Positions 1-47,702 of a DNA stretch of 47,702 nucleotides are shown piece after piece. The position numbers were made by a program, and so were the translations under genes. This stretch comes from an uncultured Eubacteriales bacterium. GTDB taxonomy: Bacteria > Bacillota > Clostridia > Oscillospirales > Oscillospiraceae. Location: positions 1-47,702 of the forward strand of contig ONBX01000012.1 of the NCBI GenBank assembly GCA_900316205.1. Direction: 5' to 3'. Within the stretch, counting starts at the first letter, position 1, and every line of letters starts with the position of its first letter. The notes beneath the pieces are model-generated. The model saw only the letters and a program-made list of their open reading frames with translations, had not been told where the DNA came from and did not search any database.

Positions 1-123
1 GATGCCCCCCTTCACGTTCAATCTATGCCAAAATGGGAACTTTTTCGGAAGTTTCCATTTTGGCTTTTCAAGCTGTCGACACTTTGTCGACAGCTTGAAG
101 CGCCCCGCGTTTTGCGGGGCGCT
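1..123 (-). repeat. Hairpin-targeting repeat element, copy A (cut by window edge)
   Basis: Positions 1-96 are the reverse complement of the first ~96 bp of the elements at 31855-32017 and 38568-38735. Shared parts are the GTCGAC-containing palindrome (plus positions about 68-96) and the palindrome reading GGGAAC...GTTTCC with its T-rich/A-rich flanks (about 31-62). The element end abuts a separate perfect hairpin at 99-123 (arms AGCGCCCCGC and GCGGGGCGCT). In copies B and C the hairpin at this end is duplicated at the far end; here the far end lies outside the window. No coding potential is evident. Confidence 0.75.
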
Positions 124-136
124 GGAGTAATCATGA

Positions 137-583
137 TTAACCTTGGATCTGAATGGTCTTACGCTCAGGAAGGGCCATTGGCTTCTCCTTCGGGAAATCA
201 AGCGTAAGAACGCCGTCCTCGAACTTCGCCTGCACGTCTTCCTCTTTGACATTCTCGCCGATATAGAAGCTTCGGGTCATGGAACCTTCGTAGCGTTCCT
301 GATGGACGATCCGGCCCTTCTTGTCCTTGCCCTCTTCATCGAGGCCCTTGGACGCGGTGATCGTCAGGTAGCCGTTCTGCAGCTGCAGATCGATCTGATC
401 CTTCTTGAAGCCCGGCAGGTCCACTTTCAGCTCATAGCCTTCGTCGTGTTCCTTCAGATCCGTCTTCATCACATGCGCCGCATGTTTGCCGTACAGCTTG
501 TGATCCACGTCGGATTCAAAGCCTCTGAACGGGAAGCCCATCCAGTCATCAAACAAACTCTCTCCAAAAATACTCGGTAACAT
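137..583 (-). CDS. Hsp20/alpha-crystallin small heat-shock protein
   Basis: 148-residue ATP-independent holdase expected to bind unfolding proteins in the cytoplasm. The alpha-crystallin domain spans about residues 37-140: it starts at MKTDLKEHDEGYELKVDLPG, typical of the first beta strands, and ends with the family hallmark GVLTLDFPK followed by a short tail with an I-x-I motif (TIQIQG), used for oligomer contacts. Length is usual for bacterial Hsp20. The start is set by an AAAGGAGG ribosome-binding site 8 bases upstream. The gene stands alone, behind a promoter overlapped by a CIRCE operator, so HrcA control is predicted. A GC-rich hairpin at 99-123 lies just downstream and may end transcription, but has no strong U tract. 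Confidence 0.95.
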   Translation of the reverse strand: MLPSIFGESLFDDWMGFPFRGFESDVDHKLYGKHAAHVMKTDLKEHDEGYELKVDLPGFKKDQIDLQLQNGYLTITASKGLDEEGKDKKGRIVHQERYEGSMTRSFYIGENVKEEDVQAKFEDGVLTLDFPKEKPMALPERKTIQIQG

Positions 584-682
584 AAGTCATGCCTCCTTTG
601 ATGCTGCAATCATATTTGTCTGTTACCTGAGCAAGGGGGATGGAGGTCATCTATTCGATCTTCGTTCCTCTGTTCGATTATG

Positions 683-710
683 ATTATATCACCAGTTTTA
701 GCACTGTCAA
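683..710 (-). promoter_or_regulatory. Sigma-A promoter of the hsp20 gene
   Basis: On the minus strand TTGACA (705-710) and TATAAT (683-688) are perfect consensus hexamers separated by 16 bp. The -35 box lies inside the CIRCE element. Confidence 0.85.
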
Positions 711-724
711 GCCGAGAGTGCTAA
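698..724. promoter_or_regulatory. CIRCE operator (HrcA binding site)
   Basis: TTAGCACTG, nine bases, then GAGTGCTAA matches the CIRCE consensus TTAGCACTC-N9-GAGTGCTAA with one mismatch. It covers the -35 box of the hsp20 promoter, the expected place for HrcA repression that is lifted on heat shock. Confidence 0.92.
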
Positions 725-944
725 AAATCTGTGAACAATCCTGCCATAATTTGTTAACTCGCACCATCAAGGCTTACGCCCACAGGAAAAGGGAGCCGAG
801 CATTCACTCGGCTCCCTCAGACTGTAGACAAACCTATACGGCAGAGCTTGTCCAAGCTTGGCAGCACAGGTTTGTCTACCGTCTGGAGGCGACCTGTGGT
901 CGCCTCAGACTGTCACTGCCTGTCACTGCCGCAATCGTCTCTCT
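725..944. other. Gene-free interval with palindromes
   Basis: No gene is seen between the hsp20 control region and the SMR gene. It holds a hairpin at 791-817 (arms GGGAGCCGAG and CTCGGCTCCC), the short palindromic element at 818-886, and the dispersed hairpin AGGCGACC...GGTCGCCT at 887-905. Confidence 0.7.
818..886. repeat. Short palindromic relative of the hairpin-targeting element (copy D)
   Basis: It begins CAGACTGTAGACAAACC and ends GGTTTGTCTACCGTCTGG, i.e. two right ends of the larger element facing each other. The inner part (TCCAAGCTTGG) is also found at 31981-31993. The left flank is a hairpin (791-817) and the right flank another (887-905), so it too sits between hairpins, but here the two are different. 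Confidence 0.65.
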
Positions 945-1259
945 TCAGGACAGCAGCTTCAATCCCACGATGCCCGCGGCGATGAGGGCCACGCAAAGGC
1001 CCTGGGGCAGGGTGATGCTCTCGTGAAAGAGCAGGGCGCCCAGTACCGTGGTGCCCAGGATGCCGAAGCCCGTCCACATGGCGTAGGCCGTGCCCAGAGG
1101 CAGCTTCTTCAGCGCCAGGGCCAGAAACAGCGCGCTTGCCAGATAGCCCGCCGCCGTGATCAGGCTGGGCCAGAGCTTGGTGAAGCCCTCCGCCGCCTTC
1201 ATGGCCACCGCCCAGGTGACCTCCAGCACGCCCGCCAGCAGCAAATAGATCCATTCCAT
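945..1259 (-). CDS. SMR-family exporter, Gdx/SugE (guanidinium) type
   Basis: 104 residues with four predicted membrane helices, the normal size for small multidrug resistance transporters, which work as antiparallel dimers exchanging protons for a cation. The essential glutamate is E13 in AGVLEVTWA, and the W-x-x-A-x-K pattern that follows plus GTAYAMWTGFGILGT match the SugE/Gdx subgroup, known for guanidinium export, rather than EmrE-type polyspecific pumps. AGGAGG lies 8 bases before the ATG. It is transcribed alone from a consensus promoter with a ~120-nt structured leader, consistent with ligand-controlled expression. Confidence 0.88.
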   Translation of the reverse strand: MEWIYLLLAGVLEVTWAVAMKAAEGFTKLWPSLITAAGYLASALFLALALKKLPLGTAYAMWTGFGILGTTVLGALLFHESITLPQGLCVALIAAGIVGLKLLS

Positions 1260-1274
1260 CTCCCGATACCTCCT

Positions 1275-1384
1275 GAAAAAAACAAAAGTCGCCGGCGCCT
1301 CTGTCTCCCAGCAGAGAGGATCCGCTCCTTTCCTGCTGTGCCTGACGACAGAAGCCCGACGTGGGCGCCACCCGGCGGCGGCGC
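1275..1384 (-). promoter_or_regulatory. Structured 5' leader of the SMR gene; candidate riboswitch/attenuator
   Basis: Between the promoter and the AGGAGG site (1267-1274) the transcript can form nested stems: TCTGTC/GACAGA enclosing CAGCAG/CTGCTG, with an outer GTCG/CGAC pairing. The last stem runs into a U-rich tract (complement of 1276-1288), as in an intrinsic terminator just before the ribosome-binding site. Gdx genes are often controlled by guanidine riboswitches, but I could not find the conserved guanidine-I core (CUAGGG), mini-ykkC loops, or another class with certainty. The class is open. Confidence 0.45.
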
Positions 1385-1390
1385 AAAGAG

Positions 1391-1420
1391 ATCATATCAG
1401 CCCTCCGCCCCTTTTGTCAA
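1391..1420 (-). promoter_or_regulatory. Promoter of the SMR gene
   Basis: Minus strand TTGACA (1415-1420), 18 bp, TATGAT (1391-1396). This places the start of transcription near 1384 and gives a leader of about 125 nt. Confidence 0.75.
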
Positions 1421-1439
1421 GCGGAGGACTGTTTTTTCT

Positions 1440-1800
1440 GCGAGGCCCCCCCCTTGCCTAAAGGGGGGGGTGCCCCAGTGCTCACACCGGGGCGGGGGAT
1501 ACGCGCATCATAGATGTTCCTGCCGCCGCAGTCCTCATCTCCCACGTCATTCCACATTCTCCCCTTTTCCGCCGTAGGGGCTGCCGCCCTCGGCAGCCCG
1601 CGCAAAGCCTTCCCCCGCGCACGGGGAAGGTGGCATCCGCCGATCCCTCGCGAGGCGGATGACGGATGAGGTCCCCGAACGCAGCGAGGATTTCCCGTAG
1701 TGGCTGCCGCCCTCGGCAGCCCGCATACCTCCCCTGTGCAAGGGGACGTGCCTGCTGTCGATCTCACGCGAGGCAGCAGGCGGAGGGCTTGTTTTTCATT
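1440..1800. repeat. Cluster of dispersed palindromic repeats, no gene
   Basis: Gene-free stretch holding a C8/G8-rich hairpin (1446-1470), a GCCCCAGTG...CCGGGGC hairpin (1472-1493), two copies of a GTAG-GGGCTGCCG...CGGCAGCCC repeat (1574-1601 and 1694-1724) and two copies of the larger repeat with a CTTCCCC/GGGGAAG-type stem followed by a GCATCCGCCGA...GGCGGATGACGGATGAGG arm (about 1606-1676 and 1725-1790). The same modules recur through the window. Confidence 0.75.
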
Positions 1801-1910
1801 CCCAGGGCTCTCCAGACAGAACCGGCCTCTCGTCATATAGCGGCTGACGGGAAGCCCCCTCTCCCGCGTTATTCCGAATTCCGAACCCCGAATTCCGAAT
1901 TTCCCTCGCC

Positions 1911-2585
1911 TCAGTCTCCCAGCAGGCGGCGGAGCTGCTTTTCCGAAGCTTCCGGGAAGAGGCCCTGCAAATGGGCATAGACCCGCCGGCGGGACCTGGC
2001 CGGCTCCTCCCGGTAGGCCTCCTCCAGCCAGTTTTCCCCGAAGCGATGCTCCGGCGTGCCGTAGCAGGCGATGCCCCAGCCGTATTCCCGCCCATAGCGG
2101 TCCACGGCATAGACAAAATCCGTGATGAGCAGATAGGTCTGCATCTGCAGGCGGGTGATCCGGCCGTCAAAGTCCTTCTCCCCGCCCTTGCCGTAGCCCG
2201 CCAGGGCCCGCAGCTCCTTGGACGAGAGGCTCCCCCGCTCCGCCGCGATGTCATAGAGGCTCTTGTCCCGCAGAGAGGCCAGGCCGTCGTCAAAGCGGGC
2301 GTCGAAGTCATAACCGTCCCGCCGGTAATTGGCAAAAACGGCAAACCAGTCCCGCCGGAGAAAGCCCGCCCGACCGCGGAAAAACTTGCCGTAGACCAGG
2401 TCCGGATCCCTTGCCAGCTCCCCTTTCCACTCCCAGGGGCCGGGTTCTTCCGTGAACCACAGGGCCGGGGGTGTGTGCTCCTCGAGGGAGAAGCCGGGGA
2501 TCTCGTTGCGGAAAAAGGGCAAAAAGCCCAGAGTCAGCACGGTATCCCGCACATTCTCCGGGGAGCGGAGCATCGGAATCTGCAT
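1911..2585 (-). CDS. Conserved clostridial protein, possibly AlkZ-related
   Basis: 224-residue soluble protein with no signal peptide or membrane helix. The sequence resembles a family common in gut Clostridia with the features WEWKG (about residues 51-55), YGKFFRGRAGF, FANYRRDGYDFDARFDDGLAS, a winged-helix-like stretch (SLSSKELRALAGY) and ITRLQMQTYLLITDF. Some relatives are labelled AlkZ-related after the YcaQ/AlkZ DNA glycosylases; I recall this rather than can show it, and the catalytic features of AlkZ were not verified. A GGAGG site precedes the ATG, and a divergent promoter pair separates it from the next gene. Function is unassigned. Confidence 0.7.
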   Translation of the reverse strand: MQIPMLRSPENVRDTVLTLGFLPFFRNEIPGFSLEEHTPPALWFTEEPGPWEWKGELARDPDLVYGKFFRGRAGFLRRDWFAVFANYRRDGYDFDARFDDGLASLRDKSLYDIAAERGSLSSKELRALAGYGKGGEKDFDGRITRLQMQTYLLITDFVYAVDRYGREYGWGIACYGTPEHRFGENWLEEAYREEPARSRRRVYAHLQGLFPEASEKQLRRLLGD

Positions 2586-2612
2586 GGTGATCCCTCCTTT
2601 TCGTCTGCCTCC

Positions 2613-2641
2613 ACAATACCCTCTTTCCCGGGCTTTGGCAA
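2613..2641 (-). promoter_or_regulatory. Promoter of the AlkZ-related gene
   Basis: Minus strand TTGCCA (2636-2641), 17 bp, TATTGT (2613-2618). It is divergent from and only 24 bp away from the promoter of the secreted repeat protein. Confidence 0.5.
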
Positions 2642-2665
2642 GCGTTCATTTTACCGTTTTGTTGC

Positions 2666-2694
2666 TTTACACGCCGGGACGGACGCGATATAAT
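2666..2694 (+). promoter_or_regulatory. Promoter of the secreted repeat protein
   Basis: TTTACA (2666-2671), 17 bp, TATAAT (2689-2694). The start codon follows 40 bp later behind GAAAGGAG. Confidence 0.75.
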
Positions 2695-2734
2695 ATAGGA
2701 TGATGAATGATCCAGATTTGAAAGGAGTGTTTCC

Positions 2735-3991
2735 ATGAAGATCAGCAAATGGCTCTCGATCCTGCTGGTGCTGACTCTGCTGCTGTGCCTGCTGCCTGCC
2801 GCTGCCCTGGCCGATCCGGCAAACAGCAAGGAGGATGAGGAGCAGGCCGAGACCGCGGACGAGACCGAGCCTCCCGTCGCGGAGGATGAGGAGCTGCCCG
2901 CCGAAGAGGATGCGGACGCGCCTGCCGCCGAAGAGGACGAGGACAAGGACGCGCCTCTGGTAAACGAGGCAGACCAGGTCTGCTACCCGCTGGAGGGAGA
3001 AACCGTGTACAATAACGGCGGCACCGTGTACAACAACGGCGCCCTGGTGTACAACAACGGCGGCATCGTCTATGCCAACAGCGGCACCGTCTATAATAAC
3101 GGCGGCATCGTTTATGCCAACGGCGGCGTTGTGTACAACAACGGCGGCACCGTCTACCGCAACAGCGCCACAGTCTATACCTTCGCCGATGACGTGCAGC
3201 AGAGCCGCGTTTACGGCGCCTTCCATGTGGCCACGGCGGAGGACTACAGCGCCATCGCCGAGATCGAGGGGCTGGACGAGAACGACATGCTTCTGGAGGG
3301 CCAGTGCTGCACCATCCGCGTCCCGGAGGGCCTCATTCTCCGCAGCGTGGAGGCGGACGCAGGCACCCTCACGGAGAATGAGGACGGCAGCTGGACCCTG
3401 GAGGCTCTGGACGCCGACGCCACCCTGACCCTGGAGGTCCAGGCGGAGGCCCCGGTCTTCGATCTGGCGGAGGGCTGCTATGCCGAAGCGCAGACCCTGA
3501 CCATCACCGGTCCCGAAGGCGCGGCGCTCTACTACACGCTGGACGGCAGCGCCCCCGATGAGGAAAGCCTGCTCTATGAAGAGCCCATCCAGCTCACGGA
3601 GGGCTGTACCGTCCGCGCCGCGGCCCTGTTCCCCGGCGCCGAGCCCAGCGAGATCACCGAAGCCGCCTACGCCTTTGTGACCATCACCGCTCCGGAGATT
3701 CCCGACGGCACCCAGGGCGAGGAGCCCCCCGAGGCCGTGGCCTTCACCGTAGAAAACCCGGGCAAGACCCCGGCGGTGATCGAAAGTGTCAGCCTCTCGG
3801 GCAAGAGCGCCAGCTACTTCAGCCTGAGCACCGAGGAGGGCGCCACCCTCAAGGCCGGCAAGAGCGACAGCAAGACCTGGACGCTGCAGCCGGCTGCGGA
3901 TCTGACCCGAGGCAACTACAAGGCCATCGTCGTCTTCACCCTGGCCGGCGGCCAGACCGTGCAGCTTGAGGTCCGTTACAAGGTCAAGTGA
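2735..3991 (+). CDS. Secreted protein with 7-residue VYNNGGT repeats and a chitobiase-like domain
   Basis: 418 residues. A signal peptide (KISKW plus a leucine-rich core, probable cleavage after ALA near residue 26) is followed by a very acidic, Ala/Glu/Asp-rich segment to about residue 85. Residues 90-145 hold eight tandem heptads of the type [TIVL]-V-Y-N-N-G-G. About residues 245-310 resemble the CHB_HEX_C_1 domain (ALYYTLDGSAPDEESLLYE), a beta-sandwich often found in surface proteins. A further beta-rich domain (VENPGKTPAVIESVSLSG to the end) resembles bacterial Ig-like folds. There is no LPXTG or lipobox, so it is probably released or wall-associated by another route. Monocistronic, with its own promoter and terminator. 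Function is unknown. Confidence 0.8.
   Translation: MKISKWLSILLVLTLLLCLLPAAALADPANSKEDEEQAETADETEPPVAEDEELPAEEDADAPAAEEDEDKDAPLVNEADQVCYPLEGETVYNNGGTVYNNGALVYNNGGIVYANSGTVYNNGGIVYANGGVVYNNGGTVYRNSATVYTFADDVQQSRVYGAFHVATAEDYSAIAEIEGLDENDMLLEGQCCTIRVPEGLILRSVEADAGTLTENEDGSWTLEALDADATLTLEVQAEAPVFDLAEGCYAEAQTLTITGPEGAALYYTLDGSAPDEESLLYEEPIQLTEGCTVRAAALFPGAEPSEITEAAYAFVTITAPEIPDGTQGEEPPEAVAFTVENPGKTPAVIESVSLSGKSASYFSLSTEEGATLKAGKSDSKTWTLQPAADLTRGNYKAIVVFTLAGGQTVQLEVRYKVK
3002..3169 (+). repeat. Tandem 21-bp coding repeat (eight heptads)
   Basis: Eight in-frame units encode TVYNNGG, TVYNNGA, LVYNNGG, IVYANSG, TVYNNGG, IVYANGG, VVYNNGG and TVYRNSA. The regular alternation of V/Y with N/G suggests a short beta-solenoid. 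The codons differ between units, so the repeat is old and maintained at the protein level. Confidence 0.85.
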
Positions 3992-3993
3992 TC

Positions 3994-4057
3994 GTAGGGG
4001 CGACCTGTGGTCGCCTGACAGAAAACAACAAAGGAGGCGGCCAAAGGCCGCCCCTAC
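3994..4057. repeat. 64-bp palindromic element with GTAGGGGCG ends
   Basis: It starts GTAGGGGCGACC and ends GGCCGCCCCTAC, so the ends are inverted repeats, with two small internal hairpins (GCGACC/GGTCGC and GGCGGCC/GGCCGCC). Half-copies occur at 887-905, 20027-20046 and 27182-27204. Confidence 0.7.
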
Positions 4058-4065
4058 AAAAACTA

Positions 4066-4110
4066 AAATACCGGCATGGGAAAACCCGTTTCCCATGCCG
4101 GTATTTCTTT
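4066..4110. terminator. Bidirectional intrinsic terminator
   Basis: Arms AAATACCGGCATGGG (4066-4080) and CCCATGCCGGTATTT (4092-4106) with T/A tracts on both sides. It serves the plus-strand repeat protein and the minus-strand membrane protein, whose stop codon it touches. Confidence 0.88.
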
Positions 4111-4928
4111 TATAGATGCTCGAAGCCGTCGTCCTTCCGGACCACCACTTTGCGCTCCATCTGCTGGAGATTCTGCAGCAGGATCCAGTTATACAGCAGC
4201 ATCTCCCCCGCAGTGCCCAGCAGGATCATCTGCATGCCGGTGTAGCGCTCATCGGCCAGGGACATGATGCAGATGCTGGCGCTGAGCATGCCGCTGAGCA
4301 CAGCCCGTTTGGGCTTGGCCGCCCCGAAGGCGAAGCCCGCCATCCGGAAGGAGGCGATCATGCCGATGATGGCCGTGAGCATGTCCATGCCGTAGTTCAG
4401 CGGCACGCTGTTGATGGCATTCTTGCGATAGCTCAGGATCAGCCAGGCGGCATACATCAGCAGGGGCAGCAGCATCAGCGGGCAGAGCAGGCTCAGCCGC
4501 GGCGCCGTCCGCTTTGCCTCCAGCAGCACCAGGGGGAAAGCAATGCCGGAGAGCATGGCCAGGGCCGCCAGCAGCCGCAGCGCGCCCACGAAGCGATCCG
4601 TCTCGCTCTTGGCAAAGAGCAGCAGGCCGCCCAGGACCAGCACAAAGCCCGCCAGAATGCTCAGCGCCGTGTGCAGCTGCAGCTCGCTGTACAGGGCCTT
4701 GCCCAGTTCGGTGGGCACTGCCCAATGCTTCCGCTCGATCTCCTGCTGGAAGCGCCAGAACACCACCACGCAGGCGATCAGGAACAGGGGGACGATCACA
4801 TGGAAGGCGCTGGGGTCTGCCAGGCCCTCTTCATTGAAGGCAAGCTGATCCTCCAGCCAGCGCAGAAACACCCCGAAGGCGCCCGCGCCCGCGGCGTAGA
4901 GAGTCAGTTCCAAAGGCTTGTTACGCAT
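4110..4928 (-). CDS. Polytopic membrane protein, unknown function
   Basis: 272 residues with about eight hydrophobic helices (for example PLELTLYAAGAGAFGVFL, VIVPLFLIACVVVFW, ALSILAGFVLVLGGLLLF, LLPLLMYAAWLIL) and a charged C-terminal tail (QMERKVVVRKDDGFEHL). I do not recognise a named family. I chose the ATG at 4926-4928 (MRNKPLEL) because longer versions would run into the divergent spoIID gene; the ribosome-binding site is weak. It is transcribed divergently from spoIID, so a role in the spore-forming cell is possible but unproven. Confidence 0.75.
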   Translation of the reverse strand: MRNKPLELTLYAAGAGAFGVFLRWLEDQLAFNEEGLADPSAFHVIVPLFLIACVVVFWRFQQEIERKHWAVPTELGKALYSELQLHTALSILAGFVLVLGGLLLFAKSETDRFVGALRLLAALAMLSGIAFPLVLLEAKRTAPRLSLLCPLMLLPLLMYAAWLILSYRKNAINSVPLNYGMDMLTAIIGMIASFRMAGFAFGAAKPKRAVLSGMLSASICIMSLADERYTGMQMILLGTAGEMLLYNWILLQNLQQMERKVVVRKDDGFEHL

Positions 4929-5035
4929 AATTCCGCTTCCGTTTCCATAAGGATTGATATCGAATGAGGTATCGTTCATTGTACTCTGAATGGGACAGGC
5001 CGTCAAGTGCGGCAAAAGGAAATGGAGGTCCTGAC

Positions 5036-6043
5036 TTGAAAAAGAACCTGCTGATGGTCTGCAGCGCGCTGCTGCTCTTGTATCTGCTGCCGCTGATCCT
5101 GCCGCGGGAAAGCACTGCCCGGGCGGAAGAGGCTGCCCCTCCCCTGCCAACGCTCCATTCGCTGTCCTTCTCCCCGGCGGTTTCCTCCTCCCCGGAGGAG
5201 TCGGCGGATCCGCCCCAGGCGCAAAGCATTCATCTTCTGAGCGGAGACGAGCTGCTGGAGCTCACCCTGGAGGACTACCTGGTGGGGGTTGTGGCGGCGG
5301 AGATGCCCGCCTCCTTCCCCGAGGAGGCCCTGAAGGCCCAGGCGGTGGCCGCCCGGAGCTATGCTCTTTGGCAGATCGGCTCCGGCAAGCATCCGGAGGC
5401 GGACCTCTGCGCCGATCCCGGCTGCTGCCAGGCCTGGCGCAGCGAGGCTTCGCTCCGGGAAAGCTGGGGCGAAGACGCGGACGAAAAGCTCGCGCGCATC
5501 CGCGCCGCCGTGGAGGCCACCGCTGGCGAGACCCTTTCCTATGAAGGGGAGCCGGTGTTGGCGGTGTTTCACTCCTCCTCCCCGGGGCGCACCGAGGAGA
5601 GCGGGCAGATCTGGAACGCCCTTCCCTATCTGGTGAGCGTCTCCAGTCCCGAGACCGCCCAGGATGTTCCGGGCTTTGTGAGTGAGCTGCTCTGTGCGCC
5701 CCTGGACTTTCGGGACGTGATCCTCTCCGCTTACCCCCAGGCGGATTTCTCCGGCCCGGAGGAAACCTGGATCGGGCCCTTTGAGCAGGACGCCGGCGGC
5801 AGGGTGGCGTATCAGGAGCTGGGAGGCGTGGCCATTCCGGGCAAGGAGCTGCGCGCGCTCTTCTCCCTGCGCTCCACCGCCTTTTCTCTCACCTATGAGG
5901 AAGGCCTCTTCCTCTTCACCGTCACCGGCTTCGGCCACGGAGTGGGCATGAGCCAGTACGGCGCCATGGTGATGGCCCGGGACGGGGCCGATTACCGGGA
6001 GATTCTCTCCCACTACTACCCGGGCACAGAGCTCATCGAATAA
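5036..6043 (+). CDS. spoIID: Stage II sporulation protein D
   Basis: 335-residue membrane-anchored lytic transglycosylase that, with SpoIIP and SpoIIM, drives engulfment of the forespore by cutting peptidoglycan. The N terminus has one membrane segment (LLMVCSALLLLYLLPLIL) followed by a low-complexity linker. The SpoIID domain begins at LTLEDYLVGVVAAEMPASFPEEALKAQAVAARSYA, carrying the conserved catalytic glutamate in AAEMP, and closes with the family signature FGHGVGMSQYGA and YYPGTELIE. The start is the TTG at 5036-5038, 8 bases after GGAGG; an in-frame upstream ATG at 4964 lacks a ribosome-binding site. A perfect hairpin follows the stop codon. Confidence 0.93.
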   Translation: MKKNLLMVCSALLLLYLLPLILPRESTARAEEAAPPLPTLHSLSFSPAVSSSPEESADPPQAQSIHLLSGDELLELTLEDYLVGVVAAEMPASFPEEALKAQAVAARSYALWQIGSGKHPEADLCADPGCCQAWRSEASLRESWGEDADEKLARIRAAVEATAGETLSYEGEPVLAVFHSSSPGRTEESGQIWNALPYLVSVSSPETAQDVPGFVSELLCAPLDFRDVILSAYPQADFSGPEETWIGPFEQDAGGRVAYQELGGVAIPGKELRALFSLRSTAFSLTYEEGLFLFTVTGFGHGVGMSQYGAMVMARDGADYREILSHYYPGTELIE

Positions 6044-6070
6044 TTGCGAAACGAGTTTCGCAATTATTCG
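6037..6070. terminator. Hairpin after spoIID
   Basis: CGAATAATTGCGAAAC and its complement GTTTCGCAATTATTCG overlap the spoIID stop codon and form a perfect stem. There is no U tract, so termination is uncertain. The rest of 6071-6245 contains GC-rich short palindromes and no gene. Confidence 0.5.
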
Positions 6071-6245
6071 AGACTCGCGCTTATCGCAGCGGCTTTAGGC
6101 CGCTTTGGTCGGCGCGAGGCCTCGCTCAGCTCGGCTTAAGGAGTTTTTGAAGCGGCAAAGCTGCCTCAAAAACAGATTTCAATTCCCTCCGGGGAGCTGA
6201 ATCGATCTCGCTTGCAACTTTTGCAGCCCACTAAGCTTTTCAGAA

Positions 6246-7844
6246 CTAAAACGAAATGTTGGCAAGCAGGCCCCGGATGCCATCCCTCTCATAGAGAGCC
6301 CGGTAATAGCTGAGCTCCGAGCCGATGAGATCGTCCATCACCCGCATGCTGAGAAGCTCCACGGGAGCCCGGTCGTCCGTCATCACCCGGCCGCCCGCCT
6401 CATAGGGCACAAGGCCTCCGGAGACACGCAGCATCATGTCCTGCAGGGAAAGATCCTCGCAGAGGGGGATGTTTTGCTCCAGGCGCCGGGGCAGATCGGT
6501 CCGCAGGGAGGCGAAGAGCTCCCGGTTGGTGCCGCCCTTCACGTCCACGGTCCAGACCCCGGGAAACACGGAGGCGATGGTATCCGCCAGATACTGGTTG
6601 ATGCTGTCCTCCTCGCCCCGCATGTTCATGTTTACCACCATCACGCCGTCCTCGTTCAGATGCTCCCGCACCAGGGTGAAAAACTCCACCGATGCCATCT
6701 GGAAGGGGATGGTGATGTCCTGGTAGGCGTCCACCAGGATCACATCGTATTTCCGATCCACCGCCTGGAGGAAGGCCCGCCCGTCGTAGGTGCTGACGGG
6801 GACCTCCTCCGGCAGGGCAAAGAAGCGGTGGGCAAGCTCGGTGATCTTCTCGTCGATCTCCACGCCCTCCACCTTCGTGCCCGGGAAATAGCGCAGGCAC
6901 TGGCTGCCGTAGGTGCCGGTACCCATGCCCAGCACCAGCAGGTCCAGTTCCTCCTTCTCCGGCGCACCGGCCATGAGAGGCGCCGCCAGGGCGTAGTCAT
7001 AGTACATGCCGGTAAGGCCCTCGTCCTTCATGCGCACGGACTGCACGCCGAAGAGCACATTTGTGGAGAGCACCACGCTGCGCTCATTCTCCTCCACCTG
7101 CAGGTAGTTGTACACCGACTCCCCCTCAAAGGTGAGGTCGTTTTTCCAGAAGGCGAAGTTGGACCTGTGGCCCAGGAGGCAGCTCAGAAAAAACAGGAGC
7201 AGCGCGGCGATGGCGCCGCCCTTCTTCCCCTTGCCGCTGAAAAAGTAGAGCAGGGCCAGCAGCAGCAGGATGCCGGAAAAAATCAGGAAGGTAATGGCGG
7301 TGCCCACCGCGGGGATGGTGACGAAGGTGGGCACAAAGGTGCCGATGATGCTGCCGATGGTGTTGGCCGCCCCCAGGGAGCCCACGATGCGGGCGTTGTC
7401 CTCCAGGTTCTCCATGGTGTACTTGGCCAGGGACGGCGTCACCGTACCCAGGAGGAACAGGGGGAAGACAAAGATCACCATGCAGGCGGCAAAGGCCGCC
7501 CAGATGAGATAGTTGGCGTTTACCGAGAAGATCATCACCGCCGAGATGCCCAGGATGATATATTTGCCCAGCACCGGGATCAGGCCGATCCACACCGCCG
7601 CGATGAGGATGCGGCGGTAGAGCTTGTCCGGGTCCGGGTCCTTGTCGGCCCGGCGGCCGCCGTACACATTGCCCAGGGCCATGGCGATCATGATGGTGCC
7701 GATGATGATGGTCCACACGATCTGGGAGGAGCTGAAATAGGGCGCCAGCAGTCGGCTGGCCCCCAGCTCCACCGCCATGACGGACATGCCGGCAAAGAAT
7801 TCCGTAAGATAGAGGTAGATCTTGTTTTTCAGAATGGGTCGCAT
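6246..7844 (-). CDS. Membrane-fused spermidine-synthase-like protein
   Basis: 532 residues. About residues 10-225 contain six or more membrane helices (EFFAGMSVMAVELGASRLLAPYFSSSQIVW and following), the transporter-like half often called fused MFS/spermidine synthase. The C-terminal half is a class I methyltransferase-type aminopropyltransferase fold with the nucleotide-binding GMGTGTYGSQ, the acidic EGVEIDEKI and VILVDAYQD, where polyamine synthases keep their catalytic aspartate. Whether it makes spermidine is unknown; many relatives are uncharacterised. A GGAG site precedes the ATG. It is the last gene of the glycan cassette, 37 bp after the DegT gene, so its role may be tied to surface glycan export or modification. 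Confidence 0.85.
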   Translation of the reverse strand: MRPILKNKIYLYLTEFFAGMSVMAVELGASRLLAPYFSSSQIVWTIIIGTIMIAMALGNVYGGRRADKDPDPDKLYRRILIAAVWIGLIPVLGKYIILGISAVMIFSVNANYLIWAAFAACMVIFVFPLFLLGTVTPSLAKYTMENLEDNARIVGSLGAANTIGSIIGTFVPTFVTIPAVGTAITFLIFSGILLLLALLYFFSGKGKKGGAIAALLLFFLSCLLGHRSNFAFWKNDLTFEGESVYNYLQVEENERSVVLSTNVLFGVQSVRMKDEGLTGMYYDYALAAPLMAGAPEKEELDLLVLGMGTGTYGSQCLRYFPGTKVEGVEIDEKITELAHRFFALPEEVPVSTYDGRAFLQAVDRKYDVILVDAYQDITIPFQMASVEFFTLVREHLNEDGVMVVNMNMRGEEDSINQYLADTIASVFPGVWTVDVKGGTNRELFASLRTDLPRRLEQNIPLCEDLSLQDMMLRVSGGLVPYEAGGRVMTDDRAPVELLSMRVMDDLIGSELSYYRALYERDGIRGLLANISF

Positions 7845-7881
7845 GGGTTCAGCTCCTTTTGGGCTTGCGAATCGTTCTTGT

Positions 7882-8973
7882 TTATTTCAGGATGATATCG
7901 CAGATCCGGTCCACGTCCTCCCCGGCCAGATCCGCGTAGAGGGGCAGGGTCAGCACCCGGTCGGCCACATGGGCGGCCACCGGGGTGTCTGCCGGATCGA
8001 AACCGGGCTTACCGGCATAGCAGGCGAAGCTGTTGGTGAGGGGGTAGAAATACTTCCGGGCGTTGATCTTCTGCTCCGCCAGGCGGGCAAAGACCTCATC
8101 CCTCGTCATCCGGAAGCCGTCGAAGACCACCGGGAAATAGGCGTTGTTGGAGCGTACCCCCTCCTGGACGGGATTGAGCTGCAGGCCCGGGACGCCCTCG
8201 AGTCTTGCCCGGTAGTGCTCCACCACATGGCGGCGCTTTTCGATCTCCTGCTCCAGATGGCGCAGGTTGCACAGGCCCATAGCCGCGCAGAACTCGTTCA
8301 TCTTGGCGTTGCCGCCCACATAGGGCACCTCCTCCGGCCCGTGGATGCCGAAGTTTTTCAGATCGTTCAGGCGGCGGAGCGTCTCCTCGTCCCGGCAGAC
8401 GGCAAGCCCGCCCTCGATGGAGTGGAAGACCTTGGTGGCGTGGAAGGAGAACATGGCCGCGTCTCCGAAGGAGGCGGCGCTGACGCCCCGGCGGAACACG
8501 CCGAAGGCATGGGCCGCGTCATAGATCACCGGGATGTGGTACTTTTCCCCGATGGCGGCGATGGCGTCCACGTCGCAGAGGTTGCCGTAGACATGCACCG
8601 GCAGGATGGCCGCTGTCTTCTCCGTGATCTTCTCCTCGATCCCCCTGGGGTCCAGGGTGAAGCTCTCCGGGTCGATGTCCCCGAAGACCGGGGTGCAGCC
8701 GCAGCGGGTGATGGCGTGAGTGGTGGAGGCGAAGGTAAAGGGAGTGGTGATGATCTCTCCCTTCAGCTCAAAGGCCTCCAGCAGGTTTTCCAGGGCCAGG
8801 TGGCCGTTGGTGTGCAGGGCAAGAGATCCGCAGCCCAGATAGTCTCGCAGGGCCTGCTCCAGTTTCTGGTGCTTCTCGCCCATGTTGGTGAGCCAGCGGC
8901 TGTCCCAGAGGCCGCGGATTTCCTCACAGTACTCCTCAAAGGGAGGCATGGAGGAGCGCGTCACATTGATCAT
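7882..8973 (-). CDS. DegT/DnrJ/EryC1/StrS aminotransferase
   Basis: 363-residue PLP enzyme of the sugar aminotransferase family, which transfers an amino group to keto-sugars for surface polysaccharides or secondary metabolites. The internal aldimine lysine lies in SFHATKVFHSIEGG; AAHAFGV carries the aspartate-region motif (YDAAHAFG) that contacts the PLP ring, and HTNGHLALE the phosphate-binding turn. The start (MINVTRSSMPPFEEY) is set by AAAGGAG; the first base pairs overlap the stop of the ATP-grasp gene (ATGA). The tight coupling with an ATP-grasp enzyme and a flippase argues for building an amino-bearing sugar or small adduct on an exported glycan. Confidence 0.93.
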   Translation of the reverse strand: MINVTRSSMPPFEEYCEEIRGLWDSRWLTNMGEKHQKLEQALRDYLGCGSLALHTNGHLALENLLEAFELKGEIITTPFTFASTTHAITRCGCTPVFGDIDPESFTLDPRGIEEKITEKTAAILPVHVYGNLCDVDAIAAIGEKYHIPVIYDAAHAFGVFRRGVSAASFGDAAMFSFHATKVFHSIEGGLAVCRDEETLRRLNDLKNFGIHGPEEVPYVGGNAKMNEFCAAMGLCNLRHLEQEIEKRRHVVEHYRARLEGVPGLQLNPVQEGVRSNNAYFPVVFDGFRMTRDEVFARLAEQKINARKYFYPLTNSFACYAGKPGFDPADTPVAAHVADRVLTLPLYADLAGEDVDRICDIILK

Positions 8974-10178
8974 TGCTTTTCTCCTTTCTCCACCAGGATG
9001 TGGAGCCACTTATCCAGATTGGCCATGTGCGCGTCCCGGGAAGCCCGGTCCGGCCAGTTCAGCACCAGGGTGCCGATGGTCTTGTTGGCGCCGGAAAAGG
9101 CCTCCACCTGTTCGCCCGGCCGGACCCAGAGGTCCTCCTCCACCAGGAAGGGCTTTGCCTCTTCGCTGAGCTCCAGGCCGCGGAAGACGCCGCTTTCATA
9201 GCTGTGCAGCGCCACATAGGACCAGTTTCCGGTGTAGACGGGCATCTCCGGCTCGTCCACCGGGAGGCCCAGGGCCGCCTGCACCGCGGCGCGGATCAGG
9301 TTCACCCCGGTGGTGTAGTGCAGCATCTCGCAGAGGCGGTTGCCTCCTCCCCGGGGGGAGACCTCCATCAGATAGGCCGTCCCGTCCCTGCCGAGGCGGC
9401 TCTCCACGTTGTAGACGGCGGTGCCCATGTGGAGCAGATGAAGGAGCCGCTGCAACTGCGCGGCCAGATCCTGCTGGACGCTTTCCGGCATGGTGGAGGG
9501 CCAGGTAAAGCCCGCCGGGGTATAGGGATTGTCCGCCTTGCGGTCAAAATACTGGTTGTTGAAGGACACGAAGCGCAGCTCACCGTCTACGGTGAAGCAC
9601 TCCGTATCCGAAGGGAAGCCTATCGGCTCAATAAAATCCTCCAGAATGAAGCGGCCGGAGAGGGAGAAGTCCAGGGCGTGGCGGATGGCGGCGGGAAGCT
9701 CCTCCTCCCGCTCCACACGGCTCACGCCCTTGCTGCCGGCGGAGTCCACGGGCTTCACCATCAGCGGGTAGCGCAGCTCCTTCAGGGGGACCTCCTCCGG
9801 GGAGGCGCAGCTGCGGGAGGCGGGCACGGGAAAGCCGTTTTCCTCCAGGAAGCGGCGAAAGCGCCCCTTGTCCTGCAAAAGCTCCACCGAGGCCAGGGGC
9901 CCCACATTGGGAAGCCCCATCTTTTCCGCCACATAGGCGGCGGTGACCACGCCCGGGTCGCAGGCGAAGGACATGACCCCGTCGATCTTTCGTTCTCGTG
10001 CCAGGGCAAGCACAGCCTCCCGGTCCACGATGCTCACATTGGCATATTCATCGGAATAGCGGTGGGCGATATTGTCCGGCAGGTAGTCGCAGGTGATCAC
10101 CCGGCAGCCCAGGGCCTTCGCCTCCCGGATCACGGGCAGCAGATAGCGGGAGCCGCCCAGGAGCAGCAGTGTTTTCAT
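8970..10178 (-). CDS. ATP-grasp ligase (carbamoyl-phosphate-synthase-like)
   Basis: 402 residues. The N terminus has a pre-ATP-grasp nucleotide fold (LLLLGGSRYLLPVIREAKALG). The ATP-grasp core shows the flexible loop LMVKPVDSAGSKGVSRV (about 145-162) and the metal-binding strand MEVSPRGGGNRLCEML. Enzymes of this type join a carboxylate, via an acyl-phosphate, to an amine. The substrate is unknown; next to an aminotransferase and a flippase, amide-linked decoration of a sugar or lipid carrier is the natural inference. The start at 10176-10178 follows AAAGGGGG and overlaps the stop of the flippase gene by ATGA, so translation is coupled. Confidence 0.88.
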   Translation of the reverse strand: MKTLLLLGGSRYLLPVIREAKALGCRVITCDYLPDNIAHRYSDEYANVSIVDREAVLALARERKIDGVMSFACDPGVVTAAYVAEKMGLPNVGPLASVELLQDKGRFRRFLEENGFPVPASRSCASPEEVPLKELRYPLMVKPVDSAGSKGVSRVEREEELPAAIRHALDFSLSGRFILEDFIEPIGFPSDTECFTVDGELRFVSFNNQYFDRKADNPYTPAGFTWPSTMPESVQQDLAAQLQRLLHLLHMGTAVYNVESRLGRDGTAYLMEVSPRGGGNRLCEMLHYTTGVNLIRAAVQAALGLPVDEPEMPVYTGNWSYVALHSYESGVFRGLELSEEAKPFLVEEDLWVRPGEQVEAFSGANKTIGTLVLNWPDRASRDAHMANLDKWLHILVEKGEKQ

Positions 10179-11626
10179 GCCTGCGCCCCCTTTCTGTTGC
10201 GATAGTTTTTTACCAGCTCCCACAGGAAGCGGAAGCTTTCCACTTTAAAGAGCACCGAGCCCAGCACATAGACCAGCACGCCCAGGGGGACCTGCAGCAG
10301 CAGGGTGGGCAGATCGCCCAGGCCCAGCTTCATCACCAGTCCCACCAGCACCGCCATGCCCGCCGAGAGCAGGATGGCCGGCAGCATATCCCAGAGCTGG
10401 CGCCAGTAGGAGTAGTCCAGCAGCTTCCGGTTGGGCCAGGCGTTGATGAGTTGGGAGGCGATGCTGCAGCCCAGCTCGCCCAGGGCCATGGCCAGCACCC
10501 CGTAGCGCACGGTGATGATCAGCACCGTGGTCTCCAGGATCTTTTTCACGATCTCCAGCTTCAGGAACACGTCGCTGCGGCCCATGGCCTTGATGGCGTT
10601 GAGGTTGGCGGTGTGCAGGGGATAAAAGGCGTAGATCACGCAGAAGATCTGCAGATAGGGCACGCAGGGCAGCCACGCGTCTCCCAGCAGGAAATGCACC
10701 AGGGGCCTTGCGCAGGCCGCAAGCCCCGCCATCATGGGCATCATCACATAGGAGCTGGTCATGATGGCCCGGCGGGTCATGTCCCGGACCCGTGTCTTGT
10801 CGTCCTGCTCCGCGGAGAGCACCGGCAGCAGCACCGCGTCGATGGAGGCGTTGATGCTCTGGGTGATCTGCTCGGGCCAGTTGCGGCCCTTGTCGAACTG
10901 CCCCAGGGCTTCCTTGGAATAGGCCGCGCCGATGATGAGGGGATAGACCTGGAGATAGACCGTGTCCAGGAAGGCGGCGGCCAGCAGCTTCCAGCCGTAG
11001 GACAGAAGCCCCTTGAGCCGCCGGAAGGAGAACATGCGCTTCGGCCGCCACTCCACCGTGAACCACAGGATCACGGTGTTCACCGTGAAGTTGGACAGCT
11101 GCAGTGCCACCAGCGCCCAGATCCCGAAGTCCAGATAGGCCATGCTGATGCTCAGCGCCGCGGAAAACAGGGTGCCGCCCAGGGTGGCAAAGAAGAAGCG
11201 CTTGAACTGCAGGGTCTTGGCCACATAGGCCTGCTGCACGTTGAAGAGCCCCGACACCACCACCAGCAGACCCAGCACCCGCAAGATGGGCACATAGGAG
11301 GGCTCCTGATAGAGCCGGGAGATGGCCGGTGCCGCGAGGAACAGCACCGCGTAGAGCAGCAGGCTGAAGCCCAGATTGAAGAAGAACACGGAGGAATAGT
11401 CCAGATCGTCCGTATCCTTTTTCTGGATGAGGGCGTTGCCCATGCCGCTGTCGGCGAAGACCTTCAAAATGGTGATCACCGCCATGATCACGGCGATGTC
11501 CCCGGCGGGTCCCGGGCCCAGCTTGCGGGCCAGGATGATGCTCACCACGATGCTGACCGCCTGGGCGCCGAAGCGCTCAAAGAAGCGCCAGATCAGATTG
11601 CTGATGACTTTGCTTTTCTTATCCAT
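10175..11626 (-). CDS. Polysaccharide flippase (Wzx/MOP superfamily)
   Basis: 483 residues with about 12-14 membrane helices. The N terminus (SNLIWRFFERFGAQAVSIVVSIILARKLGPGPAGDIAVI) and the pattern GMGNALIQKKD..D..SSVFF are typical of lipid-linked oligosaccharide flippases of the WzxC type. It should move undecaprenyl-linked sugar units across the membrane. AAAGGA precedes the ATG. It sits 27 bp after the glycosyltransferase and overlaps the ATP-grasp gene. Confidence 0.92.
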   Translation of the reverse strand: MDKKSKVISNLIWRFFERFGAQAVSIVVSIILARKLGPGPAGDIAVIMAVITILKVFADSGMGNALIQKKDTDDLDYSSVFFFNLGFSLLLYAVLFLAAPAISRLYQEPSYVPILRVLGLLVVVSGLFNVQQAYVAKTLQFKRFFFATLGGTLFSAALSISMAYLDFGIWALVALQLSNFTVNTVILWFTVEWRPKRMFSFRRLKGLLSYGWKLLAAAFLDTVYLQVYPLIIGAAYSKEALGQFDKGRNWPEQITQSINASIDAVLLPVLSAEQDDKTRVRDMTRRAIMTSSYVMMPMMAGLAACARPLVHFLLGDAWLPCVPYLQIFCVIYAFYPLHTANLNAIKAMGRSDVFLKLEIVKKILETTVLIITVRYGVLAMALGELGCSIASQLINAWPNRKLLDYSYWRQLWDMLPAILLSAGMAVLVGLVMKLGLGDLPTLLLQVPLGVLVYVLGSVLFKVESFRFLWELVKNYRNRKGAQA

Positions 11627-11653
11627 AACAGAATCCTTTGGTATTCTTGCAGA

Positions 11654-12634
11654 TTATTCGCCGTAACCCCGCTTTTTGCGATAGAGCCGGTGCAGACGGG
11701 GAAAGGCGTTTTTCAGCCGGGTAGCCAGGCGGAAGGACAGCGGCTTTGCCCGGAACAGATCCCGGTAAACGGGCTTCACCAGCTCCTCCGTCCTGCCCTG
11801 GAGATAGGCAAGCTCAAATTCCCGCTCCCGGATCACGGCTTCGGTCTGCGCCCGCTGCTCTCCGCTCACGTGGGGCAGCACAGCCTTCAGCATCTCCCGC
11901 TCACCGGTGACGAAGTGGACGCGCTTGTCGTAATACTGTCCCACGCCGCTGCTCCAGGCTCCGGGGTTGGAGCCGATGCGGTAGAGGGACATGCAGCGGT
12001 CCAGGAAGCGGATCTTCCCCTGCATGCTGAGCCAGATGGCCACGGCGTAGTCGGTAAACTGATACTTCCATCCCACATAGCGGAAGTCCGGCGATTTCAC
12101 GATCCACTCCCGCCGGGCCACGATGGAGCTGGTGTGGAAGGAATGGCTCATGCCCCGGATGGTGGTGTCAAAGCCCACATCCCGGTCCCCGGTGCTGGGG
12201 AAGAGGGGCTTTGGCTCCTCGCCGGAGCCGATCAGCTGTCCCAGGCTGTTGTGCACACAGGCGGAGTAGTCCGGATGGGCGTCCAGAAAGTCCACCTGAC
12301 GCTGGAGCTTTTCGGGATCGGTCCAGCAGTCGTCCCCCTCGCAGGCGGCCAGGTACTGGCCCCGGGCCGCCGGGAAGAGCACCGCGTCCAGAGGGTCGAT
12401 CCCCTGGGAAAACAGGTTCTTCTCCTGGAAGAAGGGGCGGATGATATGCGGGTATTTCTCCGCGTATTCCCGGATGATGGCGGCGGTGCCGTCGGTGGAG
12501 GCGTCGTCGCTGATCAGTACCTCAAAGGGAAAATCGGTGCGCTGACTTACAAAGCCCTCCAGGGCGTCCCGGATATATTCCTCATGGTTATAGGCCATGC
12601 AGGTCACAGAGAGCTTGATCGCTGCCTTATCCAT
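11654..12634 (-). CDS. Family 2 glycosyltransferase
   Basis: 326 residues, GT-A fold. The N terminus reads LSVTCMAYNHEEYIRDALEGF, with the nucleotide-binding ISDDASTDGT at about residues 40-49 and the metal-binding acidic cluster CEGDDCWTD at about 95-103. It should transfer a sugar from an activated donor to the growing surface glycan. I chose the ATG at 12632-12634 (MDKAAIKL), 8 bases after GAGGA. It starts 5 bp after the GIY-YIG gene ends, so all genes from DUF951 to the spermidine-synthase-like protein could form one transcript. It is the only glycosyltransferase in the cassette. Confidence 0.92.
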   Translation of the reverse strand: MDKAAIKLSVTCMAYNHEEYIRDALEGFVSQRTDFPFEVLISDDASTDGTAAIIREYAEKYPHIIRPFFQEKNLFSQGIDPLDAVLFPAARGQYLAACEGDDCWTDPEKLQRQVDFLDAHPDYSACVHNSLGQLIGSGEEPKPLFPSTGDRDVGFDTTIRGMSHSFHTSSIVARREWIVKSPDFRYVGWKYQFTDYAVAIWLSMQGKIRFLDRCMSLYRIGSNPGAWSSGVGQYYDKRVHFVTGEREMLKAVLPHVSGEQRAQTEAVIREREFELAYLQGRTEELVKPVYRDLFRAKPLSFRLATRLKNAFPRLHRLYRKKRGYGE

Positions 12635-12638
12635 GCTG

Positions 12639-12896
12639 TTATTCCTCATTTCTTCCCGCGCCGGCAATGAGGCGCAGTTTTTCCTGCCGGGTCAGACGCT
12701 TCAAGTGCCACTCCCGGCTCATGGCTTCCTCTTTGGTTTCAAATTTCTCCCGATACACCAGCTCCACCGGGAGCCTGCTGCGGGTGTATTTTCCGCCCCT
12801 GCCGGCGTTATGGGTCTGCAGGCGCTGCTCCAGGTCCTTGGTCCAGCCGGTGTAGAGCGTCCCGTCGCCGCAGCGAAGCATATAGCAGAAGTTCAT
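12639..12896 (-). CDS. GIY-YIG domain protein, YhbQ/UPF0213-like
   Basis: 85-residue single-domain GIY-YIG protein. The motif appears as [16 protein letters not shown], followed by the conserved arginine in [12 protein letters not shown] and the catalytic glutamate region ([14 protein letters not shown]). Small YhbQ-type members are proposed DNA nucleases or repair factors; biological roles are poorly known. The start overlaps the stop of the DUF951 gene (ATGA). Confidence 0.92.
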
Positions 12897-13078
12897 ACCG
12901 TCTCCCGCCTGACCTGCCTGACGTTCTTTTCAAATTTCGAGCGCGCGCCCATGACCTCGTGGCCGCAGCCGCAGCAGCGCAGCTTGAAGTCCGCCCCGAT
13001 GCGCAGCACCTGCCAGTCCCTGCAGCCGCAGGGATGGGGCTTTTTCATGGTGAGGATATCCCCGATCCGGATGTCCAT
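12893..13078 (-). CDS. DUF951 family protein
   Basis: 61-residue protein with the DUF951 signature: [18 protein letters not shown] at the N terminus and [10 protein letters not shown] near residue 40, giving paired cysteines that could bind zinc. DUF951 is widespread in Firmicutes, often near Noc or RarA-region genes, without assigned function. I placed the start at MDIRIGD (AAGGAAG upstream) rather than an upstream in-frame codon inside the repeat region. Confidence 0.88.
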
Positions 13079-13091
13079 ACGATCACACTTC

Positions 13092-13275
13092 CTTATAAGC
13101 TCCCCTGTGTAAGGGGAGCTGTCAGCGAGCTTCAAAGCTGACTGAGGGGTTGTCCCGCTTGCTCGGATTGCTTCTCTCTTTCCAGAGGGGCGCTGTACAA
13201 CCCCTCAGTCATCCGCCTTGCGTGAGACGGCGGATGCCACACCCAAGACCCCTTGCTCAGGGGAGGTCTCTTCTC
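13092..13275. repeat. Two dispersed stem-loop repeats between DUF951 and RarA genes
   Basis: Contains CTCCCCTGTG/AAGGGGAG followed by GCTGTCAGCGAGC...GCTGACTGAGGGG, then the reversed arrangement ACCCCTCAGTCATCCGCC...GGCGGATGCC and CCCCTTGCTCAGGGG. The same layout occurs near 1606, 19640, 25380, 25757 and 33240. Confidence 0.7.
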
Positions 13276-13278
13276 TAT

Positions 13279-14523
13279 TCATTTTTTTATCTCGTCCCAG
13301 TACTTTTTCGCCGCCTGTTCGGTCTTGTTGTCGCCGTACTCGTAGTACCTTGCGTCCTTCAGATCGTCCGGCAGATACTGCTGCTTCACCCAGCGATGGG
13401 GAAAATCATGGGGGTAGAGATAGCCCTGCTCCCGCTCAAAGCCCGTGCCGTCGGCGTGGACGTTCTGCAGTTCTCTGGGAAAGCCCCGGCCCTTGCCCGC
13501 CCGGATATCCCCCAGGGCCCGGTCGATGGCCATGCAGGCGGTGTTGGACTTTGGCGCCGTGGCCAGCACGATACAGGCCTCCGCCAGGGGCAGCCGCGCC
13601 TCCGGCAGGCCCAGCTGCAGTGCGGAATCCACGCAGGCCTTCACGATGGGCACCGCCTGGGGATACGCAAGGCCGATGTCCTCGCTGGCCGAGCAGAGGA
13701 TCCGGCGGCTTGCGCCGATCAGGTCCCCGGCCTCCAGGAGCCGGCCCAGGTAGTGGACCGCGGCGTCCGGATCCGAACCCCGAAGGGATTTCATCAGGGC
13801 GGAGAGGCAGTCAAAATGCTCGTCCCCGTCCCGGTCATAGCGCATGGCGCTGCGCTGGGTCACGTCTCTGGCGTCATCCAGAGTGACGGTATCACGGGCG
13901 GTGTTGAAAAGCAGCTCCACCGCGTTCAGGGCCTTGCGCACATCCCCGCCGCAGGCGGAGGCGATCCGCCGGGTGACCCCGTCTTCAAGGACAAGGGGCT
14001 TCTCCCGCCTTTCGTTCAGCTGCGCCACCGCCCGCTGCACCGCCTTCTCCGCGTCCTCCGGGGTCACGGGCTTGAACTCAAACACCGTGGACCGGCTCAA
14101 GATGGCGTTGAAGACGCAGAAATAGGGGTTTTCCGTGGTGGAGGCGATGAGGGTGATGCGCCCGTCCTCGATAAACTCCAGCAGGGACTGCTGCTGCTTT
14201 TTGTTGAAGTACTGGATCTCGTCCAGGTACAGCAGAACCCCGCCGGGGGTGAGAAATGTATCCAGCTCATCGATGATGCGCTTGATGTCGGCGATGCCGG
14301 CGGTGGTGGCGTTGAGTTTCCGCAGGCTGCGGTTGGTCTTCTGGGCGATGATGCGGGCCACCGTGGTCTTGCCGGTGCCGGAGGGGCCATAGAAGATCAT
14401 ATTGGGGATCTGCCCGCTCTCCACGATGCGGCGCAGCAATCCGTTTGGGCCGAGAATGTGCCGCTGGCCCACCACGTCCTCCAGGGACTCGGGTCGGATC
14501 TCATCGGCGAGGGGTTTGTACAT
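13279..14523 (-). CDS. rarA: Replication-associated recombination protein RarA (MgsA) AAA+ ATPase
   Basis: 414-residue clamp-loader-like ATPase acting at stalled replication forks. Walker A is GPSGTGKTT (about residues 46-54) and Walker B is LYLDEIQYF, with sensor residues in ASTTENP. The C terminus has the tetramerisation/MgsA domain (SEDIGLAYPQAVPIVKACVDS and PKSNTACMAIDRAL, PHDFPHRWVKQQYLPDDL). Length is normal. The ATG follows AAAGGAG. Transcription is from its own consensus promoter, divergent from the ParB-like gene. Confidence 0.95.
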   Translation of the reverse strand: MYKPLADEIRPESLEDVVGQRHILGPNGLLRRIVESGQIPNMIFYGPSGTGKTTVARIIAQKTNRSLRKLNATTAGIADIKRIIDELDTFLTPGGVLLYLDEIQYFNKKQQQSLLEFIEDGRITLIASTTENPYFCVFNAILSRSTVFEFKPVTPEDAEKAVQRAVAQLNERREKPLVLEDGVTRRIASACGGDVRKALNAVELLFNTARDTVTLDDARDVTQRSAMRYDRDGDEHFDCLSALMKSLRGSDPDAAVHYLGRLLEAGDLIGASRRILCSASEDIGLAYPQAVPIVKACVDSALQLGLPEARLPLAEACIVLATAPKSNTACMAIDRALGDIRAGKGRGFPRELQNVHADGTGFEREQGYLYPHDFPHRWVKQQYLPDDLKDARYYEYGDNKTEQAAKKYWDEIKK

Positions 14524-14558
14524 GGCCGTCTCCTTTCCGCAAGGTATATATCCGATTT

Positions 14559-14587
14559 ATTATAGCACAGCAGCCACCGTTTGTAAA
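14559..14587 (-). promoter_or_regulatory. Promoter of rarA
   Basis: Minus strand TTTACA (14582-14587), 17 bp, TATAAT (14559-14564). Confidence 0.8.
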
Positions 14588-14685
14588 AGATTTCTTGCTC
14601 GTCTCTCCGCCGACTTCCTTTTGCAGCTTTTGCGGGAAGCGCGGCGTATGCTGACAGTGGAAAAACGGAAACGGGAGGCATATCC

Positions 14686-15528
14686 ATGCAGGCATTGAAA
14701 ACACGCCCCGGGGTCCACCGGGGCGGGATCCTATCCCTCCGGGTGGAGGACATCTCCCCCAACCCGGTGCAGCCCCGCCGGCACTTTGACGAGGCGGGGC
14801 TCCGGGAGCTCAGCGACAGCATCCGCAGCTACGGCATTCTGAACCCGCTGACGGTGCGGCTGCGCTGCGGGAAGTATGAGCTGGTGGCCGGGGAGCGGCG
14901 GCTGCGGGCGGCAAAACTGGCAGGGCTGCGGGAGGTGCCCTGCATCCTCATCGACGTGAACATGGAGGACGCCGGGCTCCTGGCCCTGGTGGAGAACCTC
15001 CAGCGGCAGGATCTGGACTTTCTGGAGGAGGCGGAGGGCCTCAACAAGCTGATCCGCATGTTCGGCATGCGCCAGGAGGAGGCCGCCCGCCGCATCGGCA
15101 AGAGCCAGTCGGCGGTGGCAAACAAGCTCCGCCTGCTGAAGCTGCCCCCCGACGTGCTGGAGACGCTGCGGGAAAAACAGCTCTCCGAGCGGCACGGCCG
15201 GGCGCTGCTGCGCCTGCCGGACGGGGAGAGCCAGCGGGCGGCCCTGGCTGCCATTTTAGAGCAGGGCATGACCGTGGCCGCCGCCGAGGCCTACATCGAC
15301 GCTCTTCTCGCCCCGAAGGAGGAGGCGCCCCCTTCCCCGCCGGAGAAAAAGGAGCCCAGGCGGACCTTTGTGCCCAAGGACCTGCGGCTCTTTCTCAACA
15401 CCCTGAACCGCAGCCTGGACCTGATGAAGCAGGGCGGCGTTCAGGCGGACATGCAGAAGCAGGAGACGGAGGACGCCCTGATTCTCACCATCTCCATTCC
15501 CAAAAACGGAAACACGCAGCAGACATAG
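14686..15528 (+). CDS. ParB-family nucleoid protein, Noc-like
   Basis: 280 residues. The ParB N-terminal CTPase domain includes PNPVQPRRHFDEAGLRELSDSI and the arginine-rich GERRLRAAKLAG box; ENLQRQDLDFLEEAEGLNKLI matches the Noc/Spo0J linker, and EEAARRIGKSQSAVANKLRLLKLP is the helix-turn-helix DNA-binding part. There is no ParA next to it, which favours the nucleoid occlusion paralogue Noc over the ParB of a parAB operon, but the membrane-binding N-terminal helix of Noc is not clear. GGGAGG precedes the ATG. A sporulation-related gene follows in the same direction. Confidence 0.87.
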   Translation: MQALKTRPGVHRGGILSLRVEDISPNPVQPRRHFDEAGLRELSDSIRSYGILNPLTVRLRCGKYELVAGERRLRAAKLAGLREVPCILIDVNMEDAGLLALVENLQRQDLDFLEEAEGLNKLIRMFGMRQEEAARRIGKSQSAVANKLRLLKLPPDVLETLREKQLSERHGRALLRLPDGESQRAALAAILEQGMTVAAAEAYIDALLAPKEEAPPSPPEKKEPRRTFVPKDLRLFLNTLNRSLDLMKQGGVQADMQKQETEDALILTISIPKNGNTQQT

Positions 15529-15574
15529 TCAGACAAAAGGCGCCATATACTCTTCAGCAGGAGGAGGTGCTCGG

Positions 15575-15853
15575 ATGATCGGCTATTATTCGGATCTCCG
15601 CTACAAGGAGGTCATCGACGTACATACCGGCTTTCGCCTGGGTTATGTGTGCGATGCGGAGTTTGACGACAAGGAGGGGCGGCTTACTTCTCTCATCACC
15701 CCGGGACGCAGCAAGCTTTTCGGCCTTCTGGGCCGGGAGGATGACTATGTGCTTCCCTGGACCGCCATCGTGCGCATCGGCTCGGACATCGTGCTGGTGG
15801 ACCTGCAGGAGACCTGCCAGCGCCGCAAGCGCCCCAAGCGGAGCTTTTTTTAG
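15575..15853 (+). CDS. YlmC/YmxH family PRC-barrel sporulation protein
   Basis: 92 residues, a single PRC-barrel-like domain: YYSDLRYKEVIDVHTGFRLGYVCDAEFD, then ITPGRSKLFGLLGREDDYVLPWTAIVRIGSDIVLVD, which is typical of the YlmC/YmxH proteins found in spore formers. The molecular role is unknown. AGGAGGAGG lies 8 bases before the ATG. It follows the ParB-like gene by 46 bp and probably shares its transcript. The basic tail (RRKRPKR) may touch nucleic acid. Confidence 0.9.
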   Translation: MIGYYSDLRYKEVIDVHTGFRLGYVCDAEFDDKEGRLTSLITPGRSKLFGLLGREDDYVLPWTAIVRIGSDIVLVDLQETCQRRKRPKRSFF

Positions 15854-16030
15854 TTTGTAGTTTGTAGTTTTTAGGGGAAGATCCATTCAGCAGGCGCAAA
15901 CAGCAGGAAGAATAGGCGAAGACAACGGATTCATCCGCTCTTTGGATGCCTGTCAGGGAACGCTCCCTAAAAACGAAACTCTAAGTAAACGCTGATCAAA
16001 TCATCGTTTACCGAAAAACGAAAAACTAAA

Positions 16031-16073
16031 AAACGATCCTGTGAAAACGTGGTTTTCACAGGATCGTTTTTTA
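16031..16073. terminator. Bidirectional intrinsic terminator
   Basis: Arms AAAACGATCCTGTGAAAAC (16031-16049) and GTTTTCACAGGATCGTTTT (16052-16070), with A and T tracts on both sides. It ends the OhrR-like operon on the minus strand and the YlmC-like gene on the plus strand. The stretch 15854-16030 has short AT-rich direct repeats (TAGTTTGTAGTTTG) and no gene. Confidence 0.9.
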
Positions 16074-16514
16074 TGCTTCCGTGCTGTTCTGCTTCAGCAG
16101 CTTGTACAGGAGCCGGTACAGCTCCAGGGCCTCCGCAGGCTCCAGGGCCACGCAGCGGGACATCTTCGCAGGGACGTCCACGGCCCTGTCCCGCAGATCC
16201 CGTCCCGCTTCGGTCAGGGTCACGATCAGGCTGCGTTCATCCTCGGTGCTGCGCCGCCGGGTCAGCAGGCCCTTGGCCTCCATCTTCTTCAGCAGCGGCG
16301 TCAGCGTGCCGGAATCCAGATACAGCGCCTCTCCCAGCTCCTTGACGGAGACGGAGCCCCGCTCCCACAGCACCATCATGGTGATGTACTGGGTATAGGT
16401 CAGGTCCAGCTCATCCAGGTAAGGCTTATAGAGCTTGATGGTCTCTCTGGCGCAGGCATACAGCGGAAAACAGAGCTGATGGTCCAGCAGCAGAGCTTTG
16501 TATTTTTCTTCCAT
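16071..16514 (-). CDS. MarR-family regulator, OhrR type
   Basis: 147-residue winged-helix repressor. The N terminus LLLDHQLCFPLYACARETIKLYKPYLDELDLTYTQYITMMVLWE matches OhrR, and the cysteine in QLCF corresponds to the peroxide-sensing Cys15 of Bacillus OhrR. The recognition helix region is SGTLTPLLKKMEAKGLLTRRRSTEDERSL. OhrR normally represses an organic hydroperoxide resistance gene; no ohr gene is in the window. Instead it is the last gene of an operon with two membrane proteins, so its targets may differ. GGAG precedes the ATG. Confidence 0.9.
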   Translation of the reverse strand: MEEKYKALLLDHQLCFPLYACARETIKLYKPYLDELDLTYTQYITMMVLWERGSVSVKELGEALYLDSGTLTPLLKKMEAKGLLTRRRSTEDERSLIVTLTEAGRDLRDRAVDVPAKMSRCVALEPAEALELYRLLYKLLKQNSTEA

Positions 16515-16536
16515 GGCATTCTCCGTGATCCCGGGA

Positions 16537-16755
16537 TCACCAGAGTCCCCGCACCCCCACCGCGATATTCTTGAGCGTGGTCAGCGCCCAGTGGGAATAC
16601 TGCTCCCAGTGTCCAATGAGATTGTAGCGGACATTGAGGGTAGAATAGATATCTCCGATATCGCCGCCGGTGATAAAGCCAACGCCGATGCAGATGGCGC
16701 CCAGCAGCGCCAGGATCACCACGATGGTACCGATGACTCTCCAGCCTTTGCTCAT
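16537..16755 (-). CDS. Small membrane protein, unknown
   Basis: 72 residues with one long hydrophobic helix ([22 protein letters not shown]) and a soluble C-terminal half rich in aromatic residues ([23 protein letters not shown]). Its start overlaps the stop of the upstream HAAS/DUF1700-like gene by 4 bp, so the two are translationally coupled and probably work together. No named family recognised. Confidence 0.75.
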
Positions 16756-17870
16756 ACCGGCACCTCCTCATAACACCATTTGCGTCCCAGCTCGGTCACC
16801 GCGCGGATCAGCCCGCCGATGGCGCCGCCCACGAACCAGACGAACACCCAAAGCAGCAGCAGGCCAAGGGCCAGCACGATCACCGAGGTGCCGATCACGA
16901 TCAGCAGATCCGCAAGCTTGGGGAAGCCGCTGAAGGCTGCCACCAGGGTGGCGGAGCCCAGAATGATCACCAGCACCGCAAGCCCCAGAGCCAACACCGT
17001 GGGGATCAGCAGCAGCGCGATGCCCGCCAGGGTCACCGGGATGGCCAGGATCGTAAACAGGATCAGCAAAAAGACGCGGGGCTGACGCCGGGTCTCCGGG
17101 ATGAAGTCCAGATCGTAGTCCGCCGCGGAAAGCTTGGCCGTCTGCGCCCTGCGCTCCGGCATCCGCAGCTCCTGAGGCGGCAGATGAACCACCGGGGCCT
17201 CCTCCGGCTCTTCTGCCGACAAGCGGCTTGCCTTCTGCTCTGGAGCGGGCTCCTCCTCGGCCTCCTCTTCCTCTTCCGCATCCGGGCCGAGCACCGCCTC
17301 CACCAGGTCGCGGGGCTCCTCCGCCTCGGCCTCCTCGGGGGCAGACTCCTCCGCCGGTGCGGCAAAGGTCTCTTCCGCCTTCTCTTCCACAGGCGCCGCA
17401 GGCGCCTCTACGGGCAGCTCCTCCACTTCCTCCTCAATGGGGACGGAATCCGCCTCGATCTGGAAGGGGACATACTCGGAATCATCGATGGGATGGGGTT
17501 CATCCTCAAAGAGAGAAAACTGGTTGATCTCCAGGGGCGCTTCCTCCGGCGCCTTCCAGGACTCATCCCGCTTGGGCGCGACCTGCTGATAGAGCTTATC
17601 GATGGCCAGCACGAAGGCCGGGGTCTCTTCCCCGCCGATCTCTTCCGGCGCCTCCAGCTGCTGCCTGCGCTCCTTGGCATCGTAGGTCCGGGCAATCACC
17701 ACCGCCTGGCGGGTGGGAGACACCAGCAGATCCATCAGCTCCTGTTCATCCTCGGCGTCGTCAAAGAGCCTGCTGTACATGCCAAGCGCCGTCTGCCGGT
17801 CTTCCTCCACCATGAAGGTCAGAAGCTTTCCAAGCTCCGGCAAAAATCTTTGCTTGTTAATTTCGGTCAC
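16752..17870 (-). CDS. HAAS/DUF1700-like membrane protein with long acidic linker
   Basis: About 372 residues. The first 60 residues ([41 protein letters not shown]) resemble the helical HAAS/DUF1700 domain, which usually pairs with a PadR-type regulator. About residues 110-240 are a Glu/Ala/Pro-rich linker. The C-terminal 120 residues hold three or four membrane helices ([30 protein letters not shown] and following). The annotated GTG start lies inside its own GGAGGTG ribosome-binding site; eight bases downstream is an ATT codon, so either ATT or a later TTG (residue 10) is the real start. Operon with a small membrane protein and an OhrR-like regulator, under a consensus promoter. Confidence 0.75.
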
Positions 17871-17927
17871 CTCCGATTGCTTCGGACAGGCCCAGGGGCA
17901 GACTGTCCATTATGGCAAATCATAGGT

Positions 17928-17956
17928 ATTATATCCTCTTCCCCGCAGAAGGTCAA
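17928..17956 (-). promoter_or_regulatory. Promoter of the HAAS-like/OhrR-like operon
   Basis: Minus strand TTGACC (17951-17956), 17 bp, TATAAT (17928-17933). Confidence 0.75.
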
Positions 17957-17988
17957 GGAAAATCGTGAAAAGTGCCCGGATTCTGCCC

Positions 17989-18017
17989 TTGACAAGGAGG
18001 AAAAGAGGGAATACAAT
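17989..18017 (+). promoter_or_regulatory. Promoter of proS
   Basis: TTGACA (17989-17994), 17 bp, TACAAT (18012-18017). Only ~55 nt of leader remain before the start codon, too short for a T-box. Confidence 0.85.
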
Positions 18018-18077
18018 GAATTTCCTGACAATTTCAGGCAAGATCCAAGGGTCTTAAAGGAAAGAGAGGATTATCTC

Positions 18078-19514
18078 ATGGCGAAAGACAAAAAAGTGGA
18101 GCAGATCACCGATATGGAGCAGGACTTTGCCCAGTGGTTCACCGACGTGTGCAAAAAGGCGGAGCTCATCGACTACTCCTCCATCAAGGGTCTGTTCGTT
18201 TACCGTCCCTACGGCTATGCCATCTGGGAGAATATGCAGCGCATCCTGGACGCGGAGTTCAAAAAATGCGGCGTGGAGAACGTGTACATGCCCATGCTGA
18301 TCCCCGAAAGCCTGCTGCAGAAGGAAAAGGACCATGTGGAGGGCTTCGCGCCGGAGTGCGCCTGGGTCACCATCGGCGGCAGCGAGGAGCTGGAGGAGCG
18401 CTACTGCGTGCGTCCCACCTCCGAGACCCTGTTCTGCGAGCATTTCAAGAACGTGATCCAGTCCCACCGGGACCTGCCCATGTGCTATAACCAGTGGTGC
18501 AGCGTGCTGCGCTGGGAGAAGAGCAGCCGCCCCTTCCTGCGCCACCGGGAATTTCTGTGGCAGGAGGGCCACACCATGCACGCCACCGCCGAGGAGGCCG
18601 AGGCCTTCACCCAGAAGATCCTGAACCAGTACGCGGACTTCTGCGAGGACGTGCTGGCCATGCCCGTCACCCGGGGCCGCAAGACCGAGAAGGAGAAGTT
18701 CAACGGCGCCCAAGCCACCTATGCCATCGAGTGCATGATGCACGACCGCAAGGCGCTGCAGGCCGGTACCAGCCACTATTTCGGCGACGGCTTTGCCAAG
18801 GCCTTTGACATCACCTTTGCCAACAAGGAAAACAAGCTGGTGAACCCCTTCCAGACCTCCTGGGGCGTGTCCACCCGGCTCATCGGCGGCATCATCATGA
18901 CCCACGGCGACAACAACGGTCTGGTGCTGCCCCCCAAGGTGGCCCCCGTGCAGATCATCGTGGTGCCCGTGGCCCAGCACAAGCCCGGCGTTCTGGAGGC
19001 CGCCCAGGCTCTCTGCGACCGGCTCTCCGCCGCCGGCTACCGGGTGAAGATGGACTCCTCCGACAACAGCATGGGCTGGAAGTGCGCCCAGTATGAGATG
19101 AAGGGCGTGCCCCTCCGTCTGGAGATGGGTCCCCGGGATATGGAGAACGGCCAGTGCGTTCTGGTCCGCCGTGACAACGGCGAAAAGACCTCCGTCGCCG
19201 TCGCCGAGCTGGAGCAGAAGGCCGGCGAGCTTCTGCAGGCCGTGCACGACGGGCTCTTCGAGAAGGCCAAGAAGAACCTGGAGGAGCATACCTACCCCGC
19301 CTTCTCTCTGGAGGAGGCCAAGGCCATCCAGGAGGAAAAGGGCGGCTTCATCAAGACGATGTGGTGCGGCGAGCTGGACTGCGAGCTGGCCATGAAGGAA
19401 AAGGCCGGCATGTCCTCCCGCTGCATCCCCTTCAAACAGGAGCAGCTGGCGGAGACCTGCGCCTGCTGCGGCAAGCCCGCCAAGCACATGGTGCTCTGGG
19501 GCGTGGCCTACTAA
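18078..19514 (+). CDS. proS: Proline--tRNA ligase, archaeal/eukaryotic type
   Basis: 478-residue class II aminoacyl-tRNA synthetase. It is the short form without the bacterial editing (INS) domain. Motif 2 is [23 protein letters not shown], motif 3 lies around [21 protein letters not shown], and the anticodon-binding domain (PVQIIVVPV...) is followed by a C-terminal zinc-type domain with cysteines in MWCGELDCE and ETCACCGK. The start ATG at 18078 follows AGAGGA; the open frame further upstream is not translated because the promoter lies within it. Ends at a strong terminator. Confidence 0.97.
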
Positions 19515-19530
19515 AGAAATCCAACAAGCA

Positions 19531-19562
19531 AAAGAGACCGGAAATCTCCGGTCTCTTTTTGT
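19531..19562 (+). terminator. Intrinsic terminator of proS
   Basis: AAGAGACCGG / CCGGTCTCTT stem with a 6-base loop followed by a T tract. Confidence 0.93.
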
Positions 19563-19639
19563 TTTCTTCCCTCCTGCGGCGAAGCTGTATCCCATGTGCC
19601 TTCACAGCTGTTTACCCTGTGCCTTCCCTGTAACCGCGA

Positions 19640-19775
19640 TCGCGCCATAGCCTTCTCCTTGAGGAGAAGGTGTCATTCGGCGTGTCACGGGCCGCCGAAT
19701 GACGGATGAGGTGTCGATCGTCTCCCCTCTCCCCGCACAAAGCGACAAGGGGGCTGCTATTCCCGCAGTCCCCTT
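19640..19775. repeat. Dispersed stem-loop repeat
   Basis: CCTTCTCCTTGAGGAGAAGG hairpin followed by GTCATTCGGCG...CGCCGAATGACGGATGAGG, then a G/C tract with CCCCTTG modules. Same family as at 33240-33310. Confidence 0.65.
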
Positions 19776-19780
19776 GTTGC

Positions 19781-19993
19781 TTATTTTTTCTTTTTCAAAT
19801 CGGTGAGCTTGTGCTTCTTCCCGTCAGGCGTCTGGATCCAGGTGTTTTCCAGCACCTGCATGGCTCCCTGCCGCCACTCGGCAATATATTCCCTGCGCAG
19901 CAGGTCCCGCTCGGCCAGCTCCTCCTCCATGAGGGGGCGTACTTTTGCCAGGGCCGCCAGCTCATTGATCCGGTTCAGCTTGCTGTTTTCCAT
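19781..19993 (-). CDS. DUF896 (YnzC-like) protein
   Basis: 70 residues; the N-terminal part (LNRINELAALAKVRPLMEEELAERDLLRREYIAEWR) is the two-helix DUF896 fold, in which a conserved INELA motif begins the first helix. The C-terminal tail (TWIQTPDGKKHKLTDLKKKK) is typical of the clostridial versions. In Bacillus the homologous YneB/YnzC neighbourhood is SOS-regulated; no LexA site was identified here. AAAGGAG precedes the ATG. Function is unknown. Confidence 0.9.
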   Translation of the reverse strand: MENSKLNRINELAALAKVRPLMEEELAERDLLRREYIAEWRQGAMQVLENTWIQTPDGKKHKLTDLKKKK

Positions 19994-20045
19994 CTGTATT
20001 CTCCTTTGCGCATATCTGCTGACGGGAGGCGACCACAGGTCGCCC

Positions 20046-20633
20046 CTACTCTATGGTGCCCAGCTCGTCCAGGTCCTTCTCGAAGGCCGGGATGAAGTGC
20101 TCCAGGAAATAGGCCACCTCGGGCAGACCGCTCTCCTTCAGGGCGCGGCGGCTCTGCTTTTCGGCGGAGAGGAATTCGTTGTTGCCGGCTTTGCGTTCCT
20201 CGATGCACTTGACGTAGGCGGAGAGCTTGTCCGCGGCCTTCACCAGATCGTGAAGCGCCTCCTGGGTCTGGCCGATGAGCAGCTCCTCATAGGCCGGGCG
20301 CAGCTCGGTTGGCAGGGTGTTCAACAGCTGGTGGCAGGCCAGGTCCTCCACCTGCTTGTACGCCTCCCGGATCTCCGCGCTGTGGTATTTGATGGGGGTG
20401 GGCAGATCCCCGGTGAGGATTTCGCTGCTGTCGTGGAAAAGAGCCACGGCGGCGGCAGCATTGGGGTCGCAGGGGCGGCCGAACACGTCCCGGCGGATGA
20501 CGCCAAGGGCGTGGGCGAAAACGGCCACCATGTGGCTGTGCTCCTGAATGTTTTCCGGCAGGGAATTGCGCATCAGACTCCAGCGGCCGATGTAGCGCAT
20601 GCGGGAGATATAGGCAAAAAAGTTTTCGTTCAT
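20046..20633 (-). CDS. HD-domain 5'-deoxynucleotidase, YfbR-like
   Basis: 195 residues. The start FFAYISRMRYIGRWSLMRNSLPENIQEHSHMVAVFAHAL is nearly diagnostic for YfbR, and the metal ligands are the histidine in EHSHM, the HD pair in LFHDSSEILTGD and the aspartate in KAADKLSAY. YfbR hydrolyses dNMPs to deoxynucleosides, balancing nucleotide pools. AAAGGA precedes the ATG. It is transcribed from its own promoter, possibly together with DUF896 downstream across a small repeat (20027-20046). Confidence 0.93.
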   Translation of the reverse strand: MNENFFAYISRMRYIGRWSLMRNSLPENIQEHSHMVAVFAHALGVIRRDVFGRPCDPNAAAAVALFHDSSEILTGDLPTPIKYHSAEIREAYKQVEDLACHQLLNTLPTELRPAYEELLIGQTQEALHDLVKAADKLSAYVKCIEERKAGNNEFLSAEKQSRRALKESGLPEVAYFLEHFIPAFEKDLDELGTIE

Positions 20634-20663
20634 GGGAAGGATCCTTTCTGTTTCTGGGGAAAC

Positions 20664-20692
20664 ATTGTATCACGGCACAAAGCCGATTGCAA
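20664..20692 (-). promoter_or_regulatory. Promoter of the YfbR-like gene
   Basis: Minus strand TTGCAA (20687-20692), 17 bp, TACAAT (20664-20669). Confidence 0.7.
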
Positions 20693-20790
20693 GCCGGGAT
20701 CGGAAGCCTCAGATGTCAAGGAAAAAAGGTGTGCCGTGCCGACGGAATCTGATCCGTGGCGCACAGCGGCACACCAAAATTTTTCATTCT

Positions 20791-21762
<972 letters not shown>

Positions 21763-21885
21763 GGAAATTCCTCCCATGGCCGCAAGGGCGGCCGCTCCAT
21801 TCTACGCGCCGGAAGCCGCGCTGGTGCGGCGCATAAATGGCGCGGCGACAGAAATAATAAAGAAAAAAGCGAAAGGAGGATGACC

Positions 21886-22947
21886 ATGGGAGGGCGCCGG
21901 CTGCGAGGCTTTTTCTCTGTGGGGGCGGTCCTGGTTTGCCTGTGGCTCTCAATCAGGTTCCTGCTGCCCTGGTGTGCGCCATTTCTGCTGGGCTTTGCCC
22001 TGGCGGCCCTGATTGAGCCCCTGGTGCGCTCCCTGGTGCGCCGGGGTTGGCCCAGAAGCGCCGCGGCGGGCCTGGTGGACCTGGGCCTGCTCACACTGCT
22101 GGTCCGGGGCTGCGGCGCTCTCTTCGGCTGGGGCGTGGCGGCGGTGTCGGACTTTGCCCAGGAAGCTCCCGCCCTGATGACCGGCCTGGCCCAAGCCCTG
22201 GGGCATCTGGAGGAGCGGGTGCTCTCCCTGATCGCCCAGGCGCCTGCGGAGCTGGAGAACACCCTGCGGCGCGCTCTGGACGCGGTGGGGGAAAGTCTGT
22301 ACGGCCTGCCTGTGCTGCTGAGCCAATGGGCGCTGGAGGCGGTGGGGAAGCTGGCCGGAAAAAGCCCGGATTTGCTGCTCTTTGTGGTCACCGCCGGGAT
22401 CGGCAGCTATTTTTGCTCTGCCTCCTTTCCCAAGGTCCTGGCCTTCCTGGAGGCCCAGGTGCCCCAGAGCTGGAAGCAGCGGTTCACGGGTATGGGGGAG
22501 GATCTGAAGGGAAGTCTGGGCGGCTGGCTGCGGGCCCAGCTCATTTTGATGAGCATCACCTTTTTTGAGCTGCTGGCGGCCTTTTTGCTGCTGAAGATCC
22601 CCTCGCCCGCCGCCATCGCAGCCCTTACCGCCGTGGTGGATGCCCTTCCTCTCTTCGGCACCGGGGTCATGCTGGTGCCCTGGGCCGTCTGCTGTCTGCT
22701 CCTGGGACAGAGCGCCCGGGGTCTGGGACTGCTCATCAGCTGGGGCGGAGTGAGCCTGGTGCGCAGCTGCATCGAGGCAAAGCTCCTGGGGGACCAGATC
22801 GGCCTGCACCCCCTGGCCTCCCTCATGGCCATGTATGTGGGCTGGCGTATCTGGAGCGTTTGGGGGATGCTGCTCTTCCCCATGCTGCTGGTGACGGCCC
22901 GGCAGCTCAACGACCGGGGCGTGGTGCGGTTGTGGAAGAGGATATGA
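21886..22947 (+). CDS. Sporulation membrane protein YtvI-like (AI-2E/PerM family)
   Basis: 353 residues with about seven membrane helices in the AI-2E transporter/PerM arrangement: an N-terminal pair (FFSVGAVLVCLWLSIRFLLPWCAPFLLGFALAALIEPLVRSLVRR), a long amphipathic middle, and the family core with ALTAVVDALPLFGTGVMLVPWA and GDQIGLHPLASLMAMYVG. YtvI members are common in spore formers, but the role is undefined. AAAGGAGG lies 6 bases before the ATG at 21886; an earlier ATG touches the ribosome-binding site. A small hairpin (22980-22998) follows. Confidence 0.88.
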   Translation: MGGRRLRGFFSVGAVLVCLWLSIRFLLPWCAPFLLGFALAALIEPLVRSLVRRGWPRSAAAGLVDLGLLTLLVRGCGALFGWGVAAVSDFAQEAPALMTGLAQALGHLEERVLSLIAQAPAELENTLRRALDAVGESLYGLPVLLSQWALEAVGKLAGKSPDLLLFVVTAGIGSYFCSASFPKVLAFLEAQVPQSWKQRFTGMGEDLKGSLGGWLRAQLILMSITFFELLAAFLLLKIPSPAAIAALTAVVDALPLFGTGVMLVPWAVCCLLLGQSARGLGLLISWGGVSLVRSCIEAKLLGDQIGLHPLASLMAMYVGWRIWSVWGMLLFPMLLVTARQLNDRGVVRLWKRI

Positions 22948-23026
22948 AAAGGAAAGGGGGAAAAGGGAAAAAGTGCGGTATCACGCCGAAGGCGTGATCA
23001 ATTGAAAAAAGGGGAACAAAAAAGCG

Positions 23027-23095
23027 CAGATTTCGTCTAAGATCCGGCAGCATTCCACAGGAAGCTGCCGGATTTGACACATTCTGCGCTTTTTG
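23027..23095 (+). promoter_or_regulatory. Nested hairpin overlapping a promoter
   Basis: AAAAAGCGCAGA (from ~23028) pairs with TCTGCGCTTTTT (23083-23094) and encloses ATCCGGCAGC/GCTGCCGGAT (23041-23072). It resembles an intrinsic terminator for ytvI, yet the -35 and spacer of the next promoter lie in its right arm. Confidence 0.6.
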
Positions 23096-23102
23096 GTATC
23101 AT
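23074..23102 (+). promoter_or_regulatory. Promoter of the MotA/MotB-like pair
   Basis: TTGACA (23074-23079), 17 bp, TATCAT (23097-23102); the start codon follows 30 bp later. Confidence 0.8.
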
Positions 23103-23131
23103 GGAGCAATCTTAGATGGGAGGGATATGCG

Positions 23132-24076
23132 ATGATCCATCTTTCCAACATGCCCACCGCAGGTCTGGTGGTCATGATCGTGATCGGACTGCTGTTTGTG
23201 CTTTCGCTGCTGCTGCTGTTCCACGTCTATCTGCGCTATAAGCTGCTGGCGGGCAAGGCCAAGGGCGATCCGGAAAAGGTGCGGGGCTTCCGTGCCGCGG
23301 TGCTGGAGGAGTATACCAACGCCTATCAGAAATACGGGCAGGACACCAATACCCCTGCCATCATTTCCGACACGGTGGGGGCCAAGCTCTCGGGACTGCT
23401 GTTTTGCGAGCGCTTTTTGAATAACGCGGTGTCCCTCTTCGTGACCCTGGGTCTCTTCGGCACCTTCCTGGGCCTGAGCATTTCGGTGGCGTCCCTGACC
23501 GAGCTGCTGCGCTACTCCAACGGGGAGGACTGGCTCTCGGTAATGGACAGTGTGGGCGGCGGTCTGCTGTCGGCCCTGTCCGGTATGGGCGTGGCCTTTT
23601 ACACCTCCCTGGTGGGCGCTGGCTGCTCCATTTTGCTGACCATTCTGAAGACCGTCTTCAATCCCCAGGCGGCCCGGGAGCAGATGGAAACCCGGATGGA
23701 ACTGTGGCTGGACACCGAGGTGGCACCGGAGCTTTACACCGAGGCTGCCAAGAACGACTCCGACCTGGTGCGCCGCATGATCGCGGCCTTGAAGTCCGCC
23801 TCCGACGACTTCGGCGCCGCTGCCAAGGGGGCCTCTCTGGCCCTGGTACAGGCTGCCAAGGAGAACCGGGATGCCATCGCCGGTTGGGACAGGAGCCTGG
23901 AGAAATTCAACGAGGGCGTCCACGACTTCGCGGAGGTGGACTACAACCTGCGCGGCAGCGTGGAGCGCATGGACCTGGCGGTGCGGGACCTGGCCGGCGC
24001 CATGCGGGAGATCAACCGCCGCATGGAGGGCGGAAGCAAGTCCCAGGAAGGCGGCAAGCATGAGAAGGCAGTTTAA
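23132..24076 (+). CDS. MotA/TolQ/ExbB-like proton channel subunit (ZorA-like)
   Basis: 314 residues. Membrane helices: VVMIVIGLLFVLSLLLLFHVYL (about 12-33), a hairpin around FVTLGLFGTFLGLSISVASL (about 108-127) and GGGLLSALSGMGVAFYTSLVGAGCSILLTIL (about 148-178). The GTFLGL and LLSALSGMGVAFYTSLVGAG stretches are the MotA/ExbB channel core. A helical cytoplasmic tail of ~135 residues follows (LKSASDDFGAAAKGASLALVQAAKENRDAI...), as in ZorA rather than flagellar MotA. It overlaps the next gene by 17 bp. No flagellar, Tol or Ton genes are nearby. It should use proton flow to move its partner against the cell wall. Confidence 0.85.
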   Translation: MIHLSNMPTAGLVVMIVIGLLFVLSLLLLFHVYLRYKLLAGKAKGDPEKVRGFRAAVLEEYTNAYQKYGQDTNTPAIISDTVGAKLSGLLFCERFLNNAVSLFVTLGLFGTFLGLSISVASLTELLRYSNGEDWLSVMDSVGGGLLSALSGMGVAFYTSLVGAGCSILLTILKTVFNPQAAREQMETRMELWLDTEVAPELYTEAAKNDSDLVRRMIAALKSASDDFGAAAKGASLALVQAAKENRDAIAGWDRSLEKFNEGVHDFAEVDYNLRGSVERMDLAVRDLAGAMREINRRMEGGSKSQEGGKHEKAV

Positions 24077-25151
24077 GGGCCGGTCCGACGCCTTTGTCCG
24101 CTCCAACGACGGCGAACAGGGCTTCTGGCCTTCCTACGCGGACATGATGTCCGCCGTGGCGCTGATCCTGTTTTTCGTGATGCTGCTGAGCTACATCCAG
24201 AACCTCATCACCGGCAACAACCTGCAGAACACCGAGGCCGCTCTTGCCAGCACCGAGCAGCAGCTGAATCTCTCCGAGAGGAAGCTGGCCGATACCGAGG
24301 AGGAGCTCAGCGGCACTCAGGAAAAGCTGCTGGACACCCAGGAGGCCCTCACCGCCTCCCAAACTGAGCTGAAGGACACCCAGAACAGCCTGAAGCTGAC
24401 GCTGCAGCAGGTGTCCGCGGCGGAGGATCAGCTCAACAAGGTCACCGTGGACCTGGACAAGGCCAAGCTGACCCTGGCCCAGCAGCAGAAGGACCTGGCG
24501 GGCCAGAACGCCCTGCTGGCGGAGCAGAAGGCTCTGATCGCCGATCAGGAGCAGTACATGAAGGCAGCGGCCGAGGAGCTGCTTGCCATGCGCAGCCAGA
24601 TGCAGACCATCGCGGTGCTGCGCCTGTCCATCCTGGAGCAGATCCGGGACAGCATGGTGAAGACCATGGGCGACGCCTCCAAGGTCTCCATCAGCGACAA
24701 CGGCAACATCATCCTCAGCGAGAGCATTCTCTTTGACGTGGGCTCCTCGGAGATCAAGCCCGAGGCCTCCCCTGCCCTGGACCAGCTGATCGACGTGTTC
24801 CAGAAGTTCCTGGCCGATGAGAACAACGCCAAATATGTGGACAGCATCGTCATCTCCGGCCACACCGACAGCACCGGCACCGACGAGGACAACCGCGTTC
24901 TCTCCACCGACCGGGCCAACGCCGTCCTCAACTACCTGATGGCCGGCAAAAACGGCAGACTCACCCGCTACGCGGGCTACTTCTGCGCCGCGGGCTACGG
25001 CGAGACCCGACCGGTGCAGAGCAATGAGACCGAGCAGGGCCGCGCCGCCAACCGGCGCATCGAGATCTCCATCATCCTGCGGGACGACAGCGTCATGCAG
25101 ATCGTGGAGAGTTACCTGGACATCGACCTGCCCAAAATGCCGGGGGACTGA
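24060..25151 (+). CDS. MotB/OmpA-like stator subunit with long coiled coil (ZorB-like)
   Basis: 363 residues. One membrane helix follows the MotB-type plug with the proton-carrying aspartate: WPSYADMMSAVALILFFVMLLSY (about residues 22-44). Residues 50-170 are an uninterrupted coiled coil rich in E/Q/L/T heptads (LASTEQQLNLSERKLADTEEELSG...). Residues ~215-350 are an OmpA peptidoglycan-binding domain: SILFDVGSSEIKPEASPALDQL, ISGHTDSTGTDEDNRVLSTDRANAVLNYL, GYGETRPV, ANRRIEI. With the MotA-like partner it forms a stator-like complex reaching into the wall. The helical spacer is longer than in flagellar MotB. ATG at 24060 lies within the upstream gene. Confidence 0.88.
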   Translation: MRRQFKGRSDAFVRSNDGEQGFWPSYADMMSAVALILFFVMLLSYIQNLITGNNLQNTEAALASTEQQLNLSERKLADTEEELSGTQEKLLDTQEALTASQTELKDTQNSLKLTLQQVSAAEDQLNKVTVDLDKAKLTLAQQQKDLAGQNALLAEQKALIADQEQYMKAAAEELLAMRSQMQTIAVLRLSILEQIRDSMVKTMGDASKVSISDNGNIILSESILFDVGSSEIKPEASPALDQLIDVFQKFLADENNAKYVDSIVISGHTDSTGTDEDNRVLSTDRANAVLNYLMAGKNGRLTRYAGYFCAAGYGETRPVQSNETEQGRAANRRIEISIILRDDSVMQIVESYLDIDLPKMPGD

Positions 25152-25261
25152 GTTTTGAGAAAAGGCGGAAAAAGAGCGCAAAGCCCCTGGTCATAGCGTA
25201 GGGGAGGGCCTTTGCGTGCCCTGCGGGTATGTGCCCTCCCGGCGAGGCCTGGCCATATTGC

Positions 25262-25314
25262 GAAAAAATGTTCGGCGAATTCGCATAAGCTGCGAGTTCA
25301 CCGAACATTTTTTA
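25262..25314. terminator. Bidirectional intrinsic terminator
   Basis: AAAAAATGTTCGG and CCGAACATTTTTT arms enclosing a second CGAATTCGCA/TGCGAGTTCA pairing. It ends the MotA/MotB-like transcript. Bases 25315-25457 hold a dispersed stem-loop repeat (25369-25441) and no gene. Confidence 0.88.
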
Positions 25315-25457
25315 AATCTTTATTTCCGGCTGCGGGAGGGAAGAGCCGTCCCCGCACGGCAACAAGCTCGGATCACGACCCCTCCGTCACCCGGCGGAGC
25401 GTGACACGCCGGGCGACACCTCCCCTTGCGCAGGGGAGGCGAGTGCGCAGCCGCGTT

Positions 25458-25739
25458 TCACGCCTCCAGGGCCGCGTCCAGGGCGGCTTTCGCGCCGGCC
25501 TTGATGTCCTCATAGCTCATGAAGAGCCTGGCCTCGAAGATCTTTTTGCCGTCCACAAAGAAGGTGGGGACGGCGTAGTAATCGTAGCGGTCGGCAAGCT
25601 CCGGCTCCCGGGACTCCTCGATCCGCGTCAGGGGGATGTCCCGATAGCGGGGATCCTCCTCAAAGAGCTCGTCCAGCGCCCGCCGGGCCTTGTCGCAGTA
25701 TCCGCAGTCCTCCAGGTAGAACATCAGAACTTCTTTCAT
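25458..25739 (-). CDS. Glutaredoxin/thioredoxin-fold protein, CGYC
   Basis: 93-residue cytoplasmic disulfide reductase-like protein. The redox motif is CGYC (residues 12-15, after LMFYLED), the cis-proline is in YAVPTFFVDGKKIF, and the length and the strand pattern fit the glutaredoxin fold. In glutathione-poor Clostridia such proteins may be reduced by thioredoxin reductase. AAAGGAG precedes the ATG. It has no co-transcribed neighbour. Confidence 0.88.
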   Translation of the reverse strand: MKEVLMFYLEDCGYCDKARRALDELFEEDPRYRDIPLTRIEESREPELADRYDYYAVPTFFVDGKKIFEARLFMSYEDIKAGAKAALDAALEA

Positions 25740-25754
25740 TTTCTATCTCCTTTC

Positions 25755-26055
25755 CAAATAGGCTCCCCTGTGCAAGGGGAGCTGTCTGACGCCGTCTCCC
25801 GCAAGGCGACAGACTGGGGGGGCCTCCTTTCCTCTTTGGCCCCCTGTGCTAGGGGCCTTGGGTCTGGCGCGCAGCGCCTGAGGAGCTGTCCCGTTTCCCA
25901 AAACGCCCTATCCTGGCTGGAAAAACAACCCCTCCGTCATCCGGCGGACCGCAACACGCCGGATGCCACCTCCCCTTGCACAGGGGAGCTAAGACCGAGC
26001 GGCCCCTCTCAGTCACTTCGTGACAGCTCTCCCCGACGCGGGGAGAGCCAGGCGG
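25755..26055. repeat. Array of dispersed stem-loop repeats, no gene
   Basis: At least three modules: CTCCCCTGTGCAAGGGGAG with GCTGTCTGACGCC (25763-25800), the reversed CCTCCGTCATCCGGCGG...CGCCGGATGCCACCTCCCC (25930-25985) and CAGTCACTTCGTGACAGCTC with CTCCCC (26009-26048). No open reading frame with gene-like features. Confidence 0.7.
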
Positions 26056-26114
26056 ACCGTTTGTTTGCTGTTTCCTTATCACTTTTCGCTCTTCACTCTT
26101 CCCTCTTCCCTCAT

Positions 26115-27059
26115 CTACAGTCCCCACAGGCCGGACTGCTTGCGGCAGAGGGCGATGAAGTCCAGCACCGCCGGGGAGCGGTAGCCGCTCTCCAGGAAGG
26201 CGACGGCGAGAGCGCCCATGCTGCCCTCACCGGGCAGGGGGAAGAGGTCCAGAGAACTGTCCGCGCCGCCCTCCTCGGCGTGGAGGGTCCGGAGGAAGAG
26301 CTCGGGGTACACCGTGATGCCCATACCCTGCCGGGACAGGGCAAAGGCGGTCTCGATGTTCTCCGTCTCCAGCAGGATCCGGGGCAGAAAGCCCACGCTG
26401 CGGCTGTAATGCTCCAGCATGGCCCGGATGCGGTTGCCGGTTTTCAGGAGAACGAAGGGCTGGCCGGAGAAGAGCCGGAGATCCGCCCCCTCTTCCCGTG
26501 CCCGGCGGATGGCATTTTCATCCCCGGAGAAGACCTCCAGGGAGAAGGGCCGGGGGCAGGCCAGAAACAGCCGCTCCCGCAGCAGCACGGAGACCTGGGC
26601 CCCCTGCACGTCGATGGGCATGTAGCCGATGAGCACGTCGATCTCCCCCTGGCGCAGCCATTCGTTGAGCTGGCGGTGGTTGCCCTCCATAAGGCTGATT
26701 TCCACAAGGGGGTGGCTTTTGCAAAATTCCGGCAGCAGCACCGGCAGCATGGCCCTGCCGCAGGTGTAGGACACGCCCAGGCGCAGCCGGCCCCGGCGGT
26801 GGTCGCTGATCTCCCCCGCCTCCCGCAGGATCTCCTGCTCCAGAGAGCAGATCTGCCGGGCGATGAGGGCCAAACGCTCCCCGGCGTAGGTGAGCTTCAG
26901 CTCCGGCCCCCGCTCGAAGAGGGGGACGCCCAGCTCCTCCTCCAGCTTTGCCACATGGCCGGAGAGGGACTGCTGGGAAATATAGAGCCGCCGGGCCGCG
27001 TGGGTGAAGTTCTTCTCCTCCGCCGCGGCAAGGAAGTATTGCAGATTGCGGAAATTCAT
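26115..27059 (-). CDS. LysR-family transcriptional regulator
   Basis: 314 residues. The winged helix is at the N terminus (MNFRNLQYFLAAAEEKNFTHAARRLYISQQSLSGHVAKLEEELGVPLFER), followed by a linker helix and two periplasmic-binding-like lobes for an effector (RLRLGVSYTCGRAMLPVLLPEF...; EGNHRQLNEWLRQGEIDVLIGY). AAGGAG precedes the ATG at 27057-27059. It is divergent from the 2-oxoacid:ferredoxin oxidoreductase operon, the classical position for a LysR regulator controlling its neighbour; a CCACAGGCA/TGCCTGTGG palindrome at 27221-27240 between them could be an operator, which is inference. Confidence 0.93.
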   Translation of the reverse strand: MNFRNLQYFLAAAEEKNFTHAARRLYISQQSLSGHVAKLEEELGVPLFERGPELKLTYAGERLALIARQICSLEQEILREAGEISDHRRGRLRLGVSYTCGRAMLPVLLPEFCKSHPLVEISLMEGNHRQLNEWLRQGEIDVLIGYMPIDVQGAQVSVLLRERLFLACPRPFSLEVFSGDENAIRRAREEGADLRLFSGQPFVLLKTGNRIRAMLEHYSRSVGFLPRILLETENIETAFALSRQGMGITVYPELFLRTLHAEEGGADSSLDLFPLPGEGSMGALAVAFLESGYRSPAVLDFIALCRKQSGLWGL

Positions 27060-27104
27060 GAAAAACTCCTTTTCGCATGACAGGCCTTCTCGTGTCCCCC
27101 TATC

Positions 27105-27240
27105 CCCCAGTGTGAGCACTGGGGACTTCCCCCAAAGGGGGAAGCAGGAGCGCGCGGCTAAAGCTCACGGATGAAGAGATGAGGCGACCAAAGGTCGCCC
27201 CTACTATACCACAGGCATTTGCCTGTGGCAAGAGCAAGGA
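27105..27240. repeat. Palindromic repeats between LysR gene and oxidoreductase operon
   Basis: CCCCCAGTGTGAGCACTGGGG followed by CTTCCCCC/GGGGGAAG (27106-27147), a GGCGACCAAAGGTCGCC half-element (27182-27204) and a CCACAGGCA/TGCCTGTGG palindrome (27221-27240). The last is not seen elsewhere in the window and may be regulatory. No confident promoter was found for the operon. Confidence 0.6.
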
Positions 27241-27350
27241 AAGAAGTGTTTTCCTTTTTCCTGAATATGGTGTTTAATAAGCTGAAAGAGGTCCGCGCCG
27301 CCCTCCCTTGGGGAAACGGCGGACGAAGGGCCCGAAAAGGAGAGTACAGC

Positions 27351-27551
27351 ATGATCGGGAGAAAGAAACTCGTGATCGAGCCGGCCTGGTGCAAGGGCTG
27401 CGGCATCTGCGCCGCCTTCTGCCCCAAGCAGGTCCTGGAGATCCAAAAGGAAAAAGTCACGGTGAAGGATCCGGAGGCGTGCATCCTCTGCGGGATGTGT
27501 GAGCTGAGGTGTCCGGATTACGCCATTTATCTTGTGAATCTGGAAGAGTGA
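27351..27551 (+). CDS. 2-oxoacid:ferredoxin oxidoreductase, ferredoxin (delta) subunit
   Basis: 66 residues with two 4Fe-4S motifs, CKGCGICAAFCPKQ and CILCGMCELRCPDY, as in KorD/VorD. It passes electrons from the catalytic subunits to free ferredoxin. AAAAGGAG precedes the ATG; an upstream in-frame start at 27219 has no ribosome-binding site. First gene of a five-gene run. Confidence 0.93.
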   Translation: MIGRKKLVIEPAWCKGCGICAAFCPKQVLEIQKEKVTVKDPEACILCGMCELRCPDYAIYLVNLEE

Positions 27552-27564
27552 GGAGGTCGTGAAG

Positions 27565-28701
27565 ATGTCGAAAGCTGTCCTGATGCAGGGGAACGAGGCC
27601 GCTGTGGAGGGCGCCATTGCCGCCGGCATGCGCGTCTTCGCGGGCTACCCCATCACCCCTTCCACCGAGATCGCGGAGCAGAGCGCTCTGCGGCTGCCCC
27701 AGGTGGGCGGCCACTTCATCCAGATGGAGGATGAGATCTCCTCCATCGCCGCCGTACTGGGCGCCTCCGCCGCCGGTGTCAAGGCCATGACCGCCACCTC
27801 CGGCCCGGGCTTTTCCCTGATGCAGGAGAATCTGGGCTACGGCGCCATGGCGGAGATCCCCTGCGTGGTGGTGGACGTGCAGCGCTCCGGCCCCTCCACG
27901 GGCCTTCCCACCAGCCCCGCCCAGGGGGACTATATGCAGGCCCGCTGGGGCACCCACGGGGACCATCCGGTGATCGCCCTGTCTCCCTCCTCCGTGCTGG
28001 AGACCTATACACTGATCATCCGGGCCTTCAACCTGTCCGAAAAGTACCGGACCCCGGTCATTTTCCTGATGGATGAGATCGTGGGCCACATGCGGGAGGG
28101 CGTGGAGCTGCCCAAGCCCAACACCCTGCGCATCAATCAGCGAAAGATGAGCTTCCACGACGGGGCCAACAAGCAGTGCTACTTCGTCCCGGAAGGGGAA
28201 TATGTGCCCGCCATGAAGCCCTTCGGCCGGGGCGAGCGCTATAACATCACCGGCCTTGCCCATGACGAGAGCGGCTTCCCCACCAATAACACCCAGGTGG
28301 CAGGCAAGCTGGTGTCCCGGCTGCTGGCAAAGGTGGAGGATAACGTGGATGACATCGTCCGCATCGAAGAATACGCCATGGAGGACGCCGAGACCGCCAT
28401 CGTCTGCTTCGGCGGCACGGCCCGGGCCGCCATGGAGGCGGTGCTGGCCGCCCGGGAGGCGGGCAAAAAGGTGGGCCTGTTCCGGCCAATCACCGTCTGG
28501 CCCTTCCCGGAAAAGCAGCTGCGCTCGCGCCTTCCCCAGCTCAAGCACATCCTGATGGTGGAGCACAACCACGGCCAGATGCTGCTGGAGGTCCAGCGCG
28601 CCGCCGGCGGCAGCGTGCCCGTCTCCTTCCTGGGGAAGGTGGACGGCACCGTCATCTCCCCCGCCGAGATCCTTGCCAAACTGCAGGAAATGGAGGTCTG
28701 A
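27565..28701 (+). CDS. korA: 2-oxoacid:ferredoxin oxidoreductase, alpha subunit (KorA-like)
   Basis: 378 residues. The pyrimidine-binding domain begins LMQGNEAAVEGAIAAGMRVFAGYPITPSTEIAE, with the GYPITPS motif typical of 2-oxoglutarate/2-oxoisovalerate enzymes. TSGPGFSLMQENLGY and VVVDVQRSGPSTGLPT (CoA/2-oxoacid pocket region) follow, and a transketolase C-terminal-like domain ends the chain. Starts at the ATG at 27565, 8 bases after GAGGAGG. The substrate cannot be fixed from sequence alone; 2-oxoglutarate is favoured by the adjacent CoA transferase. Confidence 0.92.
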   Translation: MSKAVLMQGNEAAVEGAIAAGMRVFAGYPITPSTEIAEQSALRLPQVGGHFIQMEDEISSIAAVLGASAAGVKAMTATSGPGFSLMQENLGYGAMAEIPCVVVDVQRSGPSTGLPTSPAQGDYMQARWGTHGDHPVIALSPSSVLETYTLIIRAFNLSEKYRTPVIFLMDEIVGHMREGVELPKPNTLRINQRKMSFHDGANKQCYFVPEGEYVPAMKPFGRGERYNITGLAHDESGFPTNNTQVAGKLVSRLLAKVEDNVDDIVRIEEYAMEDAETAIVCFGGTARAAMEAVLAAREAGKKVGLFRPITVWPFPEKQLRSRLPQLKHILMVEHNHGQMLLEVQRAAGGSVPVSFLGKVDGTVISPAEILAKLQEMEV

Positions 28702-28705
28702 AATC

Positions 28706-29545
28706 ATGCCCAGTGATTTGATCCATCTCTATATGCGCATCGACCATCTGCCCCACATCTGGTGCCCCGGCTGCGGAAACGGCGTCATCATGCGGGACGT
28801 GGCGGTGGCGCTGGACGAGCTCATCAACGACCCGGATCTGGACATTGACCGGGATGATATCGTCATCGTCTCCGGCATCGGCTGCTCCTCCCGGGCGGCG
28901 GGCTATCTGGACTTCAATTCCATCCACACCACCCACGGCCGGGCCATCGCCTTTGCCACCGGCATCAAGATGGCCAATCCCAAGCTGCATGTCATCGTGC
29001 TCACCGGCGACGGGGACTGCTCCGCCATCGGCGGCAACCACCTGATCCATGCGGCGAGGCGGAACCTGGGCCTCACGGTGATCTGCTTCAACAACGACAT
29101 TTACGGCATGACCGGCGGGCAGTATTCCCCCACCACCCCCACCGGCGACAAGGCCACCACCGCCCCCTACGGCAACCTGGACCGGCCCTTTGACATTGCC
29201 AATCTGGCCGCCGGCGCCGGTGCCTCCTTCGCCGCCCGGGGCGACGTGTTCCACGCCCGGGAGACCACCGAGATCATCAAGAAGGCCATCCTCCACAAGG
29301 GCTTCTCTCTGGTGGACGTGTACTCCATCTGCCCCACCTACTACGGCCGCAAGAACAAGAAGGGCGACGCCGTGGAGATGATGAAGTGGCAGCGGGACAA
29401 CCTGATCCCCATGAGCCGCTACACCGTGATGAGTGAGGCGGAGCTGGCGGGCAAAAAGCCCATCGGCATCCTGGCGGAGAACGACTTCCCCGAGTATACG
29501 GAGGAGTACCAGAAGCTCATTGACCGCTGCCAGGGCAAAAAGTAA
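28706..29545 (+). CDS. korB: 2-oxoacid:ferredoxin oxidoreductase, beta subunit (KorB-like)
   Basis: 279 residues, the thiamine diphosphate-binding subunit. CPGCGNGVIM at about residue 20 helps hold the catalytic site cluster, GDGDCSAIGGNH is the ThDP-Mg motif and NNDIYGMTGGQYSPTTP the closing part. GGAGG precedes the ATG at 28706, 4 bp after the alpha-subunit gene ends. It cleaves a 2-oxoacid to give an acyl-CoA and reduced ferredoxin together with the alpha and gamma parts. Confidence 0.94.
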   Translation: MPSDLIHLYMRIDHLPHIWCPGCGNGVIMRDVAVALDELINDPDLDIDRDDIVIVSGIGCSSRAAGYLDFNSIHTTHGRAIAFATGIKMANPKLHVIVLTGDGDCSAIGGNHLIHAARRNLGLTVICFNNDIYGMTGGQYSPTTPTGDKATTAPYGNLDRPFDIANLAAGAGASFAARGDVFHARETTEIIKKAILHKGFSLVDVYSICPTYYGRKNKKGDAVEMMKWQRDNLIPMSRYTVMSEAELAGKKPIGILAENDFPEYTEEYQKLIDRCQGKK

Positions 29546-29557
29546 GGGGGAGAGAGC

Positions 29558-30127
29558 ATGAGCAATCGATATGAAATGCGTTTCGCCGGCTCCGGCGGCC
29601 AGGGCGTCATCCTGGCCAGCGTCATCCTGGCGGAGGCCGCCGTCATCGCCGGGCTCAACACCGTCCAGTCCCAGGCCTACGGCCCCGAGGCAAGAGGCGG
29701 CGTCAGCAAGGCGGAGACCGTGGTGAGCAAAGAGAAGATCTGGTATTCCAAGGTCACCCGGCCCAACTTCCTCCTGGCCCTGACCCAGGCCTCCCTGAAC
29801 GCCTATTCCGGGACTCTGGCCGAGGGCGCCGCCGTGCTGATGGACGACAGTCTCCGGCGGCCGGAGGAACTACCGGAGGAGCGGGTCATCGCCGTTCCCA
29901 TCCTGCGCACCGCCAAGGAGAAGGTGGGCAAGGCCTTTACCGCCAACATCGTGGCGGTGGGCGCCATCAACGCAGCCCTGCAGCTCTTCACCGATGAGGA
30001 GCTGATGGAGGCCGTGCGCCGCCACATCCCCGCCGGCACCGAGGAGATCAACAAAAAGGCCCTGGAGGCCGGCCGGGAGCTCATCACCCCCGCCCAGGCC
30101 GCGGCCTTCTGCCACCACCTGGGGTGA
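29558..30127 (+). CDS. korC: 2-oxoacid:ferredoxin oxidoreductase, gamma subunit (KorC-like)
   Basis: 189 residues. RFAGSGGQGVILASVILAEAAVIAG is the gamma-domain signature, followed by QSQAYGPEARGGVSKAETVVSKEKI, the loop that closes the CoA site. It starts 12 bp after the beta gene with GGGGGAG upstream. Gene order delta-alpha-beta-gamma is standard for Kor/Vor enzymes. Confidence 0.94.
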   Translation: MSNRYEMRFAGSGGQGVILASVILAEAAVIAGLNTVQSQAYGPEARGGVSKAETVVSKEKIWYSKVTRPNFLLALTQASLNAYSGTLAEGAAVLMDDSLRRPEELPEERVIAVPILRTAKEKVGKAFTANIVAVGAINAALQLFTDEELMEAVRRHIPAGTEEINKKALEAGRELITPAQAAAFCHHLG

Positions 30128-30132
30128 ACACT

Positions 30133-31659
30133 ATGGAACTGGACAAGCGTTTTCGCTGCGAGGCCCTGCGGGATCGCGTCATGAGCGCCGAGGAGGCGGC
30201 TCTTCTCATCCGGGATGGGGAGAACGTGGCCGTCAGCGGCTTTACCCCCTCCGGCTGCCCCAAGGCGGTGCCCCTGGCCCTGGCCAGACAGGTCCGGGAC
30301 GGGGAGAGAAAGCTGCGCCTGGGCCTCTTCTCCGGCGCTTCCACCGGGGAAGAGCTGGACTCCGCCTGGGCCGAGCAGGACATCATTGCCCGCCGCCTGC
30401 CCTACATGACCAGCAAGGCCCTCCGCGCCGCCGTGAACGGCGGCAGCCGGGAGGGCGTGGCCTATACCGACCAGCATCTGGGCATGGTGGCCCAGAACGC
30501 CCGCTACGGCTTCTACGGCCCCATCCGCACCGCCATCATCGAGGCGGCGGCTATCACGGAGGAGGGGCATCTCATCCCCACCACCGCGGTGGGCTGCTCC
30601 CAGACCTGGATCGACCTGGCGGAGCAGGTGATCGTGGAGCTGAACCTCCGCCAGCCGGCGGAGCTGGAGGGCTTCCACGACATCTACCGCCTGGCGGATC
30701 CCCCGGCCCGGCAGCCCATCCCCCTCACCGATGCCGCCCAGCGGATCGGCCTGCCCTATCTGAGCTGCCCCGTGGAAAAGATCGCCGCCGTGGTGATCAC
30801 GGATCTGCCGGAGAAACCCCGGCCCCTGGCCCCTGAGGACGAGGTCAGCAAAAAGATCGCCCATAACATCGTGGCCTTTTTGAAAAACGAGAAAGCCCAG
30901 GGCCGCCTCTCCGCCGATGTCTGCCCGCTGCAGTCCGGCGTGGGCTCGGTTGCCAACGCCGTGCTGTTGGGCCTGAAGGATTCGGATTTCAGCCATCTGC
31001 GCTTTTTCTCCGAGGTGATGCAGGACGGCATCCTGGATCTCATGGACGCGGGCAAGGCCGACATGGCCTCTGCCACTTCCCTTTCCCTCTCCGAGGCGGG
31101 GATGCAGCGTCTGCTGGGAAATCTGGAGGCCTACCGGGGCAAGCTCCTGCTGCGGGATTCGGAGATTTCCAACAGCGCGGAGGTCATCCGGCGGCTTGGC
31201 GTCATCGCCATGAACACCGCCGTGGAGGCGGATCTCTACGGCAACGTGAACTCCAGCCAGATGAACGGCACCAGCGTCTATAACGGCATCGGAGGCTCCG
31301 GAGACTATGCCAGAAACGCCGCCATCTCCATCTTCATGACCAATTCCGTGGCCAAAAACGGCAAGATCTCCAGCATCGTGCCCATGGTGAGCCATGTGGA
31401 CCACACCGAGCACGACGTGGACGTGATCGTCACCGAGCAGGGCTGGGCGGACCTCCGGGGCCTGAGTCCCAAGCAGCGGGCGGTAAGCATCATCGAAAAC
31501 TGCGCCCACCCGGACTACAGGGAACAGCTCCGCGCCTATTTCGAGGACGCCTGTGCCGCGACCCGCGGCGCCCAGACTCCCCATTTGCTGGACCGCTGCT
31601 TCGCCTTCCACCGGCAGCTGAAGGAGACCGGCTCCATGCGGATGGACGAAGAGAAATGA
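30133..31659 (+). CDS. Acetyl-CoA hydrolase/transferase family CoA transferase
   Basis: 508 residues, class I CoA transferase of the succinyl-CoA:acetate type. RVMSAEEAALLIRDGENVAVSGFTPSGCPKAVP begins the first domain; the likely catalytic glutamate lies in LRFFSEVMQDG, and NGIGGSGDYARNA and VTEQGWADLRGLSP mark the CoA-binding second domain. The ATG at 30133 was preferred over a GTG at 30124 that overlaps the gamma-subunit stop; both are possible. Co-transcribed with korDABC, it can exchange the acyl-CoA product with acetate, giving acetyl-CoA plus free acid, which would save the thioester energy. Confidence 0.9.
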   Translation: MELDKRFRCEALRDRVMSAEEAALLIRDGENVAVSGFTPSGCPKAVPLALARQVRDGERKLRLGLFSGASTGEELDSAWAEQDIIARRLPYMTSKALRAAVNGGSREGVAYTDQHLGMVAQNARYGFYGPIRTAIIEAAAITEEGHLIPTTAVGCSQTWIDLAEQVIVELNLRQPAELEGFHDIYRLADPPARQPIPLTDAAQRIGLPYLSCPVEKIAAVVITDLPEKPRPLAPEDEVSKKIAHNIVAFLKNEKAQGRLSADVCPLQSGVGSVANAVLLGLKDSDFSHLRFFSEVMQDGILDLMDAGKADMASATSLSLSEAGMQRLLGNLEAYRGKLLLRDSEISNSAEVIRRLGVIAMNTAVEADLYGNVNSSQMNGTSVYNGIGGSGDYARNAAISIFMTNSVAKNGKISSIVPMVSHVDHTEHDVDVIVTEQGWADLRGLSPKQRAVSIIENCAHPDYREQLRAYFEDACAATRGAQTPHLLDRCFAFHRQLKETGSMRMDEEK

Positions 31660-31684
31660 TATAATGATGGGCCCTTCGGGTCCG

Positions 31685-31830
31685 TTACGGCGTGCCGCGA
31701 AGCGGCACGGATCGTCCTTCCCCCAGCGGGGGAAGGTGTCAGCCGCCGTCTCGCGGAAGGCGGCTGACAGATGAGGGAGAAAAGGGAACAGAAGATTCTC
31801 CCTCATCACCCCCAGTGTGCGCACTGGGGG
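31685..31830. repeat. Dispersed palindromic repeats after the CoA-transferase gene
   Basis: CGTGCCGCGAAGCGGCACG hairpin (about 31692-31710), CCTTCCCCCAGCGGGGGAAGG (31716-31737), GTCAGCCGCC...GGCGGCTGAC (31738-31768) and CCCCCAGTGTGCGCACTGGGGG (31809-31830). No gene between 31660 and 32099. Confidence 0.7.
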
Positions 31831-32041
31831 AGCTTCCCCCGCTGGGGGAAGCACAAGCTGTCGACAAAGTGTCGACAGCTTGAAAAGGCAAAATGGAAAC
31901 TTCCGAAAAAGTTCCCATTTTGGCATAGATTGAACGTGAAGGGGGGCATACCCTCCCCCCCTTCACAATCCCCCCATGCGTGTCCAAGCTTGGCCGCACA
32001 GGTTTGTCTACAGTCTGAGCTTCCCCCGCTGGGGGAAGCAC
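31831..32041 (+). mobile_element. Hairpin-targeting element, copy B, with 24-bp direct repeats
   Basis: The element body is 31855-32017 (163 bp). Positions 31831-31854 and 32018-32041 are identical 24-bp copies of a hairpin with arms GCTTCCCCC/GGGGGAAGC. The left end AAGCTGTCGACAAAG and the complement of the right end (CAGACTGTAGACAAACC) share CTGT-GACAAA, i.e. imperfect terminal inverted repeats. Internal palindromes include GGAAC..GTTCC-like, GTGAAGGGGGG/CCCCCCTTCAC and CCAAGCTTGG. A single-copy version of the same hairpin module without the element is found at 36764-36807. No coding capacity, so it would be non-autonomous. Confidence 0.65.
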
Positions 32042-32099
32042 ATGCTTCACTGTTCAAATTTATCACCGACTGCGCCCGGCGCAGAGAAAGGATGATACC

Positions 32100-33197
32100 A
32101 TGGCTTTTCAGTTTCCCGCCTATCACGCTCCCGATTTCACCGAGGAGCGCTTCCTCAATTCTCCCGACGCTGCCTGGGCTCTCTGCGAGCGGGACGGCGT
32201 GGCCCCCGAGGGCTACCACAGCACCTCCATGTACCCCGAGTACTACAAGCTGAACGGCCAGTGGACCCTGGCGCCCGAGAGCCGCATGGACTCCAGCGTG
32301 GTCTGGCGCCCGGACGGCAGCCTGGACGTGGTGGAAAACCGCAACCTCCGCCAGGGCGACCGGGTCATCCTGGGCCGCACCGAAAACGGCGAGCAGGGCA
32401 TCTTCATGCACAGCACCGGCTTTGTGGAGCCGGGACAGGAACTGGAGGACCGCTTCGTCTTCCGCACCGGCCGCAGCCGGGAGACCTCCTACACCCGGGA
32501 CTATGACAGGCTTGTGGAGCTTCTCCGCTACGAGAAGGACCACGGCAACATTGTCTGGGTCATGGGGCCCGCCTTCGCCTTTGACGCTGACGCCCGCAAG
32601 GCCATGCAGCTGCTCATCGAAAACGGCTACGCCCACGGCCTGCTGGCCGGCAACGCCCTGGCCACCCACGACCTGGAGGGCGGCCTGCTGCACACCGCGC
32701 TGGGCCAGGACATCTACACCCAGCAGTCCATGCCCAACGGCCACTACAACCACCTGGACACCATCAACAAGGTCCGCCGCAGCGGCTCCATCAAGCAGTT
32801 CGTGGAGGACTACCACATCGATAACGGCATCATGTACGCCGCCGTGAAGAAGGATCTGCCCTTCGTGCTGGGCGGCTCCATCCGGGACGACGGCCCCCTG
32901 CCCGAGGTCATCGGTGATGTGTACGCGGCCCAGAGCGCCATGCGGGAGATCGTGAAGAAGTCCACCACGGTGATCTGCCTTGCCACCATGCTGCACACCA
33001 TCGCCACCGGCAACATGACCCCCTCCTTCCGGGTGCTGCCCGACGGCAGCGTCCGCCCCGTGTACCTCTACTGTGTGGACGCGGACGAGTTCGTGGTGAA
33101 CAAGCTTCTGGACCGGGGCAGCCTCTCCGCCACCACCATGGTCACAAACGTCCAGGACTTCATCCGCAACGTGGCCCGGGGCCTGGGACTGATGTGA
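32100..33197 (+). CDS. LOR/SDH-domain protein, archaeal-type ornithine cyclodeaminase family
   Basis: 365 residues, matching the TIGR00300-type family: GHTF-like HSTSMYPEYYKLNGQW at the N terminus, then MGPAFAFDADARKAMQLLIENGYAHGLLAGNALATHDLEGGLLHTALG, GHYNHLDTINKVRRSGSIKQFVED and the very conserved SIRDDGPLPEVIGDVYAAQSAMREIVKK and ATMLHTIATGNM. Characterised members convert ornithine to proline and ammonia with NAD+ (Methanococcus) or form the C-terminal half of cyanobacterial ArgZ/AgrE. The ArgZ guanidine-hydrolase half is absent here. AAAGGATG precedes the ATG. Monocistronic, with repeats on both sides; no arginine or proline genes nearby. Confidence 0.85.
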   Translation: MAFQFPAYHAPDFTEERFLNSPDAAWALCERDGVAPEGYHSTSMYPEYYKLNGQWTLAPESRMDSSVVWRPDGSLDVVENRNLRQGDRVILGRTENGEQGIFMHSTGFVEPGQELEDRFVFRTGRSRETSYTRDYDRLVELLRYEKDHGNIVWVMGPAFAFDADARKAMQLLIENGYAHGLLAGNALATHDLEGGLLHTALGQDIYTQQSMPNGHYNHLDTINKVRRSGSIKQFVEDYHIDNGIMYAAVKKDLPFVLGGSIRDDGPLPEVIGDVYAAQSAMREIVKKSTTVICLATMLHTIATGNMTPSFRVLPDGSVRPVYLYCVDADEFVVNKLLDRGSLSATTMVTNVQDFIRNVARGLGLM

Positions 33198-33234
33198 GGA
33201 CAATTCGGAATTCGGAGTTCGGACTTGATCGCCC

Positions 33235-33410
33235 CGCCGCAAAGCCTTCTCCTTGAGGAGAAGGTGTCATTTGGCTTGTAACGCTCCGCCGAATGACGGA
33301 TGAGGTGGCGTCCACCGCCCGCCACACACCTCCCCTGCGCAAGGGGAGGTGGCACCTGGCGTGTAACGCACCGCCGGGTGACGGAGGGGTCGTGACGCCA
33401 TCTTTCCCCT
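33235..33410. repeat. Two dispersed stem-loop repeats
   Basis: CCTTCTCCTTGAGGAGAAGG then GTCATTTGGC...GCCGAATGACGGATGAGG (33242-33306), followed by CCTCCCCTGCGCAAGGGGAGG then GGCACCTGGCG...CGCCGGGTGACGGAGGGG (33331-33390). Two variants of the same two-stem layout lie head to tail. Confidence 0.7.
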
Positions 33411-33445
33411 CCTGTCCGCAGAAATTCCCGTTTTTCCCCCGCGCA

Positions 33446-33537
33446 GCACAGACTTCATAAACAGACAAGGACAGGCGAATTCGTATCCGTGTACGAATTC
33501 GCCTGTCCTTGTTTGATAGATACGGCTTGTTCTGTGC
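33446..33537. repeat. Left boundary palindrome of the AT-rich island
   Basis: GACAAGGACAGGCGAATTCGTA and its complement form a long perfect stem (33464-33485 with 33492-33513), and outer GCACAGA/TCTGTGC (33446-33452, 33531-33537) close the element. Its right arm, CTTGTT...ATAGATAC..CTTGTTCTG, recurs at 36634-36663 in the same orientation. Bases 33538-33730 carry a CGGCAGCCC-type repeat and another stem-loop repeat; no gene is seen up to 33960. Confidence 0.7.
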
Positions 33538-33879
33538 GGGCTGCCGGGGGCGGCAGCCCCTACGAAAGAGACCGGGTGCGTTTTGTGCTTCTGTACTGGT
33601 TGGGAAAGGGACCCATTCCTGTAGCAGGGGGCAGACATTGCTCGTCTACTAAAAGCCTTCCTTTGAGGGGACGATGGCATCCGCCGATCTCCCGCGGGGC
33701 TGATGACGGAAGAGGTGTCGTTCCGCTACGGGACAGATAAAGCAAAATGGTATGGGTGAATATGTACAAATGACCGAATGCACTCATGCTTGCTGTTCTT
33801 TGACCTTGATTGAATGAGCATTTGGGATTACTATAATTCTGTGCTCTCAAACAAGGAGCCAGCTAATTCATATATTGTC

Positions 33880-33908
33880 TTGCGAATGATTTCGAAAAGA
33901 GATATAAT
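33880..33908 (+). promoter_or_regulatory. Promoter of the leucine-rich/cohesin/dockerin gene
   Basis: TTGCGA (33880-33885), 17 bp, TATAAT (33903-33908); a second TATAAT lies at 33913-33918. Confidence 0.6.
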
Positions 33909-33959
33909 AAACTATAATAATCGTCGATAAATCACTTGGGGAAGGATGTGAAAAAATAG

Positions 33960-35669
33960 ATGAGCAAAAAAATGATTTTATGCCTCCTGCTGGTTATGAT
34001 TTTATGTTTATCATTGTCCTCTGTTGCTATGGCAGAGAAACCTCTTGGCATGAATAGTCCTGACGGCGATGAAGGCATTATAATACCAATTCCTGGTTCA
34101 TCCAAGGCACCATTGGAAGGGGAGATGCAAGATGTTTCTAGTTCTGGACAGTGTGGGGATAACCTGACATGGACATTAGATAACGAGGGGTTACTTACGG
34201 TTTCTGGTTCCGGAGATATGTGGGATTATCCATCTTGGTCGAACTGTAATGAGAGGATTACATCAATTGTTCTGCCAGATGGCCTTACCAGGATCGGGGA
34301 TCATGCATTTTATGCATGCAGTAAGATAACAAGTGTTGAATTGCCTGAGAGTTTATCTTCAATAGGAGAATGGGCTTTTATCCAGTGTAGTAACCTCCGG
34401 AATGTGACAATCCCGTTAGGAGTAACAAAGATTGGTGATTCTGCTTTTCAGGAGTGCTCAAGTTTGAACAGCATTACAATTCCGGCAAGTGTGGAAACCT
34501 TAGGTGATTCTGCTTTTCACTCATGTAGCAATCTTGAGAGCGTAGTAATTTCAAAAGGATTAACATCCATCGGGGTTGCGACATTTGAGTATTGCACAAG
34601 CCTAACAAGCGTAATACTACCTGACAGCTTGACGAGCATTGGGAACGCTGCATTTGCATATTGTGAAAATCTGAAGGATATAACAATTCCAAGAAATGTC
34701 ATTACTATTGGACAACATGCCTTTGCTTACTGTTCCAACCTTTCAGAGGTTTCAATCCCATCTGGAGTTGAGATTATTGACACCTGTGCATTCTTTAACT
34801 GCAGCAATTTAGTAAAAGTAGATCTTCCTGATCGTATAACGAGCATCAATAATCAGGCGTTTTCGAGCTGTAGCAGTCTAAAGGCTATCACAATCCCGCG
34901 TGGTGTGACCAGCATAGAGTTTCGTGCTTTTTGGGGTTGTACCAATCTGGCAGAGATTCGCTTTGAAGGCAATGCACCAACATTTGGCATGTCCCCGTTT
35001 TATAAAGTTAATGCTACTGCATACTACCCTGCGGGCAATGAAACTTGGACTGACAGTGTTCTAGATAATTATGGCGGAACAATTACTTGGGTACCTTACT
35101 CTGATGGAACGATCATAATAGAAAGCACCCAAGCTCGTCCAGGGGATCAAATCGCGTTACAGGTGAGTCTTACCGCTAATCCGGGGATATTTGCTATGCG
35201 ATTCAATGTGACATACGACACAACGCTTCTTCGCTTCCTCGGAGTAGAAGATGGAAGCCTTTCCGGATGGATAGCTGACACTGATACCAACGGTATTATA
35301 TGGGAATCGTCAAGTGTTGTAGATACGTTCGAAAAGGATTGCGTTGTGAAGCTGCGTTTTCAGGTACTTGACAGCGACCAGGACTGTGAAACTACAATAA
35401 CACTAAGCGGTAAAGAAGCAATTAACTCCAGAGGTGAAGATGTTTTCTTTGACGTTGATCCCGCAACAGTTAAAATCATCATTAGTTTACCTGGCGATGT
35501 TAATGATGATGGAAGTGTGGATATTCTCGACTTAGTAAGGATGCGCAAATACATAATTAATAATGCTGTCAGTATTAATTTCAAGAATGCAGATTTAAAC
35601 TCTGATGACTCGGTAAACCTAAAGGACTTGCTAATGATACGTAAAATTCTGGTTGGAGTTATCTGTTAA
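33960..35669 (+). CDS. Secreted BspA-type leucine-rich repeat protein with cohesin-like and dockerin domains
   Basis: 569 residues. Signal peptide MSKKMILCLLLVMILCLSLSSVAMA. Residues ~60-340 hold about ten LRR_5 (BspA/TpLRR) units of the form AF..CS.L..V.IP..V..IG..AF. Residues ~385-505 (IIIESTQARPGDQIALQVSLTANPGIFAMRFNVTYDTTLLRFLGVEDGSLSGW) resemble a cohesin domain. The C terminus (GDVNDDGSVDILDLVRMRKYI and ADLNSDDSVNLKDLLMIRKIL) is a type I dockerin with two calcium-binding repeats. Cohesin plus dockerin in one chain could allow self-assembly or docking in a cellulosome-like complex. Base composition is clearly more AT-rich than neighbours, suggesting transfer. The Shine-Dalgarno GGAAGG is ~15 bases away. 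Confidence 0.87.
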   Translation: MSKKMILCLLLVMILCLSLSSVAMAEKPLGMNSPDGDEGIIIPIPGSSKAPLEGEMQDVSSSGQCGDNLTWTLDNEGLLTVSGSGDMWDYPSWSNCNERITSIVLPDGLTRIGDHAFYACSKITSVELPESLSSIGEWAFIQCSNLRNVTIPLGVTKIGDSAFQECSSLNSITIPASVETLGDSAFHSCSNLESVVISKGLTSIGVATFEYCTSLTSVILPDSLTSIGNAAFAYCENLKDITIPRNVITIGQHAFAYCSNLSEVSIPSGVEIIDTCAFFNCSNLVKVDLPDRITSINNQAFSSCSSLKAITIPRGVTSIEFRAFWGCTNLAEIRFEGNAPTFGMSPFYKVNATAYYPAGNETWTDSVLDNYGGTITWVPYSDGTIIIESTQARPGDQIALQVSLTANPGIFAMRFNVTYDTTLLRFLGVEDGSLSGWIADTDTNGIIWESSSVVDTFEKDCVVKLRFQVLDSDQDCETTITLSGKEAINSRGEDVFFDVDPATVKIIISLPGDVNDDGSVDILDLVRMRKYIINNAVSINFKNADLNSDDSVNLKDLLMIRKILVGVIC

Positions 35670-35784
35670 TTGTTTTTTGCGTCAAAGTGATTTTTGAGAA
35701 TACAGTACTTCGTTATAATTGGATAAAGTGTTAAGTAAATCATTGACTGTATAATTGAGACAGCAGGGAAACGAGGGGGAAATT

Positions 35785-36567
35785 GTGAGCTTCAATTTTC
35801 ATGAGCCGATGACTGCATATGAGCTTCTAGCTATTGTAATCTCAATCGTAGCGCTTGCTATCCCGGGAATACAATGGATTTGGAAAAATTGGATATGCAA
35901 AGCAAACATTGAGTTCTTGCCATCAGGTCAAGTAACCATCTATTTCAACAGAAGTGGTTCATATCTTTCTTTTGGTGGAGTATATAAAGCAAAAAACAAG
36001 TCAGCAACAGTAACATCCGTTTCCTCTTCCGTTATAAGAAAAAGTGATAAAGCCGTATTGGATTTACGATGGTCTTCATTTTCTTCGCCTGTATTTAGAA
36101 AAATAGCTGGAACTTATGAAACATCATTTGAGACTGCGCATCCATTTATGGTAAAAAAGGATGACCTTTCTCCTGTTTTTGTTGAATTTGAAGTTAAAGA
36201 GCAAGATGTTGTCGGAAAAGAGCTCATACAAACATATTACAAAACTGCAGAGATTGTTAATAGGTTTCCAGACATATCAATTGCTGAAGCCGAAAAGCAA
36301 TTGCGTTGTACATCTGAATACAGCGATTCTTTTACCAAAATAAATGACTTGTTTTTTTGGCAGCCAGGGAAGTACCAAATGACGATAAGAACAGAGTTTA
36401 ATTCACAAAAAGAAACAAACATATTTGAGTTTGATCTATCTGACTTTGAGTCCAAACAATTAAGATGCAATATAGACTCTTTACTCACTTGGAATCTTGT
36501 TTTACATTTCACTGGAAATATGCCAAATATGAATGTAATTAGGAAAGACTTTATAGAAGTGCCATGA
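35785..36567 (+). CDS. Membrane-anchored protein of unknown function on AT-rich island
   Basis: About 260 residues. One N-terminal membrane helix (YELLAIVISIVALAIPGIQWIWKNWI) is followed by a beta-rich, soluble part (ANIEFLPSGQVTIYFNRSGSYLSFGGVYKAKNKSATVTSVSSSVIRK...), with hydrophobic/polar alternation typical of a beta-sandwich. I do not recognise the family. The GTG at 35785 is preferred because CGAGGGGG lies 5-8 bases upstream; a TTG at 35755 is less likely. AT-rich like the dockerin gene and lying in the same island, so it was probably acquired with it. Confidence 0.7.
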   Translation: MSFNFHEPMTAYELLAIVISIVALAIPGIQWIWKNWICKANIEFLPSGQVTIYFNRSGSYLSFGGVYKAKNKSATVTSVSSSVIRKSDKAVLDLRWSSFSSPVFRKIAGTYETSFETAHPFMVKKDDLSPVFVEFEVKEQDVVGKELIQTYYKTAEIVNRFPDISIAEAEKQLRCTSEYSDSFTKINDLFFWQPGKYQMTIRTEFNSQKETNIFEFDLSDFESKQLRCNIDSLLTWNLVLHFTGNMPNMNVIRKDFIEVP

Positions 36568-36590
36568 GCATGTAAATGATTAATAGGCTA

Positions 36591-36668
36591 AAGAGTGAGG
36601 CAAATTCGTTTCAATAAATGGTACGAATTTGCCTCACATTGTTGTTATATATACCTTGTTCTGCTGGG
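36591..36668. repeat. Right boundary palindrome of the AT-rich island
   Basis: GTGAGGCAAATTCGT (36595-36609) pairs with ACGAATTTGCCTCAC (36623-36637) and is followed by the ATATATACC-TTGTTCTG right arm shared with the left boundary element (33446-33537), in the same orientation. Confidence 0.65.
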
Positions 36669-36763
36669 AGGAACAAGCCATTCCACTACGGCGGGGAGGG
36701 GAAAGGGGACTACAGGTTGGCCCGATGGAAAAACGGGACGGAGGTTTCTCCCTCATGACCCTC

Positions 36764-36807
36764 CAGTTTGCGCACTGGAGGGAGCTTCCCCCGCTGGGGG
36801 AAGCACA
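36764..36807. repeat. Two-hairpin repeat (uninserted form of the copy B site)
   Basis: CCCTCCAGTTTGCGCACTGGAGGG followed directly by GCTTCCCCCGCTGGGGGAAGC. The second hairpin is the sequence duplicated around element copy B, but here it occurs once and no element is present. Another related pair is at 27106-27147. Confidence 0.7.
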
Positions 36808-36857
36808 ACGGGCGCAGGGGACCATCTGTGCGTAGGGAGCGACGAAAACGCAGGCCT

Positions 36858-37667
36858 TTATTTCTCCGCGAAGAAGTCCCGCTTGTTGAAGGCGGCGGTC
36901 ATGAAGCGCCAGGCGGCCTTGCCGGTGGTGAGCCATTCGATGTGGGCGTTGTTTCTGGTGTTGGCCAGCATGCCCTTCACCAGGTGCTCCGCCACCACGT
37001 CGGGGTAGTCGCCCAGAATGTTATAGACTTTTTTGGTCTTCTCCGGCAGTGCGATGTTCTGCTCCCCGCCCAGGGCCTTCACCGTGAAATCGGTGATCAT
37101 GATGCCCGGGGAGAGGCGCCCGGCCTTCACCCGGCTGCCCCGCTCCTCCAGCTCCCTGGCCAGGGCCACCGTGAAATGGGTCACCGCCCGCTTGCTGGTG
37201 CCATACATGTTGAGGCCCAGCATCATGGCGTCGTTGCTGCCGTAGCCCTCCAGATTGTAGAGGAAGCCGCCCTCCGGCTGCTGCTCCATGAGCTGCACGG
37301 CGAGCCTGCTGCCCAGCACCGCGCCCCGCAGGTCGATGTTCAAAATGGCGTCGATCTCCTGTTCGCTCAGCTCCCAGATGGGCTTCATGGGCTGGTTGAC
37401 GCCGGCGTTGTTGATCCAAATCTCCACGGTGCCGAATTTCTCTCTGGCAAAATCCGCGAGGGTCTGCAGGTCCCCGGCGTCGGCCACGCTGCCCCGGCAG
37501 CCCTCCACGGCGCCATTTCCGGGCAGAGCGCGCAGCTTCTCCACGGCCTGCTCCAGCCGCTGGGGATTCACGCCGTTCAAAACCAGGTTCCAGCCAGCCG
37601 CGTGAAAGCGCCTGGCCATCTCAAAGCCCAGGCCACGGGTACTGCCGGTGATTACCGCTGTTTTCAT
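36858..37667 (-). CDS. Short-chain dehydrogenase/reductase
   Basis: 269 residues, classical SDR. The cofactor motif is TGSTRGLG (residues 7-14), NNAG is at about 87-90, and the catalytic Y-x-x-x-K is MYGTSKRA. The serine position is occupied by a stretch reading LEGYGSND, so the exact catalytic serine is not certain. The substrate is unknown. AAAGGAGG precedes the ATG and a consensus-like promoter lies upstream. It is transcribed in the same direction as the hydrolase gene but from its own promoter. Confidence 0.9.
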   Translation of the reverse strand: MKTAVITGSTRGLGFEMARRFHAAGWNLVLNGVNPQRLEQAVEKLRALPGNGAVEGCRGSVADAGDLQTLADFAREKFGTVEIWINNAGVNQPMKPIWELSEQEIDAILNIDLRGAVLGSRLAVQLMEQQPEGGFLYNLEGYGSNDAMMLGLNMYGTSKRAVTHFTVALARELEERGSRVKAGRLSPGIMITDFTVKALGGEQNIALPEKTKKVYNILGDYPDVVAEHLVKGMLANTRNNAHIEWLTTGKAAWRFMTAAFNKRDFFAEK

Positions 37668-37705
37668 GAAATCGCGTCCTCCTTTGGCCTTGTATTTCCG
37701 ATAAC

Positions 37706-37734
37706 ACTATAGCACGGAAGCCCCGCCCGCGCAA
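37706..37734 (-). promoter_or_regulatory. Promoter of the SDR gene
   Basis: Minus strand TTGCGC (37729-37734), 17 bp, TATAGT (37706-37711). Confidence 0.6.
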
Positions 37735-37756
37735 GGGAGCTGTCTTTCCCGCGGTC

Positions 37757-38512
37757 CTATTTCAGTTCCAAAAAGCGCAGGATCTCCTTGGTGGCCAGTT
37801 CCATGGCCTTGGGATTCTGGAAGCGGTGGTCCGCCCCCTCCACGGGGACAAAATCGATCACATTGTCCTCCGCAAAGCGCTTCACCACTTCAAAGGGCAC
37901 AATCTCATCCGCCGTGCCGTGGAGGATCAGGATGTCGTCCGCCCAGGACAGAAAGTCCCGCTGCAGCAGATCCGCTTCCCGGAGGCTCTCCAGAAACACC
38001 CGGTCCACGGCGATCTTCCGGTCAAAGCCCACCAGAGCGCTTTTTCCCCGCTCAACATGGCGGAGGCTTTCCTCTGTCATGATGGCGGAGGAGAGCACCT
38101 GATACATGCACACCGCCGGGCAGCGCAGGGCGATCTTGGCAAAGGGGCTGAAGCCCTCGGAGAGGGATTTCAGAAACAGATAGCCGCCGAAGCTGGTGGC
38201 ATAACCGTCCAGCCGCGCCGGGGCAAAGCGGGTCCGGCAGTCCTCCACCACCAGGCGCAGATACCGGTCGCAATCCTCCAGCCGGAGGACCTTGCGTACA
38301 TCCGCCCCGTGGCAGGGCCAGTCAAAGCACAGGATCGCGCTGTCCCGGTTTTTCTCCAGCACCCTTGCCGCGAAATGCTCGGCCGCCTTGGTCTCCTTGT
38401 GGCCGCAGAAGCCGTGGCCGTAGACGATCACCCGCTCCGGCTGCATGCTTTCGGTGTAAAGCTTGCAGCGGATGCTGCAGCCCTCGGCGTTGATGTTGTA
38501 GTATTTTTCCAT
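37757..38512 (-). CDS. Alpha/beta hydrolase
   Basis: 251 residues, predicted serine hydrolase. RVIVYGHGFCGHKETKA contains the oxyanion region, GYATSFGGYLF the nucleophile elbow (A-T-S-F-G in place of the usual G-x-S-x-G), HGTADEIVP the catalytic aspartate and EGADHRFQN the catalytic histidine. The substrate is unknown; similar proteins act as esterases or peptidases. The start (MEKYYNINAEG) follows a purine-rich AGAAGGACGGAAGG tract. The preceding ~220 bp are an inserted repeat element. Confidence 0.87.
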   Translation of the reverse strand: MEKYYNINAEGCSIRCKLYTESMQPERVIVYGHGFCGHKETKAAEHFAARVLEKNRDSAILCFDWPCHGADVRKVLRLEDCDRYLRLVVEDCRTRFAPARLDGYATSFGGYLFLKSLSEGFSPFAKIALRCPAVCMYQVLSSAIMTEESLRHVERGKSALVGFDRKIAVDRVFLESLREADLLQRDFLSWADDILILHGTADEIVPFEVVKRFAEDNVIDFVPVEGADHRFQNPKAMELATKEILRFLELK

Positions 38513-38543
38513 CCTTCCGTCCTTCTTCCTCCGCAGAAAAAGG

Positions 38544-38759
38544 AGCTGTGAAATGCTTTCACAGCTCAAGCTGTCGACAAAGTGTCGCCAGCTTGAAAGG
38601 CAAAAATGGGAACTTCCGAAAAAGTTCCCATTTTTGCATGGATTGAACGTTAAGAGGGGCATACCCTCCCCTCTTAACAATCTCCCCATGCGAGTCGGTA
38701 CATTACCGCATGGGCGAAGGCTTGTCTATGGTCTGAGCTGTGAAATGCTTTCACAGCTC
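38544..38759 (+). mobile_element. Hairpin-targeting element, copy C, with 24-bp direct repeats
   Basis: The body (38568-38735, 168 bp) starts with AAGCTGTCGACAAAGTGTCG and ends in GGCTTGTCTATGGTCTG, as in copy B. Positions 38544-38567 and 38736-38759 are identical copies of a hairpin with arms AGCTGTGAAA/TTTCACAGCT. That duplicated hairpin is unrelated to the one around copy B, as expected if the element duplicates whatever site it enters. The element lies between the LysM peptide gene and the hydrolase gene. A T tract at 38765-38770 makes the right hairpin terminator-like on the plus strand. Confidence 0.65.
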
Positions 38760-38796
38760 AGACCTGTTTTTTCAGTCTGGCAGTGCTGCCCGCTTC

Positions 38797-38997
38797 TCAG
38801 AAACGGATGACCAGCTTCTGACCGGCCTTCAGGTCCTGAGGATTGCGGATGTTGTTCCAGCGGCAGAGCTGCTCTACCGTGCAGTGGAAATGCTTGGCGA
38901 TCTCTTCCATGGTGTCGCCGGGGCGAACGAAATAGGGGATCATCGTGCCGCCGCTCACAGATTCCAGGACTTCATCTTCCAGGGGAGCTGCATTCAT
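38797..38997 (-). CDS. Double-glycine leader peptide with a LysM domain
   Basis: 66 residues. The leader MNAAPLEDEVLESVSGG (1-17) ends in GG, followed by a 49-residue predicted mature part that is almost entirely one LysM domain (YFVRPGDTMEEIAKHFHCTVEQLCRWNNI...DLKAGQKLVIRF). LysM binds N-acetylglucosamine in peptidoglycan or chitin. The start is set by GGAGG at 39006-39010, 8 bases upstream; two earlier ATGs are too close to it. There is no Sec signal; export should be through the C39-peptidase ABC transporter upstream in the operon, because the leader matches that of the CW_7 peptide at 9 of 12 positions. Last gene of the operon; short cysteine pair (HC, LC) present. Confidence 0.87.
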   Translation of the reverse strand: MNAAPLEDEVLESVSGGTMIPYFVRPGDTMEEIAKHFHCTVEQLCRWNNIRNPQDLKAGQKLVIRF

Positions 38998-39030
38998 GTT
39001 CATTACCTCCATGTTCAGGATTGTTCGTGC

Positions 39031-41469
39031 TTAATAGAACGTGTAGTTGTTGGTGAGACCTTCCTTGCCGTCCTTCCAGGTCAGGTAGCCGGAGCCGCGG
39101 TCATACTTCATGGAGCCGCTGCCGTTGGTGTAAGCCTGCTCGGGGGCGCCGTATTCGCCGTTTTCACCCATGGTCTCAACGGTTTTGACGCAATCTTTGT
39201 AGCTCAGGTTCCCGTCCGCGTCAAATTTTCCGTGGAAGACCCACTTGATGCGCTGGTTGTCCTTGACCCAGACCGCCGTGACCTGCACGCCGTCTGCGTA
39301 ATCCACAATGCGCACCTCGATGCCAACGCCGCTCATGGCATGGAAGGTACCGGTCACCTGGGTGGGAGCGGGATCCGGTTCAGGGTCCACGGGAGCGGGA
39401 TCCGGCTCGGGATCGGGCTCAGCGGGCTCAGCAGGCTCAACGGGCTCTTCGGTGGGCGCGGGCTCTTCGGTGGGCGCGGGCTCCTCGGTGGGTTCGGGCT
39501 CCTCGGTGGGTTCGGGATCAACCTCGGGAGAGTCGCCGTAGATGTCTACCAGGTAGATGTTCTCTCTGGTGGGGACATTCTCGTAGTAAACCGTGCAGCT
39601 GCAGCCCTCGGCCAGTTCGCCGTAGAGCAGGCGGCACACGGAAGGATCCACTGTCACGGTCTCGCCGTTGGAGAGCACGATGACATAATCCTCACCCGTG
39701 CTGACGCCATAGACGTTGCCGGCCATGGAGGCATAGATGGGCTCGGGATCGGGCGTGGGCTCCGGCGTGGGCGTGGGCTCCGCCTTGTTCTCCAGGGTGA
39801 TCATGCCGCCGCACTCGATGGTGCCGAAATACCTGCCGCTGTAGGTGCCGTTGAAGCGCCACTGGACGTTCATGGGCAGCTCCACAGTGCCCTCGGGCAG
39901 CTGGATGGAGAAGGTACGGTTGCCGAAGACCGTGCTGGTTTTGCCGCCCTGGTAATTCAAGGCGGGCTGATTCATCTTGACGATGCCGTTGCCCAGGGTC
40001 AGGGTGACGTTGTCCGCCAGAGGATTGAGCTGGATGCTGGCGTGGCGGATACCCACGTTCATGGTGACCTCAGCCTGGTTGGGGCCGGTGCGAACGGCAA
40101 ACCAGTCGCAGTACAGGTCCAGGGCCGTGCCGGTCTCGGAGCTGAAGCCGCCCTTGCCGATGATGTCACCGGTGGGCACAGGCGCGGGCGTCACGGTGGG
40201 CACAGGGGCCACGGTAGGCGCCGCGGTGGGCGCAGGCGTGGCGGTGGGCGCCGGCGTGGGCGTGGGAGCCGGCTTGGCCTTCACGAAGAGGTAGGCAGTG
40301 TTGGTGCGGGCGGTCTGGCCCTCATAGTTGAAGGTGCAGTAGGCGCCCCAGTTATTGACCTGCTTGGGCAGCTTGTCGATGGTCAGGGTGGTGCTGTAGA
40401 GGCCGCTGAGCTGTACGCCGGGGAACTTGTTGGCAAAGTTCTGGGGGGTGTACTCCCAGCCCTCGGGGGACACGAAGGTCCAGCTCAGAGAGGTGTAGAT
40501 GTTGGCATAGGCCACGAAATAGGCGGTCTTGCCCTCTTCCCGGCTCTCATTGGTGGGGTTCTTGGTGACGTAGAGGAACAGCGGCGCGCTTGCGTCTTCC
40601 GCAGGCTGCGGCATCTGGTCCAGGGGCTGGGGCAGAGGCAGAGGATTGGTCTTGTCCGGGGTCTTGTCGCCGGTGAAGACCGCATAGCTGTCGCTCAGGG
40701 TGGCGGCGTCCACGGCGTCCTCATAGCGGAACCAGCCGAAGTTGCTGCTGACCTTATCCATGCCGAAGAAGAGATGCTCTCCGGCGTTGTTGAAGGCCTC
40801 GGCCTCGATGGTGCGGCCTTCCGGATCCATGTAGCTCACGGTGCGCTGGCCGTTCTGCACCAGGATGTGCTCAATGGCCAGGGGCTGATAGCTCAGGCTG
40901 CCGTTTTTCAGGGTCACGGCGCACTTGTTGGTGTAGCCCTCGTTCTCACTGAGCAGGATGTTGTCGTAAAACAGATAGGACCAGGCGCCGGTGGCGGGGT
41001 CATAGTAAGTATCCGCGTTGTCCGACAGGATATCGGGGAAGGACTCGCCTTCCTCCAGCTTGGTGCTGCACTCCACCAGGGCGTCCATCTTCTCGCTCAG
41101 CTCCCAGAGCTTCACGGTGGTGGAGCGGTCGGCCTGGTGCTGGGAAGCGACCAGCACCTCTACCCGGCCGTTGTGGTCCAGGTCGGTGATGGCATAGCGC
41201 CAGTCGTGAGAGCCTTCCTGCTTGATGGAGGGCAAAGTCTGCAGCAGAGCCTGCATCAGGGGATCGGCGGGCTCCTCAGTGGGCTGTGTGTCCGGCGTGG
41301 CGGAGGGGGCTGCGGGCTCAGGGGTAGGCTGGCTGTCGCCGCCTGCCGAGGGAGCCTCCGTGGGGATCGCGGTGGTCTCCGGCTGCTGGGGCGCAACGCC
41401 GCCGCAGGCGGCGAGGGAGAGGGCCAGCGCCAGGACCAGGATCATGCATAAAACAGATCTTCTGTTCAT
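39031..41469 (-). CDS. Large proline-rich lipoprotein between the two leader peptides
   Basis: 812 residues. Lipoprotein signal with lipobox LSLAACGG near residue 23. A region with AITDLDHNGRVEVLVAS resembles FG-GAP/VCBS-like clostridial lipoprotein domains. An Ig-like domain (LFLYVTKNPTNESREEGKTAYFVAYA to about residue 400) and a Pro/Thr/Ala spacer (KAKPAPTPTPAPTATPAP) follow, then a beta-rich domain, a second proline/glutamate spacer with five to six EEPxPT repeats, and a C-terminal domain ending WKDGKEGLTNNYTFY. It would be anchored to the membrane and reach across the wall. The start follows GGAGG 7 bases upstream. I infer a partner or receptor for the secreted wall-binding peptides; no enzyme motif is visible. 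Confidence 0.85.
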   Translation of the reverse strand: MNRRSVLCMILVLALALSLAACGGVAPQQPETTAIPTEAPSAGGDSQPTPEPAAPSATPDTQPTEEPADPLMQALLQTLPSIKQEGSHDWRYAITDLDHNGRVEVLVASQHQADRSTTVKLWELSEKMDALVECSTKLEEGESFPDILSDNADTYYDPATGAWSYLFYDNILLSENEGYTNKCAVTLKNGSLSYQPLAIEHILVQNGQRTVSYMDPEGRTIEAEAFNNAGEHLFFGMDKVSSNFGWFRYEDAVDAATLSDSYAVFTGDKTPDKTNPLPLPQPLDQMPQPAEDASAPLFLYVTKNPTNESREEGKTAYFVAYANIYTSLSWTFVSPEGWEYTPQNFANKFPGVQLSGLYSTTLTIDKLPKQVNNWGAYCTFNYEGQTARTNTAYLFVKAKPAPTPTPAPTATPAPTAAPTVAPVPTVTPAPVPTGDIIGKGGFSSETGTALDLYCDWFAVRTGPNQAEVTMNVGIRHASIQLNPLADNVTLTLGNGIVKMNQPALNYQGGKTSTVFGNRTFSIQLPEGTVELPMNVQWRFNGTYSGRYFGTIECGGMITLENKAEPTPTPEPTPDPEPIYASMAGNVYGVSTGEDYVIVLSNGETVTVDPSVCRLLYGELAEGCSCTVYYENVPTRENIYLVDIYGDSPEVDPEPTEEPEPTEEPAPTEEPAPTEEPVEPAEPAEPDPEPDPAPVDPEPDPAPTQVTGTFHAMSGVGIEVRIVDYADGVQVTAVWVKDNQRIKWVFHGKFDADGNLSYKDCVKTVETMGENGEYGAPEQAYTNGSGSMKYDRGSGYLTWKDGKEGLTNNYTFY

Positions 41470-41552
41470 TTTCATTCCTCCGGAGAGGCGGCGAAGCGGG
41501 TCAAAGCGCTCCGTTGCCGCCTGATTCAGATTTGCGTGTGTCGCTCAGGCGA

Positions 41553-41861
41553 TCACAGCAGCATGTTGTTGACCAGGTTCTGGATCTTGTTGTAGTCGTA
41601 GCCGGCGCGGGTCAGAGCAGCCTTGCGGGCTTCGCCGTTGCCGTATTTGCCATCGATAACATCCTTGGCGACCTTTTCGTACTTGAGCAGGTCGTTCACC
41701 AGGCCCTGAACCACATTGGGATCAAAGCCGGCTCTGCGCAGAGCGTTCACACGGGCTTCGCCGTTGCCATAGTTGCCGTTGATGCAGGCGTAAGCAGCCT
41801 TCAGGTTGGCAGTCATACCGCCGGCGACTTCTTCCAGGACTTCATCGTTCAGCTTTTCCAT
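41553..41861 (-). CDS. Double-glycine leader peptide with two CW_7 (Cpl-7) repeats
   Basis: 102 residues. The leader MEKLNDEVLEEVAGG (1-15) is followed by an 87-residue mature part consisting of two CW_7 repeats: AACINGNYGNGEARVNALRRAGF-type (about 22-60) and DVIDGKYGNGEARKAALTRAGYDYNKIQNLVNNML (about 66-102). CW_7 domains in Cpl-7 lysozymes bind muropeptides; here they stand without any enzyme domain. Export by the C39-type ABC transporter just upstream is predicted. AAAGGA lies ~11 bases before the ATG. Two perfect GC hairpins (41896-41911 and 41948-41963) lie between this gene and the transporter gene and may set different expression levels. Confidence 0.88.
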   Translation of the reverse strand: MEKLNDEVLEEVAGGMTANLKAAYACINGNYGNGEARVNALRRAGFDPNVVQGLVNDLLKYEKVAKDVIDGKYGNGEARKAALTRAGYDYNKIQNLVNNMLL

Positions 41862-41895
41862 TGTGTATACATCCTTTCGTTTTTGATTGAACAGT

Positions 41896-41963
41896 CACCC
41901 CGCGGGGGGTGCTGGTCGTTTACGGAGCTGTGTTGTTTCCACCGTTTCCGCGCTGCCGCGCGG
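41896..41963 (-). promoter_or_regulatory. Paired hairpins between exporter and CW_7 peptide genes
   Basis: CACCCCGCGGGGGGTG (41896-41911) and CCGCGCTGCCGCGCGG (41948-41963) are near-perfect palindromes without U tracts. They could stabilise or process the mRNA so the peptide gene is expressed more than the exporter. Confidence 0.5.
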
Positions 41964-41975
41964 ATCGTTGTTCCA

Positions 41976-44180
41976 TTATTTTACTGCATAACTGTTTTCT
42001 GTGTCAAGCCTCTGTTTTGCCACCAGGGCCGCGAAGAGCCCGTCCTTCGCGATGAGTTCCTCATACGTCCCGTCCTCCACGATTTTTCCCTTGTCCAGCA
42101 CCAGGATCCTGTCGCAGTGACGGATGGTGCTGAGCCGGTGGGCGATGACGATGCGGGTGCATTTGAGGGCGTCCAGCGCGTCGGAGACCTGCTTCTGGGT
42201 CTTGTTGTCCAGGGCGGAGGTGGCCTCGTCGAACATCAGGATCTTCGGTTTTGGCGCCACCGCCCGGGCGATCATCAGGCGCTGCTTCTGCCCGCCGGAG
42301 ATGCCGCCAGCGCCCTCGGAGATCAGGGTCTGCATGCCCATGGGCATGGCCCGGATATCGTCGGCGATGCCGGCGATCTCCGCCGCCTCCCAGGCGTCGT
42401 CCAGGGAAAGCCTCGGATCTGTGATCACGATGTTGGAGTAGATATCCCCCTGGAAGAGGCTGCCGCTCTGCATCACCGTGCCGATGCGCCGCCGGAGGGA
42501 GCGCAGGTCCAGCTTGTCGATGTCCCTGCCGTCGTAATAGATGGCGCCCTTTTCCGGCTTCTCAAAGCCCAGCAGCAGCCGCATCAGCGTGCTTTTGCCG
42601 CAGCCGGTGCTGCCCACGATGGCCACATACTCCCCCGCCCGGATCTTGAGGCTCAGCCCGTCGATCACATAGGGCATGCTCTCCTTGTAGCGGAAGGAGA
42701 CCTTGCTCAGCTCGATGCTGCCGCTGAGACGGGTGACCATGGCCTTGGTCCCGGCGGATTCCGGCTCGGTCTTCAGGATGGGCTCCGCCAGCTCCAGGAT
42801 GGGTCGGATCTGGGCGGCGGTCAGCGCCATGCCGCTGAGGGAGGCGAAAGCGCCGGACACCATGCCGAAGGCCGCGTTGAAGGCCAGATACTCCGAGGGG
42901 CTCACGCCGCTCTTCACCGCCAGGGCGTACATGACCAGCGTTCCCGTAAGGGACACCGCCAGGGTGATGACGCCGCTGATCTTCAAAAACAGGGGTGGAT
43001 CGTAGTGGAGGCTGGCGCTCTCGGAATAGGAGGCGGCCCAGCGGGCAAAGGCCCGCTTCTCCGCGCCGGCCAGCTTGATCTTCTGGACGCCGTTTATGAG
43101 CGCAAAGCTCAGACCGTCGTTTTTCGCGTCCAGCTCCATGGCCTGCTTGCTGATGCGGATCTGCAGCAGGGAGGCCACCAGGCTCACGCCCACGCTTGCC
43201 AGGATCACCAGGATCGCGGGAAGGGCCAAGCCCGGGGCGAACTGGAAGATCTCCGTGATGTACAGAAGTGAGGCCAGGGAGCTCAGTCCCAGGGAGAAGA
43301 GCCCGCCCAGCAGCAGACTGCAGAGCCGGTTCACCGCCCCGAAGCGGTTGGACAGTTCGCCCGAGGAGTAGTTCCGGAAGAAGGACGCGGGCAGGTTCAT
43401 CACCCGCATCATCACCGCCGCCTCCACCGCAAGGCTGGTCTTGATCTCCAGGCGGTTCATCATCAGCTCCCGGACGCTGGTAATGAGCTGCATGGAGATG
43501 AGGGTGCACACGGTGAACACCGCTGCCCCCGCCAGCAGGCTCCGGCTGCCGCTTTCCAGCACCACACCGGTGAGGGCGTGGGTGACGCGGGGCATCAGCA
43601 TGCCCACCAGGGTCACCAGCAGGGTAAGCCCCGCCAGCAGCAGCACGTCCCCGGCGCTGAGGCAGTCCTTCATGTACTTCAGCAGATCCGGGATGCCGAT
43701 CTTTTTCAGCGGCAGGGGCCGGTAGAAGCAGACGGCCTCCTCCCGGATCATCGATGCGCTCTTTTTGTCCACACTGCAGCGCTCGCCGCTCACCGGGTCC
43801 AGAAAGCTGTAGCCGGAAAAGGGCTTCGGCAGCAGGGCCACGGGCAGTCCTTCCTCCCCGTAAAAGCCCAGCATCGGCCCGAAGGCATTGCGGTACCAGT
43901 CCCCCTCCAGGCGGACATTGCGCCGCATGATGCCGTGGGGACGCAGGCTGTATTCCAGCTGCTCCTCCGTCTCCTGGATGGAATCCGGGATCTCTTCCGG
44001 GCGGATATGGTAGTATTTCAGGATCTCTTCGATGGCGGCCTTGGTGACGATGCGGTCGTCGTTCAGGCTGCCGGCGCCGCTCTGGCCCAGCACCACGGAG
44101 GCCATGCGGAAGATGGAGTCTTCAAAAAGCTCCTGATCCTTCTGCTTGCGCAGGCGGATCTGGTCGTCAAACCAACTCAT
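41976..44180 (-). CDS. NHLM-type ABC exporter subunit without C39 peptidase
   Basis: 734 residues. The N-terminal ~165 residues (MSWFDDQIRLRKQKDQELFEDSIFRMASVVLG...) form the non-peptidase domain typical of the second ABC protein of NHLM systems. Six membrane helices follow (from AGDVLLLAGLTLLVTLVGML), then the ATPase: Walker A GSTGCGKST, signature ISGGQKQRL, Walker B ILMFDEATSALD and H-loop AHRLSTIRH. GGAGG lies 7 bases before the ATG at 44178-44180; a GTG at 44186 lacks the spacing. Starts 12 bp after the peptidase exporter gene ends, which suggests that the two form one transporter. Confidence 0.9.
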   Translation of the reverse strand: MSWFDDQIRLRKQKDQELFEDSIFRMASVVLGQSGAGSLNDDRIVTKAAIEEILKYYHIRPEEIPDSIQETEEQLEYSLRPHGIMRRNVRLEGDWYRNAFGPMLGFYGEEGLPVALLPKPFSGYSFLDPVSGERCSVDKKSASMIREEAVCFYRPLPLKKIGIPDLLKYMKDCLSAGDVLLLAGLTLLVTLVGMLMPRVTHALTGVVLESGSRSLLAGAAVFTVCTLISMQLITSVRELMMNRLEIKTSLAVEAAVMMRVMNLPASFFRNYSSGELSNRFGAVNRLCSLLLGGLFSLGLSSLASLLYITEIFQFAPGLALPAILVILASVGVSLVASLLQIRISKQAMELDAKNDGLSFALINGVQKIKLAGAEKRAFARWAASYSESASLHYDPPLFLKISGVITLAVSLTGTLVMYALAVKSGVSPSEYLAFNAAFGMVSGAFASLSGMALTAAQIRPILELAEPILKTEPESAGTKAMVTRLSGSIELSKVSFRYKESMPYVIDGLSLKIRAGEYVAIVGSTGCGKSTLMRLLLGFEKPEKGAIYYDGRDIDKLDLRSLRRRIGTVMQSGSLFQGDIYSNIVITDPRLSLDDAWEAAEIAGIADDIRAMPMGMQTLISEGAGGISGGQKQRLMIARAVAPKPKILMFDEATSALDNKTQKQVSDALDALKCTRIVIAHRLSTIRHCDRILVLDKGKIVEDGTYEELIAKDGLFAALVAKQRLDTENSYAVK

Positions 44181-44192
44181 TCCCACACCTCC

Positions 44193-46373
44193 TCAGTCGC
44201 TGGCCACCAGCTCTGTGTAAAGCCCGCCCCGGGCGTAGAGCTCCTCGTGGGTGCCCCGCTCCACCACCTGGCCCTTGTCCAGCACCAGGATCTCGTCGCA
44301 GTCCCGGATGGTGGAGAGCCGGTGGGCGATGACGATGCAGGTGATGCCCCGGTCTTTGATGGCCTGGACCAGCTGATACTCGGTCAGCGCGTCCAGGGCG
44401 GAGGTGGCCTCGTCCAGGATGATCAGCGTAGGATCCTGGGCCAGCACCCGGGCGATCTCCAGCCGCTGCCGCTGGCCGCCGGAGAGATCCTGTCCCCCCT
44501 CTGTGAGCTTGCCGGAGAAGCCGCCTTCCCGGGCCATGATATCGTCATAGATTTGGGCGTCCCGGGCGGCCAGGATCATCTCAAAGTCCTCGATGGAGCT
44601 GTCCCACATCTTGATGTTGTTGGCAATGCTGTCCCCGAAGAGGACGATGTCCTGGTCCACCACGGCAACGGACCCGGTGAAGACGCTGCGGTCGATTTGA
44701 GAGATGGGCTTGCCGTCAAAGAGGATCTCCCCGCTCCAGGGCTGGTAGAGCCCGGAGATCAGCTTGGAGAGGGTGCTCTTGCCGCTGCCGGAAAAGCCCA
44801 CCAGGGCCACCCGGCTGCCGGGCTTCACATGCAGGGAGAAGTCCCGGATCAGGGCGGGGGCCAGGAGCGAATAGCCGAAGCTCACGTTTTTCAGCTCCAC
44901 CTCGCCGGAGAGCTTGGAGTAGTCCGCCGTGTCGGAGAGGGGCGCGTCGGAGAAGCTGGGGTCGTCGGGATATTCCATCACGTCGTCCACCCGCTCCATC
45001 TCGGTGCGCATCTCCTGGATGGACTGGCCCGCGGAGATGAGCAGCATGGCCGGGGCCATAAAGGCGCTCAGAAAGCCCTGAAAGCTCAGGATGGAGCCGA
45101 TGGTAAAGCTGCCTTCCATCACCTGGCCCACGCCCAGGATCAGCACTGCCGCGCCCGCCAGGGAGCTCAGCAGGGCCGGGATCATGCCCAGGTACTGGTT
45201 GAGCTTGGCAAAGCGGACCGCCGAGGCGTTCACCGCGGCCTGATAGCCCGCCCATTTTTCAAAGTAGCCGTTTTCCGCGCCGCTGGCCTTGATGGTCTCC
45301 ACCATCTGAATGCCGGAGACGGTGGCGGAGGCAAGCTTGCCGCTGTCCCGCATCTGGGTGCGGGTGATGTTCACCCGCTTGGCGGAGATGATCTGGGACA
45401 CCAGCAGGTTCAGCACGATGGTGGCAAGGCCCACGATGGTGAGAGGCACGCTGTAGCGCAGCATGACCACCAGGTAGAAGATCATCATCCCCGTGTTCAG
45501 CAGCAGCGGGGCAAAGGTATCCACCAGGGTGCCGGCGATGGAGGCGTTGGCATTCATGCGCTGCAGGATATCGCCCGCCATGCGCTGGGAGAAGAAGCCC
45601 ATGGGCATTTTCAGCAGCTTCCACAGGAAGGAGGAGCTGCCCACCAGGGCCATTTTGCCGTTGATCTTCAGGGAGTAGACGGACTGGATCCAGGCCGTCA
45701 GCAGCTGGGCCGCCCCCAGGATGGCCAGCAGCACCAAAAAGGGCGTCAGCAGCTCCCGATTTTCGCCGGTGAGCAGCCGGTCCATAAAGAAGTTGGAAAA
45801 CACCGGGTTCACGATGCCGAAGAGGGCGCCGATGGCGGTGGAGAGCATGACGAAGGCCACCGCGGCCTCCGCGCCCACCAGTCTCCGTCGGGCGAAGGCC
45901 AGGGTGCTCTTCCGCCTGCCGCCGGGCTGAAAGTCCGGTCCCGGCTGGATCTGCAGGCAGACGCCGGTGAAGCAGCGGTCAAATTCCTCCGCGCTGACCT
46001 TCACCTCGCCCCGGGCCGGGTCGTTGAGCAGCACCTGCCTGCCCCGGAAGCCCCGCAGCACCACAAAGTGGTTGAAGTTCCAGTGGACGATGCAGGGGAC
46101 GTTCAGTTCCTCCCGCAGGGACTCCGGCTCGCAGCGGTAGCCCGATGCCTCCATGCCGTAGCTCCGTGCGGCAAGCAAGATATTTTTGGCGTTGGACCCG
46201 TCCCGGGACACGCCGCAGTCCAGGCGCACCTGCTCCAGGGGGATCCATTTGCCGTAATAGGCCAGGATCATGGCAAGGCAGGCGGCGCCGCATTCCAGCG
46301 CCTCCATCTGCATGATCACCGGCACCCTGGCCACTCCCTTGCGGAGGGGCTGTTTCACGCGATTTTTCTGCAT
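44193..46373 (-). CDS. Peptidase-containing ABC exporter (PCAT, NHLM type)
   Basis: 726 residues. The C39 peptidase at the N terminus has catalytic C28 (LECGAACLAM), H102 (WNFNHFVVL) and D118 (NDPARG), so it should cut after the double glycine of the leaders. The membrane domain spans about residues 165-450 and the ATPase carries Walker A GFSGSGKST, signature LSGGQRQRL and Walker B LIILDEATSALD. It joins processing and export of leader peptides at the membrane. The start is set by GAGGCGGG; the gene begins 11 bp after the HlyD-like gene. Confidence 0.94.
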   Translation of the reverse strand: MQKNRVKQPLRKGVARVPVIMQMEALECGAACLAMILAYYGKWIPLEQVRLDCGVSRDGSNAKNILLAARSYGMEASGYRCEPESLREELNVPCIVHWNFNHFVVLRGFRGRQVLLNDPARGEVKVSAEEFDRCFTGVCLQIQPGPDFQPGGRRKSTLAFARRRLVGAEAAVAFVMLSTAIGALFGIVNPVFSNFFMDRLLTGENRELLTPFLVLLAILGAAQLLTAWIQSVYSLKINGKMALVGSSSFLWKLLKMPMGFFSQRMAGDILQRMNANASIAGTLVDTFAPLLLNTGMMIFYLVVMLRYSVPLTIVGLATIVLNLLVSQIISAKRVNITRTQMRDSGKLASATVSGIQMVETIKASGAENGYFEKWAGYQAAVNASAVRFAKLNQYLGMIPALLSSLAGAAVLILGVGQVMEGSFTIGSILSFQGFLSAFMAPAMLLISAGQSIQEMRTEMERVDDVMEYPDDPSFSDAPLSDTADYSKLSGEVELKNVSFGYSLLAPALIRDFSLHVKPGSRVALVGFSGSGKSTLSKLISGLYQPWSGEILFDGKPISQIDRSVFTGSVAVVDQDIVLFGDSIANNIKMWDSSIEDFEMILAARDAQIYDDIMAREGGFSGKLTEGGQDLSGGQRQRLEIARVLAQDPTLIILDEATSALDALTEYQLVQAIKDRGITCIVIAHRLSTIRDCDEILVLDKGQVVERGTHEELYARGGLYTELVASD

Positions 46374-46384
46374 GGCCCGCCTCC

Positions 46385-46801
46385 TCAGCGAAACAGCAGC
46401 TTCAGCACCTGGGTCTGCTTATAGTGGACGGCGGCGTCATACTCCCCGTCGGCAAGGGTCGTCTCGGCCAGGGCGAACATGCCCTGCTCGTCCCATCCCA
46501 TGCTCCGGATCTCCGACCGGGTCTCCCCCACGGTGACGGACATGCCCACGTCCACATGCTCCGCCGCCCGCTCCTCGTCGAAGCGGACCAGCATGCTGCC
46601 CTGACTTACTTCCGCCTTGCCGTAGGCCACGCTGTCGATATAGGTCATGGAGCCCCACACCAGCAGCCCCGCCAGCAGCAGGATCACCGCCGTCAGCAGC
46701 ACCCAGACGCTGGGGTTCGTGACGCGGAGATAGTCGTTCAGCTGCTCCGGGGACTGGATCCGATCCAGACTGGACTCACGGTACAGATGCGCACGTTCCA
46801 T
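46385..46801 (-). CDS. Very short HlyD-like adaptor of the export system
   Basis: 138 residues. SSLDRIQSPEQLNDYLRVTNPSVWVLLTAVILLLAGLLVWGSM is the typical start of NHLM-type secretion (HlyD-family) proteins: a short cytoplasmic part, then one membrane helix. After that only ~90 extracellular residues remain, ending KQTQVLKLLFR, which resembles the final beta-barrel of HlyD. The long alpha-helical hairpin and lipoyl parts of usual ~400-residue members are absent. AAGGAG lies 8 bases before the ATG at 46799-46801. First gene of the operon. Confidence 0.85.
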   Translation of the reverse strand: MERAHLYRESSLDRIQSPEQLNDYLRVTNPSVWVLLTAVILLLAGLLVWGSMTYIDSVAYGKAEVSQGSMLVRFDEERAAEHVDVGMSVTVGETRSEIRSMGWDEQGMFALAETTLADGEYDAAVHYKQTQVLKLLFR

Positions 46802-46870
46802 GCTCATTTCTCCTTATCTCAAGGCTCCTCCGGCATCCTGCCGGACATGTATTTTCTTCCATTGTATAGT

Positions 46871-46899
46871 ATTATACCACCGCCCCGGAGGCGTGACAA
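46871..46899 (-). promoter_or_regulatory. Promoter of the wall-peptide export operon
   Basis: Minus strand TTGTCA (46894-46899), 17 bp, TATAAT (46871-46876). The leader contains a CCGGCATCCTGCCGG hairpin (46830-46844) before the first gene. Confidence 0.82.
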
Positions 46900-46997
46900 G
46901 CCTCAATCCCCTCGTCCCGCTCTTTCCATTTTCCCGACTCTGTGGTACAATTTCTATACAGATTTCAAAAAGGCCGAGATTTTTTCCCAAAGATGAT

Positions 46998-47023
46998 GGG
47001 ACAAGGAGCCGTCCCCTTGTCCC
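46998..47023. repeat. GGGACAAGG palindromic repeat
   Basis: GGGACAAGGAGCCGTCCCCTTGTCCC is a near-perfect palindrome. Related GACAAGGGGACGG and GGGACAGGGGATGGTTCC units lie at 47498-47520 and 47576-47612. Such units are common between genes in Clostridia. Confidence 0.6.
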
Positions 47024-47080
47024 AGTCTAATTTGGCCGCACAGATTATTGGTGCTGCTTACAGTATAATGGGGTGATTTT

Positions 47081-47495
47081 GTGGAGGCTTTTGTGTTTGG
47101 AGAACTTCTCCTATATTGCTTGACAGAATTATCCTTAAGATCTGCTGTCAAAGATGCAATTGAATATAAGAGAAACAAAAGGCAAAAAAAAACAGTTTTA
47201 CATGGAAAGAACTCTCTTCCAAAGAATACTGCGTTCATATTTGCCCAAACAATCAAATGCACCGAGACATTTGTGCTTTTTTCAGATGATACGTGTTGTG
47301 AATCTCCTTTGGCTTCTTTTTATCGCTTTTACAGCTGTTTTCCCAGGCATTACAGATATCAGCGAAAGCCTCTTTTATGCGAAGTTCTATTTACTATATC
47401 TGCCGTACTGCCTATACGTTTTATACGATGTTCTCTTTTGTAGTCATAAATCCGGGAAAAAGCAAATAGATTTCAGTAGATTTAAAAACCCTTAG
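47081..47495 (+). pseudogene. AT-rich membrane-protein gene, frameshifted at a poly-A run
   Basis: A GTG at 47081 opens a frame (VEAFVFGELLLYCLTELSLRSAVKDAIEYKRNKRQKK) that loses protein-like character after a run of nine A (47184-47192). The +1 frame continues with a sensible membrane protein (MERTLFQRILRSYLPKQ..., LLWLLFIAFTAVFPGI, YLLYLPYCLYVLYDVLF) to 47495. Joined, they give ~137 residues with two or three membrane helices. Possible explanations are a sequencing indel in the homopolymer, a decayed gene, or slippage. A TATAAT lies at 47064-47069. Family unknown. Confidence 0.5.
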
Positions 47496-47702
47496 TTAAG
47501 ACAAGGGGACGGAGCTTTTGTCTTGCTTCTCATCCCAACACCACCACGGCGCGAGGAGCTAAGCATGCAAAAATGGGACAGGGGATGGTTCCTCGCCCCA
47601 CCTATGGGACAGACTAACTATTAAAAGTCAAGGGGAAAAAGAGAAGAAGTTGTGAATAAGTGGTAGGGTAAAAACGGGCGCAGAAACCCGAGCGTCCAAA
47701 AG
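47496..47702. other. Terminal interval with repeats, no gene
   Basis: Two GACAAGGGGACGG/GGGACAGGGGATGG repeat units and AT-rich filler; no gene or RNA recognised up to the window edge. Confidence 0.6.

Follow-up and report, generated by a model that had tools for sequence, protein, structure and literature searches.

The window analysed here, a stretch of 47,702 nt, carries an exporter-cargo operon on its minus strand (46807-38797), delineated from open reading frames and profile searches. Its genes run in the order mini-HlyD, C39-ABC exporter, second ABC protein, GG-leader CW_7 pair, lipoprotein and GG-leader LysM protein; every gene named in a first-pass annotation of this DNA is present in the sequence, with its order and strand as given there. 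The features, read along the minus strand, are:

46871..46899, minus strand: candidate sigma-70-like promoter, TTGTCA-17-TATAAT with TG before the -10, 11/12 consensus bases (suggestive only)
46385..46807, minus strand: mini HlyD-like adaptor, 140 aa, matching TIGR03794 at positions 1-64 of 421 with 24 bits (cut-off 156.2)
44193..46373, minus strand: C39-peptidase ABC exporter (NHLM ABC1, PCAT), 726 aa, TIGR03796 and Pfam C39, triad Cys28, His102, Asp118
41976..44186, minus strand: second NHLM ABC protein (ABC2), without peptidase, TIGR03797, start at 44180 or 44186
41978..42007, minus strand: possible second promoter just upstream of the CW_7 gene, TTGACA-18-TAAAAT, 11/12 (no better than chance allows)
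41553..41861, minus strand: GG-leader CW_7 pair, 102 aa, leader 1-15, mature part 16-102 (Pfam, alignments)
39031..41475, minus strand: lipoprotein, 814 aa, with a LAAC lipobox recognized by eye and a hydrophobic stretch (3.28) at the N-terminus
38797..39003, minus strand: GG-leader LysM protein, 66-68 aa (Pfam LysM, leader), in an ORF that opens at 39012

The likeliest start of the LysM gene is 38997 or 39003, within its longest ORF. Transcription from one promoter had been proposed; an 11/12 site does lie at 46899-46871, but the equally good match at 42007-41978 leaves the claim of a single promoter only partly supported. The region holds five promoter-like sites where shuffled sequence gives 2.1 (sd 1.6), so neither match can be taken as proved.

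Both transporter proteins score above curated cut-offs, in keeping with the earlier reading of a C39 exporter accompanied by a second NHLM-type ABC protein. ABC1 reaches 926.3 bits against TIGR03796 of NCBIfam (cut-off 853.3) and 128.8 bits against the Pfam C39 domain, and solved structures of bacteriocin ABC transporters (e.g., 4ry2) can be aligned with its residues 19-721. With the Cys-His-Asp triad of C39 and a resemblance to solved PCATs over its full length, it has the features of a PCAT. In related ABC1 proteins the triad patterns are found for Cys in 35/35, for His in 34/35 and for Asp in 29/35. In the one protein that lacks the His pattern, L068, the sequence there is NHYVV. ABC2 scores 736.9 bits against TIGR03797 of NCBIfam (cut-off 709.4), and the C39 cysteine pattern is missing from all 31 ABC2 proteins checked.

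The adaptor falls well below its family cut-off, and most of the HlyD length is absent; with the match limited to the first 64 of 421 positions, the "mini HlyD-like" label of the first-pass annotation is the correct one. The protein is 138-140 aa long across 18 aligned members, and its predicted model (mean pLDDT 75.7) has one TM helix at residues 32-53 followed by strands that would form a small beta domain. Structural searches at E <= 0.001 gave no PDB match for this model, nor for a model of the beta-sandwich domain discussed below; with mean pLDDT near 76, the two are read only as helix-plus-beta and all-beta.

The mature parts of the two small proteins had been described as a CW_7 pair and a LysM domain, and Pfam agrees, at 105.8 bits for CW_7 over two stretches and 55.7 bits for LysM (cut-off 20.9). 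The CW_7 protein aligns with the Cpl-7 structures 5i8l and 4cvd. In a docking model of Cpl-7, the muropeptide is contacted by Ile, Gly, Asn, Arg and Gln (PMC5705596), and these residues recur with identical spacing in the two repeats (27/32/33/37/52 and 69/74/75/79/94). Across 15 CW_7 proteins, the Gly, Arg and Gln do not vary in either repeat; in repeat 1, Ile27 lies outside the conserved columns, and Cys26 is the counterpart of Cpl-7 Val260. Judged from substitution rates, both cargo genes are under purifying selection (mean dN 0.087 for CW_7 and 0.120 for LysM, with nearly all dS values at 0.36-0.79).

Double-glycine leaders had been noticed on both cargo peptides, and two lines of evidence place them beyond chance. 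When LysM proteins are scanned with a leader matrix trained on CW_7 proteins alone, the top-scoring 10-mer is the leader in 14/14, and transfer across core classes succeeds in 33/33 cases for the CW_7-trained matrix (14, 6, 13) and in 32/34 for the LysM-trained one. Models of the mature domains only, in which the leader plays no part, were run over all genes called in the fetched exporter loci and returned 61 LysM proteins, 58 of them small with a GG leader, and 38 CW_7 proteins, 35 of them likewise. An initial list of exporter loci had been fetched in part, as 40 stretches. The invariance of GG in our alignments (A1-A4) is mostly a selection effect, because their rows were chosen by the GG pattern. 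Genes were called with a home-made caller that may mis-set starts, as for one CW_7 protein (L042) whose GG lies upstream of the called start.

The leaders are of the PCAT type. PCAT1 contacts its leader at -12, -7 and -4, and its consensus includes E at -8 (PMC6959990). The PCAT-substrate pattern, GG preceded by hydrophobic residues at -12, -7 and -4 with A or T accepted at some of them, is found in 100 of 102 cargo proteins (6 of 108 small matching proteins, with no pattern match or a leader under 13 residues, were dropped); position -4 is partly fixed by the search pattern, and -12 and -7 are independent of it. E at -8 occurs in just 43/102. Among 48 aligned cargo proteins, leaders span 15-25 residues, with one of 32, and none has a signal-peptide-like stretch; the operon lipoprotein does have one. 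Neither cargo protein carries the long nitrile-hydratase- or Nif11-related leader of NHLP/Nif11 precursors: TIGR03798 gives 16.1 bits on the CW_7 protein (cut-off 32.3), over the last 14 of 68 positions only, and no match on the LysM protein.

Leaders of this kind invite the question of whether the cores are modified. The export cassette was itself defined from RiPP clusters (PMC2887384), and next to one cassette of the genus, the more distant L063 (ABC1 56% identical), lies a gene that by eye resembles a radical-SAM protein, so that modification of the cores by an enzyme encoded off-locus, for instance a radical-SAM enzyme, can be envisioned. As the first-pass annotation had stated, however, no modifying enzyme (radical-SAM maturases included) was found among the operon products with Pfam and NCBIfam, and searches for LanC and YcaO genes, which had hits in 1 and 5 of the 14 genomes used as controls, gave no match in the window's genome (96.4% complete). 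The cores are, moreover, recognizable folded domains with kept ligand residues, and we regard a RiPP identity as very improbable.

Exporter and cargo tend to occur together. Among 101 genomes of the genus, the exporter was detected in 55 of 59 with cargo versus 10 of 42 without (Fisher p 2e-13, a statistic that, like those of the exporter tree, is inflated by relatedness and near-copies). The count left out two CW_7 genomes whose matches lie inside ORFs of 412 and 316 aa (G020 and G109), as well as LysM matches that were below 70 bits or began after position 7. The four cargo genomes in which the exporter went undetected (G009, G117, G060 and G132) are 65-93% complete assemblies; conversely, neither cargo is present in 10 of the 65 genomes with an exporter. 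Related cargo is distributed across the genus, often with several LysM proteins per genome; the window's genome has one CW_7 and one LysM protein.

This linkage bears on the thought that the GG-leader proteins might be leftovers or spacers: tails of endolysins or hydrolases, shortened and retained by chance near an exporter that has its real cargo elsewhere. CW_7 matches in the other genera sampled sit in ORFs of 242-419 aa, probably lysozymes, and some cargo genes are far from any export cassette. Yet the cargo genes are under purifying selection, their PCAT contacts and CW_7 ligand residues are kept, and their presence tracks that of the exporter; we give this explanation almost no weight. 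Endolysin debris was likewise rejected as a description of the cargo, since ligand residues, leader contacts and purifying selection are all maintained.

On a wider scale, searches of 295 genomes from the order (E 1e-10) and 398 from the phylum (E 1e-12) each found CW_7 behind a GG leader in a single genome, the window's own both times. Restriction to one genus was nevertheless dropped as a description, because GG-LysM also occurs in a second genus of the family (G855), whose locus L164 combines the exporter with CW_7, LysM and beta-sandwich cargo.

Judged from the exporter tree, cargo type follows exporter ancestry: wall cargo takes 4 changes (gains or losses, and not one) versus 15.1 when labels are shuffled, on a tree of 102 rows of which 39 have no cargo label and four are long branches, with loci lacking a full-length ABC1 excluded. 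(For two loci, L031 and L058, an automatic rule had yielded no ABC1; the former was re-analysed.) Classical bacteriocin cargo in homologous operons had been named as a finding that would count against wall-binding cargo, and it does occur among distant relatives: in the 37 named loci with ABC1 identity below 73%, Cys-rich long-leader cargo is present in 12, LysM in 2 and CW_7 in none. The 43 nearer named loci, on the other hand, carry CW_7 in 22 and LysM in 19. Proteins with a long leader but no richness in Cys are found near and far alike (16/43 near, 11/37 distant), and the second cassette of the window's genome has a Nif11-domain precursor.

The large lipoprotein reported between the two GG peptides is indeed there. 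Its residues 436-558 form a beta-sandwich domain that is common to a third cargo class (E), found in relatives, in which the domain stands behind a GG leader (hhalign probability 97.5, E 5.6e-12). Lipoproteins serve as immunity proteins in other systems, and together with an exporter family that serves bacteriocins, hydrophobic or Cys-rich bacteriocin-like cargo in distant relatives, and net charges of the mature cores of +1 to +4 (LysM) and 0 to +4 (CW_7), this one might be thought to shield a producer whose mature CW_7 and LysM proteins harm neighbors' walls. Against such wall-targeting bacteriocins, Pfam gives CW_7 and LysM only in the two cargo proteins, with no catalytic or pore-forming domain; the cargo is widespread in the genus; Pfam and NCBIfam show no known immunity family among the operon products; and the domain shared by the lipoprotein and class E fits a joint structure better than immunity. 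We consider the bacteriocin explanation doubtful, while according it some weight.

What the sequence establishes is the identity of the exporter, its catalytic residues, the type of leader, the domains of the cargo, the conservation of ligand residues and the linkage; together these make it likely that an NHLM exporter has been re-purposed for small, apparently unmodified wall-binding proteins. An exporter of the shortened-adaptor NHLM type (mini-HlyD, C39 exporter and ABC2) would have been turned into an outlet for small proteins: the C39 domain would hold the acidic GG leader and cleave after GG, and the transporter would move the core outside, presumably unfolded (about 49 residues for LysM, 87 for CW_7). 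Once outside, the core would fold into a LysM domain or a CW_7 pair (a beta-sandwich in relatives) and attach to peptidoglycan, where the cargo, jointly with the lipoprotein bearing the class E domain, may make up a non-enzymatic surface layer. Export, cleavage and wall binding are what we infer from the computation; for the leader-dependent, Sec-independent route already proposed, the triad, the PCAT-type leaders and the co-occurrence are supportive. As to the target, we guess at the producer's own wall, with about an even chance, ahead of the walls of rivals, to which we give a distinctly lower one.

A broader and improbable extension is general wall-ligand secretion, in which producers coat their peptidoglycan with lysin-type binding modules (CW_7 and LysM, with SH3-like modules in relatives). 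If this were true, the coat would keep lysins and host lysozymes off those sites with no enzyme involved, a passive defense against lysis from outside, and the diversity of its cargo would be driven by the lysins encountered.

An exporter for GG-leader peptides is assigned almost by reflex to a bacteriocin or RiPP system. Here a large part of one genus, and at least one further genus of the same family, seem to export recognizable folded wall-binding domains, with unrelated cores behind interchangeable leaders. The system offers a leader-only route to small surface proteins lacking a signal peptide, and cargo switching in the exporter family should be traceable on one tree. The question raised is how a gut bacterium benefits from exporting peptidoglycan binders without an enzyme.

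The first-pass annotation knew of no described system like this one, and a literature search of titles and abstracts likewise found no description of GG-leader LysM or CW_7 cargo. One of the nearest known systems is the NHLM/NHLP-Nif11 export cassette (Haft et al. 2010, PMC2887384), with which the locus shares two ABC proteins above curated cut-offs, a GG cleavage site and the HlyD-ABC1-ABC2 order seen in a conventional relative (L031). It departs from that cassette in its HlyD of 140 aa versus 602 aa in the same relative, in leaders of 15-25 residues (one of 32) versus the 66-85 given in PMC4289311, and in wall-binding cores for which no modifying enzyme was found. PCAT1-CtA of Clostridium thermocellum, as described in PMC6959990, has the same C39 triad, GG with hydrophobic -12, -7 and -4, and cargo of similar size (CtA, 66 residues); here, by contrast, the cargo is a recognizable peptidoglycan-binding domain, and two ABC proteins and a mini-HlyD are present. 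Type I secretion of microcin V is reported to pass small proteins of very different sequence, with length as the main limit (PMC10231218), a tolerance of varied small cargo that the present exporter would resemble; there the variety was supplied by experimenters in Gram-negative hosts, whereas here wall-binding cargo is encoded in genomes of Bacillota. Finally, the Cpl-7 endolysin (PMC5705596; 5i8l, 4cvd) has the same CW_7 repeat with the same Ile, Gly, Asn, Arg and Gln positions, as part of a phage lysin, whereas the CW_7 pair here stands without an enzyme, behind a GG leader.

The first-pass annotation had proposed an exporter operon, and its make-up was confirmed on the minus strand:

46807-38797, minus strand: operon (gene calling with domain and family profile searches)
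Minus strand: mini-HlyD, 140 aa; family profile match restricted to the start of an HlyD-like family
Minus strand: C39-ABC exporter (ABC1), 726 aa; above the curated NHLM ABC1 cut-off
Minus strand: second ABC protein (ABC2); above the curated NHLM ABC2 cut-off
Minus strand: CW_7 protein, 102 aa; two CW_7 repeats behind a GG leader of 15 residues
Minus strand: lipoprotein, 814 aa
Minus strand: LysM protein, 66-68 aa; single LysM domain behind a GG leader

The adaptor also earns its description as a mini HlyD-like protein, since it covers only positions 1-64 of the 421 in its family model; 18 aligned members measure 138-140 aa, whereas the HlyD of a conventional relative in another family (locus L031) has 602 aa and is flanked by long-leader precursors whose cores are mostly hydrophobic. 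The C39 triad of the window's exporter is Cys28, His102 and Asp118, and related exporters retain the corresponding patterns (Cys 35/35, His 34/35, Asp 29/35). Of the single promoter once assigned to the operon, a candidate is present, but two are possible and none is established. Two copies of one palindrome core, GAGCTGTGAAA-3 bases-TTTCACAGCTC, lie downstream of the LysM gene (38543-38567 and 38730-38764). Elsewhere in the window, adjoining plus-strand genes (23132-24076 and 24060-25151) with a weak, below-cut-off MotA/ExbB match and an OmpA-family domain resemble a motor-like pair in sequence.

The arrangement is recurrent. Above-cut-off matches to the ABC1 model TIGR03796 occur in 37 of 99 relatives; within the genus, 63 of 101 genomes have one. 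The loci compared comprise 40 stretches around TIGR03796-type genes and 80 named loci, mostly from metagenome-assembled genomes, many of whose titles mention the gut of goat, sheep, deer or buffalo; the RUG isolates among them are rumen genomes. The closest named locus (L071, uncultured Clostridiales bacterium isolate RUG180) has an ABC1 96% identical to the window's. Models built from mature domains alone, run against all 1728 unique proteins predicted for the window and these loci, match 61 LysM, 38 CW_7 and 18 beta-sandwich proteins. Small proteins with a GG leader account for 58 of the 61 LysM matches (one other is small without it, two are long) and 35 of the 38 CW_7 matches. The three remaining CW_7 proteins are truncated by locus ends (L102, L069) or have a mis-set start with the GG found upstream (L042). 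Of the beta-sandwich matches, 11 are small GG proteins and seven are lipoprotein-like proteins of 713-837 aa, as in the window. Among the best 120 homologues listed for each of the two proteins in a large protein database, the leader pattern appears in 116 (CW_7) and 119 (LysM), frequencies biased upward because the query profiles include the leader. Rows of the four cargo alignments (A1-A4) were chosen mostly by the GG pattern, and the invariant GG there is therefore no independent evidence.

Leader matrices were also applied, with the leader having to rank as the best 10-mer in its protein. The CW_7-trained matrix, built without the GG itself, picks it in 14/14 LysM, 6/6 beta-sandwich and 13/13 second-class LysM proteins, and the LysM-trained matrix in 13/15 CW_7, 6/6 beta-sandwich and 13/13 second-class LysM. 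Hydrophobic residues occupy -12, -7 and -4 in 100 of 102 leaders (A allowed; T also at -4, which is partly fixed by the pattern), and E stands at -8 in only 43 of 102. The leaders of 48 aligned cargo proteins are acidic, with charges from -1 to -5. No signal-peptide-like stretch occurs in any of these proteins (top 11-residue hydropathy 1.75 vs 3.28 in the lipoprotein).

Behind these leaders lie folded cores. PMC5705596 gives Ile, Gly, Asn, Arg and Gln as ligand residues in a docking model of the phage endolysin Cpl-7; all five types are kept at equal spacing in both repeats of the window's CW_7 protein, and alignment to the solved Cpl-7 repeats is consistent with this mapping. Repeat 1 differs at the counterpart of Val260, which is Cys26. 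The invariant positions across 15 CW_7 sequences are Gly32, Arg37, Gln52, Ile69, Gly74, Arg79 and Gln94; Asn33 and Asn75 are almost invariant, and Ile27 belongs to neither group. In five loci dN is well below dS for CW_7 and LysM, the closest LysM pair (4 vs 2 changes) having too few to interpret. The beta-sandwich class has no separate gene in the window operon and aligns to residues 436-558 of the lipoprotein (hhalign probability 97.5, E 5.6e-12); this domain leaves the cell through a lipobox in the lipoprotein and, presumably, through the GG leader in the cargo. Further folded cargo includes a longer LysM (L114) and, scoring under the Pfam cut-off, an SH3-like core (L128). PepSY cores with a GG leader also lie beside NHLM exporters (L132:10897-11160, L134:13738-14001, L135:7616-7876; Pfam 46-53 bits).

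Cargo tracks exporter across the 101 genomes of the genus, with the exporter scored at E <= 1e-150. It is present in 51/53 genomes with GG-CW_7 and 43/45 with GG-LysM, or 55/59 with either cargo vs 10/42 without (Fisher p 2e-13, relatedness uncorrected); the four exceptions (G009, G117, G060, G132) are assemblies 65-93% complete. Among the 43 named loci whose ABC1 identity is 73% or higher, 22 hold CW_7, 19 LysM and 7 beta-sandwich cargo; among the 37 below that value, none holds CW_7, 2 hold LysM, 3 PepSY and 12 Cys-rich long-leader proteins. Other long-leader proteins (16/43 and 11/37) and short-leader proteins (12/43 and 15/37) occur in the near loci too, and wall modules are therefore not the sole possible cargo near the window. 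On a quick exporter tree of 102 rows, where near-copies inflate clustering, the 46 wall-cargo rows require 4 changes (shuffled mean 15.1, 0/500 as low), and PepSY cargo forms a single group within the wall-cargo part. The window's genome has a second NHLM cassette (L050, contig C54) with long-leader precursors nearby, some Cys-rich, and a Nif11 domain in one of two tested; it is a natural contrast to the wall-cargo operon inside one genome. As regards the supposed lack of modifying enzymes, neither a LanC-like nor a YcaO gene was found in this genome (96.4% complete) or among the operon products. GG-leader LysM or CW_7 genes also occur without an exporter in the fetched stretch (L166:9356-9556, L168:9507-9833, L169:387-707), and may thus be served in trans, or the assembly may be missing it.

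Leader-bearing GG-CW_7 was found in 1/295 genomes of the order and 1/398 of the phylum, the window's own both times, other CW_7 matches in these samples falling in ORFs of 242-419 aa and starting beyond the leader. Window-class GG-LysM occurs in 1/295 genomes of the order. For the second LysM class the count is 2/200 family genomes spanning 106 genera. One of the two, G855, belongs to a different genus, and its locus L164 combines exporter, CW_7, LysM and beta-sandwich cargo. In these thin samples the wall-cargo form is therefore largely confined to a single genus, with at least one further genus of the family also showing it.

In several NHLM loci a small protein (62-70 aa) whose leader-like end reads AAG or GG directly precedes a sigma-70-type factor: in L037 (11127-11333 and 11314-11790, sigma domains by domain search) and, by eye, in L116, L121, L127, L128, L138, L139, L142, L145 and L148; L049 and L105 have small proteins resembling it. 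It could be a leader mimic coupling exporter load to transcription. STAS, response-regulator and unnamed 169-aa families recur beside several wall-cargo cassettes (L034:14692-14988, 6768-7574, 7574-8080), which suggests partner-switching control.

The operon's parts, judged by sequence, fit a peptidase-containing ABC transporter that would cleave precursors and pass small cores outward. A target in the producer's own wall is favoured, because the same cargo kinds are kept across the genus, are often paralogous, and in one case share the lipoprotein's domain; exported cargo could also affect neighbouring cells. The earlier remark that no described system of this kind was known stands in the literature searched, which mostly excluded subscription papers and bioRxiv. 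The cargo leaders keep the residues at -12, -7 and -4 where PMC6959990 describes leader contacts of PCAT1 from Clostridium thermocellum. Tolerance of varied cargo by exporters of this kind has been established in microcin V experiments (PMC10231218). What is new here is that the natural cargo consists of peptidoglycan-binding domains, several kinds together, and that the adjacent lipoprotein carries the domain of another cargo kind.
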